A DNA stretch of 64,000 nucleotides from Candidatus Zixiibacteriota bacterium (GTDB lineage Bacteria > RBG-13-66-14 > B26-G2 > WVWN01). Below are positions 1-64,000 of the stretch, piece by piece (position 1 is the first letter of the stretch; each line of letters opens with the position of its first letter). The position numbers were made by a program, and so were the translations under genes. The DNA lies in assembly GCA_011773985.1 (NCBI GenBank), contig WVWN01000001.1:74984-138983 (forward strand), written 5' to 3'. A model generated the notes under the pieces. That model was not told the origin of the DNA and ran no database searches. It saw only the letters and a list, made by a program, of their open reading frames with translations.

Positions 1-1
1 C

Positions 2-522
2 ATAACCGGTAGCTTTACCATACGGGTCCCGTCGGGGGCGCGCGGTATTACGTACGAAGCCTATAGCGCCAATTGGATGTGGGTGAGCAACCGCCTTAAC
101 GGCTACATTTACGCGTTCACGACCGCCGGGTCGCTCGCGAGCTCGTTCCGCTGCCCCGTTGGCAAGCCTTACGGCCTGGGTTTTTCCGTATATAACCCGG
201 TCCGCGGCAGCGGCCTGTTTGCCTCGTGCCGGGACGAGAACGTAATCGTGAGGCTGAACCAGACTACCGGGTCTCTGTTATCGACATTTACCGGGCCGGC
301 GTCCGCGGTAGCGCCAACGCATATTGGGATTATTATAGGCGGTGGGAAGTTTTCGAAAAGATGCCGGCGAGGCCGTTGGGCGTGGCCGCGGGCGTAGAAT
401 GGCCCATCGACCAGTGGGTAAGATTATACATACTGTGTCAAAACGGTTATATTTATCGCTACGAAGGGTATACCGCCGTCGCGCCCGCCTCGCTCGGGCG
501 CGTGAAGGCTTTATTCCGGTAG
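2..522 (+). pseudogene. 3' part of a beta-propeller-like secreted protein, interrupted by an apparent frameshift near 290-340 (partial at window edge)
   Basis: Frame 2 reads ...NWMWVSNRLNGYIYAFTTAGSLASSF...VRLNQTTGSLLSTFTGPASAV; plausible continuation NAYWDYYRRWEVFEK...LYILCQNGYIYRYEGYTAVAPASLGRVKALFR* is in frame 1. Terminator-like hairpin follows. Confidence 0.4.
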
Positions 523-627
523 GTTGGCAGATATTCGTGGCCGTTTTGGGCGGACGTACCCGAAAGTAATTAGTCGGGCACCGAACCATTTTCCTTTCCG
601 GTAGCGTTATTGGCGTCATAATAAGGA

Positions 628-656
628 AACCCGCCCTCCCGGGCGGGTTATTTTTT
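628..656 (+). terminator. Rho-independent terminator
   Basis: aaCCCGCCC-tccc-GGGCGGGtt followed by a T-run. Confidence 0.75.
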
Positions 657-670
657 CGACATATCGAGGC

Positions 671-1723
671 CTACTTCTTCCCGATCGTCATCACCCAACC
701 GTACTTGTCCGGCGCCTCCTTGAGCATTATCGCGTTTAGCTTGTCGTAGAATATCTGCGAGTACTTGCCGACGCCGCCGTCGCCGACCGTCACCTCCTTG
801 CCGTCGACTTCGACGAGGCCGATGGGCGTGATGACCGCGGCGGTCCCGGTGCAGAGGCACTCGTCGGCCTCGTACAGCTCCTCGAGCATTACGTCCCGCG
901 CGACGGCGCTTAGGCCCTCGTCCGCGGCGAGCTGCAGTACGCTCGAGCGCGTGTAGCCGGGAAGTATGGTCTTGTCGTCCAGCGAGGGGGTGGCCAGCTC
1001 GTCCCCTTTGCGGAGGAAGAAGTTGGCCGCGCCCACCTCCTCGAAGTGTTTGTTGTCCACGTCGAGGTATAGGATCTCGGCGTAGCCGTCCTCTTTGGCT
1101 AGCGAGTTGGGGTACATTCCGGCGGCGTAGTTCCCCGCGGCCTTGACGCAGCCCACGCCCCCCGCGGCCGCGCGGTGGTACTCCTTCGAAATCTTCAACT
1201 TAATCGGCTTGAAGCCCTCTTTGAAGTACGGCCCCACCGGCGAGACGAAGACGAGGAAGAGGTACTCGTCCGCCGGCTTGACGCCCAACACCGGGCCGGA
1301 GGCAAACATCACGGGTCGGATGTACATCGCGCCCTGGTCGGCCGTGGGCATATATTCCTTGTTGGCCAGGACCGTTTGCGTCACCGCGTCAACGAATTTG
1401 CCCTCCTCGTATACGGGCATCATCAGCCGCCGACAGCCGTCGGCCATGCGGCGCGCGTTGTCCTCCACGCGGAAGAGGACGATTTCGCCGTCGCGCGTCA
1501 GGCGCGCCTTCGTCCCCTCGAAGATGGCCTGGCCGTAGTGCAGCGCCCCGCCCGCCGGGTGCATCCAGAACTCGCTGACGGCTATTAGGCCGTGGTCGGT
1601 CCACTTGCCGCCGGCGTAACGGGCGACGAACATCTTCTCGGTGGGAATGAACGCGAAGCCGAGGCTGTCGAAATCTATCTCAGCCGGCGGTACGGCCTTT
1701 ATCGGCCTTAGTTCGAATTCCAT
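671..1723 (-). CDS. ilvE: Branched-chain amino acid aminotransferase
   Basis: 350 aa; class IV aminotransferase features (GGALHYGQAIFEGTKA, RPVMFASGPVLGVKPADEYLF, CLCTGTAAVITPIG). Confidence 0.93.
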   Translation of the reverse strand: MEFELRPIKAVPPAEIDFDSLGFAFIPTEKMFVARYAGGKWTDHGLIAVSEFWMHPAGGALHYGQAIFEGTKARLTRDGEIVLFRVEDNARRMADGCRRLMMPVYEEGKFVDAVTQTVLANKEYMPTADQGAMYIRPVMFASGPVLGVKPADEYLFLVFVSPVGPYFKEGFKPIKLKISKEYHRAAAGGVGCVKAAGNYAAGMYPNSLAKEDGYAEILYLDVDNKHFEEVGAANFFLRKGDELATPSLDDKTILPGYTRSSVLQLAADEGLSAVARDVMLEELYEADECLCTGTAAVITPIGLVEVDGKEVTVGDGGVGKYSQIFYDKLNAIMLKEAPDKYGWVMTIGKK

Positions 1724-2007
1724 ACGTCCCTCGCTGAAGTAAAAGGTTAAAGAGCTATCATCGTCCGCCTCTTGGAAAATATAACACAGCGGCGGCGTAA
1801 GCCCAAGTCAAAATTTCCGGCGCCGCCCATCCTCGCGGGCGAGGCCGGCCGTTCTAAAAATTACCCGCCCGAGGCGGAATCCCGTACCTAATTAAAAGAA
1901 TCATTTTTAAATCTTCTTTGATTGGACGGTATTTGGGCCATTTTCCCGTTGTTGGGCTATAAATACCACTATGCCGTTTTGTCAAACCTGATTTGTGAAT
2001 TTTTTCC

Positions 2008-2038
2008 TTGACAAGGGGTGGCCTCTGTGTTATATGAT
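2008..2038 (+). promoter_or_regulatory. Sigma70-type promoter for tRNA-Thr
   Basis: TTGACA (2008-2013) with TATATG after 17 nt or TATGAT after 19 nt, upstream of the tRNA. Confidence 0.6.
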
Positions 2039-2086
2039 AACCGTAACCTGTGGCGACCCGGCGTGCTCCCAAGATAGAGTGCTTCC

Positions 2087-2159
2087 GCCCACTTAGCTCA
2101 GTTGGTAGAGCACATGCATGGTAAGCATGAGGTCGCCAGTTCGATCCTGGCAGTGGGCT
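2087..2159 (+). tRNA. tRNA-Thr (anticodon GGT)
   Basis: Cloverleaf: acceptor GCCCACT/AGTGGGC, D-arm GCTC..GAGC, anticodon stem CATGC/GCATG with loop ATGGTAA, T-arm GCCAG TTCGATC CTGGC. Confidence 0.95.
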
Positions 2160-2232
2160 AAGACCTGATATCCCATAGACCCCCCCCAATACCCGTGTCG
2201 GGCGTCCTTTTGGCCGCCCGGCACATTTTTTC

Positions 2233-2255
2233 ACCGGCCCCGCGGGCCGGTTTTC
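2233..2255 (+). terminator. Terminator downstream of tRNA-Thr
   Basis: ACCGGCCC-cgc-GGGCCGGT followed by TTTTC. Confidence 0.55.
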
Positions 2256-2386
2256 GTTAAGAACGGCTCGCGAGGCGATCTGGGTTGACGCGGAAGGTAT
2301 AATAATACGCCGGCCGTAAATACGCCGGCTATTTTTTTATTTAACATTGGGTCCCTCCTCTCAGTAAGCATATTCTTTCGCCGCCG

Positions 2387-2408
2387 AAACCGCCACCCCT
2401 TCCAACGC
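2387..2408 (+). repeat. Short imperfect direct repeat, copy A
   Basis: aaaccgccaccccttccaacgc; 20/22 identical to 3267-3288. Confidence 0.5.
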
Positions 2409-2480
2409 GGTCGCCGCGCCTGCGCCGGCGTATGGAAAATCTGACGGCCCGAGCGAGAAGAGGTCCCCGCCCGCCGGTTC

Positions 2481-2878
2481 TTAACCCATAAAGGCCTTAG
2501 CCCACGCCAGTACCCGCTCAACATCTGAAAACAACGTGTCGTCAACGGATACGATGCCCGGCTCCTCCAGCGTTTCTACGTACCGCGCTTCAACCGCGAA
2601 ACGCGTTAAAGCCTCGGGCGCTATTTGCACGGTAGGGCCTTCGACGCGCGCTTCCTTAAGGTCGTACAGTAAAGATGCGACGTCGTGGGTACGTTTGAGA
2701 CGTAAGCCATTTAATACCATTACGGCCTTAACCGCTTTCTCCACGCTTGTTGGGCGTGGAAGCCGATAACCGGCGCGAGCGTCGCCCGGCGAGCCCGCAT
2801 CGCAACCATCGCTTCGTAATCCACCTCCGCCTTACGGAGGAGCTTGGCCGCGACTTCGCGGGCGTTTTCAGCCGGCAT
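2481..2878 (-). pseudogene. HEPN-domain protein with an apparent 1-nt deletion near 2745
   Basis: MPAENAREVAAKLLRKAEVDYEAMVAMRARRATLAPVIGFHAQQA runs from ATG at 2878; VEKAVKAVMVLNGLRLKRTHDVASLLYDL... continues in another frame. Joined, they give the HEPN FHAQQAVEKAVKA motif. Confidence 0.65.
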
Positions 2879-3185
2879 AGAGCTCTACCCCCTCGCATGC
2901 GGCCTCTTCGTATATTACCCCCGGGATGTCGCCGAAGCGAGCCATTATATCTTCCGTCGCGACGATGACGTCGACCGGTTTCCCCAAACCGCCGAGCGCC
3001 CGATGAATCTTTATGGCCAAATCCCGGCGCGACGGCGTCGCATTAACCACCACGAGCAAGTCGACGTCGCTGTCGTCGGCCGCGTCGCCGCGGGCGTAAG
3101 AACCGAATAAGATAACGCGCGTGGGCGCCGCCACTTCGCGGATCCGCCGGACGATTTCTTCCCGTAGGTCTTCGTCTAAAGTCAT
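2868..3185 (-). CDS. MNT-type nucleotidyltransferase, putative antitoxin of an MNT/HEPN pair
   Basis: GSYARGDAADDSDVDLLVV = GSxxRG...SDxDLLV; start taken at MTLDEDLREE (3185), not the upstream ORF start 3413. Confidence 0.85.
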   Translation of the reverse strand: MTLDEDLREEIVRRIREVAAPTRVILFGSYARGDAADDSDVDLLVVVNATPSRRDLAIKIHRALGGLGKPVDVIVATEDIMARFGDIPGVIYEEAACEGVELYAG

Positions 3186-3266
3186 CACAGAATATTGAGT
3201 TAAAACGCCGCCGCGTTCAAGTGGTACCCGCCGCAGATTATCCCGGTTATTCGGCCTTGGCGCTCC

Positions 3267-3288
3267 AAACCGCCGCCCCTCCCAACGC
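3267..3288 (+). repeat. Short imperfect direct repeat, copy B
   Basis: aaaccgccgcccctcccaacgc; perfect palindrome gttgcgccggcgcaac follows at 3326-3341. Confidence 0.5.
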
Positions 3289-3471
3289 AAAGGCCGCGGT
3301 TTTCGTATAGACTTGAACAGTTCACGTTGCGCCGGCGCAACAAGTTCGTAGAAACCTAAGTCAAGCGTATCGCCATCACGACCCACCTCGCAAAAAGAAG
3401 GCCGGCGTGGCAATCGCCGGCCGGCCCGTTTAAAGTACGCGCGATAACGTCCCTTATTGATTAAGATGACG

Positions 3472-4182
3472 TCAGCTGATTAAACCCAGCCAGTCCCGAA
3501 TTAGGAACTGAAGGCGGCCGATGAGCAAGCTAACGCGCGCCATGACCGTATAACCGAAGGAGGCGCCGAAGCCGATCATCAGGAAGACGATACCCACCTT
3601 GGCGACGCCGCCCGCGAAGCCTCTGTGCTCCGTCGAGAAGAAGAAGTACGTCAGCGTGCACACGACGCCCGCGATCATTAGCGGTCCCGATACCGCCAGG
3701 ACGAACGGCCCCCACGCGGGGCGGGTGAAGAAGTCGCCCATGAGTACGAGCGAGAAGACCGGGTTCCCGCCCTTCATGAAAGTCCCGTAAACCTGGGCCA
3801 GGATGAACGCCTGCATGTAACCCGTGATGACAATCCCCTGGAAAGCGCCGAAGTAGAAGCCGAAGGCCCAGCGGCTGATCCAGCCGATCTTGGGGATGAG
3901 CCGCGTGAGGAGGAGCAAGCCCAGGGTCCCCGGCACCAACGCGGCCAGGTTGCCGGTGAACCGCCCCTCCGTGAGTAGGATGCCGAAGCCGTCCCGGAGC
4001 GGGATCAATAAGTTGGGCCACATATTATTCCAAAAATAGATGACGAAGAGGTACCCGGCCGAGACGCCTACGAGCAGGTGTTCCGCGAACTTGTAGAACG
4101 GGTTGTCCTTGTACAGGAACGAGTAAATACACAGCGTCAACAACGCGGCGATCCATATGAAGATATCGGTCGAGAGATGCAT
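3472..4182 (-). CDS. Polytopic membrane protein, cassette copy 1 (gene D)
   Basis: 236 aa, several hydrophobic helices; shares the LCI-SFLYKDNPFYKFAE-L-VGVSAG stretch with 11206..11937. Confidence 0.85.
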   Translation of the reverse strand: MHLSTDIFIWIAALLTLCIYSFLYKDNPFYKFAEHLLVGVSAGYLFVIYFWNNMWPNLLIPLRDGFGILLTEGRFTGNLAALVPGTLGLLLLTRLIPKIGWISRWAFGFYFGAFQGIVITGYMQAFILAQVYGTFMKGGNPVFSLVLMGDFFTRPAWGPFVLAVSGPLMIAGVVCTLTYFFFSTEHRGFAGGVAKVGIVFLMIGFGASFGYTVMARVSLLIGRLQFLIRDWLGLIS

Positions 4183-4217
4183 ATTCGGTACTCCGCGAGG
4201 GAAGGTTTTATAACGCT

Positions 4218-5060
4218 TTAGCGGGCGCTCGCCTCGCTTCGCTTCTTCGCGCGTCGCATGAAAATGTACGCGACGTTTCCCAGGATGATAAATACGACGA
4301 TCAAGAGGTGAACGATGGTCTGAGCGTCCATCCCCTTAAGGCCGTCGGCGGGCCGGTCGATGAGTTTCTCGTATTCCGCGGCGCCCTTAAGGCCCCCGAC
4401 GAGGCCGACGAGTTGGCCCGTCTGGAGGTAGGGGTAGAAGTCGGCGGCCATTACGGCCGTCACGCCCGCGGCCACTTTCTGGCCGTACCGTTCGTGGGCG
4501 TAGGCTACCCAATACTCCGGGATTACCGTCCCGGAGATTGACACGACGAGGCCAACGTCGTTGTAGTTCTTGACGTTCTTCATCAGCGGGATCTCGTCCA
4601 GCGGCGTGTTGTAGTAGTCGCGGGGGTAGCTGATCCGGAAATCCTGGCCCAACGAGAGGATAACTGCCGACACGCCGACTTTGTAGCCCAGGAGGGTGTA
4701 GTCGACATCTCTTTGGGCGCCCATCTCCTCGGCGACTTTGCTCGTTATATCGACGGCAAGGCCGGGGCCGCCCGGTACCAGGACCGTTACGATCACCGGC
4801 AATTTCCGCGCGATACAGTGACGCAAGAGCGCGATCGTCATCGGCCCGAGCTCCGGCTGGGTGGCGGGGTCGTAGTCGACCGAGATCAACACCGGCGTCC
4901 CGGGTTTCAAACTTTCGATTTCGTTGTAAACATTTTCCACCGGCGGCGACGTCGTCACGGCGAGGCCCAGCGGGAAGACCAGCGGGACCGCTACGGCCAG
5001 CGCGACGAGGATGAAAATCCAACGCCGGTCAATATAGAGGAATTTTTCGAATATATTCAA
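4218..5060 (-). CDS. Membrane protein with N- and C-terminal TMs and a central domain, cassette copy 1 (gene C)
   Basis: 280 aa; shares FFPYLQTGQLVGL-GGLKGAAEYE-like and MDAQ(T/S)I(V/A)HL-IVVFII stretches with 11974..12840. Confidence 0.85.
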   Translation of the reverse strand: MNIFEKFLYIDRRWIFILVALAVAVPLVFPLGLAVTTSPPVENVYNEIESLKPGTPVLISVDYDPATQPELGPMTIALLRHCIARKLPVIVTVLVPGGPGLAVDITSKVAEEMGAQRDVDYTLLGYKVGVSAVILSLGQDFRISYPRDYYNTPLDEIPLMKNVKNYNDVGLVVSISGTVIPEYWVAYAHERYGQKVAAGVTAVMAADFYPYLQTGQLVGLVGGLKGAAEYEKLIDRPADGLKGMDAQTIVHLLIVVFIILGNVAYIFMRRAKKRSEASAR

Positions 5061-5091
5061 AGCCGCACCTCCGCGGCGTCAACCCGCGCCG

Positions 5092-5757
5092 TTAGTCGCC
5101 GCCTCCCAACCATGAGCGTTCGATTCCCAGAATGATCTTGAGCGCGGTCGATATCGCGCCCAGGCCGATGCCGATCATGATGCCGCGCTTTGCCGCCATG
5201 TTGGGATAATCCAAAACCCATTCTGCGAAGCCGGGGAGCCAGGATTCAACCCACGTCGAAAAGCCGAGCGACAAGTCCTTGAAGATCGCGGCGAAGGATA
5301 CCCGCCCCAGCATGACCACGACTGCCGCGATCAAAAGCAGCGTGGCCTCCAGCGTCCGCGCCCGGAACGTCCGGAACGCGGCGGAGGCGATGTAGAACGC
5401 CAACAGCGAGAACATCGTCGCCTGCATCGGGATCTGTACGTAGTTATATAGGGTCATGAAGGGTTGGCCTTCGCTAATGCTCTCCGGGCCTTTCATGAAA
5501 CCGGTTACCAGGGAGAGGCCGAGGCCGGTAAGCGCCACGATGCTGTAAAGCCAGTCGCGGCGCCGGTACTGAACCTTTTGGATATGGAGTTTGATCAGGC
5601 TCAAGATCCCGAGGATGAGGGCGAACGTAAAGACGATGATCAGCCACCGGAGCATGTTCTCGAAGAGCCACTGCGAATAACGGTGCGGGATGAAGAACTG
5701 CACCGTCATGATGACGCCCATTATGAAGCAGATGGCGAGCGGTAGTTCTCTTCTCAT
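5092..5757 (-). CDS. Polytopic membrane protein, cassette copy 1 (gene B)
   Basis: 221 aa; shares [35 protein letters not shown]-type region with 12884..13528. Confidence 0.85.
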   Translation of the reverse strand: [221 protein letters not shown]

Positions 5758-5775
5758 AAGTATCTCCCGACGCCG

Positions 5776-6930
5776 TTAGCCGGCCCCGGTCTCGAAAAGC
5801 TTCGCGAAACCCGTTCCCAAATGTACCGATACGATCAGCAAGGCCGTGCCTATAACCATGGCGGTGATAATTACCGCCTTCGACCAATCCTGCCCCTTGA
5901 GGCTGCCCAGGAACAGGGGGTCGCGGCTCAGGTAGGCCGTCGCGGCGTAAAGTTCCTCGCCCATCAGCGTGTAATCGCACGCGGTGATGAAGAACGGTAG
6001 CTGCGTCACGCGGTCCGTGCCGGCGATCTGTATCGCGCCGGTGGCGGCGCCGGTCTCGGCCAGGATGAGCGATTCGGCATAGAACGCGCCCATGTAGAAG
6101 TTGGTCGCCGGCCTCTCGCGAACCATAATCCCGTCCACTGCGGCCACGTAGCCGAACTGCGACGTCGTAACGTAGAAGACCGAGTCCTCGTCGAAGGCGT
6201 CCGGTTTGCCCACCTCGGCGTAGGCTTCCCGGACCATCTCCTTCTCGACCATCATGACGATGGGGTCGTAGCAGGGCACGATGAGCGGCGTCTCGTACTC
6301 CGCGGTCTTCGTGGCCACCTTGGCCAGGATCGTCATCGCCGCGATAGTCGAGATTTCCGACGCGTCGCCGAGGCCCGTGACATACAGTATGGGCTTGCCC
6401 ATCTCCGTCGCGCGGCCGATGGCTTCGTCCACCGCCTCCAGGCCCGCGATCTTGCGGACGAAGAGCTCGGCGCCGCCTTTGGCGCGGTAGATGAAGAAGA
6501 CGATCACGGTCGTTACGAAGATGACGCCGACGAGGACGTTCGTTCGCCGGGTGTTGAACCACTGGCCGGAGGCCGCCGCCCCCGATACGCCCAGGACGAC
6601 GGGCGGCCCTTCGGCCGGGAGGGCGCGCACGCGGTACTCGTACGGGACGCCGTCTTCCGCTTCTTTATCCTGGTAGACGGCCTCGCCCGGCGTAATTTCG
6701 GCTATGGTCTCGAACGCTTCCTTGCCGGGGGCGCGCCGTTGGACGTCGTAGCCTTGGAAGCCCTCCTCTTTTTCCAGCGGCGACGCCAACCAGGTAATGT
6801 CTACGGCGCCGCCGGCGTCGTTGGGGACGTCGCGGGCGGTGACGGGAGGCTCGGCCTCTTCCGCCGCGGTTAACGCCGTCGCGGCGAAATAGAAGAGGAA
6901 AACTGTAAACGCGCGCGTTAGATTTTTCAT
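5776..6930 (-). CDS. Secreted Fn3-domain protein with TM and conserved C-terminal domain (resembles DUF6754), cassette copy 1 (gene A)
   Basis: 384 aa; signal peptide, Fn3-like region, TM, then FGYVA-VDGIM-RE-PA-NFY-G-FYAESLILAETG--GAIQIAGT shared with 13581..14756. Confidence 0.8.
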   Translation of the reverse strand: MKNLTRAFTVFLFYFAATALTAAEEAEPPVTARDVPNDAGGAVDITWLASPLEKEEGFQGYDVQRRAPGKEAFETIAEITPGEAVYQDKEAEDGVPYEYRVRALPAEGPPVVLGVSGAAASGQWFNTRRTNVLVGVIFVTTVIVFFIYRAKGGAELFVRKIAGLEAVDEAIGRATEMGKPILYVTGLGDASEISTIAAMTILAKVATKTAEYETPLIVPCYDPIVMMVEKEMVREAYAEVGKPDAFDEDSVFYVTTSQFGYVAAVDGIMVRERPATNFYMGAFYAESLILAETGAATGAIQIAGTDRVTQLPFFITACDYTLMGEELYAATAYLSRDPLFLGSLKGQDWSKAVIITAMVIGTALLIVSVHLGTGFAKLFETGAG

Positions 6931-6951
6931 AATCCTATCCTCTAACGGAGA

Positions 6952-8088
6952 TTAGTCCCGGCCCGACTCGATGAGCTCGACGTTGGCGCGCGGGATTACG
7001 TCTTCGCCGCCGTCGTCGAACTTGACGCCGAGAACGCGGACTTTGGCCTCCGTATCCAAGACTTGCAATTCCACCGGCAGCGACGTGACTTCGCCCAGCT
7101 TGCCGAAGTACGGCTCGCGGATGACGCGTACGCGCGAGCCCACCTCCAGGTTGGCCTCGTCGCCTTCCTCGCTCCCCACCCTCGCCACGACCTTGCCCGG
7201 GTTAGGTATAATTATCTCCGGCCTTATTACTCCCGCGCGGATTTGGGTGGCGCCGTTGACGGAGGCCAACATCCCCTCGCGGGATGTCAGCAACTCGAAG
7301 GTGGCCTGTGCCATCGGCATCTCGCCGAAGCCTTCCGTAACCACGAGGGTGACGCCCAACGTCTCGTGGCCGGTGATCGCGACGCCGAGGTCGAAGCCCA
7401 GGAAGCTGCGCAGGTCGCGGTCGTGGAAGCCGCCCGCGATGACGGCCACCGCGCCCACCTCGATCGCCTTCTTGAGCGCCGCCGCGGTGGCGAGGCTGCC
7501 CCCCAGTATTACCTTGCCTTCGCACTCCGGGCCGATGTCGTCCGCGCCGAGCACGTCGCGCGCCGCGGACGCGACCGTCTTCATCTCGCCGTACGCCTCG
7601 CCGCCGATGCCGAAGATCCCCTGGACGAAGGTGCCGACGCATTCCACGTCGACGCCCTCGTTGCCTATGACCTCCACGACCTCCCCGTCGACGTACGCCG
7701 TAACGGAGACCGCCATGGGCGGCTCGCGGATGATGACCTGGCCCGTAACGTCGGACACCGTCTCGACGGTCCCCTTGACGGGGGACGCGGCTTTCGACGT
7801 GAAGAGGCCGAAGAGCTGTTTCATCCGGGCTATTACCTGGCCTTCCTCGACCTTCGCCCCCTTCTCGAGCAACATGTACTTGGGAATGTCCTCGGGCGGC
7901 ATGCCCAGCTTGTTGGCTACGTTCACCGTCTCGACGTTGCCCGGTAAAAACGTGCGCGCCACGACGTCGAGGGCTTTAACTTTATCGCCCTTTTTTACGA
8001 GCACCTCGCCCGCGAGCGGAAGACGTCGCTGTTTGCGCACCAGCGCCGTCTCGACGACTTTTAGGCCCGGGGTGTAAGCGTGGACCAT
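6952..8088 (-). CDS. Protein with N-terminal sandwich-hybrid (biotinyl/lipoyl-like) motifs and C-terminal KOW-like segment
   Basis: 378 aa; LPLAGEVLVKKGDKVKALDVVA and VEEGQVIAR near N-term; VGSRVRVIREPYFGKLGEVTSLP near C-term. Confidence 0.7.
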   Translation of the reverse strand: MVHAYTPGLKVVETALVRKQRRLPLAGEVLVKKGDKVKALDVVARTFLPGNVETVNVANKLGMPPEDIPKYMLLEKGAKVEEGQVIARMKQLFGLFTSKAASPVKGTVETVSDVTGQVIIREPPMAVSVTAYVDGEVVEVIGNEGVDVECVGTFVQGIFGIGGEAYGEMKTVASAARDVLGADDIGPECEGKVILGGSLATAAALKKAIEVGAVAVIAGGFHDRDLRSFLGFDLGVAITGHETLGVTLVVTEGFGEMPMAQATFELLTSREGMLASVNGATQIRAGVIRPEIIIPNPGKVVARVGSEEGDEANLEVGSRVRVIREPYFGKLGEVTSLPVELQVLDTEAKVRVLGVKFDDGGEDVIPRANVELIESGRD

Positions 8089-8161
8089 AAGAACTCGGCT
8101 ACCTAGATCGGCCCTCCTCGGGGTGGTCCGTCGGGTGGATGCTTTGCAACTGACTTCGGAA

Positions 8162-8860
8162 TCAAGGCCTCGCCGAGCCGGCGTCGGTCAGCGTCATCGC
8201 AACTTTCCCGAGCGGCGTTCGCCCCAACCTTTTAACCAGCGAACCGTCTTCGGCGAACCAGAAGGTCGCGTCGCCGAAGCACCCTTTGGCCTGAATTACT
8301 TTCGTCGGGACGATCTCGCCCGACACCTCGAGCGTCTGGTCAGCGACGTACTCTAACTTCGTTTTGCGGACCTTCCCCGTCCGGAGCTGGAGGGCCTGAA
8401 CCTCGATTCTACTCCCCGGCGCCGCGAGCCTCGCCAACGCCTCCTCGGCCTCGACCATGCCGAACGACGCCCCGGGGACGTCTATCGTCTCGACCTTATC
8501 ACCTTTGGTTATGGTTACGTTGAAACCTTCCTTCGTCCGCGTGGCTTTGACGGCCGTGGTTTTGCCCTTTTCCGTAACCGCGGAGGCGTAGTAGACGAGG
8601 GTGCCGCCGCTGAGGTAACGGTCGGCGGTCCATTTGAGTGAGAATTGCCCCATCTTATCGCGCCGGGCTTCCGTTACCGCGGTGAACCGCTGGACGACGG
8701 CACTCCCCAGGTTGGCGGTGCTTTCGACGACGTGGCAGTAACCGATATGTTCGTCGCCGTCGTATACGGCGTACCACCAGTCGGCGGCCGCGCGCGCCGG
8801 CGCGGCCACGACGAGCGCCGAGGCCAGAAACGCGAGTAACCGCTTGCGTCGCGACGTCAT
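8162..8860 (-). CDS. Secreted protein of unknown function within the GlmL-like run
   Basis: MTSRRKRLLAFLASALVVAAPARAAADWW signal peptide; start trimmed to 8860. Confidence 0.7.
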   Translation of the reverse strand: MTSRRKRLLAFLASALVVAAPARAAADWWYAVYDGDEHIGYCHVVESTANLGSAVVQRFTAVTEARRDKMGQFSLKWTADRYLSGGTLVYYASAVTEKGKTTAVKATRTKEGFNVTITKGDKVETIDVPGASFGMVEAEEALARLAAPGSRIEVQALQLRTGKVRKTKLEYVADQTLEVSGEIVPTKVIQAKGCFGDATFWFAEDGSLVKRLGRTPLGKVAMTLTDAGSARP

Positions 8861-8932
8861 AACGTCTCTCCCTTCGGCGAGCCGAGTTGCGTCCGTCCGC
8901 AATACCCCCGGCGTTTTACGTTCGATTTCAAT

Positions 8933-10759
8933 CTATGCCGTTCGTTGTTCGCCATATCCGGGGTAAACGTTGAGCGCCGTAAGCCAACGTCCTAGCGCGT
9001 CGACGCGCGCGGTCTCATCTTCGGGCAGATGTAGCGGCCGGCCCCGGCAGTCGAGGATGACGCCCACGACGCCCCCCTCGAGTTCCGTCTCGATGGCTTG
9101 GCCCTTCCCTTCGCCGAGGTCGAAAGGCCGTACGGGGTCCAGTTTGGCCACGACCTTCTCGCCCACGCCCAGCGGCAAGAGGACCATCTCGCCGTAGCCT
9201 ATCTCCTCTTCGACGTGTCCACGGCCCGGCCAGTCGGCCGTGATCCTAAGGCAAGCGTGGCCCGCCTTGCCGTTGCCGATGGGAGCGACGCACGAGCCGA
9301 GACGCACCAGGCAATCGCGCTCGAATACCTGGGTGGCGGCAACCGGCATTACGGTGGAGAGGACGCCGAGCTGGGGCATCATGAATATCGAGTCCACGGC
9401 GAGGAAGGTCACGGCCTCCGGGCGGAAGCCGTCTATGAGCATCATCGCGGCCTGTACCCGCCGCGGCGCGTGGGAGAGCACGCCGCCGGAGCCGACCAGC
9501 ATGTCGAGCGTCAGCATGTTGACGAGCGTCTCGCCGGTCATGGTCTGGCTGAACGCGTCCGATATGGTCCGCTCCTGCTGGATGCCCTTCAGGCCCACGG
9601 CGAGGCCTTTGTGTTGGACGAACGCGAGGCGGAGCGCCTCCCGCGCGATGGCCTGCTCGATGATGAGCTCGGTCAGCGTCTGCGGTATCGTCGTGGGCCT
9701 TATCATCTTGTTGCGGATGCGGTCGCGCAGGGCGCGTTCGTCGAGCTCGGCTTTGGGAAGGGGGACCCACCGTATTATGTCCGCCAAGCCCGCCTCCGCG
9801 AGGACGTTGGAGATGGAGTAGGACAGCCCCAAGTTGGCGGAGACGGTTCGGTTGAAGACTTTCTGGAAGACGGAGAAGATGTCGGTCGTGGCGCCGCCGA
9901 CGTCGACGCCGATAACGTCCAACCGCTCCCGTTCGGCTATGGTCTGAATTATGGCGCCGACCGCGGCGGGCGTGGGCATAATGGGCACCGCGGTCCAGGA
10001 CATGAGCTTGGAGTACCCCGGCGCCTGGGCCATGACGTGTTCCATGAAGAGGTTGTGGATCTCGTGCCTCGCCGGGCCGAGGTTCTCGCGCTCGAGCACG
10101 GGCCTGATGTTGTCGACGACGTAGAGGGAGGTTTTTTCGCCCAGCGTCTGTTCGATATTGGGCCGGACGTCTTTGTTGCCGGCGTAGATGACGGGAAGTT
10201 GGAAGCTCGCGCCGAAGCGCGGCCTCGGGTCCGCGGCGCCGATGAGCTCCCCCAACTCGACGACGTGACTTACCGTTCCCCCGTCGACGCCCCCCGACAG
10301 GAGTATCATGTCGGGGCGCAGGCGTCGGATGGCCTCTATTTTCTGGTGCGGGAGGCGGCCGTCGTTGGAGGCCAACACGTCCATGACGATCGCGCCGGCG
10401 CCGAGCGCCGCGCGCTGCGCCGACTCCGCGGTCATGGTCTTGACGACCCCCGCGACCATCATCTGCAGGCCGCCGCCGGCCGAGGAGGTGGACATGTAGA
10501 TGTCGGCGCCCTCGTTCTCGTCCTCGACTACGAGGACCCTGTCGTCGGCTATGAGTTTGCGGCCGGTCAATTCCTCGACCTCGCCCACGGCGTTCAGGAC
10601 GCCGCGCGTCACGTCCTCGGCCGGTTTCTCGACGGTGGTGGGGGCCTCGCCCCGCACTTTGAGGCGGTACTCGTCGCCTTCCTTTTGTATTAGGATGGCC
10701 TTCGTCGTCGTACTGCCGCAATCGGTGGCCAGTATGGTTTTTACGTTCGAGAGCTCCAT
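8933..10759 (-). CDS. GlmL/MutL-family ASKHA ATPase
   Basis: 608 aa; ILATDCGSTTTKAILI phosphate-1 motif, ILLSGGVDGG, DVIGVDVGGATTDIFSVF. Confidence 0.88.
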   Translation of the reverse strand: MELSNVKTILATDCGSTTTKAILIQKEGDEYRLKVRGEAPTTVEKPAEDVTRGVLNAVGEVEELTGRKLIADDRVLVVEDENEGADIYMSTSSAGGGLQMMVAGVVKTMTAESAQRAALGAGAIVMDVLASNDGRLPHQKIEAIRRLRPDMILLSGGVDGGTVSHVVELGELIGAADPRPRFGASFQLPVIYAGNKDVRPNIEQTLGEKTSLYVVDNIRPVLERENLGPARHEIHNLFMEHVMAQAPGYSKLMSWTAVPIMPTPAAVGAIIQTIAERERLDVIGVDVGGATTDIFSVFQKVFNRTVSANLGLSYSISNVLAEAGLADIIRWVPLPKAELDERALRDRIRNKMIRPTTIPQTLTELIIEQAIAREALRLAFVQHKGLAVGLKGIQQERTISDAFSQTMTGETLVNMLTLDMLVGSGGVLSHAPRRVQAAMMLIDGFRPEAVTFLAVDSIFMMPQLGVLSTVMPVAATQVFERDCLVRLGSCVAPIGNGKAGHACLRITADWPGRGHVEEEIGYGEMVLLPLGVGEKVVAKLDPVRPFDLGEGKGQAIETELEGGVVGVILDCRGRPLHLPEDETARVDALGRWLTALNVYPGYGEQRTA

Positions 10760-10806
10760 ATTTACAACGGGCCGGCCGCCACAAAGAGAATCGTTCGCCG
10801 CCGGCC

Positions 10807-11157
10807 TTACTTTCTTTTCTTACCTCTCTTTTTTTCCTTCATCTCGGCCCGCCACTCGGCGTCGTAACGCTCGATGGCCGACAACAGGCGGTCGACGTTT
10901 TCGCGTTCCTCGAGCGCGAGCCGCACGTCGTTGTACGCTCGCACGTTGAAGATCGACCGGACCAGCGGGTCGAAGAAGACCATCACCTGCGAGCCGATGA
11001 ACGAGAGGGGCTTAGCGGACTCCAAAAAGAAGATCGCCGGCGCGGTTAGGCTCCGTTCCACGATGGCGCGGGCGATCTTTTCGATTAGTTCGTCGCGTCG
11101 TTCGGGCGATAGCTCGCCGTATTCCGGTTGGTCCGCCGTGTCAAATAGGCGAGGCAT
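10807..11157 (-). CDS. Conserved small hypothetical protein with basic C-terminus
   Basis: 116 aa ORF between GlmL-like and membrane cassette 2; ends KEKKRGKKRK. Confidence 0.6.
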   Translation of the reverse strand: MPRLFDTADQPEYGELSPERRDELIEKIARAIVERSLTAPAIFFLESAKPLSFIGSQVMVFFDPLVRSIFNVRAYNDVRLALEERENVDRLLSAIERYDAEWRAEMKEKKRGKKRK

Positions 11158-11205
11158 ATACGTCGCCGGGTTATTCCCGCTCGTCGGCTTCGCGTTGAGC
11201 CGTTT

Positions 11206-11937
11206 CTATAATAAACCCAACGAGGCCAGGGCCCCCTGTATCGGTGCGATGACCGCGGGCCGGAGCCAGCCGTCGATTAGGAACTCCATCCGGCCTATGA
11301 GGAGCGAGATACGCGCCATAACCGTGTAGCCGAAGGCGGCGCCGAAGGAGACCATCAGGAACCAGATGCCCAGACGCGCCGTACTGCCCAGCACGCCCTT
11401 ATGTTCTTTCGAGAAATAGAAATATACGAGCGCGCTCACGACGCCCACTATCAGGAGCGTGTTGCTTACGGAGGTCGGCCAGTCGAAGTGCTGCCCGCCG
11501 GGGCCCTCGGTTATCACGACCGGCGATAGTTTTACCGTCCCCCAAATTTGGTAGATGCAGTTCGCCTGGAGATAGACTATGAACATCAGGCCCGCGCCCA
11601 GGCCGACGGAGAACGCGATGCCGTACCGCGAGACCCACGCCGCTTTGGGAAAGAAGCGGAACAACATCGTAACCCCCAACAGGCCGGCGATTATCGTTAG
11701 CCAACGAAAGTCCAGACGGCCTTCCAACAAGAGCACGACGAAGGCGCCTTTGAGCGGGTCGATCAGGTTCGGGAGCAGCAGGTTGTGGTAATTGTACGCG
11801 ATCCAGAAACCCGCGGAGACGCCTACGAATAGATATTCCGCGAATTTATAAAACGGGTTGTCCTTATACAGAAACGAGAGTATGCACAGCGTCAAAAGCG
11901 CCGCGATCCACGTCCCGAGCAAAGTTAGGCCGTCCAT
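11206..11937 (-). CDS. Polytopic membrane protein, cassette copy 2 (gene D)
   Basis: 243 aa; paralog of 3472..4182. Confidence 0.85.
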   Translation of the reverse strand: MDGLTLLGTWIAALLTLCILSFLYKDNPFYKFAEYLFVGVSAGFWIAYNYHNLLLPNLIDPLKGAFVVLLLEGRLDFRWLTIIAGLLGVTMLFRFFPKAAWVSRYGIAFSVGLGAGLMFIVYLQANCIYQIWGTVKLSPVVITEGPGGQHFDWPTSVSNTLLIVGVVSALVYFYFSKEHKGVLGSTARLGIWFLMVSFGAAFGYTVMARISLLIGRMEFLIDGWLRPAVIAPIQGALASLGLL

Positions 11938-11973
11938 TACCGTGCCTCCGAATTGAGAGCCCGCGCGGCCGGG

Positions 11974-12840
11974 TTAAGGCGACGCGGCGGGACCGGTCCT
12001 CGGGCCTTCACGTTTCTCCTCGCGCTGGCGGCGTAATATGAAGTAGGAGATATTCGCGAATATTATGAAAACAATTATTACGAGGTGCGCGATCGACTGC
12101 GCGTCCATGCGGCGCGAAGCTTTGCCCGCGTACGCTAACACGCTTTCGTATTCCGCGGCGCCCTTGAGGCCTCCCAACAGGCCGACGAGTTGGCCCGTCT
12201 GCAGGTAGGGGAAGAACTGCGGCGCCGATACCGCGGTACAGCCGCCGGCCACCTTCCGCTGGTACAACGCGTTGGCCACGCGAACCCACGCCGGGATGCC
12301 CGGGTCGCCCGCCGAGAGGTCCATCACGAGGTCGATGTCCTTCAGGTTGCGGACCTTGGCCAGTATGGCTAAGCCGGCGGTAGGCTCGCCGGCCATGTCT
12401 TTGGGGAATACTTCCCCCAAAGACGCCCCGAGCGACTTTATGACGATGTCGCCGCCCGGTTTGTAGCCCAGGTTAACGTAATCGCGGCCGTATTCGAGGT
12501 CGTATTCCTTCCCCACTTCGGCCAAAGCGCTCACCGCCATCTGGGCGCCTTGCGGCCAGAGCGCCATAATTATGACCTTGTGTTTTTTGGTGAAGCAGTG
12601 GCGGAGGAAGGCCAGGGCCATGGGATGGACCTCGGGTGCCGCGGCCGGGTCGTAGTCGAACGCGACCAGGACGTTCGAGCCCGGCGGCAGGTTCTCCACC
12701 TCTTCGTAAATGCTTTCCGTTTGGGGCGTTACCTTGACGCGCATCCCGAGCGGGAGTAAGAGCGGGATCACGACGGCCACGGCGATCACCAGGAAAATAA
12801 TTCGGCGGTCAATATCGGCCAACCAACGGACGAATTTCAT
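11974..12840 (-). CDS. Membrane protein with N- and C-terminal TMs, cassette copy 2 (gene C)
   Basis: Paralog of 4218..5060; start trimmed to MKFVRWLADIDRRIIF. Confidence 0.85.
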   Translation of the reverse strand: MKFVRWLADIDRRIIFLVIAVAVVIPLLLPLGMRVKVTPQTESIYEEVENLPPGSNVLVAFDYDPAAAPEVHPMALAFLRHCFTKKHKVIIMALWPQGAQMAVSALAEVGKEYDLEYGRDYVNLGYKPGGDIVIKSLGASLGEVFPKDMAGEPTAGLAILAKVRNLKDIDLVMDLSAGDPGIPAWVRVANALYQRKVAGGCTAVSAPQFFPYLQTGQLVGLLGGLKGAAEYESVLAYAGKASRRMDAQSIAHLVIIVFIIFANISYFILRRQREEKREGPRTGPAASP

Positions 12841-12883
12841 CGAGCGTAACCTCCCGGCGCCTGAGACGAACCGCTCACGATGT

Positions 12884-13528
12884 CTACTCCTCTCCAAGGT
12901 ACGACCGCTCGATGCCGAGCAGTATCCTGAGCGACGTCGAGACCACGCCCAGCGACGCGCCGATCAATATGGCCCGCTGCCCGGCGGTGTTGAAGATGTT
13001 CATTATTCTATCCTTGAGCCAGTCGGGCGTGAGGAAAACCAACGAATCCGGCCACCACGCCGGGACCCAGGCCGAACCTATCGGTACTTGCCCGAGCATC
13101 ACGACGACGGCCGCGACGAGCAGTAGCGTCGCGTCGACGGTTCGGGCCCGGAAAGCCCGGTACGCCGCCGAGGCGACGAAAAACGCCAAAAGCGCGAATA
13201 CCGTGGACGACATGGGGAAGATCAAGTAGTTGAACAGCCAGTCGAAGACGGTCCCTTCTTTGATACCCCAGCCTATGCCGATTATGGCCATCGCGAAGAG
13301 GCCGGCGATGAGGGCGAAGGAATAGGGCCAATCGGCGCGGCGGTAGCGAATCTTCATATAGTTGATGCGGAGGAGGTTAAACGCCCCCACTAATATTGCG
13401 AAAGCGATCACCACCAGGTACCATTTCTGGATTTGGCTCGCGACGTCGCGGAGGGCGGGCACGAAGAACTCGAGGATTATTGTTACCCCCGCGACGAAGG
13501 CCACGATCATAGGTATCTCGCGCCGCAT
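12884..13528 (-). CDS. Polytopic membrane protein, cassette copy 2 (gene B)
   Basis: 214 aa; paralog of 5092..5757. Confidence 0.85.
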   Translation of the reverse strand: MRREIPMIVAFVAGVTIILEFFVPALRDVASQIQKWYLVVIAFAILVGAFNLLRINYMKIRYRRADWPYSFALIAGLFAMAIIGIGWGIKEGTVFDWLFNYLIFPMSSTVFALLAFFVASAAYRAFRARTVDATLLLVAAVVVMLGQVPIGSAWVPAWWPDSLVFLTPDWLKDRIMNIFNTAGQRAILIGASLGVVSTSLRILLGIERSYLGEE

Positions 13529-13580
13529 ATAGGTTCTCCTTGCCGGAAAGCTTCCTCGTGCGAAAGCCGCCGGGGAGCGG

Positions 13581-14756
13581 TTACTTCACCACGAAGAGTT
13601 GCTCGAGGGCGATCGACCGCCCGAAAAGTTCGAAGCCGAATTGCGCCAGAAACGCGGTAACGACGCCTACGATTATGGAGATCAATATTATGACTTTACC
13701 CAGGTCCTGGCCGACGAGGCTCCCCAGGAGCCGAGGCTCCCGACTGAGGTAGGCGCTCGCCGCGAATAGCTCCTCGCCGATCAGCGTATAGTCGCACGCC
13801 GCGATGAAGAAGGGGAGTTGCGAGGGCATCGCCGTCCCGGCTATTTGGATAGCGCCGACGGAGTGGCCGGTCTCGGCCAGGATTAGCGATTCGGCGTAGA
13901 ACGTACCGAGGTAAAAGTTGGCCGCGGGCTTCTCCCGCAACATAATGCCGTCTACGCCGGCGACGTAGCCGAACTGGTCGTCCGTCAGGTACCGGACGTT
14001 CTCGCGACGGTACGCGTCCGGCCGGCCCGCCTCGAGGTAAGCTTCTTTGACGACTTCTTGCGCGGTGGACATCACCAGCGAACGCGAGCACGGCACGAGT
14101 AAGGCGGCGTCGTACTCGGCTATCATAGTGGCTACCCTTCCCAGTATCGTTACCGCGGCGATGGTCTGGATGTCGTCAATGTCGGCTATCCCCGGGACGT
14201 AGAGGACCGGTTTGCCCATTTCCGTGGCCCGCCCCACCGCTTCCTGCACCGCCTCCAGGCCCGCGATGCGACGGATGAAGAGCTCTTTGCCCGCCCGTGC
14301 TTGCGAGATAAAATACAGCACGAATGCCGCCAGCACGACGGAGGCGACGAGCATATTGAGCCGGTCCGGGTGGAACCATTCGGCGGTCGCCTTGACCGGC
14401 CCAGCCGGCGCCGCGTCCGTGCTCATCCTCTCGCCGCGTGCACGAACCTTGTAGAAATATTCGACGCCGTTCTCGGCTTCTTCGTCCGTAAACTCATAAT
14501 TTTCCTTGCCGGATTCGACCTCGCCCAATCTCTCGTACTCGCCCGCGGCGCGCGTAGCCCGCCAAACCTCGTAAGCGAGGACTTGCACTTTCCGCCCGGC
14601 TTCGTCCGGCGAAGGCTGCCAGGTTAGGGTGATCGAGCTGCCCGCGTCGAGGGGCGTGTCCCGGGCCGTAACACCCTCCGCCGCTTGCAACATTTGGCCG
14701 AAAGCCGGGGCCGCTAAGGCCATAATGATAAACACGCCCAAAGGGACCGACTTCAT
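13581..14756 (-). CDS. Secreted Fn3-domain protein with TM and conserved C-terminal domain (resembles DUF6754), cassette copy 2 (gene A)
   Basis: 391 aa; paralog of 5776..6930. Confidence 0.8.
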   Translation of the reverse strand: MKSVPLGVFIIMALAAPAFGQMLQAAEGVTARDTPLDAGSSITLTWQPSPDEAGRKVQVLAYEVWRATRAAGEYERLGEVESGKENYEFTDEEAENGVEYFYKVRARGERMSTDAAPAGPVKATAEWFHPDRLNMLVASVVLAAFVLYFISQARAGKELFIRRIAGLEAVQEAVGRATEMGKPVLYVPGIADIDDIQTIAAVTILGRVATMIAEYDAALLVPCSRSLVMSTAQEVVKEAYLEAGRPDAYRRENVRYLTDDQFGYVAGVDGIMLREKPAANFYLGTFYAESLILAETGHSVGAIQIAGTAMPSQLPFFIAACDYTLIGEELFAASAYLSREPRLLGSLVGQDLGKVIILISIIVGVVTAFLAQFGFELFGRSIALEQLFVVK

Positions 14757-14843
14757 ATCGGGTACCTCGTACGTTTCGGACGACGCACTTAACGTTACCG
14801 CGGAAGGACCCGGCGCGGTTCGTATCCGTTTAACGATTAAAAA

Positions 14844-14872
14844 AATTTACCACGATGGCGTTACCGTGTCAA
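14844..14872 (-). promoter_or_regulatory. Sigma70-type promoter driving the membrane/GlmL-like gene run
   Basis: Minus strand TTGACA-17 nt-TAAATT upstream of 14756. Confidence 0.65.
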
Positions 14873-14968
14873 GAATTAAAAAAGGCGTATGGCCTACTTA
14901 TACGGTTCCGCCGGGCGCGGGAGCGGCGCGCCCGTAACCCGCGTTCTACTTTCGATGCGAAATAGGAG

Positions 14969-14997
14969 TTGACACGCGGCCCCCGTAGATGTAAAAT
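14969..14997 (+). promoter_or_regulatory. Sigma70-type promoter upstream of bactofilin gene
   Basis: TTGACA-17 nt-TAAAAT, about 55 nt before the 15051 start. Confidence 0.7.
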
Positions 14998-15050
14998 TTA
15001 ATTAGTATTATTTTAATTTTGGCTCAGCGTGCTCGTTAACCCTGGGTTTA

Positions 15051-15473
15051 ATGGCAAACAAACCTGACGACCGGCGCTTCGCAGACGTCGAGTTCGACTC
15101 CTATATTTCCGACGGGGCCGAAGTCCACGGCTCTTATCGGGGCAAGGCCAATCTGCTTATCGCCGGCGTTATCCAAGGCGACTTGGAAGTCGACGGGACC
15201 GTGATGGTTGCGACGCCCGCCGCCGTGAACGGCGACGTCTCGGGCATTAACGTCATCGTGTCCGGGCGGGTTGAGGGCGACGTACGGGCGCGCAAGGTCG
15301 CGGAGGTCCGTCGCAAGGCGGTCATAAAAGGCAGCGTCGTGGCTCGTGAGGTATTTATCGCGGTGGGCGCCCAGGTGGGGGGCGACATTATCGCCCACGG
15401 CAAACGGGGGGTGACGTCGTTCAGGGAACGCCGTCCCGCCCCCGCGGGCGAACCCGGGCCTAAGCAACCTTAA
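15051..15473 (+). CDS. Bactofilin family polymer-forming protein
   Basis: 140 aa; repeated G-V-GDV/GDL pattern (VIQGDLEVDG, VNGDVSG, VEGDVRARK). Confidence 0.88.
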   Translation: MANKPDDRRFADVEFDSYISDGAEVHGSYRGKANLLIAGVIQGDLEVDGTVMVATPAAVNGDVSGINVIVSGRVEGDVRARKVAEVRRKAVIKGSVVAREVFIAVGAQVGGDIIAHGKRGVTSFRERRPAPAGEPGPKQP

Positions 15474-15499
15474 ACCCTCCAAATGGCGAGGAGAACGCG

Positions 15500-16846
15500 T
15501 TGGCTTTCAAACGTGCGGATGCGGAGAAAATAGTCGAGCGGGCGCTCCAGGCCTCCCGGGCGGACGAGACGCTGGTCCTGCTCGAGTTTTACCGGCGCGC
15601 GGTGACGCGGTTCGGCGAGAACGAGATACACCAGAACGTGGACGAGAGCCACGTAGATCTTACGGTTCAGGCCGCGGTGGGTAAGAAGGTGGGCGTTGCC
15701 CGGGGCAACGTTAACCGGGAGGGCGACACCAAAAAACTCGCCGAAACGGCCTTCGCCATCGCCCGCGTCCAGGGCGAGAAGGAAGACTATGCCGGCCTCG
15801 CCGAGCCGAGCGCGGTCCCCGCCGTTGGAAGCTACAGCGACGTTACGGCGAACTACACGCCGGACCAGCGAGCCGACGCCGCGGGCGAAGTCATCGCCGC
15901 GGCCAAGGCCGCCAAGATGAAGGCCGCGGGGTCGTTCCGAACGGAGGGGGGCGCCCTTACGGTGGCCAACTCCAAAGGCGTTATGGTTCACCACCCCTAC
16001 ACGGAGGCGGAGCTGGTGGGCGTCGTCATGGCCGAAGACGCGAGCGGTTACTGCGAGGGCGGCGGGTGGGACGCTACGCGTATCGACGTCGCCGCCCTGG
16101 CCGAGGACGCGGTCCGCCGCGCCGAGCTCTCGAGAGTGCCGCGCGACGTCGAGCCCGGCCAATACGACCTCGTCGTCGAACCCTACGCGGTCGCCGAGCT
16201 TTTCACCTGGCTCGCGTTCGTGGTGTTCGACACGCGCGCCTACCAGGAAGGTCGGAGCTTGCTCTCGAAGCGTATGGGTGAAAAGATAATGGGGGATAAT
16301 ATCACCATCGTCGACGACGGCCTCTCCCCCGAAACCGTACCGCTGCCCTTCGACTTCGAGGGCGTTCCCCGCCAGCGCGTGACGTTGGTCGAGAAGGGCG
16401 TCGCGAGCGGGTTGTGTTACGACCTCGCGACCGCGGCGAAGGAGGCCAAGAAGACCACGGGCCACGCCTTGCCGCCCGGCGCCGGCTACGGCCCCTTCCC
16501 TCTAAACCTTGCGCTCGAGGCGGGCGATTCGTCGGTGGAAGAGATGCTCGCGTCGATGGAGCGGGGGCTTTACGCTACGCGCTTCCACTACGTCAACGGC
16601 TTCGTGGAACCGATGCAAGCCGTTTTTACGGGGATGACGCGGGACGGAACGTTCTGGGTCGAGGGCGGCGAGATTAAATACGGCGTGAAGAATCTCCGCT
16701 GGACCGAGAGTATGTTGCGCGCGTTCTCGAACGTGCGGACGCTCGGCCGGGATCGGCGCCTGCTGGGCGTAACGAACGGCATAAGGACCGTTTCGCCGGC
16801 CGTCTATTTTAAAGATTTCACTTTCACCGGGACGACGGAGCATTAA
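15500..16846 (+). CDS. TldD/PmbA family protein
   Basis: 448 aa; DAEKIVERAL..ENEIHQNV N-terminus and FVEPMQAVFTGMTRDGTFWVEGGEIKYGVKNLR C-terminus. Confidence 0.88.
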   Translation: MAFKRADAEKIVERALQASRADETLVLLEFYRRAVTRFGENEIHQNVDESHVDLTVQAAVGKKVGVARGNVNREGDTKKLAETAFAIARVQGEKEDYAGLAEPSAVPAVGSYSDVTANYTPDQRADAAGEVIAAAKAAKMKAAGSFRTEGGALTVANSKGVMVHHPYTEAELVGVVMAEDASGYCEGGGWDATRIDVAALAEDAVRRAELSRVPRDVEPGQYDLVVEPYAVAELFTWLAFVVFDTRAYQEGRSLLSKRMGEKIMGDNITIVDDGLSPETVPLPFDFEGVPRQRVTLVEKGVASGLCYDLATAAKEAKKTTGHALPPGAGYGPFPLNLALEAGDSSVEEMLASMERGLYATRFHYVNGFVEPMQAVFTGMTRDGTFWVEGGEIKYGVKNLRWTESMLRAFSNVRTLGRDRRLLGVTNGIRTVSPAVYFKDFTFTGTTEH

Positions 16847-16859
16847 CGTAGGGGGTCGT

Positions 16860-17060
16860 ATGGGTGGAGCGCAGACGAAATCGGTTACGGTACGCCTCGA
16901 CTTGGGCGTTAACGACCGCCTTGGCCGCTATTGCGCCGATGCGGCGTTGTCCAAGTCGTTAGTCGTCAATTGCGCCCTCGCGCATTTCTTGGGCACGAGC
17001 GAGAAAACCCGGTTCGAAATTTTAAAGGGTTACATTACGCGCGCCAAGAAAAAGCGGTGA
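16860..17060 (+). CDS. Small ribbon-helix-helix-like protein
   Basis: 66 aa; KSVTVRLDLGVNDRLGRYCADAALSKSLVVNCAL. Confidence 0.5.
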   Translation: MGGAQTKSVTVRLDLGVNDRLGRYCADAALSKSLVVNCALAHFLGTSEKTRFEILKGYITRAKKKR

Positions 17061-17153
17061 GGGCGCGAGGCGTTCCCTAAGCGAAGGGCGGCACGCGGGC
17101 GTTAAGTCGCGCCTGGTTAATGACGCGGCCCCAGGGATTAATGTACAACCGAG

Positions 17154-17181
17154 CAGGGTACGGGAAGGTTCCCGTGCCCTG
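17154..17181. other. Long near-perfect hairpin in intergenic region
   Basis: CAGGGTACGGGAA-gg-TTCCCGTGCCCTG, one T-G wobble. Confidence 0.6.
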
Positions 17182-17435
17182 ATTATATGAGCGTGTGGGC
17201 CTTGGCCGTCGTGACCGGTCCCGCGGCGCGCGCCGGCTTTGCCGTCGGCTCGAGTTTTATTTCCCGTAATTTTCGGCGAGACAGATCACGTCCGCGGCGC
17301 GGGGGAGGCGGCGGAGGTTACTTCCGGCGGGTGGGCGGTCGGTTGGCGCTAAGGAGAAACGTTTGGCCGCGCAACGCGAGGTCGTGAAGGGCGTAGTCAT
17401 CGTCGACGGCGCCGAAGGCTTTGAACGTAGCTTAA

Positions 17436-17460
17436 GGGCGCGGGTTATTGCCCCGCGCCC
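17436..17460. other. GC-rich hairpin downstream of PQQ-dependent dehydrogenase gene
   Basis: GGGCGCGGG-ttattgc-CCCGCGCCC. Confidence 0.55.
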
Positions 17461-17480
17461 GCACTTGTCCTAAGGCGGCG

Positions 17481-18668
17481 CTAGCCGTGGTACGTAATCC
17501 TGTAAACGGCGCCCGCTTTGTCATCCGATACGAGGAGCGTGCCGTCGGGCATGACGAGGACGTCGACGGGTCGGCCCCAGGCTATGCGCCCGCGCAGCCA
17601 GCCCTCGGCGAAGACCTCGTACGAGGCCGCGCCGTTGCCGTCGAGCCGGACCAGCGTTAAGCGATAACCGATCGGCGTCGTCCGGTTCCAAGAGCCGTGC
17701 TCGGCGATGATTATTTGTCCCCGGTACGCCGGCGGGAACATTTCGCCGACGTAAAACCTCATCCCTAAAGCCGCGACGTGGGGCCCGAGCTCCTTGGCCG
17801 GCGGCGTGAACGCCGGCGGCCTCCCCTTCTTGCCGTACGTCGGATCGGGTATGTCCGCTCCGTGGATGTACGGGAAGCCGAAGTGCAGGCCGGCCCTCGG
17901 CGCCCGATTGAGCTCGTCGGGGGGCTCGTTATCTCCCATCCAATCGCGGCCGTTGTCGGTAAACCACAGCTCGCCCGTGTCGGGGTGCCAGTCGAACCCC
18001 ACGGTGTTGCGGACGCCGCGCGCGAACACCTCAAGGCCGGAACCGTCCGCGTTCATGCGCATTATGGAAGCGTAGCGCTCGTCGTCCCGCTCGCACACGT
18101 TGCAAGGCGCGCCCACCGGGACGTAAAGTTTTCCGTCCGGGCCGAAGCGGATGAATTTCCAACCGTGATGCTTGTCTCGCGGGAAGGTGTCGTTGACCGT
18201 CGCCGGCGCGGGCGGCCGCTCCAGCCGGTTCTCGACATCGTCGAACCTGATAACGCGACTAATTTCGGCGACGTATAGCGCGCCACCCCGGGACGCGACG
18301 CCGTTGGGGTTGTTCAGGCCTTCGGCGATAGTCGCGACCTCCTCGGCGCGGCCGTCGCCGTCGCGGTCCGATAGGGCGTAAACCTTGCCCTTCCCTCGCG
18401 TACCCACGAAGACGGTGCCTTTTTCGCCCAGCGCCAGCGAGCGCGCGCCCGGCACGGGGTACGCGTAGACGCCGATGCGGAAACCGGGGGGTACTTTGAT
18501 TTCGTCTATGGGGAGGCCGTGGCCCCAGTCCCCGGTCGCGACGGCCGCCGCGGCCGCCGTAAGGGGGGCGGCGTCATTGGGCGGGGAGGTGCGGCCGCAA
18601 ACTGCGCACACAAAGGCGGACGCCGCGACGGCGACGGCTACGCCGGGCCCGCAATAGTTCCTCGACAC
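17481..18668 (-). CDS. PQQ-dependent glucose/sorbosone-type dehydrogenase
   Basis: 395 aa; HHGWKFIRFGPDGKLYVPVGAPCNVCE, NTVGFDWHPDTGELWFTDNGRDWMGDN, AEHGSWNR. Confidence 0.88.
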   Translation of the reverse strand: MSRNYCGPGVAVAVAASAFVCAVCGRTSPPNDAAPLTAAAAAVATGDWGHGLPIDEIKVPPGFRIGVYAYPVPGARSLALGEKGTVFVGTRGKGKVYALSDRDGDGRAEEVATIAEGLNNPNGVASRGGALYVAEISRVIRFDDVENRLERPPAPATVNDTFPRDKHHGWKFIRFGPDGKLYVPVGAPCNVCERDDERYASIMRMNADGSGLEVFARGVRNTVGFDWHPDTGELWFTDNGRDWMGDNEPPDELNRAPRAGLHFGFPYIHGADIPDPTYGKKGRPPAFTPPAKELGPHVAALGMRFYVGEMFPPAYRGQIIIAEHGSWNRTTPIGYRLTLVRLDGNGAASYEVFAEGWLRGRIAWGRPVDVLVMPDGTLLVSDDKAGAVYRITYHG

Positions 18669-18719
18669 GATGATTCCTTCCGGCTTTCGCGGAGGTGAGC
18701 GCCCCAGCTTAGCGCGGGG

Positions 18720-19073
18720 TTATTTGCCGTAGGTCGCGGTCAAGTATTCGACCAACGCCTCGCGTTCCTCGTCGTTAACTTTCGCGCCGTTTTTCTTCAT
18801 GCGCTGGATAATGTTTTCCCACCCGGCGCGGTCGAGCTTTTTCTTTTTCACCCTGTCGAGGGTATGGCAGACCGCGCACCGAGATTCCAAGAGCGTTTGG
18901 CCTGCCGTTTCAGTTGCGGGCGCGGCTTCGGCCTCGTACGGCGCGGCGGTCGACGCGGGCGCTTCGCGGACGTTTTCGGGGGCGTTCGCGACGTCCTTCT
19001 GGCCGCCGCAACCTGTAAAGGCCAGCGCGGTGGCGAAGGCGGCGAGGATATTTAGGGTAGCTGTCCGGGGCAT
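18720..19073 (-). CDS. Lipoprotein-anchored c-type cytochrome
   Basis: 117 aa; lipobox-like FTGCGG and heme motif CAVCH. Confidence 0.75.
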   Translation of the reverse strand: MPRTATLNILAAFATALAFTGCGGQKDVANAPENVREAPASTAAPYEAEAAPATETAGQTLLESRCAVCHTLDRVKKKKLDRAGWENIIQRMKKNGAKVNDEEREALVEYLTATYGK

Positions 19074-19271
19074 ATTGAATCTCCTTTCGTGGAGCGGGTT
19101 CGTGGCCTGGGAGGAATGCGCGCCGAGCGGGCGGTCCTCATTAAACCGGCTTAGGTTAACATAATTGGAAAGGGATATGAATACAAAAGCGACGACCGAG
19201 GTAGTACGTTCTTGACAAGGCCCGGCGGCGGTGTTAATTTACATAATTGAAGAAACGGCCGAGGAGACGAA

Positions 19272-21722
19272 ATGAGAACGATCACGTTTTCGATTTTAGT
19301 TTGCGCCGCCTGCGCCGGGGCGGTACTCCCGGGTGAGTTTCTCGTTAGCAGTCCCAAGCTCGTAGAGCCTTCCGGCGAAGCGGGCATTTGGTACTTGGCG
19401 GCTTCCCCGGTGGGGCATCTATACTTGGCGGACGGCCGCGCGCTTCCGCGCCTCGCTCCCTACCGCGTTTGGCACGACGACCCGGAGACCTCGACGTACT
19501 ACCTCGTTTACGAGTACGAGCCCGGCGCTGCCGACGGGGCCGCCGCGTACGGCGATTTTGCGGCCTTCGGCGACGGCGTCTACCTCCTCGCCGCGACGCG
19601 GGGCCGGGAGGCGGAGGTGGCCGCCGCCGGGTTGCGGGCGCAACTCGTGCGCCTACTTCCCACGCGGCGGATATCGCGCCCGGACGAAGGCGAGGAACCC
19701 AGCCCCACGTTTAACGGCGATGTCGACGCCGCGCTTAAGGCCATTACGCCCGCTCGAGTAAAAGAATACCTTTCAACGCTCCAGGATTTCAAGACGCGAT
19801 TCTCCTACGCCAGGGGTTACGAAAAGGCCGCGGCGTGGACGTACGACTTCTTCGACGATTTGGGATACGAGGCGTCGAGCGACGAGTTTTTCGGGATCGG
19901 CTTCGACGGCGTCTCGACGCCCACGGACGGCCGCAAGGTCTGGGTCGTAACCGACGGCGGAACGATCTACCATTCCCAAAACCGCGGCAACCGGTGGCAA
20001 CGGCAGGACGCCCCGGCGAAGGGGTTCTTGTGGAGCGTCCAGTTCGTGAACGAAAGTGTCGGCTATACGGTGGGCGCCGCCGGCACCTGCCTCAAGACCA
20101 CAAACGGCGGCACGACCTGGGTAGCGCAAAGAGTGCCGTACGACGGTTATCTCTTCGGCGTGGGTTTCGCCGACGCGGCTAACGGTTGGATTGCCGCCGA
20201 CCGCGGCAAGATCTTCCACACCTCGAGCGGCGGCTCGAGTTGGGCCGAGCAGAACACGCCGACGGGCCAGCGCTTATACGACGTCGCGATGGCGGACGCG
20301 AGGCACGGTTGGGCTTGCGGCCGGAACGGCGTTATCCTTCGCACGGAGGACGGGCAGAAGTGGACGGCGCAGAATAGCAATACTACGGCCCGCCTATACG
20401 GGATCTACGCCGTCAGCGCCAACGAGGCGTGGTGTTGCGGTTGGGCGAAGATGCTCCTGCATACCACGGACGGCGGCCAGAACTGGCGGCAGGTCAACCT
20501 GGCCCAGCCTGTCTGGGCCTATTTCTACGACGTCCGCTTCGGCGACGCGCAACACGGTTACGTCGTGGGTCTCAACGGCGCTTTTCTGTATACGGCCGAC
20601 GGCGGCGGGACGTGGAAGTATAAACAAGTGGACGAGGAGAACTTTCAAAGTTGCGACTTCGCGACGGCTTCTTTTGGTCTGCTCGGCGGCTCGGCGGCGC
20701 TGTACCGGACCGCGGACGGCGGCGCGACGTTTGATTCCCTCTTGGAGAGCTTCGACGATAGGTGGCGGAACGTCGTCGCCGAGAAGAAGGGCCGGACCCG
20801 GCCGGGGGAGGTCGTGATAATCTGCGGCCATATGGACTCCACGTCCGGACGGCCCTTGGAGCTCGCGCCCGGCGCGGACGACGACGGCTCGGGCACGGCG
20901 GCGACCCTCGCGGCCGCGCGCGCCCTCGCGGGCCTCGACTTCGAGCGGACGTTGCGCTTCATCGCGTGGTGCGGCGAGGAGCAGGGCCTCTTGGGCAGCC
21001 GGCATTACGCCCAGAACGCGGCTAAGAAGGGCGAGGAGATAATCGCCGTCGTGAACCTGGACATGGTGGCGTACGACGAGGAGGGCGGCAAGCGCGACGA
21101 TACCTCCGACATTACCAACGACGCGTCGAAGTGGCTCGGCGAATATTTAATCGAGGCCGGCCGGTTGTATAAAATCGACCATATCTTCGACCTGGTGGTG
21201 GACCCGGGCGCCGGCAGTTCGGACCACGCCTCTTTCTGGAACGCCGGTTACGACGCCATCCTGCTTATAGAGGGGGAGAAGGGCCCGGGCGGCGGCCAGG
21301 ATAACCCTTATTATCACACCACGCGGGATACCGTCGACACGTTGAGGATGAAGCTCGAGGTCGACTGCGCGCGCGCCGGCACGGCGACGGTGGCGCATCT
21401 CGCGCGCGTCCATTACCCGGCGCTCGTCGCCGAACCGTCCCCCCGCGGCAAGCCCGGGCCGTTCGCGGTATATCCCAACCCGTTCAAGGCGGGTGCGAGT
21501 GCCGGTTTTGTACGTTTTGACGGCTTGAGCGGCGGTTGCACCGTCGAGATCTACGACCTCTCGGGCCATCTTATATTTTCTTACGAGCACGCCGCGGGGA
21601 TGCCTTATTACGATTGGCCCGTCATCTCGGACGACGGCGAGGCCGCCTCCTCGGGCGTCTATTTGTACCGCGTCACGGGCGCGGGTCTGGAGAAGAGCGG
21701 CAAGCTCGCGGTAATTCGCTAG
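19272..21722 (+). CDS. M28 family peptidase with internal YCF48-like propeller and C-terminal T9SS/FlgD-like domain
   Basis: 816 aa; signal peptide; repeated TTDGG-W type units; GHMDST, PGADDDGSG, CGEEQGLLGS, NLDM, SDHASF; C-terminal YPNPF..GVYLYRV..GKLAVIR. Confidence 0.85.
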   Translation: MRTITFSILVCAACAGAVLPGEFLVSSPKLVEPSGEAGIWYLAASPVGHLYLADGRALPRLAPYRVWHDDPETSTYYLVYEYEPGAADGAAAYGDFAAFGDGVYLLAATRGREAEVAAAGLRAQLVRLLPTRRISRPDEGEEPSPTFNGDVDAALKAITPARVKEYLSTLQDFKTRFSYARGYEKAAAWTYDFFDDLGYEASSDEFFGIGFDGVSTPTDGRKVWVVTDGGTIYHSQNRGNRWQRQDAPAKGFLWSVQFVNESVGYTVGAAGTCLKTTNGGTTWVAQRVPYDGYLFGVGFADAANGWIAADRGKIFHTSSGGSSWAEQNTPTGQRLYDVAMADARHGWACGRNGVILRTEDGQKWTAQNSNTTARLYGIYAVSANEAWCCGWAKMLLHTTDGGQNWRQVNLAQPVWAYFYDVRFGDAQHGYVVGLNGAFLYTADGGGTWKYKQVDEENFQSCDFATASFGLLGGSAALYRTADGGATFDSLLESFDDRWRNVVAEKKGRTRPGEVVIICGHMDSTSGRPLELAPGADDDGSGTAATLAAARALAGLDFERTLRFIAWCGEEQGLLGSRHYAQNAAKKGEEIIAVVNLDMVAYDEEGGKRDDTSDITNDASKWLGEYLIEAGRLYKIDHIFDLVVDPGAGSSDHASFWNAGYDAILLIEGEKGPGGGQDNPYYHTTRDTVDTLRMKLEVDCARAGTATVAHLARVHYPALVAEPSPRGKPGPFAVYPNPFKAGASAGFVRFDGLSGGCTVEIYDLSGHLIFSYEHAAGMPYYDWPVISDDGEAASSGVYLYRVTGAGLEKSGKLAVIR

Positions 21723-21747
21723 CCGTCGCCCTTCACGTAAAGCGTAA

Positions 21748-21774
21748 GCCGACCCGCGAGGGTCGGCCTTTTCT
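21748..21774 (+). terminator. Rho-independent terminator after M28 peptidase gene
   Basis: GCCGACCC-gcga-GGGTCGGC followed by cTTTTC. Confidence 0.7.
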
Positions 21775-21798
21775 ACGCGCCGCGGTGCCGCTTTTGAC

Positions 21799-23250
21799 TC
21801 ATAGCCGGAAGGGCCCGGCCGTGGGTTTATACGACGGGCTAAGCTCGCGAAGGAGTTGGACCGTCACGTCGTGGTCCATCGCCGCCGCGGCCTCCTCCAA
21901 TCTCCGTATTTTCGGCATCACCACTTCGGCTTTCACGGGCGGCGGGATGGCCACCATGATTTCGTCGATGGCCGTTTCCTTCAGGTCTTCGTGCGACGCG
22001 AAGAGCTCTTCGCTCAGCCTTTCGCCCGGCTTTATGCCTACGAATTCGATGGCGACGTCTTTCTCGGGGACGTATCCCGAAAGGCGGATGAGGTCGTACG
22101 CGAGGTCGACGATGCGCACCGGCTTACCCATATCGAGGATCATAATCTCGCCGTTTTGGCCTATGGCGGAGGCTTGGATTAATAGCTGCACGGCCTCGTA
22201 AACCGTCATGAAGTAGCGGGTCATCTCGCGGTGGGTTATGGTGACCGGCCCTCCCTGCGATATTTGCTTTTTGAAAAGGGTGATGACGCTGCCGCGGGAG
22301 CCGAGGACGTTGCCGAAGCGGACCGTGACGAATTCGGTGGGGCCTCGGGAGCGCAGGCACTGCACCGCCAACTCGGCGACCATCTTGGAGGCTCCCATCG
22401 CGCTCGCGGGGTTGACCGCTTTATCGGTGGATATAAGTACGAAGCGGCCCGCGCCGGCCCGGATCGCCTCCTCCGCCGCGACGCGCGTCCCCGTCACGTT
22501 GTTCTTGACGGCCTCTTCGACGTTCTGCTCCATCAACGTAATGTGTTTGTGCGCCGCGGCGTGGTACACGATGTCGGGGTTGTATTTCTCGAACGTCGCG
22601 CTCACCGCCGACGGATCGCGAACGTCGCCCACCACCGGGACCGCGGCCGTCGCGGCGAACTTTTGCTCGAGCTCCAGCGCGACGTTAAAGATGCTGTTTT
22701 CGCCGTGGCCCATCAATATGATGTTGGCCGGCTCGAAAGACGTAAGTTGGCGGCAAAGCTCCGAGCCGATGGAGCCGCCGGCGCCCGTGACGAGGATCGT
22801 TTTGCCGGTCACGCTTTCGCGGATGGATCCAAGGTCGAGCTCGATGGGGTCGCGTTTCAGGAGGTCCTCGACTTCGACTTCGCGGAGTTGACTTAGCCGG
22901 GCGTCGCCGTGAATTATTTCGAAGATGCCCGGCAGGATGCGGTAGGTCAAGGCCGCGGCTATGCACCGTTCGGCTATGCGGCGCACGGCGCTGCCGGCCG
23001 CGGAGGGCATCGCGATGAGAACTTCGTCGGCGCCGTAGCGCCGGGCCACGTTGGCCACTTCTTCGGTAACGCCGACCACCGGCACGCCGGCTACCTCCCG
23101 GCCCGTTTTCCGTCGGTCGTCGTCCAAGAATGCGACCGCCTTTAACCCGAGGCGGGGATGCTTGGCGATCTCCCGCGCTATCATCTCGCCCGCTTCGCCC
23201 GCGCCGCAGATGATGACCTTTTTAATTTTACCTTGCGCTGATGACTCCAT
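21799..23250 (-). CDS. Nucleoside-diphosphate-sugar epimerase/dehydratase (CapD/FlaA1-like) lacking N-terminal TMs
   Basis: 483 aa; two Rossmann segments, GAGGSIGSELCRQ, ISTDKAVNPASAMGASK. Confidence 0.88.
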   Translation of the reverse strand: MESSAQGKIKKVIICGAGEAGEMIAREIAKHPRLGLKAVAFLDDDRRKTGREVAGVPVVGVTEEVANVARRYGADEVLIAMPSAAGSAVRRIAERCIAAALTYRILPGIFEIIHGDARLSQLREVEVEDLLKRDPIELDLGSIRESVTGKTILVTGAGGSIGSELCRQLTSFEPANIILMGHGENSIFNVALELEQKFAATAAVPVVGDVRDPSAVSATFEKYNPDIVYHAAAHKHITLMEQNVEEAVKNNVTGTRVAAEEAIRAGAGRFVLISTDKAVNPASAMGASKMVAELAVQCLRSRGPTEFVTVRFGNVLGSRGSVITLFKKQISQGGPVTITHREMTRYFMTVYEAVQLLIQASAIGQNGEIMILDMGKPVRIVDLAYDLIRLSGYVPEKDVAIEFVGIKPGERLSEELFASHEDLKETAIDEIMVAIPPPVKAEVVMPKIRRLEEAAAAMDHDVTVQLLRELSPSYKPTAGPFRL

Positions 23251-23276
23251 AAGGTGCTGCCGTCGCGAACGTCCGG

Positions 23277-24110
23277 TTACGGGACCTCCGCGGCGACGGT
23301 GTAGTCGTCGCCGATAATGATTTTGACGTCGTAGCTGTGAGGCTCGAGCCGGCGACCGTCGAGGCCGAGGAGGCTCGCGCAGCGAAGCGCCGCCTCCCGC
23401 TTCTCTTCGCCGGCCTCGATAATGGTTTCCTTATAATCGAAGGTTGCGGCGTTGCCCACGGCGACGACGCGGTAACCGTTGGCGTCGAGGCGCTCCTTCA
23501 TCTTGGCGGCCGCGCCTTCGATGCCGCACCCGTTCAGGACTTCGACGTTGGTCCCCCCCGGCGCGGGGACGTTCTTGGCGAGAGCTTCCAGGATAAGTTT
23601 CGATATGTCCTGGCCGCAAATGACGGTGAGGTCCACCCGCTCGCGCGGTATGTCGGCTCCCAACGCCGCGGCCAACCCTTCGGCCCAACTGTCGAAACCC
23701 TCCCGGTAGTACACCGCGGATTTTTCGGTGTATAAGATCTTAGGCCGGTATTGCTCGAGGCGGAGCGTATTTCCGCTTTCGACGTTGAAATCTTCGAGCG
23801 CGGCGAGCGCGTTTCCGAATCGCTGGGGGACCTTGGTGCTGTTGACGACCAACGCCAGGACCTGCTCGGCCGCGGGCGTAAACGTCTCGACCGTGGCCGC
23901 CGTTTCCGCGGCCGCGGCGGTTTCGGCCGTGCGCGGGGGCGGCTTCGCCTCCTCCGGTTCCGCCCGCTCCGATTTGTAACGGAGGGCGAAGGTGATAACC
24001 GCGACGACCGCCGCGGCGGCCACGACGCCCAACGCCACGCGCCACTTGCGGCCCCGGCGCCGTTGCTCTACCCTGACCAGTCTTCCCGACGAAACCCGCT
24101 TTGCGACCAT
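23277..24110 (-). CDS. Membrane-anchored LytR C-terminal-domain protein
   Basis: 277 aa; N-terminal TM, VEVLNGCGIEGAAAKMKERLDANGYRVV. Confidence 0.7.
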   Translation of the reverse strand: MVAKRVSSGRLVRVEQRRRGRKWRVALGVVAAAAVVAVITFALRYKSERAEPEEAKPPPRTAETAAAAETAATVETFTPAAEQVLALVVNSTKVPQRFGNALAALEDFNVESGNTLRLEQYRPKILYTEKSAVYYREGFDSWAEGLAAALGADIPRERVDLTVICGQDISKLILEALAKNVPAPGGTNVEVLNGCGIEGAAAKMKERLDANGYRVVAVGNAATFDYKETIIEAGEEKREAALRCASLLGLDGRRLEPHSYDVKIIIGDDYTVAAEVP

Positions 24111-24169
24111 AATTTCTTTACCACTACCTAGCGGATAAATTTATAACATACCCGGGGCGCTCGGGCAAC

Positions 24170-24940
24170 CTAGCCGCCGGCCCCGCCTTCGCCCGCCTTC
24201 AAGTAGTATTCTACCACCGCCGCCAGGTCTTGGGGCGTGTCGACGCCGCGCGAGACGAAGTCGCCCGTGACGACGCGGACCTTGAAGCCGTGCGCCAAAG
24301 CCCGCAACATTTCCAAGCCCTCGAGCGCCTCCAGCGGCGTAGGCCCGAGGGTCGTAAATCGTAAAAGAAAATCGCGGCGGTAGCCGTAGACGCCCACGTG
24401 CCTGAGGTAGGGAAGCTTTACTTGCGGCCGGTATCGGAACGGGACCATCGCGCGCGTGAAGTACAACGCGTCGCCGTTCCGGTCGACTACCACCTTGCAG
24501 ACGTCGGCGGAGGCGAGCTCCGCGGCCTCGGCCGCCGGGACCGGCCGCGCGAGCGTCGTCATCAGGACGCCGTCGTCCTCGTCGAAGGGCGTCACCGCCG
24601 CGTCTACCGCGGCCGGCTCGATGAGCGGCTCGTCGCCCTGGACGTTGACGTATACGTCGCCCGCGGTCTGGGCCGCGACCTCGGCGACGCGGTCCGTGCC
24701 GCTCGGATGCTCGGCCGCGGTCATGAGCACGTCGTCGGTGAACTTCTTCGCGGCCTCGTAGATGCGTTGGTCGTCGGTCGCGACGTACAGCGCGTCGAGG
24801 CGCGAGGCCCGGGCGCACCGCTCGAAGACCCGCTGCACCATCGGCTTGCCGGCGACGTCCGCGAGCGCTTTCCCCGGGAAGCGGCTCGAGACGTACCGCG
24901 CCGGGATGACCCCTATCACCGTCGCCCTTTTATTCGGCAT
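24170..24940 (-). CDS. kdsB: 3-deoxy-manno-octulosonate cytidylyltransferase
   Basis: 256 aa; [43 protein letters not shown]. Confidence 0.93.
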
Positions 24941-25442
24941 CCTTACCTCCGCCGTGGTTGCGCGCGTCGGCGATCCGTTCGACCAAGGAGGTTGTCGAGT
25001 AGCCTTCGACGTAAGGCAGGGAACGGACCTCGCCCCCGGCCTCGGTTACGGCGTCGGCGCCGACGATCTCGCCGCGCGGCCAGTCCCCCCCCTTCACCAG
25101 TACGTCGGGGAGGAGGGCCTTTATAAGCTCGTAGGGCGTGTCCTCGTCGAAGATGGTAACGAAGTCCACGCACCGCAGCGCCGCGACCACGAGCGCCCGG
25201 TCGCTCTCGGCGTTGAAGGGTTGCGCGGGCCCTTTCGCGAGGCGGCGCGCGGACCGGTCCGCGTTCACCGCCACGACGAGCACGTCGCCGAGGCGGCTCG
25301 CCTCCTCGAGATAACGGACGTGGCCCGCGTGGAGGATGTCGAAGACGCCGTTGGTGAAGACCACCTTTTGGCCGGCGCCTTTGAGCGCCCTTAACCGCTC
25401 GAGCAGTTCGCGCCGCGCCAGAATTTTTTCTTCATAAAACAT
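24930..25442 (-). CDS. rfaE2: D-glycero-beta-D-manno-heptose 1-phosphate adenylyltransferase
   Basis: [45 protein letters not shown]. Confidence 0.9.
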
Positions 25443-25474
25443 TTGCCGTTGTCGCTTTGCGCCGTCGCCGGCCC

Positions 25475-26710
25475 TCAGCGGCCCCATATCAAACTCGAGA
25501 CGCGTTTGCGCGCCGGCTCAAAGAACCAGGCCCACAGCGACATCCCGCGCGGCCGCCGGACCATCGATAACTTCAAGAGCGGCGGCGCGATGAACGTCGT
25601 GAGCGCCATAACGACGACCACCGCGGCGAAGAGGTCCGCGGTGACTATGCCCGCGCGCCGGCCGACCTCGGCGAAGATAAGGCCGACCTCGCCCCGCGGC
25701 GCCATACCTATGCCCACCGCGGTCGAGTTAACGCGTTTGTCGAATACCACGAGCCCCGATAGAACCTTCCCGACAATCGCGACGACGAAGAGGGAGCCTC
25801 CCACGACGAGTATGGCGTGGTTGGCTTCGTTGAAGGGATTGAAGTAGCGTACGTCGACGTCGGCGCCGATTTTGACGAAGAAAATAGGCGTAAAGATGTA
25901 GGCCACCGGCTTCAGTTCCCGGGCGATTACGTCGAATTTGTGCGTGCGGCCGAGGGCGAGGCCCGCCGCGAAGGAACCCACGATGGCCGCGGAACCGGCC
26001 AGCTCGGCGCCCAGGGACCAGAGAAAAGCGAACGCGATCGAAGCCACGATGAGGGTCCCGCTCGTGCGCGCCTTCTCGATGATCTTCACGAGCCGTTTCG
26101 CGAATACGTTGCCGACGACGATGGCCGCGATGAAGAAGCCGACGGCTAGCGTCGCAATCTGAGCCGTTTTTAACGCGCTCACCTCGCCCCTCATTCCCAG
26201 GTCGCGTATGACGGCGAGTATTATCAGGCCGATTATGTCGTCCGCGACCGCGGCGCCCAGAATTATCTTCGCCTCTTTCGTCCCGAGCTTGCCGAGGTCC
26301 GAGAGAACCCGCACGGTAATGCCGACGCTCGTCGCGGTGAGCGTAGCCCCCAGGAAGATGGCTATTAAGTTCGTATACCCAAAGGCGAGCGCGAAGACGA
26401 AACCGCCGACGAAGGGGAGGATTACGCCTACCGCGGCTACGGCGAGCGAACGCCAACCCACCTCCAGAAGTTCGCGGACGTCGGTCGCCAGGCCGGTCTC
26501 GAACAGAAGGATGATGACGCCGATGTCGGCGAGCAGTACGAAGACGTTCGCGTGGGGGTCGACGAGCTTGAGGCCGCCGACGCCGAGAAGGACGCCCGCG
26601 ACGAGCTCCCCCAGAACCGTAGGCTGGCCTATCCGGTTCGCGAACTCGCCCAGGACTTTGGCGCCTACGAAGATTAATATCAGCGTGACGAGTAGATGCG
26701 GGAGGTCCAT
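25475..26710 (-). CDS. CPA2-type cation:proton antiporter
   Basis: 411 aa; [39 protein letters not shown]. Confidence 0.88.
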
Positions 26711-26796
26711 ACGCCTCGTTTAATTTTATTTAACTTTATTATTAAGCCGCCGAGGCCGGCAGAACGATTTTGTGCCGGCGGGGCCGCGGCCTCGCC

Positions 26797-29700
26797 TTAG
26801 GTTATAACGTTGAAGCGCGACGTCCCGTCGCCGTCTCTGAAGACCTCCACCCGGCAGGGGAAGAGGTCGCGCAGCTCGGGGAGGTGGGATATTACCAATA
26901 TTTTATCGAAGTCGGCCTTGACGCGGGCAATCGCCTCCACGAGCGCCGTAAGGCCTTCTTCGTCCTGGGTCCCGAAGCCCTCGTCGATTACGAGGAAACG
27001 CAGGGGCACGCCGGCGCGCCGGGCGAGCAATTTCGAGAGGCCGAGTCGCAAGGAGAAGTCGGCCCGGAACGCTTCGCCGCCGGAAAAGGAATCGTAAGGC
27101 CGCGGTTCGCCGCCGTCCGTGAGTACGACGTCGAGCGTTTCCGCGACGCCGCCCGTCTTCTTCTCGCGCTGCGTTTCCAGGCGCAATCCCATTCGGCCGT
27201 CCGAAAGGCGCGCGAGGACGGCGTTGGCCTCCGCCTCCAACTCGGCGAGCGCCCGCTCGGTCATAAGGGCCGGTATGCCGTCCGGGCCGAGCGCCGCGGC
27301 GAGGTAGCGGTCGACGGCGAGTTGCCGCCGCCGGGATTTGAGGGCCGCGTCCACTTGCGCGAAGCGTTTGGCCGCGCGCTCGAGGCGGGCCAACTCGGCG
27401 CGCGCCGCGCCCAATTCTTCCGCCGCCCGCCGCTTCGCCTCGCCCGCGGCCTGCTCCTCCTCCAGCGCGGCTTGGAGTTCCGCGGTCGCCTCCGCCAGCG
27501 CCGCGTCCGCGTCCGGCGCGCCCGCCAGCTCATCCGTCAACCTCGCGTCCTCGAGCTCGATTTTTTCGAGCTCCTGCGACGCCCGACGGTAAACCTCCCG
27601 CGCGAGGGGCGTCTTTTCTTCCGCGAGCTTTAAGCCGCGGAAGCGAACCTTGGCCTCCGCCATCGCCGACGTTCGCCGCCGGGCCGAGTTCAAGGCTCCG
27701 GCGTCGAAGGCCAACGTCGAAATTTCCCCTCGGAGCCGGGCGGCTTCTTCCCGTTCCGCCCCTTCGAGGAAGTCGCCGCGTAGCGCCTCGCGGAGGCGCC
27801 TCCGGGCGTCGTCGTCGGCGTCCCGCGCTATCAGCGCGGCCCTCAGCATTTCGTGCGCTCGCGCGGCCTGGCTCAGTCGGTGCCGCGCGGTCGTGAGTTC
27901 CTCCGTTCGACGCGCGGCCTTCTCCAGCGCCCCCTCGTCGAACGCGGCCCGGGCGAGTTCGCTTTCGGCCTCGGCTACGGCTTTGGCCTCGGCGGACGAC
28001 GCGAGTTTACGTAACTCCTCTTCCGACGCCGCGGCTTCGTTTTCGACGGCTTCCGCCTCGGCTCGAGTCCGCCGGAGCGCGGCCTCTTCTTCAATTGCGC
28101 CGCCCAGCGCTTCCTGGGCCGCGGCGAAGCGTTGCCGTACGGCGCTTTTGCCGGCCAAGCGCGAACGGGCCGCCTCGGATTCTTTCCTTAGGCAGGCGAC
28201 TTGGCGTTCGCGTTCTCTGAGGAGGTTTTCCTCGCGGGCCAACTCGGCCTCGAAGTGGCTTTGGGCCCGGGCCAGGCTTTTCTCGTCGAAGGGCCGCCCG
28301 CAGGTGGGGCAGCGCGACGCGCCCGCGCCGACCTTCGCAAGTTCCGACCGGAGGTTTTGGAACCTTTCCGCGGCGAGTTGGACGTCCCGTGCCGCGGCCG
28401 CGAGCCGCTTCGCGAGTTCCGCCGCGCGCTCCTCCTCCCGCTCCAACGTTTCTAACGCCAAGAGCGCCGCGTCGCGCTCCACTTCCGCCTGCGCCCCGGC
28501 GTCCCGCGCCCGAGATAATTTTTCGGCCAACCCTTCCAATTTTTTAAGGATAACGCGAAGGCCGGCCAGTTTCGCGCGGACGCCCTCGGCTTTTTTATCG
28601 TACGCGTTCCGGACCTCGGCGAGCCGCCGTTCCCACGCGCGATATTGCTTCTCGCCATCTCTTAGTCGGACGTATCTGGCCCGCCACGGCTCGAGCCGGC
28701 GTACGGCACGTTCCAGCTCGGCGCGCGGCGCCGCCTCCGCCTCTAAAGAGATTACCGCCTCCGCGGCGGCGCGAAACCTTTCCTCGGCGACGGCCAGCTC
28801 TTTTTCCGCGGCGAGCTGTCTTTCCCGGGCCCGCGTTAGAATCCCCTCGAGCCGACGCGTCAACGTCTCCCACCGTTCGCCTCTACGCTCGAGCTCGCCC
28901 AGTCTCCGCCGTTCCTCCTCGTATTCGTCGTGAGCGGAGGTTATTTCTTCGCGGCTCGCCGTTATAGCCTCGAGCGCCTTAATCTCCGCCGCGGCTTCCT
29001 CTTTACGTACGCGGGCCGCGGCCATTTGCCCCCGGAGTTCGGCCAGGCGGGCCTTCTGCGCGGCGAACGACGCCTGGAGGGTTCGCGCGCGGCTTTCCTG
29101 TTCGCGCGCCGCGGCTGCGCCGTGCGCCGCCTTTTCCGCGGCCCGCTCTGCTTGCCGTACGTTCGCCTCGGCGGCCTCGGCGGCTCGGCGCGTTTCTTCC
29201 CGCGCCGCCAGTTCGTTCGCGAGGTCGGCCGCGACCGCTTCCTCGCGCGCCAGCGCCTCGCGCGTCTCGCGGCCGGCGCGGGAGGCCGCCTCGCCCAGCG
29301 CGACGAAGCGGTCCAAACCCAACAACGAGAAGAGGAGTTCTTTGCGCCCCCGCGGCCTTAGCGATTTCGTAAAGAAGCCGGCTTCGCCCTGTTTCAGATA
29401 GACGCTCGCGACAAACGAATCGTACGGCAGGCGGACCAGGCCGTCCACGGCCTCGGCGACCGCGGTCACCCCCTGGGCTTCGACTAGCTCCTTTTCCGTG
29501 TCGCCGGGTTTCGAAACGTTGAAAAGAACCGCATCGTGTTTACCATTCCTAAGCGTGTAGGAACGGCGGACGCGGTAGGTGGCGCCGCCGATTTCGAATT
29601 CGAAATCCACCAGCGCGGCCTTGCCGCCGCGCCGCACGAGCGCGTCGTTGGAACGCGTGCGAGCTCGTCCCCAAAGGGCCCACGTAATGGCGTCGAACAG

Positions 29701-29823
29701 CGCCGACTTCCCGGCGCCGTTGGGCCCGGTCAAACACGCCAGGGATAGGTCGGCAAAGGGGAGCGTTTGGAGTTCGGGGCCGTAGCTCAGAAAATCTTTT
29801 AGGCTGAGGGAAACGGGGATCAC
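26797..29823 (-). CDS. sbcC: SbcC/Rad50-like ATPase with zinc hook
   Basis: TGPNGAGKSALFDAITWALWG Walker A, CPTCGRPF hook, DSFSGGEAFRADFSLRL signature; GTG start overlaps sbcD stop (GTGA). Confidence 0.9.
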   Translation of the reverse strand: MIPVSLSLKDFLSYGPELQTLPFADLSLACLTGPNGAGKSALFDAITWALWGRARTRSNDALVRRGGKAALVDFEFEIGGATYRVRRSYTLRNGKHDAVLFNVSKPGDTEKELVEAQGVTAVAEAVDGLVRLPYDSFVASVYLKQGEAGFFTKSLRPRGRKELLFSLLGLDRFVALGEAASRAGRETREALAREEAVAADLANELAAREETRRAAEAAEANVRQAERAAEKAAHGAAAAREQESRARTLQASFAAQKARLAELRGQMAAARVRKEEAAAEIKALEAITASREEITSAHDEYEEERRRLGELERRGERWETLTRRLEGILTRARERQLAAEKELAVAEERFRAAAEAVISLEAEAAPRAELERAVRRLEPWRARYVRLRDGEKQYRAWERRLAEVRNAYDKKAEGVRAKLAGLRVILKKLEGLAEKLSRARDAGAQAEVERDAALLALETLEREEERAAELAKRLAAAARDVQLAAERFQNLRSELAKVGAGASRCPTCGRPFDEKSLARAQSHFEAELAREENLLRERERQVACLRKESEAARSRLAGKSAVRQRFAAAQEALGGAIEEEAALRRTRAEAEAVENEAAASEEELRKLASSAEAKAVAEAESELARAAFDEGALEKAARRTEELTTARHRLSQAARAHEMLRAALIARDADDDARRRLREALRGDFLEGAEREEAARLRGEISTLAFDAGALNSARRRTSAMAEAKVRFRGLKLAEEKTPLAREVYRRASQELEKIELEDARLTDELAGAPDADAALAEATAELQAALEEEQAAGEAKRRAAEELGAARAELARLERAAKRFAQVDAALKSRRRQLAVDRYLAAALGPDGIPALMTERALAELEAEANAVLARLSDGRMGLRLETQREKKTGGVAETLDVVLTDGGEPRPYDSFSGGEAFRADFSLRLGLSKLLARRAGVPLRFLVIDEGFGTQDEEGLTALVEAIARVKADFDKILVISHLPELRDLFPCRVEVFRDGDGTSRFNVIT

Positions 29824-31004
29824 TGGTCGGCGCCGCCCCCTTCGCCAAGCTCGGCCGCCCGCTCCAGGAGTTCGGCCAGCGCTACGTCGAAGCTCGGCGG
29901 CTTTTCGGCCATATATTGGCGCAGCGCGTCGCGGAGGTCGCTTTCCGGCTTGATGCCGGCCCGACGTCGCTTTTCCGTCGCCCGCGGCTCGAAGATGACT
30001 TTGGCCGTGAACGCGCCCTCGAAGGCCGGGAGGAGAACGTTGCCCTTCACGTAAGGCGCGAGCGTCGGGGGCCCGGTTACCTTCAGCCGGACGACCGCGC
30101 CGTCGTAGCGCCGGCCGGCCGCGGCCCGCCGCACCGCCGCTTCGAGCTCCGCTTCGCTTTCCGCCTCTATCGCGACGGTCACGAATTCCCGGGCCGACGT
30201 CTCGACGAAACGCCAGCGCGCGGCGCCGCGCTTGAGCTCCACCAGGACCGCGCCCTTGGGCACGCCTTCGTCCGAGAAATCGATCCGCGCGGGCGAACCG
30301 GCGTAGACCGCGGGGCCGCCTTCGGGCATGGGGAGCGATTGGTGGCTGTGGAGGTGGCCGAGCGCGTAGTAGGAGAACGCGGCGTGGGCGATCGTTGCCG
30401 CGGCCATAATGGCCTCGTCGAACAGGAGCGTCGCCTCGGATGAGGGCTTGCCGCCTTCGAGCCAGACGTGCCCGGCGAAGATCGCCGGCCCGTGCTCCTC
30501 GAGCCGGGGCCCCCATTCCTCGCGGACCAGGTGCTTCAAATCTTTTATGGCCGCGAGGACGCGGCCGCCCGGGCCGTCGAAGAGCCAGGGCACCGCCGCC
30601 ACCGTAACCGGCCCCGCCGCGGTCTCGAGCGCAACAAGCTCCGGTTCCGATACGACGTGAACGCCGGGCAACGACAATGCGCCGAACACCGCTTGGCCGC
30701 TAACCGCGGGAAGCCGGCGGGGGCGGTCGTGGTTTCCCAAAACTATGACCAGCGGCAAACCGGCAAGGCGCAAACGTGCCACGCGGCGCGCCCACTCCCG
30801 CTGTACGAGCGGCGTCGTGCTGTATTTGTCGTACACGTCGCCCGCGATAACGACGAAGTGGACCTCTTCGGCCAGCGCCAGGTCCACGGCCCAATCCAGC
30901 GCCGCGAGGAATTCGTCGAGCCTCGCGGGCCGGCCCTCGAGCCAGCGTTCGTAACAACGGACGCCGAGGTGGAGGTCAGCTACGTGCAGGAATTTAATAT
31001 CCAT
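29820..31004 (-). CDS. sbcD: SbcD/Mre11-like nuclease
   Basis: 394 aa; HVADLHLGVRC, VIAGDVYD, VLGNHDRP. Confidence 0.92.
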   Translation of the reverse strand: MDIKFLHVADLHLGVRCYERWLEGRPARLDEFLAALDWAVDLALAEEVHFVVIAGDVYDKYSTTPLVQREWARRVARLRLAGLPLVIVLGNHDRPRRLPAVSGQAVFGALSLPGVHVVSEPELVALETAAGPVTVAAVPWLFDGPGGRVLAAIKDLKHLVREEWGPRLEEHGPAIFAGHVWLEGGKPSSEATLLFDEAIMAAATIAHAAFSYYALGHLHSHQSLPMPEGGPAVYAGSPARIDFSDEGVPKGAVLVELKRGAARWRFVETSAREFVTVAIEAESEAELEAAVRRAAAGRRYDGAVVRLKVTGPPTLAPYVKGNVLLPAFEGAFTAKVIFEPRATEKRRRAGIKPESDLRDALRQYMAEKPPSFDVALAELLERAAELGEGGGADQ

Positions 31005-31065
31005 GACCGGTCGGTAGCGGCGCGAGCCACCCTTATTATAATAACGCCGCCGGTCGCCGTCTATT

Positions 31066-31092
31066 AAAAAGGCGCCAACCGACGGCGCTTTT
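31066..31092 (-). terminator. Terminator in the gap between the sbcD start and the histidine kinase stop
   Basis: Minus strand AAAAGCGCC-gtcggtt-GGCGCCTTTTT. Confidence 0.55.
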
Positions 31093-31119
31093 CAACTCCG
31101 CATTACTCCCGCCTCGCTC

Positions 31120-34100
31120 TTACGAAGCCTCCGCCACGGGTACGGTGAAAGTAAAGGTGGACCCTTTGCCTTCTTCGCTCTCCACTTTTACGGAGCCGCC
31201 GTGCGCTTCTACGATCGCCCGCGCTATGTACAAGCCCAGGCCGGCCCCGCGCACCCGCCGGTCGCTGTCTTTCCGAAAGGTCTTGAATTTTTCGAATAAG
31301 TGGGGAATGTCCGCTTTAGGAATACCCACGCCCGTGTCGGCCACGCCGACCGTTACCATCCCGTCGGCGACGCCGCCCGCGAAAATTTTTACGTAACCGC
31401 CCTCGGGCGTGAACTTGAGCGCGTTTCCCACGAGGTTCGAGAGGACCTGGAGCAATTTGGCCTCGTCCCCTATTATGGGCGGCAGGTCCGGTTCCACGGA
31501 CGACGTAAACTCTACGCCTTGCCGGGCGGCTATCACCTTGGCGCCGTCGTAGGCTTCGCGCACGAGGTTCTCCACCGCTATCGGCTCCGGCGTTATCTTT
31601 ATCCCCGTGTCCTCGAGGCGATAGAAATCCAATATGTTGTTTATAAGTTCTATAAGGCGTTTGGACTCTTTGGGTATAATCCGGACGAGGTTCATTATCC
31701 TCTCGTCGACTTCGCTCGCCAACAGTTCTTCGATTATTTCGCCCGAGCCGAGGATGCCGGTCATGGGGGTCCTAAGGTCGTGTACGAGCATGGAGACGAA
31801 GTCCGCCTTCATCTCGTCGAGCCGTCGGAGTTCGCGGTTCGCGCGCGCGAGTTCCTCCGCTTTTTGTTTCACTTCCTCCATGAGCGTGGAGTTTCGGAGG
31901 GCGACGGCTATTTGCCCCGAGAGGGTCTCGAGCGCGGCGACGTCCGCCTCGTCGAAGGCGTTGGGCCAGCGGCTTTCGACGTTGAGAACCGCGACCACCT
32001 CGCCGTCCATCTTTATCGGTACGCAGAGCTCCGACAGCATCGGCGGCAGGAAGTCGACGTCCAAGAAATCGGGTTCGCGCGTAGTGTCGGGGACGAGGGC
32101 CGTCTGGCCCGTGCGGACTACGCGGCCGCAAACGCCGGCGTTGACGCTTTGGCGATAGTCTACGAAAAGCACTTTCGCGGCCCCTTGGACCTTGTACGCT
32201 TGGAGCACCAGCGAGTCGGTTTCCTTGTCCGCGGTGAGGATGGTTACGTTCTGGAAGCGGAGGTCATTTTGTACGCGCTCGACCACGGTGGGGTAGAGTT
32301 CGTTTATGTCGAGGACGGAGGACAGGATGCTCCCGATGGAGTTGAGGTCGTACAGCTGTTGCGTGCGTTGCGCCGTTTCCTCGAAAAGGCGCGCGTTCTG
32401 GAGTGCAACCGCGACCTGGTCTGCGAAGGCGGTCAATATATCCAGGTCCCCCTGGTGGAACGCCCCGGCCTCGTCGTGGTAGACGCCGATGCAGCCCAGG
32501 CTCCGCCCCTCGTATACGATCGGCGCGAAGATCTCGGAACGTGCGCCGTCCTCGTCCTCGCCGGCGAACCGGCCGTCGGTCTCGCTGTCCGCGATAAGCA
32601 GCGGTTGGCGGTTTTCCACGACCCACCCCGGGCGCCGTCGGTGGGCGGTCAGTTCCGCTATTTCGACGCTCTCGGCGCTGAGGTTCTTGCTCGCGACGAT
32701 TTTGAATTGCCGGTGAGTCTCGTCGTAGGAGTAAACGGCTCCGCGCATGAATTCGAGGAAGTTGCTAAGCTCTTCCAGTACGCGCACCATCAACTCCTCC
32801 GGGTCGCGAATGGAGTTGATCACCCGCGTGATGCTGGCCACGGCGTGAAGGCGTTTGGTCCGGTTCCTCAGCGTTTCCACCGCGGCCGCTTCCTCGGCGA
32901 CGAGCGCCGCGTAACTTACGAACAGCTCCAACATGAAGAGACTTTCGTCGCCCGGTTTCTTGTGTTCGATCGGGTCATCCAGGATTACGTAGCCGACCGC
33001 CTTGCCCTCCCGGCCGTACATTTTTACCATGAACAGGTCGCGCGTGTCCCAGTCGCCGATGCGGCCGCCCCCTTCGAACGGCTTCACCCTCCGTATGAGG
33101 TCCGCGGTCTCCGCGCCGTGCGGGACGTGGTAGATGTTGCCGCTGCGGTAGGGTTGCAGCGCCGCGCTCTCCAGCAGTTCTTTGGTTTGCCGCGCCGACT
33201 CGAGCGCTCCGCCGAGGGCCTCGATTTCCTCGTCGCCGTACCCGGCCGAGGCGGTCTCGCCCGGGCCGGGCACCGGGCCGAAGACTTTCATGTAAACCTT
33301 CTCCCACCCCAAACCCTTTATACCTTTTACGATGAGCTGGAATTTATCGGCGAGGCTCTCGTGCTCTCTTATCCGGCCGGCGACGCGGAAGAGGTGGGCG
33401 AGGCGGTTGCGTTCGAAGACTAGGCGGTTCGTCTTTTCCTCCAGTTCATCCTCCAGCCGGATTTGCGGCGTTACGTTGTCGTTGACCGCGACTAAGCCGA
33501 CGACGTTTCCCCTCGGGTCGCGCAGGGGCGAGATCCTAAGGTCGAGGTATTCCTCGCGGCCGAACCGGTCCTTGTGGCGGAAGCGCTCGATGCGGTAGGG
33601 CTTGCCCGTCTCGAGGACGTCGCGCAGGCGTTCGCGCACCGTTTTGCGTCCCATTCGTTCGTGCTCGAGGTTCGGCAGGAGGTCGAAGATTTCGCGGCCG
33701 AGCGCGTCCTCCTCCGGTATCCCGGATTCTATCTCTTGCCCCTGCGACCATCGCGTGACGCGGAATTCCCGGTCGCAGGCGATGATGCCGACGGGCACGT
33801 TGTCCAGCAGGTATTCTTGCCGCAGGCCCGGAGCGCCTTTGCTTTCCCCCTCGGATTGAATCGTCGCGATTAGAAACTCTTCCCCGCCCACCGGGAATCG
33901 TCGCGCGTAGAGGATAGCGTGGACGATTTCGCCCTCGCTCGAGATGACGTTCACCGGTTTGTCGGGCACGGCGGCGGCCGCGCGCGCCCGTTCCCACAGC
34001 TCGAGCACTTCGCGCTCGCCGCCCGCGAGGATGCCCGCGAGCGGGCGGCCCGCGAGGTCCGGGCCCTCGTAGCCGAAAATCGTCCCGGCGGCGTTCGCGG

Positions 34101-34221
34101 CCGCGGCGATTACGCCTTCGCCGGTTACGACGAAAGCCGGCGTACCGGCCAGGCCGGCGGCTTGAGCCAGCGCAGCGGCGAAGCTCGCAGCGGCGTCGCC
34201 CTCTTGAGGAGTTTTCGCCAT
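31120..34221 (-). CDS. Multi-PAS/GAF sensor histidine kinase, apparently cytoplasmic
   Basis: 1033 aa; [24 protein letters not shown]-box, N/G boxes; PAS-like and repeated GAF-like segments. Confidence 0.9.
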
Positions 34222-34297
34222 ATCCGGTTTTTTACCTTCCCGCCGGCAGCCGGCCTGCCGTAACGGGGCGTAATGTTAATTTATAGTTCTACAAAAA

Positions 34298-34326
34298 ATT
34301 ATAGCACCTCGGCGCCAAAACGTCAA
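34298..34326 (-). promoter_or_regulatory. Sigma70-type promoter for the histidine kinase
   Basis: Minus strand TTGACG-17 nt-TATAAT. Confidence 0.75.
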
Positions 34327-34348
34327 ATAACTCCTGCAATACCCGGGG

Positions 34349-35098
34349 TTACGAGTAACACGCCAAAGTTAAGCTTTTTATTTCCAAACCGGTATGGTAA
34401 TGAAGGTGGGCGCGGATGAACGAGAGCGTTTGTTCGACAAGCTCCGGCCCGGCCTTTACGCGCCTTAGCCGGCGCGGCTCGAACGTCGTGAGGGCGTTGG
34501 CGAAGTTGTAAGTCGCGGGCGATATGGCGATGGCCTCGCCGCTCGCCGGTTCGCACGCGCGGCAAACGACCGTCCCGTCCTTGAGGACCAAAGCCACGCC
34601 GTCGGCGGGCCGCACGCGGCCGCAAGCGGCGCATTTATCGAGCTCGGGTTTTAATCCCAACCGGGCCGCCAATTTTAGGAGGAATTGGGCGAGGAGGGGC
34701 GCGGGGGGGCCGCCGCCGTCGAGCGCCTCGAGCGTCGACGCCAGCAGCTCGTATAGCCTGGGGTCGGCGTCGCCCTCGCCGCTCAGCTTGTCCACCGCTT
34801 CGGCCATGGCAAGGCCGTACGGCAGCGCCTTCGCGTCTTCGCGGATGAACCGCCCGGGGCGGAGCGGGGAAGTTTCCGATAACGTAAATAGCTCTTTACT
34901 TTCGCGCCAGTAGAAGACGAATTCGTCGCGGCTCAGGGGCTCGAGCGCCGCGCCGTACTTGTTTTTGGGGCTTCGGGCCCCTTTGGCCAAAAGCTGCACT
35001 TTGCCCGCGTCCCGCGTGTACACGACGGCCACCCGCGACGTCTCGCCGAAGTCCCGGCGTTTGAGTACCACCCCTTCCGTTCTGATTATTTCCGTCAC
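34349..35098 (-). CDS. recO: DNA repair protein RecO
   Basis: 249 aa; TEGVVLKRRDFGETSRVAVVYTRDAGKVQLLAKGARSPKNKYGAALEP; CAACG...CRAC. Confidence 0.9.
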   Translation of the reverse strand: MTEIIRTEGVVLKRRDFGETSRVAVVYTRDAGKVQLLAKGARSPKNKYGAALEPLSRDEFVFYWRESKELFTLSETSPLRPGRFIREDAKALPYGLAMAEAVDKLSGEGDADPRLYELLASTLEALDGGGPPAPLLAQFLLKLAARLGLKPELDKCAACGRVRPADGVALVLKDGTVVCRACEPASGEAIAISPATYNFANALTTFEPRRLRRVKAGPELVEQTLSFIRAHLHYHTGLEIKSLTLACYS

Positions 35099-35104
35099 CG
35101 CGGC

Positions 35105-36658
35105 TCAGCCCAGGTAGCCCATGCTCTCGAGCCTCGCGCGGACCTCGGCGTCCTCGCCGTCGACGTAGCCGGCGCCCCCCACGTCGTAATCGAAGTAGAC
35201 GGGCGGCGCCGCGGCCAGCGTTTTCGGCGTAACGACTTCCGCCAGCACGCGGCCGTCGAGCCCCGCGGGCACGGCTTCCTTCATCAAGTACATAACCGTG
35301 GGGTAGACGTCGGCCAACGTCGCCCCGTTCGGAGCGGAGCCGGCCGAGACCGACGGCCCTCGCGCGAAGAGGATGCCCTCGCGCCGATGCTCGCCGGCGC
35401 GGCGCCGTCGCGGCGCTACCGCCGGGTCGTCGGAAAACTCCACGAGGCGGATTCCGTCTTCCCACAAAGGCAGGTAGATGTCGGGGGCGTCGTCCACGAA
35501 CGGGCCGTGATATACCTCTTCGCGCCGGACGACGCGGCCCCGCAGGCCGGCGTGGAGCTCTTCCAGGCCGGCCGCGAGGTCGTCGCGAACCTTCTCGTAG
35601 TCCGCGCGGTCGACTATCCCCTCCGGCTCCCGGCCCGCGACGTTTAGGTAGACGCCGTACTGCGTCGCGGTCCCGGGGAAGGCTTTCGTCCGCTTCCAAT
35701 CGACGGCGGCGAATACGGACAGCCGCTCCATAACGCGGCCGCGCGCCGCGGCCCGCCACCGTTGGGGCAGGCGCTTGCGAAGGTTTAATACGTCCAGTTT
35801 CGCGACCGCGTCCATAACGCGCCGCGGCGAGGGATTTTTCTTCTTCTTCAGCGTCATGAAGCCGTGGCGGACGAGGTGCCCGGCAAGGTCGACTTCGCCC
35901 TCGGCCGGGCCGAAGCCGTGGTCCGACATCACCAGCGTCGTAACGTCCTCGCCGCCCGCCTCCATAAATTCGGCCAACGCGGCATCGAGCCATTCGTAGT
36001 GGCGGCGAACGAGCTCGGCCTTGTCCCAGTAAAAGTGCATCAGTCGGTCGACGCCGGTGAAGACGACGACGAAGAGGTCCGGCCGCCGCGATTTCCACAA
36101 GTGCAACGCGATCTTTTTGCGGGCCTCGGCGACGCGGTAAAGGTCTTCGGTGAAGGCTTCGTCGGGGACCTCTTCGAAGTTGGCCGGGTCCATGTCGATG
36201 AAATATTCGCCGACGCCGCGGATCTCCGCGCCCAGCGAGGGGGGGTACAGGTGTTTGTCGGCGAAGGAGGGCGTGAGCATGCCCGGTATAACGAAGCCGT
36301 TTACGGGGCGCGGCGGGAACGTGAGCGGGACGTTCACGGCCCCTACGGTCCGGCCGGCGGAGGATAGCGTGTCGAAGACGCGGGCCGCCGTCAGCGCGGA
36401 GGCGTTTTGCAGGCGACGATAGTAGCCGTGCCGGGGCGGCGCGAGGAAGTCGAAGACGCCGTGGCGGCCGGGGTTAAGGCCGGTCTGGAAGGTGGCCCAG
36501 GCCGGCGCCGTGAGGGGCGGACAAACGGTGGATAACGTGCCCGCGGCGCCTTCTGCCTGAAGGCGCGCGAGGTTGGGGAGGCGGCCCGCCTCGAGCATCG
36601 GCCCGACGACGTTGAAGGTCCCGCCGTCTATGCCGAATATTAGCACGCGACTTCTCAT
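35105..36658 (-). CDS. Alkaline phosphatase superfamily / type I phosphodiesterase-nucleotide pyrophosphatase-like protein
   Basis: 517 aa; IFGIDGGTFNVV, CPPLTAPAWATFQTGLNPGRHGVFDF, MSDHGFG. Confidence 0.88.
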   Translation of the reverse strand: MRSRVLIFGIDGGTFNVVGPMLEAGRLPNLARLQAEGAAGTLSTVCPPLTAPAWATFQTGLNPGRHGVFDFLAPPRHGYYRRLQNASALTAARVFDTLSSAGRTVGAVNVPLTFPPRPVNGFVIPGMLTPSFADKHLYPPSLGAEIRGVGEYFIDMDPANFEEVPDEAFTEDLYRVAEARKKIALHLWKSRRPDLFVVVFTGVDRLMHFYWDKAELVRRHYEWLDAALAEFMEAGGEDVTTLVMSDHGFGPAEGEVDLAGHLVRHGFMTLKKKKNPSPRRVMDAVAKLDVLNLRKRLPQRWRAAARGRVMERLSVFAAVDWKRTKAFPGTATQYGVYLNVAGREPEGIVDRADYEKVRDDLAAGLEELHAGLRGRVVRREEVYHGPFVDDAPDIYLPLWEDGIRLVEFSDDPAVAPRRRRAGEHRREGILFARGPSVSAGSAPNGATLADVYPTVMYLMKEAVPAGLDGRVLAEVVTPKTLAAAPPVYFDYDVGGAGYVDGEDAEVRARLESMGYLG

Positions 36659-37944
36659 AATGCCTGCGCGGCCGCGGTTCGCCCTTCCTCCGCGCGGCTT
36701 GCCGCGACCAGCGCGCCCGCCAGTGCGTACAGTATGGCCATTATCTCGTAATCGCCGAAAGTGTACTCGAAGAAGCCCTCCACCAGGAACCCCACGGTCG
36801 CGCCGATGCCCGCCAGGCCGAGGACGCGTACCGTCGGCGAACGCGCGCGCCGATATCCGCGTACGAATAATTTCAACAGCGCGAATACGAAGAAGGAGAA
36901 AGCCGCGAGGCCGACGACGCCCCTCTCTACGACTAGTTGTATGTAGTTATTGTGCGCGTGGGGCACGAGGCTTTCGACCGAGGTCTTGTCTTTGTAGCTA
37001 TCGTAGAGGCGGAGCGTGTTATGCACCCCAATCCCGGTTAAGGGGTAATCGCGGGCTATTCTCAGGGTAGTGCGCCAGATGTCCACGCGGAATTCGGGCG
37101 GCCCTTCCGCCTCGCCCGCGGCGCGCTCGCTCGCGACGTTTATGATTGATTCCGCCCTTTTTATGATGGGACGGGGCGCGATCAGTACCGCAAGTACGAG
37201 TACGGCCGGAAACGCCCAGAGGAGGCGGCGGTCGGCCACGACCGCTATTACGAAGACCGACGCCGCCAGGCCTACCCAAGCCGACCGCACGAGCGAGGCG
37301 GCGAGGCCGGCCAGCATTATCGTGAGCAACGTCGCGAGGCCGACGCGGCCCCGCGCGGAGAGGTTGCCCCGTAGAAAGGCCGCCAGCGCCACGGTTATCG
37401 CGAGCATCATCACGCCGCCGTACGTCATATAGAACAGTCGGCCGCCGGGCCGGACCGTGAATACGTCGGCCCCCTCCGCCACGGCGCGCGCGAATTGGAA
37501 GACGGCGTAGGCCGAGTTGGCCGCGGCCGCAAGGAAGAAGGCCCACGCCATGGCCCCGGGCACCCACCGCCGATGCCCCGGCAACCCGAAGGCGACGGTG
37601 TAGTAAATCAGCGGCGCCGCGTACGTGAGCGTCCAGAAAAAAGAGCGGTTCCCGAACTCGACGCCGCCCACGAGATAAGCCGTCGCCGACGAAATTATCA
37701 TAGAGGCATAGAGGGCCAAGAAGGGCCAATCGAGCGACGTGTGGTACAGCGGCGGCCTGCGCGTGAGCTCGGCCTTGACGATGAGCGGCAACAACACGAA
37801 CGCGAAGATGGCCCAGTTGAGTAAAGAGATGGAAAAGGCCAGCCCCGCGGCAAATAGTATCAACCCGGGGATTTGCCACAGCCTCAAAAAGTTGAAGATG
37901 GTGCGGAAGGTCGGGGAAGCTTCTGTATACGCCGCCGTATTCAT
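36655..37944 (-). CDS. O-antigen ligase family protein
   Basis: 429 aa polytopic; PLTGIGVHNTLRLY...PHAHNNYIQLVVERGVVGL. Confidence 0.88.
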   Translation of the reverse strand: MNTAAYTEASPTFRTIFNFLRLWQIPGLILFAAGLAFSISLLNWAIFAFVLLPLIVKAELTRRPPLYHTSLDWPFLALYASMIISSATAYLVGGVEFGNRSFFWTLTYAAPLIYYTVAFGLPGHRRWVPGAMAWAFFLAAAANSAYAVFQFARAVAEGADVFTVRPGGRLFYMTYGGVMMLAITVALAAFLRGNLSARGRVGLATLLTIMLAGLAASLVRSAWVGLAASVFVIAVVADRRLLWAFPAVLVLAVLIAPRPIIKRAESIINVASERAAGEAEGPPEFRVDIWRTTLRIARDYPLTGIGVHNTLRLYDSYKDKTSVESLVPHAHNNYIQLVVERGVVGLAAFSFFVFALLKLFVRGYRRARSPTVRVLGLAGIGATVGFLVEGFFEYTFGDYEIMAILYALAGALVAASRAEEGRTAAAQAL

Positions 37945-37946
37945 CG

Positions 37947-38756
37947 CTACATATTAGGCAATAGCGCCGGCTGCCGTTGGGTTTCCCGGTAGTCCCCGCC
38001 CCTCATCAGGACGGTCTTACATATCTCGTGCAACCGCGAGCGCAGGCGCGGGCCGATGCGGTCCGCGAGCGTCTCTTCCGCGCGGGCGAACTCGCCGAGG
38101 GTCTCGCCCGTGCCCGCGGGCTCGTCGAGGAAATTCGTCGTGGCTATTAAGAGCCGCTTGTTCACGTACCTTTGATTTATGACGTAGGAGAGTATGTCGA
38201 GGGTCCAATCGCGTATCTTCATCGAGCCGAGGTCGTCTACCAGCAGGATTTCCGCGGCGACGAGCGGCTCGAGGATGGCGTACTCGTCGAAGCTGCTGCC
38301 CGCGTACCTCTTCTTTACCTCAGCGAGGAGGTCCGAGAAGTCGCACCAGCGGCAGCTCGCTCCTTTCTTGAAAATTAATTCTTGGATTATGCCCGCGGCG
38401 AGGTGCGTTTTCCCGACCCCTACCGGCCCCATAAATAGTAGGCCCGCGTCTACGGCGGGGTAATTGTCCACGTAGCTGCGGGCCTGGCGGTACGCGCGGA
38501 CGACGGAGGGGTGCGTAAAACCCTCTATTATCCTGAAGTTGTCCAACGAACAATTCTTGTACCTCGACGGTATGCCCAGCGCCGCGAGCCGCCGCGTGGT
38601 CCCATCCGTCCTTCGGCAGTCGCACGCCCGCGCGCGCGGGACGCCGTCCTCGTCTTCGACGACGACGCCCGCGCCGAGGCATTTGGGGCATACCCCCGCG
38701 TCGTCGTCGAGCTCGAAATCCGGCAGCCTGAATTCCAGGCGGTCGTCCTCAGCCAT
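37947..38756 (-). CDS. DnaC/DnaI-like ATPase (replicative helicase loader-like)
   Basis: 269 aa; N-terminal CPKC...CDC, GLLFMGPVGVGKTHLAAGI Walker A, ILLVDDLG Walker B; start trimmed from ORF start 39302. Confidence 0.85.
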   Translation of the reverse strand: MAEDDRLEFRLPDFELDDDAGVCPKCLGAGVVVEDEDGVPRARACDCRRTDGTTRRLAALGIPSRYKNCSLDNFRIIEGFTHPSVVRAYRQARSYVDNYPAVDAGLLFMGPVGVGKTHLAAGIIQELIFKKGASCRWCDFSDLLAEVKKRYAGSSFDEYAILEPLVAAEILLVDDLGSMKIRDWTLDILSYVINQRYVNKRLLIATTNFLDEPAGTGETLGEFARAEETLADRIGPRLRSRLHEICKTVLMRGGDYRETQRQPALLPNM

Positions 38757-38758
38757 GC

Positions 38759-39403
38759 TTACACCGCGAAAGACGGGAGGCGGAATCGCTCCCGCAGTTT
38801 CCTCGTCAATATCGCCTGCACCGTCCGCCGCGCCACCTCCGCCCCGAGTTTCCGGCCGCGCAATTGGCCGCGCGCTTCCGCCTCGAGGGCGGCCAGGTCC
38901 GCGGGGGGGACGGCCTTTTCTATTCGGGCGAAGAGTTCTTTTTCTATCTCGTCCAGCGCCTTTTGCGCGGCCGCGACGTTGCCCCGGTCGAGGCGGTCGG
39001 CGAGCTTCCGTACCGCGGCCGCGGCCTCGCGTGCCGCTTCCGCCGCGTGCCGCTCCGCCGCATTTCGCGCCGCTTCCTCCAGGGCCGAGGCGAGGCCGGC
39101 CAGTTTCTCCTTTAGCGGCGGTTCTTCTTTTTTCTCGGCCCGCGCGGCGCCGCCGCCGCGTTGCACCTTCCGGCGTTCCTCCTCCACCGCCCACCGGCAC
39201 TGGCGCAGCGAGCGGATTTCGCCCCCCCTGCGGAACGCCTCGTTTATCCCCCGCATCGCCGTGGCCGCGTCGACGCCCGCGCGCTCCCACTCCACGAGGC
39301 AAGCCAGGTCGGCGGGCGAGAGCATCGTCCCCCGGCCGCGAAGCTCGAGGAAGTGCCCGGCGACGACGGCGACGAAGTCGCCCGAGCCGGTGCCCGCTTT
39401 CAT
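38759..39403 (-). CDS. DnaD-like primosome/replication-associated protein
   Basis: N-terminal FVAVVAGHFLELRGRGTMLSPADLACLVEWERAGVDAATAMRGINEAFRR; adjacent to DnaC/DnaI-like gene. Confidence 0.5.
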   Translation of the reverse strand: MKAGTGSGDFVAVVAGHFLELRGRGTMLSPADLACLVEWERAGVDAATAMRGINEAFRRGGEIRSLRQCRWAVEEERRKVQRGGGAARAEKKEEPPLKEKLAGLASALEEAARNAAERHAAEAAREAAAAVRKLADRLDRGNVAAAQKALDEIEKELFARIEKAVPPADLAALEAEARGQLRGRKLGAEVARRTVQAILTRKLRERFRLPSFAV

Positions 39404-39410
39404 ATCCGGT

Positions 39411-40457
39411 CTATTCCAACGCCGGCGTCTTCGGCCTTGGGCCACCCGCGCGCTCCAGAAGCCACAGCGCCACGGCGCCGGCGAGAAGTACTACAACTAA
39501 TAAAGGGGCTACGATTACGCGGTTTTCGATGAGGTCCAGGGCCCGCACGAGCGAGTAGCTCGCGGCCAGCGCCGCGGCGAAGAGGATTGCGTCCAGGAGG
39601 CCCGCGCCGGCCGAGCGGCCTAAAAGCAAGGCGAAGAAGCCTCCCACCGCCCGTAACGCGCGGCCCCGTTCGGCCACGAGAATTCCGACCGCGGCCAGGA
39701 ATATTATCGCACTTGAGAATAAGAAGGCGAAGGCCCATCTCCCGGATATGGCGTATATGCCGACGCCCAGCGCGCCGAGCCATTCTATCAAGAGAACGGC
39801 GACGAGCGGCGCCAATACGTTGCGCGTGCGTTCGTATAAGTACGCGAGCGCGAGCGCTTCCGGCAGGCGCCAGGCCAGGAACGCGAGCCAGGCGGGATGG
39901 CCGCCCGCCCAATACGCGCCCCCCACCGCGGGCCATATGGCCGTCGTCGCGGCGAGCGTCGCCCCCGCGACGAGCCCTGCCCGGCGCCCGAGCGCGCCCC
40001 CCACGAACCCTTGCACGTATCCGAAGAATAAATACGCGGCCGCGAGGGCGACGACCGCCCGCGCCATAGCCGCGAACGGGCCCTGCCGGATGAGGGACGT
40101 CGGCAGCGTCGTCGCGAGCTCCGTCCCGGCGAAGTGGAGGGCGACGAGCAAGGCGGCCCGGAATAACGTCAACATGACGGCCACGGCTAAGCCATAGTAG
40201 AGCGTACGGCCCAGCGAGGGCCCTCCGGGCCGGTAAAAGAGCTCCGGCGTCCTGGGCCCGGGCAGAACGAAGCGGAGGAGGACCGTCGCGGCCAGCGTCA
40301 GGCCGAATAAAAACGAGGCGTTTATGAAGCCCGAGGGCGCGCCTCGCATCGCCGCGAGCGAGCCGTACGGGCAGAAGGCCAATACGACGACGAGGACCTC
40401 GAGGAAAACCGCGAAAATTAAGAGCATAGAAATTCCGTTTCGCTTATCGACGTTCAT
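39411..40457 (-). CDS. Polytopic membrane protein (possibly CPBP-like)
   Basis: 348 aa, many hydrophobic helices. Confidence 0.7.
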   Translation of the reverse strand: MNVDKRNGISMLLIFAVFLEVLVVVLAFCPYGSLAAMRGAPSGFINASFLFGLTLAATVLLRFVLPGPRTPELFYRPGGPSLGRTLYYGLAVAVMLTLFRAALLVALHFAGTELATTLPTSLIRQGPFAAMARAVVALAAAYLFFGYVQGFVGGALGRRAGLVAGATLAATTAIWPAVGGAYWAGGHPAWLAFLAWRLPEALALAYLYERTRNVLAPLVAVLLIEWLGALGVGIYAISGRWAFAFLFSSAIIFLAAVGILVAERGRALRAVGGFFALLLGRSAGAGLLDAILFAAALAASYSLVRALDLIENRVIVAPLLVVVLLAGAVALWLLERAGGPRPKTPALE

Positions 40458-42503
40458 TTAATTCCTTGGGCGTCGCCTTTTTTTCTTGGGCCGCGGTTTG
40501 GGGCCTGGCGACCTCGCACCCGCGGCACTCGGCTCGCCGGGGCCGCCGCGTAGCTCGCGTATGCGGTCGCGCAGGGCCGCGGCCTTCTCGAACGCCAACT
40601 CCTCCGCGGCGCGCCGCATCTCGTATTCCAACAGCGCCAGGAACGCCTGGACGTCCGCCGGCTCTTTGGGCGCGGGCGCCTCCTCGAGCTGGCCCGCGTC
40701 CGCCACCGACGTCGTCGCGAGTACCGCCTCCACCGACTTCACGATGCTCCGGGGTTCGATGCCGTGTTCGCGGTTGTACGCGAGCTGGGCCTGGCGCCGG
40801 CGCCCGGATTCGCGCACCGCGTTCTTAATGGACGTCGTCACCCGGTCCGCGTAGAGGACGACCTTGCCGCCGGCGTGGCGCGCGGCCCGCCCCGCGGTCT
40901 GGATGATGGACCGCTCGTCCCGCAAGAAGCCTTCCTTGTCCGCGTCCAAAATCGCCACGAGCGAGACCTCCGGCAGGTCCAGCCCTTCGCGCAGAAGATT
41001 GATGCCGACGACGACGTCTATGTTCCCCAGGCGCAGGTCCCGTAATATATCCACGCGCTCGATGGCGTCCAGCTCCGAGTGTAAATATTTAACCTTGAAG
41101 TCCAACCCCGCCAGGTATTCGGCGAGGTCCTCGGCCGTCCGCTTCGTGAGCGTCGTGACCAACGCGCGCTCGTTCCGCGAGACGACGTCGCGGAGCTCGC
41201 CGACGAGGTCGTCCACCTGGCCCTCCGCGGCCTTAACCACCACCGGCGGGTCCACCAGGCCCGTCGGCCTGATGAGCTGCTCCACGACTTGCCCGGAGTG
41301 CTCGAGCTCGTATGGCCCGGGCGTCGCCGACGTGTACACGAGCTGGGGGACGAGCTCTTCGAACTCGCCGAAGCGCAGCGGCCTGTTGTCGAGCGCCGAC
41401 GGCAGCCGGAAGCCGTACTCCACCAGCACCTCCTTGCGGGTGCGGTCCCCGTGGTACATCCCCCGGATCTGCGGCAGCGTCGCGTGCGACTCGTCGACGA
41501 TGCAGAGCCACTTCTCCGGGAAGTAGTCGAGGAGGCAGTACGGGCGCTCGCCGGGCGCCCGGCCGGAGAGGTGCCGGGAGTAGTTCTCGATTCCCGGGCA
41601 ATAACCGATTTCGGCCAAAAGCTCGACGTCGTGGCGGGTTCGCGTCTCGAGGCGCTGGGCCTCTACGATTTTATTTTGTTTCTTAAACCAGGCCAGGCGC
41701 TCCTCGAGCTCGCGTTCGATGGCGACGAGGGCGGGCTCTATTTTATCGCGGCCGGTTACGAAGTGTTTCGCCGGGTATATGGCGACGCGCTCGAGCGGCT
41801 GCAGCTTGCGCGCGGCCACCGGCTCGAGCCGCCATACGTTCTCGACGACGTCGCCGCCGAACTCCACGCGCAGCGCCTCGTCCTCGTACGCCGGGAAGAT
41901 GTCCACGACGTCGCCCCGCACGCGGAAGGCCCCCGGTTTGAACTCGACGTCGTCGCGTTCGTAGCGGATGGCGGCCAGGTCGCGGCTCAGCTCGTCTATC
42001 TCGAGCCGTTGACCCCGGTTTATGAAGAGGTGAAAGTCGCGGAACTCCGCCGGTGAGCCGAGGTTGTAAATGCAAGAGACGGAGGCGACGATGATAACGT
42101 CGTCGCGCGCGAGTAGCGACGCGGTGGCGCGCAGCCGGAGGCGGTCTATCTCCTCGTTGATGTCGGCGTCCTTCTCGACGTAAATATCCTGGGCCGGGAG
42201 GTACGCCTCCGGCTGGTAATAATCGTAATAAGATATGAAGTACTCGACGGCGTTGCGCGGGAAGAACTGGAGGAACTCGCCGTAGAGCTGGGCGGCGAGC
42301 GTTTTGTTGTGGCTTATGACGAGGGTGGGGAGGCCGACGCGGGCGATGACGTTGGCCATGGTGAAGGTCTTGCCGGAGCCGGTCACCCCCAACAGCGTCT
42401 GGTGCCTTTGGCCGGCGCGGATGCCCTTCGCCAGCCGCTCGAGCGCCTGCGGCTGGTCGCCGGCGGGGCCGAAGTCGGCGACGAGCTCGAAGCGGGCCGC
42501 CAC
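40458..42503 (-). CDS. uvrB: Excinuclease ABC subunit B
   Basis: 681 aa; GVTGSGKTFTMANVI, YYDYYQPEAYLP, INLLREGLDLPEVSLVAILDADKEGFLR. Confidence 0.97.
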   Translation of the reverse strand: MAARFELVADFGPAGDQPQALERLAKGIRAGQRHQTLLGVTGSGKTFTMANVIARVGLPTLVISHNKTLAAQLYGEFLQFFPRNAVEYFISYYDYYQPEAYLPAQDIYVEKDADINEEIDRLRLRATASLLARDDVIIVASVSCIYNLGSPAEFRDFHLFINRGQRLEIDELSRDLAAIRYERDDVEFKPGAFRVRGDVVDIFPAYEDEALRVEFGGDVVENVWRLEPVAARKLQPLERVAIYPAKHFVTGRDKIEPALVAIERELEERLAWFKKQNKIVEAQRLETRTRHDVELLAEIGYCPGIENYSRHLSGRAPGERPYCLLDYFPEKWLCIVDESHATLPQIRGMYHGDRTRKEVLVEYGFRLPSALDNRPLRFGEFEELVPQLVYTSATPGPYELEHSGQVVEQLIRPTGLVDPPVVVKAAEGQVDDLVGELRDVVSRNERALVTTLTKRTAEDLAEYLAGLDFKVKYLHSELDAIERVDILRDLRLGNIDVVVGINLLREGLDLPEVSLVAILDADKEGFLRDERSIIQTAGRAARHAGGKVVLYADRVTTSIKNAVRESGRRRQAQLAYNREHGIEPRSIVKSVEAVLATTSVADAGQLEEAPAPKEPADVQAFLALLEYEMRRAAEELAFEKAAALRDRIRELRGGPGEPSAAGARSPGPKPRPKKKRRRPRN

Positions 42504-42997
42504 TACGGCGCCCCCTCCACCGCTTCCTCCCGCGACACGCGCGCGCCGGTCAGGCCCTCCTTGAGAACGTCGAGCTTCAGCAGGCGGCGAATCTGGTCCT
42601 CGCGGTAGCGGCGCTTCTTGAGGACCTCCAGTTCGTCTTTGAAGAGGGTGATGAGCGTTTTGTAAGGGACGTCCGCGGGCGCCGCGGCTGCGACCTCCTG
42701 CAGGAAAGAGGCGACGGTGCGCGCGATCGTCGGGTACGCGTAGAATTCGAGAGGACGGCCCTCGCCGGGGAAATTTTTTATTATCAATAACTCGTCCGCG
42801 GGCAGGTACAACGCCGGGTGAAGCAGGTGCCCTTTTTTAACGACGCCCTTACATTTCCGCAGGACGAGGATGCGGTTGTGGACGACGGCGAGCGCCATTA
42901 AGAGTTCCGCGAAGTCTACCGGCGTCTGCCACGACGCGAGCTCGAGTTTGATCACGCTGGCCGGGTAGCGGCCCTTCGCTCCGAACAACGTCTCCAC
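42503..42997 (-). CDS. Conserved hypothetical protein immediately upstream of uvrB
   Basis: 164 aa, no recognised motif; abuts uvrB start. Confidence 0.6.
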   Translation of the reverse strand: METLFGAKGRYPASVIKLELASWQTPVDFAELLMALAVVHNRILVLRKCKGVVKKGHLLHPALYLPADELLIIKNFPGEGRPLEFYAYPTIARTVASFLQEVAAAAPADVPYKTLITLFKDELEVLKKRRYREDQIRRLLKLDVLKEGLTGARVSREEAVEGAP

Positions 42998-43013
42998 GGT
43001 TTAACTTTTCGCC

Positions 43014-43616
43014 TTACGGCTTGCCGGCCGTGCCTTCGGCCTCGTTGCCGGCCATCCGGTCCCGCAGCAGCGTGAAGATGACGTGCCCCAACACCATGTG
43101 GACGTCCTCGACGATTTGCGTGTTGCGCGACGGCACGAGGACCGCGACGTCGGCGTATTCCTTGGCCTTGCCGCCGTCGCCGCCTGAGAAGAGGACCGCG
43201 GTTCCCCTCAGTTCCTTTATGACTTTGAGGGCGTTTATGATGTTGGGCGACATCCCGCTGCCGGAGAAGGCTACGGCGACGTCGCGTTCGTCGGCGAGGT
43301 TATAGAGCTGTTCGCCGAAGGTGTTGGTGTAATCGGTGTCGTTGGCCCAGGCGGTTATTACGGACACGTTCGTGGACAGCGAGAGCGCTTTGATGCGCCG
43401 GCGGCCCGCCGCGGCCGTCCCCTTCCCGAGGTCACACGCGAGGTGCGCCGACGTCGCCGCGCCGCCGCCGTTTCCGAAAAGGAATATCGTCCCGCGCTCC
43501 CGGTAGGCGCGGTCGAAGACGTCCACCACATCCCGGACGGCCTTCGCGTCGACCTGTCGAACCACCGCCGCAACCGACGCAAGGTACTTGTCTATCTCCT
43601 CTTCAACTCGGGACAT
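43014..43616 (-). CDS. gmhA: SIS-domain phosphoheptose isomerase
   Basis: 200 aa; FLFGNGGGAATSAHLACDLGKG, ALSLSTNVSVITAWANDTDY, AFSGSGMSPNI. Confidence 0.9.
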   Translation of the reverse strand: MSRVEEEIDKYLASVAAVVRQVDAKAVRDVVDVFDRAYRERGTIFLFGNGGGAATSAHLACDLGKGTAAAGRRRIKALSLSTNVSVITAWANDTDYTNTFGEQLYNLADERDVAVAFSGSGMSPNIINALKVIKELRGTAVLFSGGDGGKAKEYADVAVLVPSRNTQIVEDVHMVLGHVIFTLLRDRMAGNEAEGTAGKP

Positions 43617-43622
43617 ATATGT

Positions 43623-44654
43623 TTATACCTCTTCGTCAACGGCGCGGACGCCGTCGTAGTCGAAGGCGAGGTCGTAACGCTCGAAACCCTCTCCTTGGAG
43701 GAACGCGGCGACGGCGTCCCGGGCGGCGGGCGGCGCCATCACGAGGTAGAAACCGCCCGCCCCCGCGCCCGTAACCTTGACCGCCCACGCGCCGGCCTCG
43801 CGAGCCCCGGCGCAGGCGGCCGCGGCCCGGTCGTCGGCGACGTTGGCCGAAACCTCCTTCTTCGCGAGCCACGCGTCGTGCATTAGCTCGCCGAAACGGG
43901 GCCAATCTCCGCCTTCCAGCGCCGAACTCATCTCGTGGGCGAGCGCTTTGAGGCGGTGGAGTTGCTCCAACGTCTGCCCGTCGCCCTCGAGGACCCGCTG
44001 CCTCTGACCGGCGAGTACCTCGGCGGAGTCCCGGCACCGACCGGAAAAGAATAACATAAAATGGCTTTCGAAGTCTCGTCGTTTTGACGGCGCGAGGTCT
44101 ATAGGTTCGCGGCGCACGTCGTCTTTTTCGAAATAGAAATAATTCAAGCCGCCGAAGGCCGCGGCGTACTGGTCCTGCCGGCCTATGGGCCGACCTAACT
44201 TTTCTATCTCTATTACGGACGCGGCCTCAGCCACCTCTTCCTTGGCCGGGTGCCGCCCGGCAAATAAATGGAGGGCGTACGCGACGGCAACGCCGACCGC
44301 GCCCGAAGCGCCCAGGCCCGAGCCCGGCGGAAGGCCGGTCCGTACGATTACCTCGACGCCGCCGGCGGGCCTAAGCTCGGCGAGGGTCCGGCCTACGAGC
44401 GCCACTTCGGCCCGGGGGTCTTGTAATATCTCGGCGCCGTCGCCGTAGTCCGCGCGGATCTCGAAGTCGTCGAGGATGAGCGTCACGGTGCGCATGTCGA
44501 GGGGGCGGACCCATACCCGCGCGCCCAGGCTTACGGCGGCCGAGAGGACCGCGCCGCCGAAGCGGCCTGCGTACTCTGGGAGGTCAGTGCCGCCGCCGGC
44601 GAAGGCGACGCGGCACGGCGCGAAGACGGCGACCTTTTCCGATCTTTTTACCAT
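43623..44654 (-). CDS. hddA: GHMP kinase, D-glycero-D-manno-heptose 7-phosphate kinase-like
   Basis: 343 aa; CRVAFAGGGTDLPEY, GLPPGSGLGASGAVGVA, VKVTGAGAGGFYLV. Confidence 0.85.
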   Translation of the reverse strand: MVKRSEKVAVFAPCRVAFAGGGTDLPEYAGRFGGAVLSAAVSLGARVWVRPLDMRTVTLILDDFEIRADYGDGAEILQDPRAEVALVGRTLAELRPAGGVEVIVRTGLPPGSGLGASGAVGVAVAYALHLFAGRHPAKEEVAEAASVIEIEKLGRPIGRQDQYAAAFGGLNYFYFEKDDVRREPIDLAPSKRRDFESHFMLFFSGRCRDSAEVLAGQRQRVLEGDGQTLEQLHRLKALAHEMSSALEGGDWPRFGELMHDAWLAKKEVSANVADDRAAAACAGAREAGAWAVKVTGAGAGGFYLVMAPPAARDAVAAFLQGEGFERYDLAFDYDGVRAVDEEV

Positions 44655-44854
44655 AACTTTTTGTTGGGCGCCGCGACGTAGATCACGCCGCTCCGCTTTT
44701 TTAACATTCGCGCGAGGGCCTGCAGCGCCATCCCGAAGCCCAGTTTATGATAAATAAAACGGGCCGACGTCTCGAGCGCAGAATCGGCGCCGCCCGGCGG
44801 ACACCGGACCTCTTCGACCGCTGGTTTCGCCAGCTCGGGCGGTGCTTGCCCCAT
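44648..44854 (-). CDS. Small hypothetical protein
   Basis: 68 aa ORF filling the gap between heptose kinase and yraN, overlapping the kinase start. Confidence 0.4.
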   Translation of the reverse strand: MGQAPPELAKPAVEEVRCPPGGADSALETSARFIYHKLGFGMALQALARMLKKRSGVIYVAAPNKKLW

Positions 44855-44862
44855 TGCGCGTT

Positions 44863-45279
44863 TTATCTCTCGAGTTCGTTCGGCGGCAGGTAGTCGTCGG
44901 GCGCCACCGCTTCGTAGTGTTCGATCTCGTACCCGCCTTTTTTCCTTACGGCGACGAGGAAGTCGAAGCGGAAATCCGGTTCTATGGCCGGGCGCTCTTT
45001 GTCGAGGAAGTAAAGGGCTGCTTTGTATATCCGCGTCACCTTTCGCGGCGTGAATTGGGAGCGGGGGTCCACGCTCGCGCCCGCGCGCGCCGTCTTCACC
45101 TCCGCGAAGACGAGGCCGCCGTCCTTTTCCGCGACGACGTCGAGTTCGCCGAAGGGCGTGTGGTAGTTCCGGGCGACGAGCTCGAAGCCCCGGCGGCGTA
45201 AAAAATCGGCCGCGGCGTCCTCGCCTGCGCGGCCGAGTGCCCGGCGCCTCGCCGCCTCCCTTTTGCGGTCCCCGGTCAT
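44863..45279 (-). CDS. yraN: UPF0102 YraN-like putative endonuclease
   Basis: GRAGEDAAADFLRRRGFELVARNYHTPFGELDVVAEKDGGLVFAEVKT; start trimmed to 45279. Confidence 0.9.
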   Translation of the reverse strand: MTGDRKREAARRRALGRAGEDAAADFLRRRGFELVARNYHTPFGELDVVAEKDGGLVFAEVKTARAGASVDPRSQFTPRKVTRIYKAALYFLDKERPAIEPDFRFDFLVAVRKKGGYEIEHYEAVAPDDYLPPNELER

Positions 45280-45280
45280 T

Positions 45281-45964
45281 TCATTGGTGGAAAAGTCGAT
45301 GCTCCGTTTCCGGGTATAAGCGCGCCACGGGCGCGAAGCTCCGCCGATGGGCGGGCGACGGCCCAAGCTCCGCCAACGCGTTGAGGTGTTCGGCGGTCGC
45401 GTAGCCCTTGTGGCCGGCGAAGCCGTAGCCCGGGTATTTATCGTCAAAGAGCCGCATTAGGCGGTCGCGGTAGACCTTCGCGATAATCGACGCTGCGGCG
45501 ATGGAGACGCAGCGGGCGTCGCCGCCCACTATGGCCCTCTGTCTTATGACCATCGGAACGGGCCTGTTTCCGTCGACGAGCAGAAAGTCGGGCGCGGGCG
45601 CGAGCCGCTCGCACGCCTTCTTCATCGCGGCCAGCGCCGCGTTTAAAACGTTTAACTCGTCTACGAATTTGGCGGACGCGACGCCCACGGCCCAGGCCGG
45701 CGCGCCCTCGGTTAGCCGCCGAAATATGTCCTCCCGAAGGGCGGCGTCGAGCCGTTTGGAGTCGCGTATGCCGGTGCAGTCGAACGCCGGCGCCAGTATG
45801 ACCGCCGCGGCTATGACCGGCCCCGCCAGCGCGCCCCGCCCGACTTCGTCCACGCCGGCCACGCGTACGTATCCCTCCTCCCAGAAGCGCCGCTCGAATT
45901 CTTCCAGCCCGAGCGGCCTGTCCGGCGAGGAGGGCCCGAAAAACGTGGGTGCGTCTTCCGCCAT
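45281..45964 (-). CDS. rnhB: Ribonuclease HII
   Basis: 227 aa; VAGVDEVGRGALAGPVIAAAVIL, DSKRL, SIAAASIIAKVYRDRLM. Confidence 0.95.
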   Translation of the reverse strand: MAEDAPTFFGPSSPDRPLGLEEFERRFWEEGYVRVAGVDEVGRGALAGPVIAAAVILAPAFDCTGIRDSKRLDAALREDIFRRLTEGAPAWAVGVASAKFVDELNVLNAALAAMKKACERLAPAPDFLLVDGNRPVPMVIRQRAIVGGDARCVSIAAASIIAKVYRDRLMRLFDDKYPGYGFAGHKGYATAEHLNALAELGPSPAHRRSFAPVARLYPETEHRLFHQ

Positions 45965-45967
45965 AAT

Positions 45968-46393
45968 TTAGGTCGTTTCTTCGGGCGGTGCTTCGTCCTC
46001 CGGCGTCTTTTCTTTTTCGGCCTCGGTACCGGCGCGGCGTATCCTACCTTCCTTCACCCGCGCCTTCTTGCCTACTTTCCGGCGTAGGTAGTAGAGCTTG
46101 GACCTGCGGACCTTTCCTCGCCGGACGACCTTTAGGCCCGCCAGCCGCGGCGAGTGAAGGGGAAAGGTCCGCTCTACGCCCACGCCCGAGGCTATCCGCC
46201 GAAGCGTAAAGGTCTCGCGCGGGCCGGCGCCTTTGCGGGCGATGACGACGCCTTCGAAGGGTTGCGTCCGCGTCCTGTCGCCTTCGACGATTTCGACTTC
46301 TACCCGGACCGTGTCGCCCACGTTGAAATCCGGAGTCTTGTCCTTGAGCGCCGTTTTTTCTATTTCGCGAACGGCGGGATGCATTTCTGGCAC
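45968..46393 (-). CDS. rplS: 50S ribosomal protein L19
   Basis: [62 protein letters not shown]. Confidence 0.96.
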
Positions 46394-46436
46394 CTCGTAT
46401 TTTGGTTTAAACTAATCCTTCGACTACCGGGTTTTA

Positions 46437-47012
46437 TTATTCCTCGGTTTCGGACCGGACGTTGCCGTTGAATATGCGGTCGAGGTATATCGCGACCGCG
46501 GCGCGCACGGGAAGATGGTTAAAGTCGCCCCTCCCCGCAATCGGTTCCAACGCCGCGTCCGCCGCCAACAACAGGTCTTCGGTCAAGCCGTAGCCGGTCC
46601 CGAACAGCAGCAACACCGGCCTTCCTCCCGCCGCGTCCGCCAGTTCGCGGGTCGGGAGGGCTCCCGGCATCCGGCGCGCGGTCGTGGCCGCGACGAACGG
46701 TTCGACCCCCTCGAGGGCGGCGACGTCGTCGAAGGCCGCCTCGGCCGTCGCGACCACTTTCGCGCCCGAGAGCGCGCGCTGCCGCTGCGGGCTGTGCTCG
46801 CCGCCGATGCCCTCGCGCCAGTGGTAAATAATTTCTTCTACCAGGCGCCGCTGCGACTCGTACGGGTTCGTTACGTAGTATCCGGCGACGCCGTACGTCA
46901 GCGCTATTCGGCCTATGTCGTGCAAATCTAACGGCGTCACCGACGTCGCGACCGTTTCCCCCTCCCGGTTATACACCGGCCAATGAACGAGCGCGATGTA
47001 TATATTACCCAC
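46437..47012 (-). CDS. SPOUT-type RNA methyltransferase
   Basis: 191 aa; IYIALVHWPVYNREGETVATSVTPLDLHDIGRIALTYG, LLLFGTGYGL. Confidence 0.85.
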   Translation of the reverse strand: MGNIYIALVHWPVYNREGETVATSVTPLDLHDIGRIALTYGVAGYYVTNPYESQRRLVEEIIYHWREGIGGEHSPQRQRALSGAKVVATAEAAFDDVAALEGVEPFVAATTARRMPGALPTRELADAAGGRPVLLLFGTGYGLTEDLLLAADAALEPIAGRGDFNHLPVRAAVAIYLDRIFNGNVRSETEE

Positions 47013-47085
47013 GTGCGCTCACACGCTCGCGCGGTTTCCTAATTAATAGATTATTCGAAAATTCTGCTTCGCCGGCCGCCGCGGC

Positions 47086-47781
47086 TTAGCCCTTATCTTC
47101 CAGCATCTCGGGCCGGACCTCGCGCGTCCTCTTGAGCGCCTGCTCGCGCCGCCACTTCTCGATCTCGGCGTGGTCGCCCGAGAGCAGCACTTCCGGGACG
47201 GCCATTCCCCTAAACTCCCGCGGCCTGGTGTAGTGCGGGTGGTCGAGCAGGCCGGTGGCGAACGAGTCGCTGGCCGCGGAGTCCTCGTCGCCCAGCACGC
47301 CCGGTATCAACCTGGCCGTCGCTTCCACCAGCGCGAGCGCCGCAACCTCGCCCCCCGACGTTACGAAGTCGCCGATCGAAATTTCCTCGTCGGCGAGCGC
47401 CTGGCGGACGCGCTCGTCCACGCCTTTGTACCGGCCGCATAGCAATACTATATGTTCTCTCGCGGCGAGCGCCCGGCAAATACTTTGGACCAGCGGCCGC
47501 CCCTGCGGCGTCAGGAACACGCGCCACCCCCGGCCGAACTTCGCCTCCACGTCGTCGACCGCGCGGAAGAACGGCTCGGCCTTCATCACCATGCCGACGC
47601 CGCCGCCGTACGGATAGTCGTCCACCGAGCGATACGCGTCGTCGGCGTAGGCGCGCAAGTCGTGGACGCGGGCCTCCAAGAGTCCCCGCTCGAGCGCCTT
47701 GCCCAGAACGCCGGCGGCGAGGGACCCCTCGAAGAACGTCGGGAAAATCGTGATGATGTCGAAGGCGAGCGCCGGCGCCAT
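47086..47781 (-). CDS. trmD: tRNA (guanine-N1)-methyltransferase
   Basis: 231 aa; [54 protein letters not shown]. Confidence 0.97.
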
Positions 47782-47782
47782 G

Positions 47783-48277
47783 TCACTCCTCGCGGTAGGG
47801 CACGATGACGACTTTTTCTCCCCGCCTTACGTCCGCGACGTGCGCCCGGACGAACGGCACCTCGTACGTCCCTTCGCCGCCCTCGATTACGAGGACGTCG
47901 TGCGTTCCGGCGCTATATGTTTCGACGACGGCGCCCACCGCCTCCCCCGACGTCGTTTCCACCGCCAACCCTATCAGCTCAAACTCGTAGAAGACGTCGG
48001 CCGGCGTCTCCGGCACCGCCTCGCGCGCGACCGCCACCGACCATCCGCGGCGTTCTTCGGCCGCGCCGCGGTCGTTTATGCACGTAAACTTCGCGACGGC
48101 GTCCCGCCCTTTTCGCCGCCACGTCTCTATCGCGGTCGCCGTTTGGCAGTTCGGCCCGAGCAGGACGACTCCCAGCCCGGGCCCCGGCGCGAAGACCCCT
48201 TCGGTGAAATCGTTTACGACGACCTCGCCTTTAAGGCCGTGGGGTCGGCGGATCCGGCCTATCGCGACGACGCCCAC
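47783..48277 (-). CDS. rimM: Ribosome maturation factor RimM
   Basis: 164 aa; [18 protein letters not shown]. Confidence 0.93.
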
Positions 48278-48283
48278 CGGGCG

Positions 48284-48514
48284 TTACTCTAGTATCTCGA
48301 GCGCCGCGCGCTTGTTCTGCTTCATCGCCGCGGCGTTCAATATGGTCCTGAGTGCCCGGGCCGTCCGGCCTTTCTTCCCGATTATCCGGCCGATGTCTTC
48401 GCGGTCGACGGATACCTCAATGATGGTCGTCTTCTCTCCCGCGACCTCGTTGACTACTACCGATTCCGGCTTTTCGACCAAATTTTTCGTGATGTATTCG
48501 ATCAGGTCTCTCAC
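48284..48514 (-). CDS. khpA: KH-domain RNA-binding protein
   Basis: 76 aa; VDREDIGRIIGKKGRTARALRTIL. Confidence 0.92.
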   Translation of the reverse strand: MRDLIEYITKNLVEKPESVVVNEVAGEKTTIIEVSVDREDIGRIIGKKGRTARALRTILNAAAMKQNKRAALEILE

Positions 48515-48622
48515 CTCGGCACCTCCTGCGCCTCGAGCTCAGGTTTGGGGTATAGGCTCAAAATCGGAAACTTGAATAAAAACTAAACGAAACCGGTCTC
48601 GTATTCAGCCCGCGTCGAATAT

Positions 48623-48907
48623 TTAATCGGCCATCTTGCCGGTCGTTTTCCGTTCCGCGAACTTCTTAATTATGCCCGCTTTCGATAGTAGGCGCTTCGC
48701 CGTCTCGGAAGGCGTCGCGCCCACCGAAAGCCAATATAGAGCTCGTTCCTCGTTTACCTCGGAGACCGCCGGGTCCGCCGTAGGGTCGTAGTACCCGAGC
48801 GTCTCAATGAATCGGCCTTCCCGTTTGGCGCGGCCGTCGGTCACGACCAAGCGGTAGCGCGGCGCGTTTTTGGCGCCCGTGCGCCGGAGTCTGATGCGAA
48901 CCGCCAA
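48623..48907 (-). CDS. rpsP: 30S ribosomal protein S16
   Basis: 94 aa; VRIRLRRTGAKNAPRYRLVVTDGRAKREGRFIETLGYYDP. Confidence 0.96.
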   Translation of the reverse strand: MAVRIRLRRTGAKNAPRYRLVVTDGRAKREGRFIETLGYYDPTADPAVSEVNEERALYWLSVGATPSETAKRLLSKAGIIKKFAERKTTGKMAD

Positions 48908-48943
48908 AAGGTTCCACCTCCGAGCCGCGTTCCGCCGCGGCTC

Positions 48944-49615
48944 CTAAGGGTTCAGCGCTAGGCGTAGTTCCGCTATGGCCTTTGCCGGGTCCGGCGCGCC
49001 GAACACGGCGCTCCCGGCGACGATCACGTCCGCGCCCGCGGCCGCCACGCGCTTAATATTATCATTTTTTACGCCGCCGTCAACCTCAATCAATACCTCG
49101 CGGCCGGCGCGGTCGGCCATCGCCCGGGCCCGCGCGATCTTGGCGAGGCCGCTTTCTATGAACGCCTGGCCGCCGAATCCCGGGTTGACCGTCATTATCA
49201 ATATAAAGTCGGCCAGGTCCAACACGTCTTCCAGCGCCGAGAGGGGCGTCGCCGGGTTGAGCGCGGCGCCGGCCTTCTTTCCCGCCGCGCGGATCTGCTG
49301 CAACACGCGGTGGAGGTGCGGCGTCGCCTCGGCGTGCGCCGTTATGACGTCCGCGCCCGCGGCGGCGAAGTCGTCGACGCAACGTTCCGGCCGGGCGACT
49401 ATCAGGTGCGCGATCATAACGAGGTCGCCCGCCTCGCCCCGCAGGTCCGCCGCCATCTTCGGGCCGAAGGTTATGTTGGGGACGAACTCGCCGTCCATCA
49501 CGTCGAGGTGCAGGTATTTCAGGCCCGCGTCGCGGACGAGCCGCGTTGCCTCGGCCATCTGGCCGAAGTCCGCCGATAACAGCGAAGGCGCGAGTTCCGC
49601 TTTTCTTTTGGCCAT
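48944..49615 (-). CDS. rpe: Ribulose-phosphate 3-epimerase
   Basis: 223 aa; APSLLSADFGQM, LHLDVMDGEFVPNITFGP, MTVNPGFGGQAFI, EVDGGV. Confidence 0.95.
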   Translation of the reverse strand: MAKRKAELAPSLLSADFGQMAEATRLVRDAGLKYLHLDVMDGEFVPNITFGPKMAADLRGEAGDLVMIAHLIVARPERCVDDFAAAGADVITAHAEATPHLHRVLQQIRAAGKKAGAALNPATPLSALEDVLDLADFILIMTVNPGFGGQAFIESGLAKIARARAMADRAGREVLIEVDGGVKNDNIKRVAAAGADVIVAGSAVFGAPDPAKAIAELRLALNP

Positions 49616-49619
49616 ACCT

Positions 49620-50393
49620 TTAAGGCGCGGGCGGCCCGCTCGAGATGACGAGGTCCACCGCCTCGCCCCTCTTCACCTGCTCGCCGATGTCGGGCGACTG
49701 GCGGATTATCCGTCCCGCCGGCACCGCCGTCGACGGCTCGGTCGTGATGCTGCCGACGGCGAGCTCGTATCCCTTCAGCGCTTTGGCGGCGTCGTCCACC
49801 GTCAGGCCGACGAGGTTGACGGGCATCAGTATCGTAACCTCTTCCGAACCCAGGCTCACGAGCAAGTTCACCTTGGTGCCGCGGTTGACCTTCTCGCGCG
49901 CCTTCGGCGTCTGGTCGATGACGTGGTCCTTGGGTACGGTGTCGTCGTGTACGTCCGTGACCTCGCCGACGTTAAGGCCTATGCGCGTGAGGACCAGTTC
50001 CGTCTGTCTGAGCGTCCGGCCTACGACGTTGGGAACGTGGACCTCGGCTAGGCCCGCGCTCACGCGGACCTTGACGGTGCGCCCCTTGCGGACCTTGATG
50101 CCCGGCTCCGGCTCCTGCTCGACGACGAAGCCCTCGGGCAGCGACGAGTCTTTGGCGACGCCGATCTCCTTTATTACCAGGCCGGCGTCGGCGAGCATCA
50201 TCTCGGCCTCGTCTACGTTGTGGCCGATTACCTCGGGCACCGCGACCTCCTCGCCGCCCGCGACGAAGAGGCGCCCGAAGCCCACGACGAGGATGAGGTA
50301 CCCCAACAGTATCGCGACGAGCGCCGCGACCACGAGGCGCGCGAAGCGAAGGAACTCCTTGACCAGGTCGACGCGTCCGAATTTCAGCTGCAT
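49620..50393 (-). CDS. Membrane-anchored protein with three PASTA repeats and no kinase domain
   Basis: N-terminal TM then three PASTA units (VPEVIGHNVDEAEMML..., VPNVVGRTLRQTELVL..., MPVNLVGLTVDDAAKAL...); start trimmed to 50393. Confidence 0.85.
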   Translation of the reverse strand: MQLKFGRVDLVKEFLRFARLVVAALVAILLGYLILVVGFGRLFVAGGEEVAVPEVIGHNVDEAEMMLADAGLVIKEIGVAKDSSLPEGFVVEQEPEPGIKVRKGRTVKVRVSAGLAEVHVPNVVGRTLRQTELVLTRIGLNVGEVTDVHDDTVPKDHVIDQTPKAREKVNRGTKVNLLVSLGSEEVTILMPVNLVGLTVDDAAKALKGYELAVGSITTEPSTAVPAGRIIRQSPDIGEQVKRGEAVDLVISSGPPAP

Positions 50394-50493
50394 AAGTAAA
50401 GCGCCCCGCGGCTCGAGCGCAGCAAGTTGCATTTTTTAACATAAAAAAGTTACTAAAGCAAGTTTAAAAGGCTTTCGGACCTTTCTCGCCGTT

Positions 50494-50519
50494 AAAAAAA
50501 GCCGCCCCGGAGGGCGACT
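50494..50519 (-). terminator. Rho-independent terminator after hpt
   Basis: Minus strand GTCGCCC-tccg-GGGCGGC followed by T7. Confidence 0.8.
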
Positions 50520-50537
50520 TTATCGTTGGCGCGGCTT

Positions 50538-51083
50538 TTATTCCTCCCGCTCGAGCTCTTTAAGCGTCACGATCTCCGGCAGGTTTCGGTACCGGCCGGC
50601 GTAGTCGAGGCCGTAGCCGACGGCGAAGACGTCACCCACCTCAAAGCATACGTAGCGCAGCGGCACCTCGACGCGTTGTTTCGCCGGTTTATATAAGAGC
50701 GCGCAGACGTCGACGCGTCGCGGGTCGCGTATGCGCAGGTGGTCGACGAGGAAGGCCGTCGTCAGGCCGGTATCCACGATGTCTTCGACCACCAGGACGT
50801 CGCGCCCTTTCACGTTCACGCCCACGTCTTTGGTCAGCACGACTTCCTCGGTGGTCTCCGTGCCCTCGCCGTAGCTTATTATCTCCGCGAAGTCGACGGC
50901 CATCGGTAGGTCGACGGCGCGGATGAGGTCCGCGGCGAAAACGAACGCCCCCTTAAGCACGGCTACTACGACGAGGTCTTTGCCGGCGAAGTCCGCTTTT
51001 ATCTGGCGCCCCACCTCGGCGACCCTTTCCGCCAATATGTCGCGGTCGTAGAGAACCCTATCCACGTTCCCTTTGTAGTCCAT
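50538..51083 (-). CDS. hpt: Hypoxanthine phosphoribosyltransferase
   Basis: 181 aa; VVAVLKGAFVFAADLIRAV, DVLVVEDIVDTGLTTAFL. Confidence 0.94.
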   Translation of the reverse strand: MDYKGNVDRVLYDRDILAERVAEVGRQIKADFAGKDLVVVAVLKGAFVFAADLIRAVDLPMAVDFAEIISYGEGTETTEEVVLTKDVGVNVKGRDVLVVEDIVDTGLTTAFLVDHLRIRDPRRVDVCALLYKPAKQRVEVPLRYVCFEVGDVFAVGYGLDYAGRYRNLPEIVTLKELEREE

Positions 51084-52497
51084 GGTCCGTCCTTTCCCGG
51101 CGCGCGGCGTCCTCCGGCACCCCCGGCCTGAGGCACCGCAGGTGGACCGACCGGGCGCCGGGCGATGCCGCGGCGCCCTCGGCTAGCGCGAGCGCCGGTA
51201 CCCATAGAATATTTAAGCCCTCGCAAATTACGGGCCAGCGTCGCCGTTCGCCCGCCGGCACCTTGGCGTCGACAAATATGTCTTGTAGTTTCTTCCTGCC
51301 GTCGAGGCCGGCGGGCCGCACGCGGTCGCCCTTGCGCCACGCGCGGACCTCGAGCCGCGTCGCGGCGAATCGCTCGTCGAGCCAAACCTCGGCCAGGCCC
51401 CGGCCGCGCAGTACGTCGGGCGCCCGCGCCACCGTCGCCGTTATCTCGACGCCCGCGGGTGCAACGAGCGTCCGCCCCGGAACCGCGACTTCGGCCGACC
51501 AGTCCCGGAGTGCCGGCTCGGGCCTCGTAAGCTTGAAATATACGCCGTCGGCCTCGCGCCGCGCCGTAACGCCCGCCGGCAGGCAGACGGTCCGGCCTTC
51601 CCGAAGCGAAAGCACGTCTTCTACGTGTCGGCGCTCCAGCCCCCGCGTCGAGCCGACGAGGCCGCGGTACAGTTGCCTTACGGCGCGGCCGCGGAGGGCG
51701 TCGGGCAAAGCGGCCGGGAACGACGCCGCCAGTCGGACCTCGTCGCGGCCCGAGTCTATAACGAGGCGCGACATGAGGACGGCGGTTCGTCGCTCGAGCG
51801 CGGCCGCTTCGGCTCGAGCCCCGGCCGCGAGCGACGCGAAGGACGCGCGTACGCCCGGCATGCGCGCCTCAAGCGCCGGCAATACCTCGAGCCGGAACCA
51901 GTTTCGTAAAAAAGTGGGGTCGCGGTTCGTCGGGTCTTCGCGCCAGGGCGCGCCCAGCTCGTCAAGGTAAGTTAGAATCTCGGCCCGGCTTCGCGCCAGC
52001 AGCGGCCTGACGAAGATGTCCGCGGCGGGGGGCATCGCCGCGAGGCCCAGCGTTCCGGCGCCCCGCGTGAGGTTCAGAAGGACCGTCTCCGCTTGGTCGT
52101 CGAGCGTGTGGCCCAGCGCGACGGCGTCGGCGCCGAACGTCCTTGCGGCCCGCCTGAGAAACGAGCGCCGGGCGAGGCGGGCGCCTTCTTCGGGCGAACG
52201 GCCCGCGCAGCTCGGAAGCGAGCGCACTTCCACGCGCGCGTCGAAGAAGGGTAGGCCCAGCGACGCGACCTGCCGCCGTACGAATGCGGCGTCGTCGGCG
52301 CTTTCCGGTCGGAGGGCGTGGTCGAGGTGGGCGACGGCGAGGCGCCACCGCTCGCCGCCTGCCAGCGCGTGCAGGCAGCGGAGTAGCGCCGTCGAGTCGG
52401 CGCCGCCCGAAGCCGCGACAAGGATCGAAACGCCGGGGGGCAGTATTCCTTCCCGGCGGCACCAGGCCCAAACCCTCTCTTCGAAGTCGTTACGCAT
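51058..52497 (-). CDS. tilS: tRNA(Ile)-lysidine synthase
   Basis: 479 aa; ILVAASGGADSTALLRCL PP-loop, LGHTLDDQAETVLLNL; C-terminal substrate-binding region. Confidence 0.93.
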   Translation of the reverse strand: MRNDFEERVWAWCRREGILPPGVSILVAASGGADSTALLRCLHALAGGERWRLAVAHLDHALRPESADDAAFVRRQVASLGLPFFDARVEVRSLPSCAGRSPEEGARLARRSFLRRAARTFGADAVALGHTLDDQAETVLLNLTRGAGTLGLAAMPPAADIFVRPLLARSRAEILTYLDELGAPWREDPTNRDPTFLRNWFRLEVLPALEARMPGVRASFASLAAGARAEAAALERRTAVLMSRLVIDSGRDEVRLAASFPAALPDALRGRAVRQLYRGLVGSTRGLERRHVEDVLSLREGRTVCLPAGVTARREADGVYFKLTRPEPALRDWSAEVAVPGRTLVAPAGVEITATVARAPDVLRGRGLAEVWLDERFAATRLEVRAWRKGDRVRPAGLDGRKKLQDIFVDAKVPAGERRRWPVICEGLNILWVPALALAEGAAASPGARSVHLRCLRPGVPEDAARRERTDHGLQRERG

Positions 52498-54066
52498 CTA
52501 CTTGGGCGTCATAACCGCGACCGGCAGTACCAATTCCGGCAGCGAGACGCCGCCGTGATAGAACCCTCCTTCGAAACGCCGGTGGTACTCGCGCAGGTGA
52601 TAGGAGAAGACGAGGTGCCGGCTGCCCTGCGCGAGCACGTAGGTCTTGGCCAGGTAGTCGGCGGGGAGGCCGAAGTTCTCGGGGTGTCGAATCAAGTAGG
52701 CGCCTTCGCCTTCGGGGCGGAGGTCCCGCCCCAGCCAATAGCGCGGCGTCTTCGTGGCCTCCTTATCCGCGTAAACGACCGCGGGCGTATCCGTCAGCGT
52801 CGAGCCGTGGTCCGAGGTGACGACCGCTACCGCCTCTTTGTCCTCGGCGATTTTCTGCAGGAGCTGCTCGAGCGGCGAGCCGAGGTACCACGTTAGCGCG
52901 AGGCGTGGCAGTGCCTCCGCCGACGAGGCGAGCGCGCCCAAGGCGCCGCCGCGGCCCGATTCGTGCGTCACGGTGTCGATGAAATTGAATACGAAAGCCG
53001 TCAGCGGGCGCGGCGAAAGCGTCTCGACGATTTTCCGGGCCTTTCTCTCCTGTTTGCGGTTCGCGAATTTGTAGTACCGTATTTTTCTGGCTTTGGGGGC
53101 GTGGCGCGCGGCGTGGTCGGCGAGGAATTGTTCCTCGTAGCGGTTCAGCGATTCACCCAGGGCCGCCTCTTCCTGGAAGGCGTCCTTGTAACGGCCTGCA
53201 ATCTCGGCGGGCGGCTTCCCGGCGAAGAGCGCGTTCCGGGCGTAGATGGTGGAGGAGGGCAACGCGCCGCAATATAGAGACCGTTCGATGCGGTAAAGGC
53301 CGGCGACGCGCTCCTCGAGCAGCAACCACTGGTCGAGGCGAAGGCAGTCTACGACGACGAAATAAACGCGGCGACCCGCCTCGACGTGGGGAAAGACGAA
53401 TTCGTCCAGTACGTCCCACGAGAGGTGCGGACGGTCCGCGCCGCCCGATACCCAAGAGGGGTACCGCTCGCATAGGTAGGCCGCGAAGGTCCGGTCGGCC
53501 TCCGCCACCAGTTCGTTTTGTAAGGGCTCGAGCGCCGCCAAATTCAAATCGGCGATCTCGCGCCGCGCGCGGCACATGTCCAAGTAAAGGTCGGCCCAGT
53601 CGGCGAACGTGGCCGCCGGGTCGTTTATGACTTGCTGCGCCCGGTTGTAGTATTCTCCCCACGAGCCGACGAAACGGCCGCGCCGCAGGCGCTCGAGGTC
53701 CAGCACTTTTTTTAGGGAAGACAGGATCTGGTGGGGGCTCACCGGCTTCACTAAAAAGTCGTCGATCTCGCCGAAGTACGCGTCATCCATCAACGTCTCT
53801 TCCGTCGATTTCGTGACCATGATTACGGGCAGCGACGCGTCCACGGCCTTGAGCGCATGTAACGCCTCTATGCCGTCCATCCCCACCATTATCTCGTCGA
53901 GAAGGACCGCGTCGAAGGGTCGCTCCTTTACGAGCGCTACCGCGTCCGGGCCGTTGGTTACCGTCGTCACGCGGTAGCCGCGGTTCTCCAGAAATTGAAT
54001 CTGCGACTTCAACAGGTCTATCTCGTCGTCGACCCAGAGGATTTCCGGACGTCGTTCTTCGGGCAT
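52498..54066 (-). CDS. Response regulator fused to PglZ domain (PorX-like)
   Basis: 522 aa; receiver ILWVDDEIDLLKS, DAVLLDEIMVGMDG, VMVTKSTEE; PglZ-type VVVDCLRLDQW and VTSDHGSTL. Confidence 0.88.
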   Translation of the reverse strand: MPEERRPEILWVDDEIDLLKSQIQFLENRGYRVTTVTNGPDAVALVKERPFDAVLLDEIMVGMDGIEALHALKAVDASLPVIMVTKSTEETLMDDAYFGEIDDFLVKPVSPHQILSSLKKVLDLERLRRGRFVGSWGEYYNRAQQVINDPAATFADWADLYLDMCRARREIADLNLAALEPLQNELVAEADRTFAAYLCERYPSWVSGGADRPHLSWDVLDEFVFPHVEAGRRVYFVVVDCLRLDQWLLLEERVAGLYRIERSLYCGALPSSTIYARNALFAGKPPAEIAGRYKDAFQEEAALGESLNRYEEQFLADHAARHAPKARKIRYYKFANRKQERKARKIVETLSPRPLTAFVFNFIDTVTHESGRGGALGALASSAEALPRLALTWYLGSPLEQLLQKIAEDKEAVAVVTSDHGSTLTDTPAVVYADKEATKTPRYWLGRDLRPEGEGAYLIRHPENFGLPADYLAKTYVLAQGSRHLVFSYHLREYHRRFEGGFYHGGVSLPELVLPVAVMTPK

Positions 54067-54070
54067 AACT

Positions 54071-55843
54071 TTATTTACCCTCGGGGCCTTCGTCTTTGAG
54101 CGTCAGGCCGAGTTCGTCGAGCTGTTCGCGCGCCACCGGCGCCGGCGAGCCGTCCATCGGCGAAGACGCCCGCAGCGTCTTCGGGAACGCGATGACGTCG
54201 CGGATGGACCGTTCGCCGCGCATCACCATGACCCAGCGGTCGAGGCCCGGCGCGATGCCGGCGTGGGGCGGCGTGCCGTACTCCAGCGCGCGCAGAAAGA
54301 AGCCGAAGCGGGCCTCTATTTCCTCGTCGGAATAACCGAAGGCCTTGAATACCCGCCGCTGCAGCGCGGCGTCGTGAATGCGGACGCTCCCCGAGCCGAG
54401 CTCCACGCCGTTCACCGTAACGTCGTAGGCGCGCGACGTCACGTCGAAGGGCGCCGCCTCGAGCTTATCCGCGTCCTCGAGGCGCGGCGACGTGAACGGG
54501 TGGTGGGAGGGCACCGGCTCGCCCGTCGCCGGGTCCCGCTCGAAGAGGGGAAAGTCCGTGACCCATAAAAAATTAAAACCTTTCTCCTTTTTAATATCTA
54601 ATACGTCGGCAACTTTCAATCGGGCCGTTCCCAGCACGTTGGCCGCGTGGCCGAATTCCCCCGCGCAGACTAAGATGCCGTCACCCTCTTCGCCTTTCGT
54701 ATATTTTAATAATTGTTTACCGAATCCTCCCGGGAAATGTTTCAGAGCCGGACCCTTTATTTCGCCGTTACCCCCGACTGTAAACGACATTACCCCCGGG
54801 AATTTTTCCGCGGTTACCGCTTGCTCGACGTCGCCTAGTTGTTTACGGGTGAGTCCCCCGGGTACCTTTAAAGCGAAAGCCGCGCCCTCCGCGTACTTAT
54901 GCCCGCGTTCTAAGAATTTGCTGTTTTTAAATAATTCCGTTACGTCTGCGAACTCGAGGCCGAAGCGCGTATCCGGCTTGTCGCGGCCGTAGCGCGACAT
55001 CGCCTCGCGCCACGTGAGGCGGGGCCACGGGACCTCGAGCTCGACGCCGATGCCCTCTCGAAACGACGCGGCGAAGACGCCCTCCGTGACGTCGAAGACG
55101 TCCTCCTCTTCGGCGAAGGACATCTCCAGGTCGAGCTGGGTGAACTCCGGCTGGCGGTCGGCGCGCTGGTCCTCGTCGCGGAAGCAGCGCGCTATCTGGA
55201 AGTAGCGGTCCACCCCCGCGGCCATCAGAAGCTGTTTGTACATCTGCGGCGACTGCGGCAGCGCGTAGAAGCGGCCGCGGTGCAGCCGGCTCGGGACGAG
55301 GTAGTCGCGCGCGCCCTCCGGCGTCGACCTCATTAGATTAGGCGTTTCGATCTCTACGAAGCCTCGAGCCGAGAGGTATTCGCGGATGGCCTTGACCGCC
55401 CGGTGGCGAACGGCGAGGTTGCGCTGCATATGCGGCCGCCTCAGGTCGAGGTAGCGGTACTCCAGGCGGAGGTCTTCGTGGACTTCCAGTTCTTCCTCGG
55501 CTAGGTTGAAGGGGGGCGTCTTGGCTCGAGCTAAGACCTCGAGCTTGCGGACGTGGAGCTCGACGGCGCCCGTCGGGACGTCGTCTCGGCGCTGCTCCTC
55601 GGGCCGGAGGCGGACCTCGCCGGCGACGCGGACGACGTCCTCGCCTTTGAGTTTGGAAGCCGCCTCGTGCAGCTCCTTGTCTACCGCCGGGTCGACGACG
55701 AGCTGCGTGAAGCCGTAGCGGTCGCGGAGGTCGACGAAGAGAACGCCGCCCAGGTCGCGGCTCTTCCAAACCCAGCCGCAAAGCGTCGCCTCGGCGCCCA
55801 CGTTACGCTCGTTCAGTTCGCCGCAGGTGTGGGTGCGTAGCAT
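54071..55843 (-). CDS. aspS: Aspartyl-tRNA synthetase (bacterial type with GAD domain)
   Basis: 590 aa; TCGELNERNVGAEATLCGWVWKSRDLGGVLFVDLRDRYG, FRDEDQRADRQPEFTQLDLEMSF, GIAPGLDRWVMVM. Confidence 0.97.
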   Translation of the reverse strand: MLRTHTCGELNERNVGAEATLCGWVWKSRDLGGVLFVDLRDRYGFTQLVVDPAVDKELHEAASKLKGEDVVRVAGEVRLRPEEQRRDDVPTGAVELHVRKLEVLARAKTPPFNLAEEELEVHEDLRLEYRYLDLRRPHMQRNLAVRHRAVKAIREYLSARGFVEIETPNLMRSTPEGARDYLVPSRLHRGRFYALPQSPQMYKQLLMAAGVDRYFQIARCFRDEDQRADRQPEFTQLDLEMSFAEEEDVFDVTEGVFAASFREGIGVELEVPWPRLTWREAMSRYGRDKPDTRFGLEFADVTELFKNSKFLERGHKYAEGAAFALKVPGGLTRKQLGDVEQAVTAEKFPGVMSFTVGGNGEIKGPALKHFPGGFGKQLLKYTKGEEGDGILVCAGEFGHAANVLGTARLKVADVLDIKKEKGFNFLWVTDFPLFERDPATGEPVPSHHPFTSPRLEDADKLEAAPFDVTSRAYDVTVNGVELGSGSVRIHDAALQRRVFKAFGYSDEEIEARFGFFLRALEYGTPPHAGIAPGLDRWVMVMRGERSIRDVIAFPKTLRASSPMDGSPAPVAREQLDELGLTLKDEGPEGK

Positions 55844-55861
55844 ATTTTATCCGTTTCCAAG

Positions 55862-55890
55862 ATTATACCCCAAACGACCGCCGCGGTAAA
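55862..55890 (-). promoter_or_regulatory. Putative aspS promoter
   Basis: Minus strand TTTACC-17 nt-TATAAT upstream of 55843. Confidence 0.5.
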
Positions 55891-55897
55891 GGTTAAT

Positions 55898-55928
55898 AAA
55901 ACAAACCGCCCGATTTACTGGGCGGTCT
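55898..55928 (-). terminator. Terminator downstream of the coiled-coil lipoprotein gene
   Basis: Minus strand ACCGCCC-agtaaatc-GGGCGGT followed by TTGTTTT. Confidence 0.65.
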
Positions 55929-56018
55929 TCGGCCTATGAAACGGGTCCGGCCGTCGGTTTCCCACTGGCGGCAACGGCGGTCTGAGCCGCCCTTATGTAA
56001 CTTCGGCCGCGCGCGGGA

Positions 56019-56363
56019 TTACAGGTCGCGGTTCGTGATGTCCTCGGCGATCTCCTTCAAGCGCTCGCCCTTTACCTGCAATTCTTTCTCGATCTCTTCC
56101 ATGCGCCGTTGCTTCTCGGCCTCGCTCATCGTGCGGTCCATCGCGATCTTCGCGGTTTCCTTCGTCAACTCTTCGATTTCTTTGTTAAGCTGCTGAATCT
56201 CCTTTTCGTGTTCCTTGGCGGCGTGGGCGTCCGGTATGCCCGAATGCTTCATCCCGGGGACGACGTCGAGGTCGGCCTTCTCGGCGCACCCGCGACAGCC
56301 GGCGGCCCCGAGCGTTACTGCCAAAGCCGTCAGGACGCTTAGGATAATTATTGCGTACCTCAA
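56019..56363 (-). CDS. Small coiled-coil lipoprotein
   Basis: 114 aa; lipobox-like LGAAGC and charged heptad-like Glu/Lys-rich C-terminus. Confidence 0.65.
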   Translation of the reverse strand: MRYAIIILSVLTALAVTLGAAGCRGCAEKADLDVVPGMKHSGIPDAHAAKEHEKEIQQLNKEIEELTKETAKIAMDRTMSEAEKQRRMEEIEKELQVKGERLKEIAEDITNRDL

Positions 56364-56389
56364 TTCGGTCCTCCTATGGTGGCGTTAGT

Positions 56390-57154
56390 TTACGCGCCCA
56401 AGTCGTTTTCTCGGGCGCAGAGCCTTTGATAAATTATGGCCGCGAGGGGGACGAGGTTTTTCGTGTCCGCGGCGTTGTAGCGGAGCAGGAGCTCGAGCGC
56501 GCCGCGCCGGCCGCGGCAGTGGGCCTGCCAGAGTTTTACGGCGTCGTAGCCGTCGAGGCCGTCGACGTCGCCGTCGCGCGCGATGCCGAATTTTTTCTCG
56601 ACCTTCTTCAGGCCCCCCGTGACGCCGAGCCTTTTGGCCGCGAAGCAGATGTCGTAGTGGGGGAGCTCGAGTTGCAGGTACGAGAACTCGCGTTTGAGGA
56701 AGGGTACGTCGAAGTTTGCGCCGAAGAACGTAACGAGGAGTTTGACGCCCTCCAGCGCGGCGTCAATCGCGTCGCCGGAGAGGTCGCGGCCTGCGACGAG
56801 TTGGCTAAGGCCCCGCCCCGGCCTGTACACGCCGACGACCGTCGTCTCGTCGTACGGCGGCGCCTGGCCGGTGGTCTCGATATCCAAGCAGGCGACGTCG
56901 TCGCAGAAGGCGTCGAAAAGCCGCCAGTGCTCACTGCGCGGAAGTTTCTCGCGAAAGAATCTCTCGTTCCGCCGCTCGAGGGCCGTACGCCATCGCGCGA
57001 GCTCTTCCGTCCAGAGCTCGTTACGCCGCGCCGACGTAAATTTAACGCCGCCCCGCGCGAGGAAGTCGTCCCAGCTCGAGATCCCCTCGCGCCGGATGCG
57101 CCGCTCCGTATACGGGCCGACGCCGTTCAGAATGCGAAACGTCCGCCTTATCAA
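56390..57154 (-). CDS. YprB-like ribonuclease H-fold exonuclease
   Basis: DEDD-type motifs ACLDIETTG, FFGANFDVPFLK, YNAADTKNLV; likely TTG start at 57154 overlapping VanZ-like stop. Confidence 0.85.
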   Translation of the reverse strand: MIRRTFRILNGVGPYTERRIRREGISSWDDFLARGGVKFTSARRNELWTEELARWRTALERRNERFFREKLPRSEHWRLFDAFCDDVACLDIETTGQAPPYDETTVVGVYRPGRGLSQLVAGRDLSGDAIDAALEGVKLLVTFFGANFDVPFLKREFSYLQLELPHYDICFAAKRLGVTGGLKKVEKKFGIARDGDVDGLDGYDAVKLWQAHCRGRRGALELLLRYNAADTKNLVPLAAIIYQRLCARENDLGA

Positions 57155-57540
57155 ACTGTATCTCCTGTTCCGGCCGCGCGGCCGGCGAACGCCGAGAGGT
57201 ACGCCAGCGCGCCGAATATCCCTCCCGCCAGGTCCGCGCCCAGGTCGACGACGTCCGCGCTGCGACCCGGGACGAAGGCTTGGATGATTTCCGTCGCCGC
57301 GCCGACCAGCAGTACGGTGAAGAAGGCGACGACGAACGCGAACGTTCCGCCGCGGCGCGCGGCGCCGGCCATTGCCCGCGCCGCGAGCGCGCCCAGCAGC
57401 GCGTAGGCCGCGGCGTGCCGGACCTTGTCTATGTTGAGAGCGCGCGGCTGCGGCGCCTCCGGCAACGCTACGAACGCGAAGACCACAAGCACAGCGACCC
57501 ACGCGCCCCAAGGGAGATAATAAGATTTTAAGTCGCTCAC
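57151..57540 (-). CDS. VanZ-like family membrane protein
   Basis: 129 aa; DKVRHAAAYALLGALAARA, GAATEIIQAFVPGRSADVVDLGADLAGG. Confidence 0.85.
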   Translation of the reverse strand: MSDLKSYYLPWGAWVAVLVVFAFVALPEAPQPRALNIDKVRHAAAYALLGALAARAMAGAARRGGTFAFVVAFFTVLLVGAATEIIQAFVPGRSADVVDLGADLAGGIFGALAYLSAFAGRAAGTGDTV

Positions 57541-59834
57541 GTCAACAGCGCCCGCACCAGCGCCAGCGCGGCCTCCTTATGGGGCAAGTAGTGGCCGCGC
57601 CGGAGGTCCGGGTCGCGTACCTGGTTCGGCGTGAAGGTCGATACGCCGACGCAGCTCGGGCAACCGTTCTCGCACTCGCAACCGGCGATTAGCTCTTCGC
57701 ACGCTTTTAATACCTCGTCCAGGCGGCGGTACGCGTGCTCGGCGTAGCCCAGGCCGCCGGGGTAGACGTCGTATATAAACGCCGCCGGCGTGCCCAGGTT
57801 CGACGAGTCCACGACGCCGCGCAGGTCGCGCGGGTCGCACATCGCCAACAACGGTATCACCGCCTGCAGCACGTTCTTCAGGCCGACCAGGCCCTCGAAG
57901 GGATTATATCCCATCCGCGAAACGTCGTTTATAACCTCGGGCCCGGGCGCGACGTAGAGCGCGACGGTTTCCAGCTCCACCGCCGGCAACTCTAAAGGCG
58001 ACCAGCCGATGGACTCCAGCGAGTAGAACTTAATCTTTTTGAAGCCGATGGTTCGCCACGTTACGAGCGCCTCGCCCAGGCCGTACGCGCCGGCCGCGTT
58101 CTCGTGGGACTCCAGCGTCTTCAAAAGGCGCAGCGTCGCCTCGACCATCGCCTGCGTGTAGTAGTCTACGTCGCCCCGCTCGACGAACGCGACCTTCTGA
58201 TTTAAGTCCAGCTCGCGGACGAAGTACGTCTCGCCCTGTTGCAAGTAGACGGCCTCCGGGTAGAGCTGCTCGAGCGCGCTCTCGTAGTCCAACGTGCCGA
58301 CGACGGCGTTCTCTTCCTTTACGTCGACGATGGTGACGGTATTGTCCGAGGAGGAACGGAGGTTGACGTCCGCCGCCGGATAGTCGCTCGAGAGCCACCA
58401 ATACTTGCCGTCCTTGGCGGCCATGTTGCCCTCGTCGGCGACGACCTCGGCTACGTCCGCCGCGCTCGAGCCGAAGGCCGCCAGGTCGTCCGCCGTTAGC
58501 GGCAGCTCCGCCGCGGCGCAGCGCAGGTGCCCCGAGAGGATGTAGACGTTCTCCGGGTCGACGATCGCGGCCTCGGCTGAGCGGCCGAAGACGTACTGCG
58601 GGTGGCGCGCGAGGTATTGGTCCACCGGGTCGTCGTACGCGACGAGGACCGCGAGCGACGTGTCGGCGCGCCGGCCCGCGCGGCCCGACTGCTGCAGAAG
58701 CGACGCGATGGACCCCGGGAAGCCGACGACGACCGCGGCGTCCATTCCCCCCACGTCGATGCCGAGCTCGAGCGCGTTGGTGGCCGTAACCGCCAGAAGC
58801 TGGCCGCCGAAGAGCTGCTTTTCTATTTCGCGCCGCTCCTGGGGGAGGTAGCCGCCGCGGTAACTGCGGAGCTTGTCGCCGTACTTGGGCCCGAGCGCCT
58901 CCCGGGCGTACTTGTAGATTAGCTCGGCGACGACGCGCGCCCGGGCGAACGTCACCGACTGGACCCCCTCCTTAACCAGCGCCTGAAGAATTTCCGACGC
59001 CTCGACGTTGGCGGAGCGGCGGAGGCCCAAGCCCCGGTCCGAGAGCGGCGGGTTCAGGATGATGAAGTAGCGGTCGCCCTGCGGCGCGCCGGACTCGTCT
59101 ACCAGCGTCACGCCGCCGCCTACCAGCCGCTCGGCGTGCTCCTTGGGATTGGCGATGGTGGCGGAGGTCAAAAGGAACTGCGGCGCCGCGCCGTAGTGGG
59201 AGGCGATGCGCCTGAGCCGCCGCAGGACGTTCGCGACGTGCGAGCCGAAGATGCCGCGGTAGGCGTGCAGCTCGTCGACGACGACGTAGCGCAGCGACGA
59301 GAAGAACCGGCCCCACCGCGCGTGGTGCGGCAGGATGCCGGTGTGGAGCATGTCCGGGTTGGTGATGAGGAGGTTGGCGCCGTCGCGGAGTTTGCGGCGC
59401 GCGGCCGCGGGGGTGTCGCCGTCGTAGACGCCGGGCGCGACGCGCGAGGCCACCGGCGGCGCGAGCGCCAGGAAGCGGTTTAGGTTGCGCAGCTGGTCCT
59501 GGCTAAGCGCCTTGGTGGGATAGAGGAAGAGCGCGGCGCCGCCGCCCTCGTCGTAGAAGCGCTCGAGCACCGGCAACAGGAAGCAGTACGTCTTGCCGGA
59601 GGCGGTGGGCGTGACGGCGACGACGTTTTGGCCTGCCCGGGCCGCGGCGACGTACTCGGCCTGGTGGCTGTAGAGCCGCGCGATGCCCAGGTGCCGCAGC
59701 GCCTCGGCCAGCGGCGGCGCGAGCGGCGGCTCGAGCTCGCGGTAGCGCGCCTCCCGCGCCGGGACGTGCTCGACGTGGCGGACGGCGTCGCCTTTGGTGA
59801 GCTGCAGCTCGGCGAGTACGGCGTCGATTTTCAT
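57537..59834 (-). CDS. DEAD/DEAH-box helicase with C-terminal Cys cluster (YprA/MrfA/Hrq1-like)
   Basis: TPTASGKTYCFLLPVLE, VDELHAYRG, QQSGRAGRRADTSLAVLV; GCECENGCPSCVG; start trimmed to 59834. Confidence 0.9.
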   Translation of the reverse strand: MKIDAVLAELQLTKGDAVRHVEHVPAREARYRELEPPLAPPLAEALRHLGIARLYSHQAEYVAAARAGQNVVAVTPTASGKTYCFLLPVLERFYDEGGGAALFLYPTKALSQDQLRNLNRFLALAPPVASRVAPGVYDGDTPAAARRKLRDGANLLITNPDMLHTGILPHHARWGRFFSSLRYVVVDELHAYRGIFGSHVANVLRRLRRIASHYGAAPQFLLTSATIANPKEHAERLVGGGVTLVDESGAPQGDRYFIILNPPLSDRGLGLRRSANVEASEILQALVKEGVQSVTFARARVVAELIYKYAREALGPKYGDKLRSYRGGYLPQERREIEKQLFGGQLLAVTATNALELGIDVGGMDAAVVVGFPGSIASLLQQSGRAGRRADTSLAVLVAYDDPVDQYLARHPQYVFGRSAEAAIVDPENVYILSGHLRCAAAELPLTADDLAAFGSSAADVAEVVADEGNMAAKDGKYWWLSSDYPAADVNLRSSSDNTVTIVDVKEENAVVGTLDYESALEQLYPEAVYLQQGETYFVRELDLNQKVAFVERGDVDYYTQAMVEATLRLLKTLESHENAAGAYGLGEALVTWRTIGFKKIKFYSLESIGWSPLELPAVELETVALYVAPGPEVINDVSRMGYNPFEGLVGLKNVLQAVIPLLAMCDPRDLRGVVDSSNLGTPAAFIYDVYPGGLGYAEHAYRRLDEVLKACEELIAGCECENGCPSCVGVSTFTPNQVRDPDLRRGHYLPHKEAALALVRALLT

Positions 59835-59945
59835 TATAAATATTATAAGATCTCGCGCCGGCATCCGAAAGTTAAAAAGGAGGCGGTTGTATAAACGCCA
59901 ACATTCTTTTGCGCCGTTCGCGCGTTATAAGGTATAATATAAACG

Positions 59946-61211
59946 ATGAAACTATCCCGCGAACGGTTCGTCGTCTTTCGGGCGCACGTACGCGAGGCCT
60001 TCGCGCTGGCGGCGCGCTCGCTGTGGGCCAACAAGATGCGCTCGCTCTTGACGGTGCTCGGCGTCTTCATCGGCGTCACCACCGTCGTCGGCCTCATCTC
60101 GCTCATCGCCGGCCTGCGCACCTACGTTACCAGCGCCTTCGCGGCAGCCGGCACGGACACTTTCTTCGTGACGCGGATGAACGTCATGACCACCAATTGG
60201 GAGGATTGGTACGAGGGCTTAAAACGGCCCGACATTACCGTCGAGGACGCCGCGGCCATCGCCGCGAGCTGCCCCTCCGTCGATTACACCGCGCCCCGCA
60301 ACGTCGCGATTAAGGAGGTGTCGTTCCGCGAAAAGAAGGTCAAGGGCGTCATCGTCATCGGCACGACCGAGGAGTTCCAGCAGATGCAGGGGCTTAAGAT
60401 CCGGCGGGGCCGCTTTATCACTAACGCCGAGGTCGACCACTCCCGCCAGGTCTGCGGCCTGGGCTACGAGGTAGCCGACAAGCTCTTCGGCGCCGGTTCC
60501 GGCCTGGGCGAACGCGTTAAAATCGGCGGCCACGCCTTCACCGTCGTCGGCGACGCGTACCCCATGGGCTCCGTCTTCGGCCAGAGCCGCGATAATACCG
60601 TTATCGTCCCTATCACGGCCTTCGAGAAGATGTTCGGGACGCGCGGCATCGCCCACGGCGTGATGGTAATTGCGCGGCCCAGGTCGCCGGAGTTGGAGGG
60701 CCAAGCCGTGGACGAGGTGACGAACCTCATGCGGCGGCGTCACCGCCTCGGACCCGAAGAGGAGAACGACTTCGAGATCATCACGCAGGCGGCGATGGTG
60801 AAGGCGTTCGACGCGCTCACCGCGGCGCTCTTCGTCGTCATCGTCGCGGTGGGGAGCATATCGCTTTTGGTGGGCGGCGTCGGCATCATGAACATCATGC
60901 TGGTCTCGGTCACGGAGCGGACGCGGGAAATAGGCGTCCGCAAGGCGGTGGGCGCGCGGCGCGCCGACATCCTGATGCAGTTTCTAATCGAGGCCGTGGT
61001 GCTATCGGCCGGCGGCGGCGTTTTGGGCGTGGCCGGCGGGACGGCCCTGGCTTATATCGTGGGCGCCGCGACGCCGGTCCCGGCCTCGCTCTCGGCCGGC
61101 GCGGTGGCGCTGGGCGTCATATTCTCCACCGCGGTGGGCGTCTTCTTCGGCCTGTATCCCGCGCGGCGCGCGGCCCGTCTCGAGCCCATAGCCGCGCTGA
61201 GGTACGAGTGA
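59946..61211 (+). CDS. MacB/FtsX-like ABC transporter permease
   Basis: 421 aa; ARSLWANKMRSLLTVLGVFIGV, VGGVGIMNIMLVSVTERTREIGVRKAVGARR. Confidence 0.92.
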   Translation: MKLSRERFVVFRAHVREAFALAARSLWANKMRSLLTVLGVFIGVTTVVGLISLIAGLRTYVTSAFAAAGTDTFFVTRMNVMTTNWEDWYEGLKRPDITVEDAAAIAASCPSVDYTAPRNVAIKEVSFREKKVKGVIVIGTTEEFQQMQGLKIRRGRFITNAEVDHSRQVCGLGYEVADKLFGAGSGLGERVKIGGHAFTVVGDAYPMGSVFGQSRDNTVIVPITAFEKMFGTRGIAHGVMVIARPRSPELEGQAVDEVTNLMRRRHRLGPEEENDFEIITQAAMVKAFDALTAALFVVIVAVGSISLLVGGVGIMNIMLVSVTERTREIGVRKAVGARRADILMQFLIEAVVLSAGGGVLGVAGGTALAYIVGAATPVPASLSAGAVALGVIFSTAVGVFFGLYPARRAARLEPIAALRYE

Positions 61212-61215
61212 CGAT

Positions 61216-62517
61216 ATGAAGCCGTTCTGGCACAATCTTCGTCGTTATTATTACCAGTACCGCGAGGCGGCGTCCCTCGCGTTCTCGTCGCTGTGGGTGC
61301 ACAAGATGCGCGCGCTCCTGACGATCCTGGGCGTCATCATCGGCGTCACGACGGTCGTCGCGATGGTCAGCATCATCGACGGCCTGAACCAATCCTTCGC
61401 GAATCAGATGGGCTTCCTCGGCGCCGACACTTTTTTCATCCAGAAATATAAGGCCGTCCAGTTCGGCCCCCGCCGCGAGGAGCCCCGCAAGGACTTGGAG
61501 GAGGCCGACGCGGCGGCGATAACGCGGCGTTGTCCGGCGGTGGCGGTGGCCGACTTCTATACCGAGATCGTCGGCCGGGCGACGTACGGTAATAAAAAGA
61601 CCGCTTTGCTCGCTGTGGGCTCGACCCAGACGGAGAAGTTCGACGAGATCTTCTCGTGGTGGGTGGAGGACGGCCGGATGCTGACGCAGGCCGACATCGA
61701 CGCCGACCGGTACGTCGCGGTCGTGGGTTCCGCGGTGGCCGAGGCGCTCGCGCCGGAGGGCCGGATAATCGGCGAGCGGATAAAAGTGAACGGCCATCGC
61801 TTCCAGGTGGTGGGCGTCTTCGGCCACAAGGGCGAAATCTTCGGCGTCTCGATGGACAACTACATAGTGATCCCGCACGGCGCGGGCCGCAAAGCTTTCG
61901 GCAAACCGGTAGACGAAATGGGGATGCAAAGCTCGGCGATCACGGTGCGGGCGAAGTCGCCCCAGCTCGTCAATACCGCCATCGACCAGGCCGAGGTGGT
62001 TATGCGGGAGCAGCGCAAGGTCCCGCCGGAGGCCGACAACGACTTCGAAATATACACCGCCGACTCGCTTATGGATATATATAACCAGATAACCGGCGCC
62101 GCGTTCGCGGTCATGATCGGCATCTCCGCGGTGTCGCTTCTCGTGGGCGGCATCGGCATTATGAACATCATGCTCGTCTCGGTTACGGAGCGCACGCGCG
62201 AGATAGGCGTCCGCAAGGCGCTCGGCGCCCGGCGACGCGACGTCATGGCGCAATTCATCGGCGAGGCGACGGTGATATCACTTACCGGCGGCCTTCTGGG
62301 GATCGTACTCGGCGTAATTATCGGCGAGGGGGTAAGTTTGTTGACGAAGGTGCTTTCGGATGCCGGCGCGCCGGTGCCTTACCTGCCGGCGGCGATCAAG
62401 GCGTGGTCCGTCGTCTTGGGCTTCCTGTTTTCGCTCGGGGTGGGCCTCTTCTTCGGCATCTACCCGGCGAACAAGGCGGCGAGGTTGAACCCCATCGAGG
62501 CGCTGCGGTACGAATGA
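61216..62517 (+). CDS. MacB/FtsX-like ABC transporter permease (tandem paralog)
   Basis: 433 aa; same family signatures as preceding gene. Confidence 0.92.
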   Translation: MKPFWHNLRRYYYQYREAASLAFSSLWVHKMRALLTILGVIIGVTTVVAMVSIIDGLNQSFANQMGFLGADTFFIQKYKAVQFGPRREEPRKDLEEADAAAITRRCPAVAVADFYTEIVGRATYGNKKTALLAVGSTQTEKFDEIFSWWVEDGRMLTQADIDADRYVAVVGSAVAEALAPEGRIIGERIKVNGHRFQVVGVFGHKGEIFGVSMDNYIVIPHGAGRKAFGKPVDEMGMQSSAITVRAKSPQLVNTAIDQAEVVMREQRKVPPEADNDFEIYTADSLMDIYNQITGAAFAVMIGISAVSLLVGGIGIMNIMLVSVTERTREIGVRKALGARRRDVMAQFIGEATVISLTGGLLGIVLGVIIGEGVSLLTKVLSDAGAPVPYLPAAIKAWSVVLGFLFSLGVGLFFGIYPANKAARLNPIEALRYE

Positions 62518-62533
62518 CGCGGCGAGGTTTTCC

Positions 62534-63082
62534 ATGAGAAATTCAATCGTGAGAGTTTATCTATCGACGGTCGCGTTCGCGGCGGCGAGTTTCGCCGCGG
62601 AGGACGAGATAACGAAGACGCCGGCCGGCCTCGAGATCGAACCCGTCACGGCGACGTGCGAAGAAGTGCTCGCGCCCAACGTCTTGCGCGTAAAAATTTT
62701 AGGGGAATGCGCCCTCATCGGCGTCCAACCGCTTAAGAAGAAGTCGCCCTACTACGGCGACGCGTTGGCGTTCGTCAAGGAGCGGGTTGCGGGCCGGGAG
62801 GTCCGCGTCGAGGCTTGCCCCAATATCCCCGTGAACGAGAAAGGGCAAACCCGCGCGGTTATATACTACCCCAGGGAAGGCAAGTGGTGGAACCTCAATA
62901 TAGAGCTTATCCGCGCGGGCCTCGCGAAGGTCGCGGACGTGCCCGGGTGCCACGTACCCACGAAGGCTTGGCTTGAGTACGAGAAGGAGGCGCGGCACGC
63001 GCGGCGCGGGATGTGGGCGACTTTCGGCGAGCGCAAAAAGGCCGCGAGCGAGCCCCCGGACGTCCCCGACGTCAACCGATGA
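62534..63082 (+). CDS. Secreted staphylococcal-nuclease-fold protein, predicted catalytically inactive
   Basis: 182 aa; CALIGVQPLKKKSPYYGDALAFVKERVAGREVRVEA..IELIRAGLAKV aligns by eye to SNase but lacks key residues. Confidence 0.65.
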   Translation: MRNSIVRVYLSTVAFAAASFAAEDEITKTPAGLEIEPVTATCEEVLAPNVLRVKILGECALIGVQPLKKKSPYYGDALAFVKERVAGREVRVEACPNIPVNEKGQTRAVIYYPREGKWWNLNIELIRAGLAKVADVPGCHVPTKAWLEYEKEARHARRGMWATFGERKKAASEPPDVPDVNR

Positions 63083-63873
63083 GTAACGGGCGCGACTTCC
63101 GGGCCAAACTTCGGGAGGTAGCCCGGGCCCGCGCGCGGGGCGACGCTCCCCAAAGGCCCCGACCGCCCGCCGACAGCGTCGTCCCCCTCGAGCAGTTGTG
63201 GCCCGCGGCGCGGGAGGAAGGGTTCTGGTTCTGCCGGCCCGAGTGGCCCGAAGGCTACCCGAAGGCCGATATTCCCAAAAAACTTCCACGTTTATGCGCG
63301 GCCTTCGACGTCGAGTCGATGGGCCGGACGCCCAAGCCGCTCTTCCTCGTTGGCCTGGGCCGGATTTCCCCGCGAGGCGTCGAGTTCGAGCAATACCTCG
63401 CGGGCCACCCGGACGAGGAACCGGCGGTCCTGCAGGCCGCGGCTCGAGCCTTGGCCGAAGTCGACGTACTCCTCTCCTATAACGGCCGCACCTTCGACCT
63501 CCCGATAATCCGCGACCGCCTCCGCTACTGGCGCTTGCCGTACGAGGAGCCGCGCCGCCACGTCGACCTCTTGTGGCTCGTCCGCAAACATTACAAAGAG
63601 AAGTTTAATATGCCTGCCTGCGGCCTGGCCGACGCGGAGCAATTCGTCCTCGGCCTACGACGCCCCCCGGACATACATTCCTCGCAAGTCCCCGAGCTTT
63701 ACGAGCGTTTTTTAAAAATCGGCGACGCGCGGCCGCTCGAGCCGATATTAAATCATAACGTCTATGACCTGGCGGCGACGACGTCGTTGTTTATGAAAAT
63801 TTTAAAAGAAATCCCCGACGTGTTCTCGCCATCGGGGGAAGTTGGTAGCGTCGAAACCGACGATTTGTTTTAA
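63079..63873 (+). CDS. YprB-like ribonuclease H-fold exonuclease (second copy)
   Basis: CAAFDVESMG, LLSYNGRTFDLPIIRDRL, ILNHNVYDLAATT; ATG at 63079 overlaps preceding stop. Confidence 0.82.
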   Translation: MSNGRDFRAKLREVARARARGDAPQRPRPPADSVVPLEQLWPAAREEGFWFCRPEWPEGYPKADIPKKLPRLCAAFDVESMGRTPKPLFLVGLGRISPRGVEFEQYLAGHPDEEPAVLQAAARALAEVDVLLSYNGRTFDLPIIRDRLRYWRLPYEEPRRHVDLLWLVRKHYKEKFNMPACGLADAEQFVLGLRRPPDIHSSQVPELYERFLKIGDARPLEPILNHNVYDLAATTSLFMKILKEIPDVFSPSGEVGSVETDDLF

Positions 63874-64000
63874 TTATTTCCCCGCCGCCACCTCGCCGCC
63901 AGCTCCACGAACGCCTCCTCGCTCCGCCGCATATTTTCCCGCCACAGGCCCTTCGCCAATACGACCTGCCGGTTGGCCTCGCAGGCGCGTTCGCGCAGGC
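63874..64000 (-). CDS. C-terminal fragment of a minus-strand protein, possibly a glycosyltransferase (truncated by window)
   Basis: Reads LRERACEANRQVVLAKGLWRENMRRSEEAFVELAARWRRGN*. Confidence 0.35.
   Translation of the reverse strand, partial: PARTRLRGQPAGRIGEGPVAGKYAAERGGVRGAGGEVAAGK

Follow-up and report, generated by a model that had tools for sequence, protein, structure and literature searches.

A branch of MutL/GlmL-family ASKHA ATPases that is separate from mutase-type GlmL and associated with a conserved membrane-protein cassette

Proteins of the MutL/GlmL family have been described as chaperones for the reactivation of glutamate mutase, with the diol dehydratase reactivase cited as the model (PMC4682846). 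The reactivase role of GlmL itself appears to rest on analogy. The diol dehydratase reactivating factors likewise form a class of ASKHA ATPases that are thought to remodel a client complex. GlmL, an accessory protein of glutamate/methylaspartate mutase (NF040745, PF13941), goes together with GlmS/GlmE, whereas the GlmL-related protein Or-4 (NF040744) is assigned to ornithine degradation. The protein analysed here has the ASKHA core of ~450 residues in common with GlmL, including three motifs and the GGxDGG loop, and falls into the same ASKHA family as Or-4. Unlike GlmL, it is accompanied by neither GlmS nor GlmE. A literature search (mostly outside subscription journals) on DUF6754, PF13941, the non-mutase branch and the cassette retrieved no paper. 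The protein family is known and its role as a mutase helper has been described by analogy, whereas no description of the branch or the cassette was found in the literature covered.

The window, i.e. the whole stretch of 64,000 nucleotides that was analysed (G000:C11:74984-138983), belongs to a Candidatus Zixiibacteriota genome (G000) of 2.68 Mb in 91 contigs that is 90.6% complete. Its minus strand carries an intact open reading frame at exactly 8933-10759 (10759→8933), which encodes a MutL protein of 608 aa, the single MutL found in this genome; the earlier note had given no strand. The gene lies within a series of twelve successive minus-strand genes with gaps of -14 to 74 bp (ORF coordinates), arranged in the order DUF6754a-TM5a-LPa-TM7a-small-MutL-DUF6134-BSH-DUF6754b-TM5b-LPb-TM7b. 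The earlier note had described the neighbours as membrane proteins, which they mostly are; the cassette is real and, with its twelve same-strand genes, larger than first described. Within it, a membrane module of four genes (DUF6754–TM5–LP–TM7) occurs twice, on either side of a small-MutL-BSH core:

13581..14756, minus strand: DUF6754 copy a, with signal peptide, extracytoplasmic FN3 region, TM segment, predicted cytoplasmic Rossmann-like DUF6754 domain and second TM segment (PF20539, 415 bits; AF2; FN3 matches)
12884..13528, minus strand: TM5 copy a, polytopic membrane protein with 5-6 TM segments (hydropathy; family A7; no Pfam family)
11974..12897, minus strand: LP copy a, with N- and C-terminal TM segments and an extracytoplasmic domain of ~200 aa, start codon uncertain (hydropathy; family A3; no Pfam or PDB match)
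11206..11937, minus strand: TM7 copy a, polytopic membrane protein with 5-6 TM segments (hydropathy; family A8; no Pfam family)
10807..11157, minus strand: small conserved protein with an APAIFFLES-KPL-FIGSQ core and a basic tail, just upstream of MutL (so placed in 47/72 loci; no Pfam family)
8933..10759, minus strand: MutL/GlmL-family ASKHA ATPase of the non-mutase branch (PF13941; below GlmL and Or-4 cut-offs; motifs in 96 relatives; tree)
8162..8902, minus strand: DUF6134 secreted protein between MutL and BSH, probably with an internal Met start (PF19630, 29.6 bits, cut-off 27.9)
6952..8088, minus strand: BSH, a putative adaptor with N-terminal barrel-sandwich-hybrid, central PA/swivelling-like and C-terminal KOW/SH3-like domains (weak RnfC_N and Biotin_lipoyl matches; AF2; Foldseek)
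5776..6930, minus strand: DUF6754 copy b (PF20539, 400 bits)
5092..5757, minus strand: TM5 copy b (45% identical to copy a)
4218..5060, minus strand: LP copy b (44% identical to copy a)
3472..4182, minus strand: TM7 copy b (51% identical to copy a)

The DUF6134 protein is a genus-level accessory that was found in two sister genomes; in Zixibacteria-type loci (L091:2657-3454 and five others), its place between MutL and BSH is taken by a different secreted protein of ~265 aa. Divergently from the cassette, the plus strand of the window (15051-16846) encodes a bactofilin followed by a PmbA/TldD-type protein, and ORFs of similar size adjoin the cassette in sister genomes. In the sister genome G003 (L048:3093-10695), MutL is split into two opposed parts around BSH and module b, which would fit either an inversion or an assembly error. 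A known anti-phage defence system was rejected, because eight cassette proteins gave no match to the PADLOC models.

Membership of the window protein in the PF13941 (MutL) superfamily is clear from its score of 417 bits (E=1e-124, cut-off 27), with the full model covered (positions 1-450/450). It scored below the curated cut-offs of all three narrower NCBIfam models, i.e. GlmL (NF040745; 223.6 bits, cut-off 475), Or-4 (NF040744; 205 bits, cut-off 600) and glmL_fam, the GlmL subfamily (171 bits, cut-off 204). The earlier assignment to the GlmL family thus holds at the level of PF13941 and fails for GlmL proper. Both nucleotide-binding motifs quoted previously, DCGSTTTKAIL and DVGGATTDIF, were recovered in the translated ORF. 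The phosphate-1 (DCGSTTTK), phosphate-2 (DVGGATTD) and adenosine (GSGGxLSHAP) motifs are conserved across 96 branch relatives, largely at 90% or more of their residues, so that the active site appears intact and nucleotide binding is likely. Homologues with 48-89% identity to the window protein occur in many phyla, so that a chance ORF is excluded.

For phylogenetic placement, a maximum-likelihood tree was calculated from 57 MutLs, comprising 9 mutase-adjacent or other sequences and 48 sequences from cassettes, fusions and divergent cassettes (unrooted; three very long rows left out). The two sets were separated at 100/100 support, with long branches on the mutase side, and a topology in which the window protein was forced to join the mutase-adjacent sequences was rejected (AU p=7.6e-51). 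The MutL of L200, which comes from the Or-4 side of the tree and adjoins a B12 aminomutase, lies opposite the window protein across the 100/100 branch, whereas the neighbours of the latter are membrane proteins. The branch signatures agree with the tree. Where GlmL carries RTVEGDLGVRVSA, the window protein has RTVSANLGMSYS instead, and it contains both an NKMIRPTTIP segment and a C-terminal extension of ~120 residues with a DxRGRP block, neither of which is found in true GlmL. The window MutL therefore belongs to a branch separate from mutase-type GlmL.

The small-MutL-BSH core and the four-gene module are also found together in other phyla (L030, L033, L035, L047), and the cassette is present in many of the 80 named loci, including those from Eisenbacteria, WOR-3, TA06, Fermentibacteria, Zixibacteria, Nitrospira, Brocadia, Gemmatimonadetes, Latescibacteria, Calditrichaeota and more. 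Among the named loci with enough flank, BSH lies directly downstream of MutL in 46/61, in many phyla, and the small protein upstream of it in 47/72; the module order DUF6754-TM5-LP-TM7 is exact in 42/48 cases. In genomes where BSH is not adjacent, its gene is usually located at another site (G005, G017, G022, G029, G052), and it is also present in the divergent-cassette genomes G073, G214 and G344. It was absent from the mutase-only genomes that were searched (G091, G120, G208, G336) and from six genomes with neither module nor branch MutL. A paralogous MutL group scores mostly 430-510 bits against the branch profile; most of its members have ~860-1040 aa and carry a BSH fused behind MutL. This Rosetta-stone evidence favours MutL and BSH forming a physical unit. 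All of the fusion-group genomes (G004, G009, G012, G094, G119, G128, G161, G253, G265, G299, G352, G364) contain a branch MutL as well.

Across 386 genomes, DUF6754 was detected in 109 and branch MutL in 101, with both present in 98, DUF6754 alone in 11, MutL alone in 3 and neither in 274 (Fisher p about 1e-74, a value that ignores shared ancestry). The branch thus tracks the membrane cassette, and MutL is tied genetically to BSH, by adjacency or fusion, and co-occurs with the four-protein membrane module. The exceptions are of several kinds. Among the genomes with DUF6754 alone, G190 is probably affected by a contig break, and the DUF6754 proteins of G073, G214, G230 and G344 are weak-scoring and divergent. 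The fairly complete genomes G006 and G020 contain modules and BSH with no detected MutL, and are counter-examples unless the assemblies miss the gene; in G071 and G090, the module was detected with neither BSH nor MutL. These four genomes indicate that MutL may be dispensable. Conversely, G100 and G286 have a branch MutL with no detected BSH or DUF6754, and the Poribacteria MutLs are the main group without an adjacent cassette. The number of modules per genome ranges from 1 to 6, and nearly all genomes have one branch MutL, with two in G192 and G325 (at most three candidates scored per genome).

Several further features of these loci were recorded. Glycine-cleavage genes (gcvPB family at 19 loci, gcvT at 6, plus gcvH-sized ORFs) often precede the cassette in WOR-3, TA06, Eisenbacteria, Fermentibacteria and related groups (L054, L055, L065, L103, L107, others), so that the system may be connected with glycine or one-carbon metabolism. 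Because of this synteny, BSH was considered as a lipoyl or biotin carrier; this was rejected, as a carrier lysine is absent among the invariant columns. A membrane protein family of ~153 aa is encoded at 17 loci (L114:9181-9642 and 16 others), at some of them just upstream of the small gene, and may be a further component. In the divergent cassette L204:2746-18885, which adjoins Wzz-, DUF4012- and polysaccharide-synthesis-like genes, LP forms part of a 1508-aa fusion protein.

The AF2 model of BSH (pLDDT 86.6) was combined with Pfam and Foldseek searches. Its N-terminus is assigned to the barrel-sandwich fold by weak Pfam matches to RnfC_N and Biotin_lipoyl; in one fused homologue (L206), the RnfC_N match exceeds the cut-off (29.6 bits), accompanied by weak NQRA_N and Biotin_lipoyl matches. 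In contrast to RnfC/NqrA, BSH lacks invariant Fe-S cysteines, carries PA-like and KOW-like domains, and has no Rnf/Nqr membrane subunits with it. The C-terminal KOW/SH3-like domain resembles SPT5 and NusG, with Foldseek matches to KOW/SPT5, and the central domain shows partial Foldseek similarity to PA domains, a weak assignment. DUF6754a was modelled (pLDDT 90.6) with FN3 outside, a TM segment, an alternating alpha/beta Rossmann-like domain and a second TM segment; from the signal peptide and charge, we infer that the DUF6754 domain faces the cytoplasm. Foldseek matches to DUF6754 were mainly to FN3. The residues G189, G284, E289, Q304, G307, Q313, G327, E328 and E329 of DUF6754a are invariant or nearly so and map to predicted strands 1, 4, 5 and 6 or immediately behind them, and these conserved Glu/Gln/Gly positions at the C-terminal ends of modelled strands suggest a putative ligand-binding or active site. 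Pfam searches with TM5, TM7, LP and the small protein matched no family, and a PDB sequence search with LP gave no match. LP as a paralogue of DUF6754 was considered and found no support.

Tentatively, and at a level just short of probable, we interpret the window MutL as a cytoplasmic ASKHA ATPase that acts together with BSH as a reactivase-like ATPase/adaptor on a membrane complex and not on a B12 mutase. Gene order and fusion lead us to infer that MutL and BSH may form a shared ATP-driven unit. This unit would bind its client, change shape upon ATP binding and hydrolysis, and thereby assemble, reset or release the client, by analogy with the action presumed for ASKHA reactivases on B12 enzymes. 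Here it would have the membrane module as its client, with docking via the cytoplasmic Rossmann-like DUF6754 domain, and the membrane-side work would be done by TM5, TM7 and the extracytoplasmic parts of LP and FN3; an enzyme, a transporter or an envelope-assembly device are candidate kinds. MutL would thus differ from the B12-enzyme reactivases in having a membrane module, and no B12 enzyme, as its presumed client; a PDB sequence search with the window MutL gave no match. ATP hydrolysis is not universal in the group, as judged from the degenerate phosphate-2 motifs of MutL in the divergent cassettes L204 and L205. A broader proposal, to which we give somewhat less credence, is that MutL-BSH would be the engine of a new class of membrane machine, in which one ASKHA-adaptor unit serves several interchangeable four-protein modules in roughly one in four of the genomes sampled, across many candidate phyla, and which has no match among the known transporter, secretion, respiratory and signalling systems.

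Two readings compete seriously with this client-remodelling role, namely a machine for transport or envelope work and a switch in signalling. In the former, MutL and BSH would energise a transporter or a secretion/envelope machine, with ATP hydrolysis moving a substrate through TM5/TM7 and with LP and FN3 outside. Such a machine would fit the composition of each module (two polytopic and two bitopic proteins with large extracytoplasmic domains), the presence of several differing modules with one ATPase in a genome, and the position of a divergent cassette beside Wzz-, DUF4012- and polysaccharide-synthesis-like genes. We consider it unlikely, although a real contender, since direct powering of transport by an ASKHA protein is not known to us, TM5, TM7 and LP match no transporter family, and inspection of the flanks of solitary modules revealed no common cargo gene.

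Slightly less likely again is a sensor or regulator, in which FN3 and LP would sense outside signals and DUF6754 with MutL-BSH would relay them inside, MutL serving as a nucleotide switch. An FN3 region that varies outside while the inner domain is conserved would suit a receptor, as would the NusG/SPT5-like KOW/SH3 domain of BSH and the degenerate ATPase motifs of some members; however, a receptor would need less than a set of four co-conserved membrane proteins that includes two polytopic ones, and neither an output domain nor a regulator is linked.

A very improbable account, which is largely refuted, is that the window MutL is an ordinary helper of a B12 mutase encoded elsewhere and that the membrane genes are bystanders. 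It draws on PF13941 membership and on the methylmalonyl-CoA mutase (MCM) encoded in the genome. B12-binding, GlmE and MeaB proteins were therefore sought in G000, and GlmE and MCM in the 386 genomes; the outcome led to rejection of the B12 link. The profile search for GlmE (PF06368) gave no match in G000 (90.6% complete). Ten B12-binding domain matches were found there, all outside the window, in line with the earlier statement that the window holds no mutase or B12-binding protein. One of the two strongest is the MCM small subunit, encoded between the large subunit and carboxyltransferase genes, and the other a MetH-like protein; the weaker matches fall within ORFs of ~470-530 aa, which by size we take to be putative radical-SAM proteins. 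MCM was the sole B12 mutase identified, and the gene for its chaperone MeaB is located shortly upstream on the same contig (C55), so that MCM does not need the window MutL. Among the 101 branch-MutL genomes of the 386-genome set, 35 lack any MCM domain and 100 lack a strong GlmE; the exception, G132, contains a separate GlmL adjoining its GlmE in addition to the branch MutL. High-scoring GlmE occurred in seven of the 386 genomes, five of which have a low-scoring (GlmL-type) MutL. Some cassette genomes gave weak PF06368 matches (about 17-27 bits), which we disregarded, because several overlap MCM genes (e.g. G336, G205, G066). The separation from mutase-adjacent MutLs in the tree adds to this, and a B12 role is nearly excluded.

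The least probable account, that DUF6754 or LP is a highly diverged B12-binding domain performing B12-like chemistry at the membrane, could appeal to the predicted Rossmann/flavodoxin-like alternating fold of DUF6754, of the same broad class as B12-binding domains, but profile comparison with GlmS/MCM B12 domains gave no support (probability 0.1% for DUF6754 and 1% for LP) and the DxHxxG motif is absent from the consensus.

A role away from mutase chemistry, as the earlier note had proposed, is supported by association, through the tree split, the lack of GlmE and the co-occurrence with the cassette; neither of the two outcomes that the note had named as refuting it was obtained. As the name of the Pfam family derives from glutamate mutase, a glutamate fermentation route could wrongly be attributed to genomes like G000, from which it is absent. 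The analysis defines a conserved system of seven families, present in Nitrospira, Brocadia, Gemmatimonadota, Zixibacteria, Latescibacteria, WOR-3 and others, in which four families (small, TM5, LP, TM7) lack a Pfam match, a fifth (BSH) has weak matches and a sixth is DUF6754. With this list of partners, experiments can address what the non-mutase MutL branch does. The cassette suggests that reactivase-type ASKHA ATPases can serve membrane complexes, and the co-occurrence of the branch with membrane proteins is indicative of a membrane machine, undescribed and probably driven by ATP, in many bacterial phyla about which little is known.

Two further MutL arrangements were observed. At L215:8164-11573, a very divergent pair of MutL and BSH, with a KOW motif, lies amid housekeeping genes, with no module detected nearby. 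L029:8450-12036 represents a third MutL context, in which a high-scoring PF13941 MutL, with no mutase seen, is encoded between two luciferase-like monooxygenase genes.
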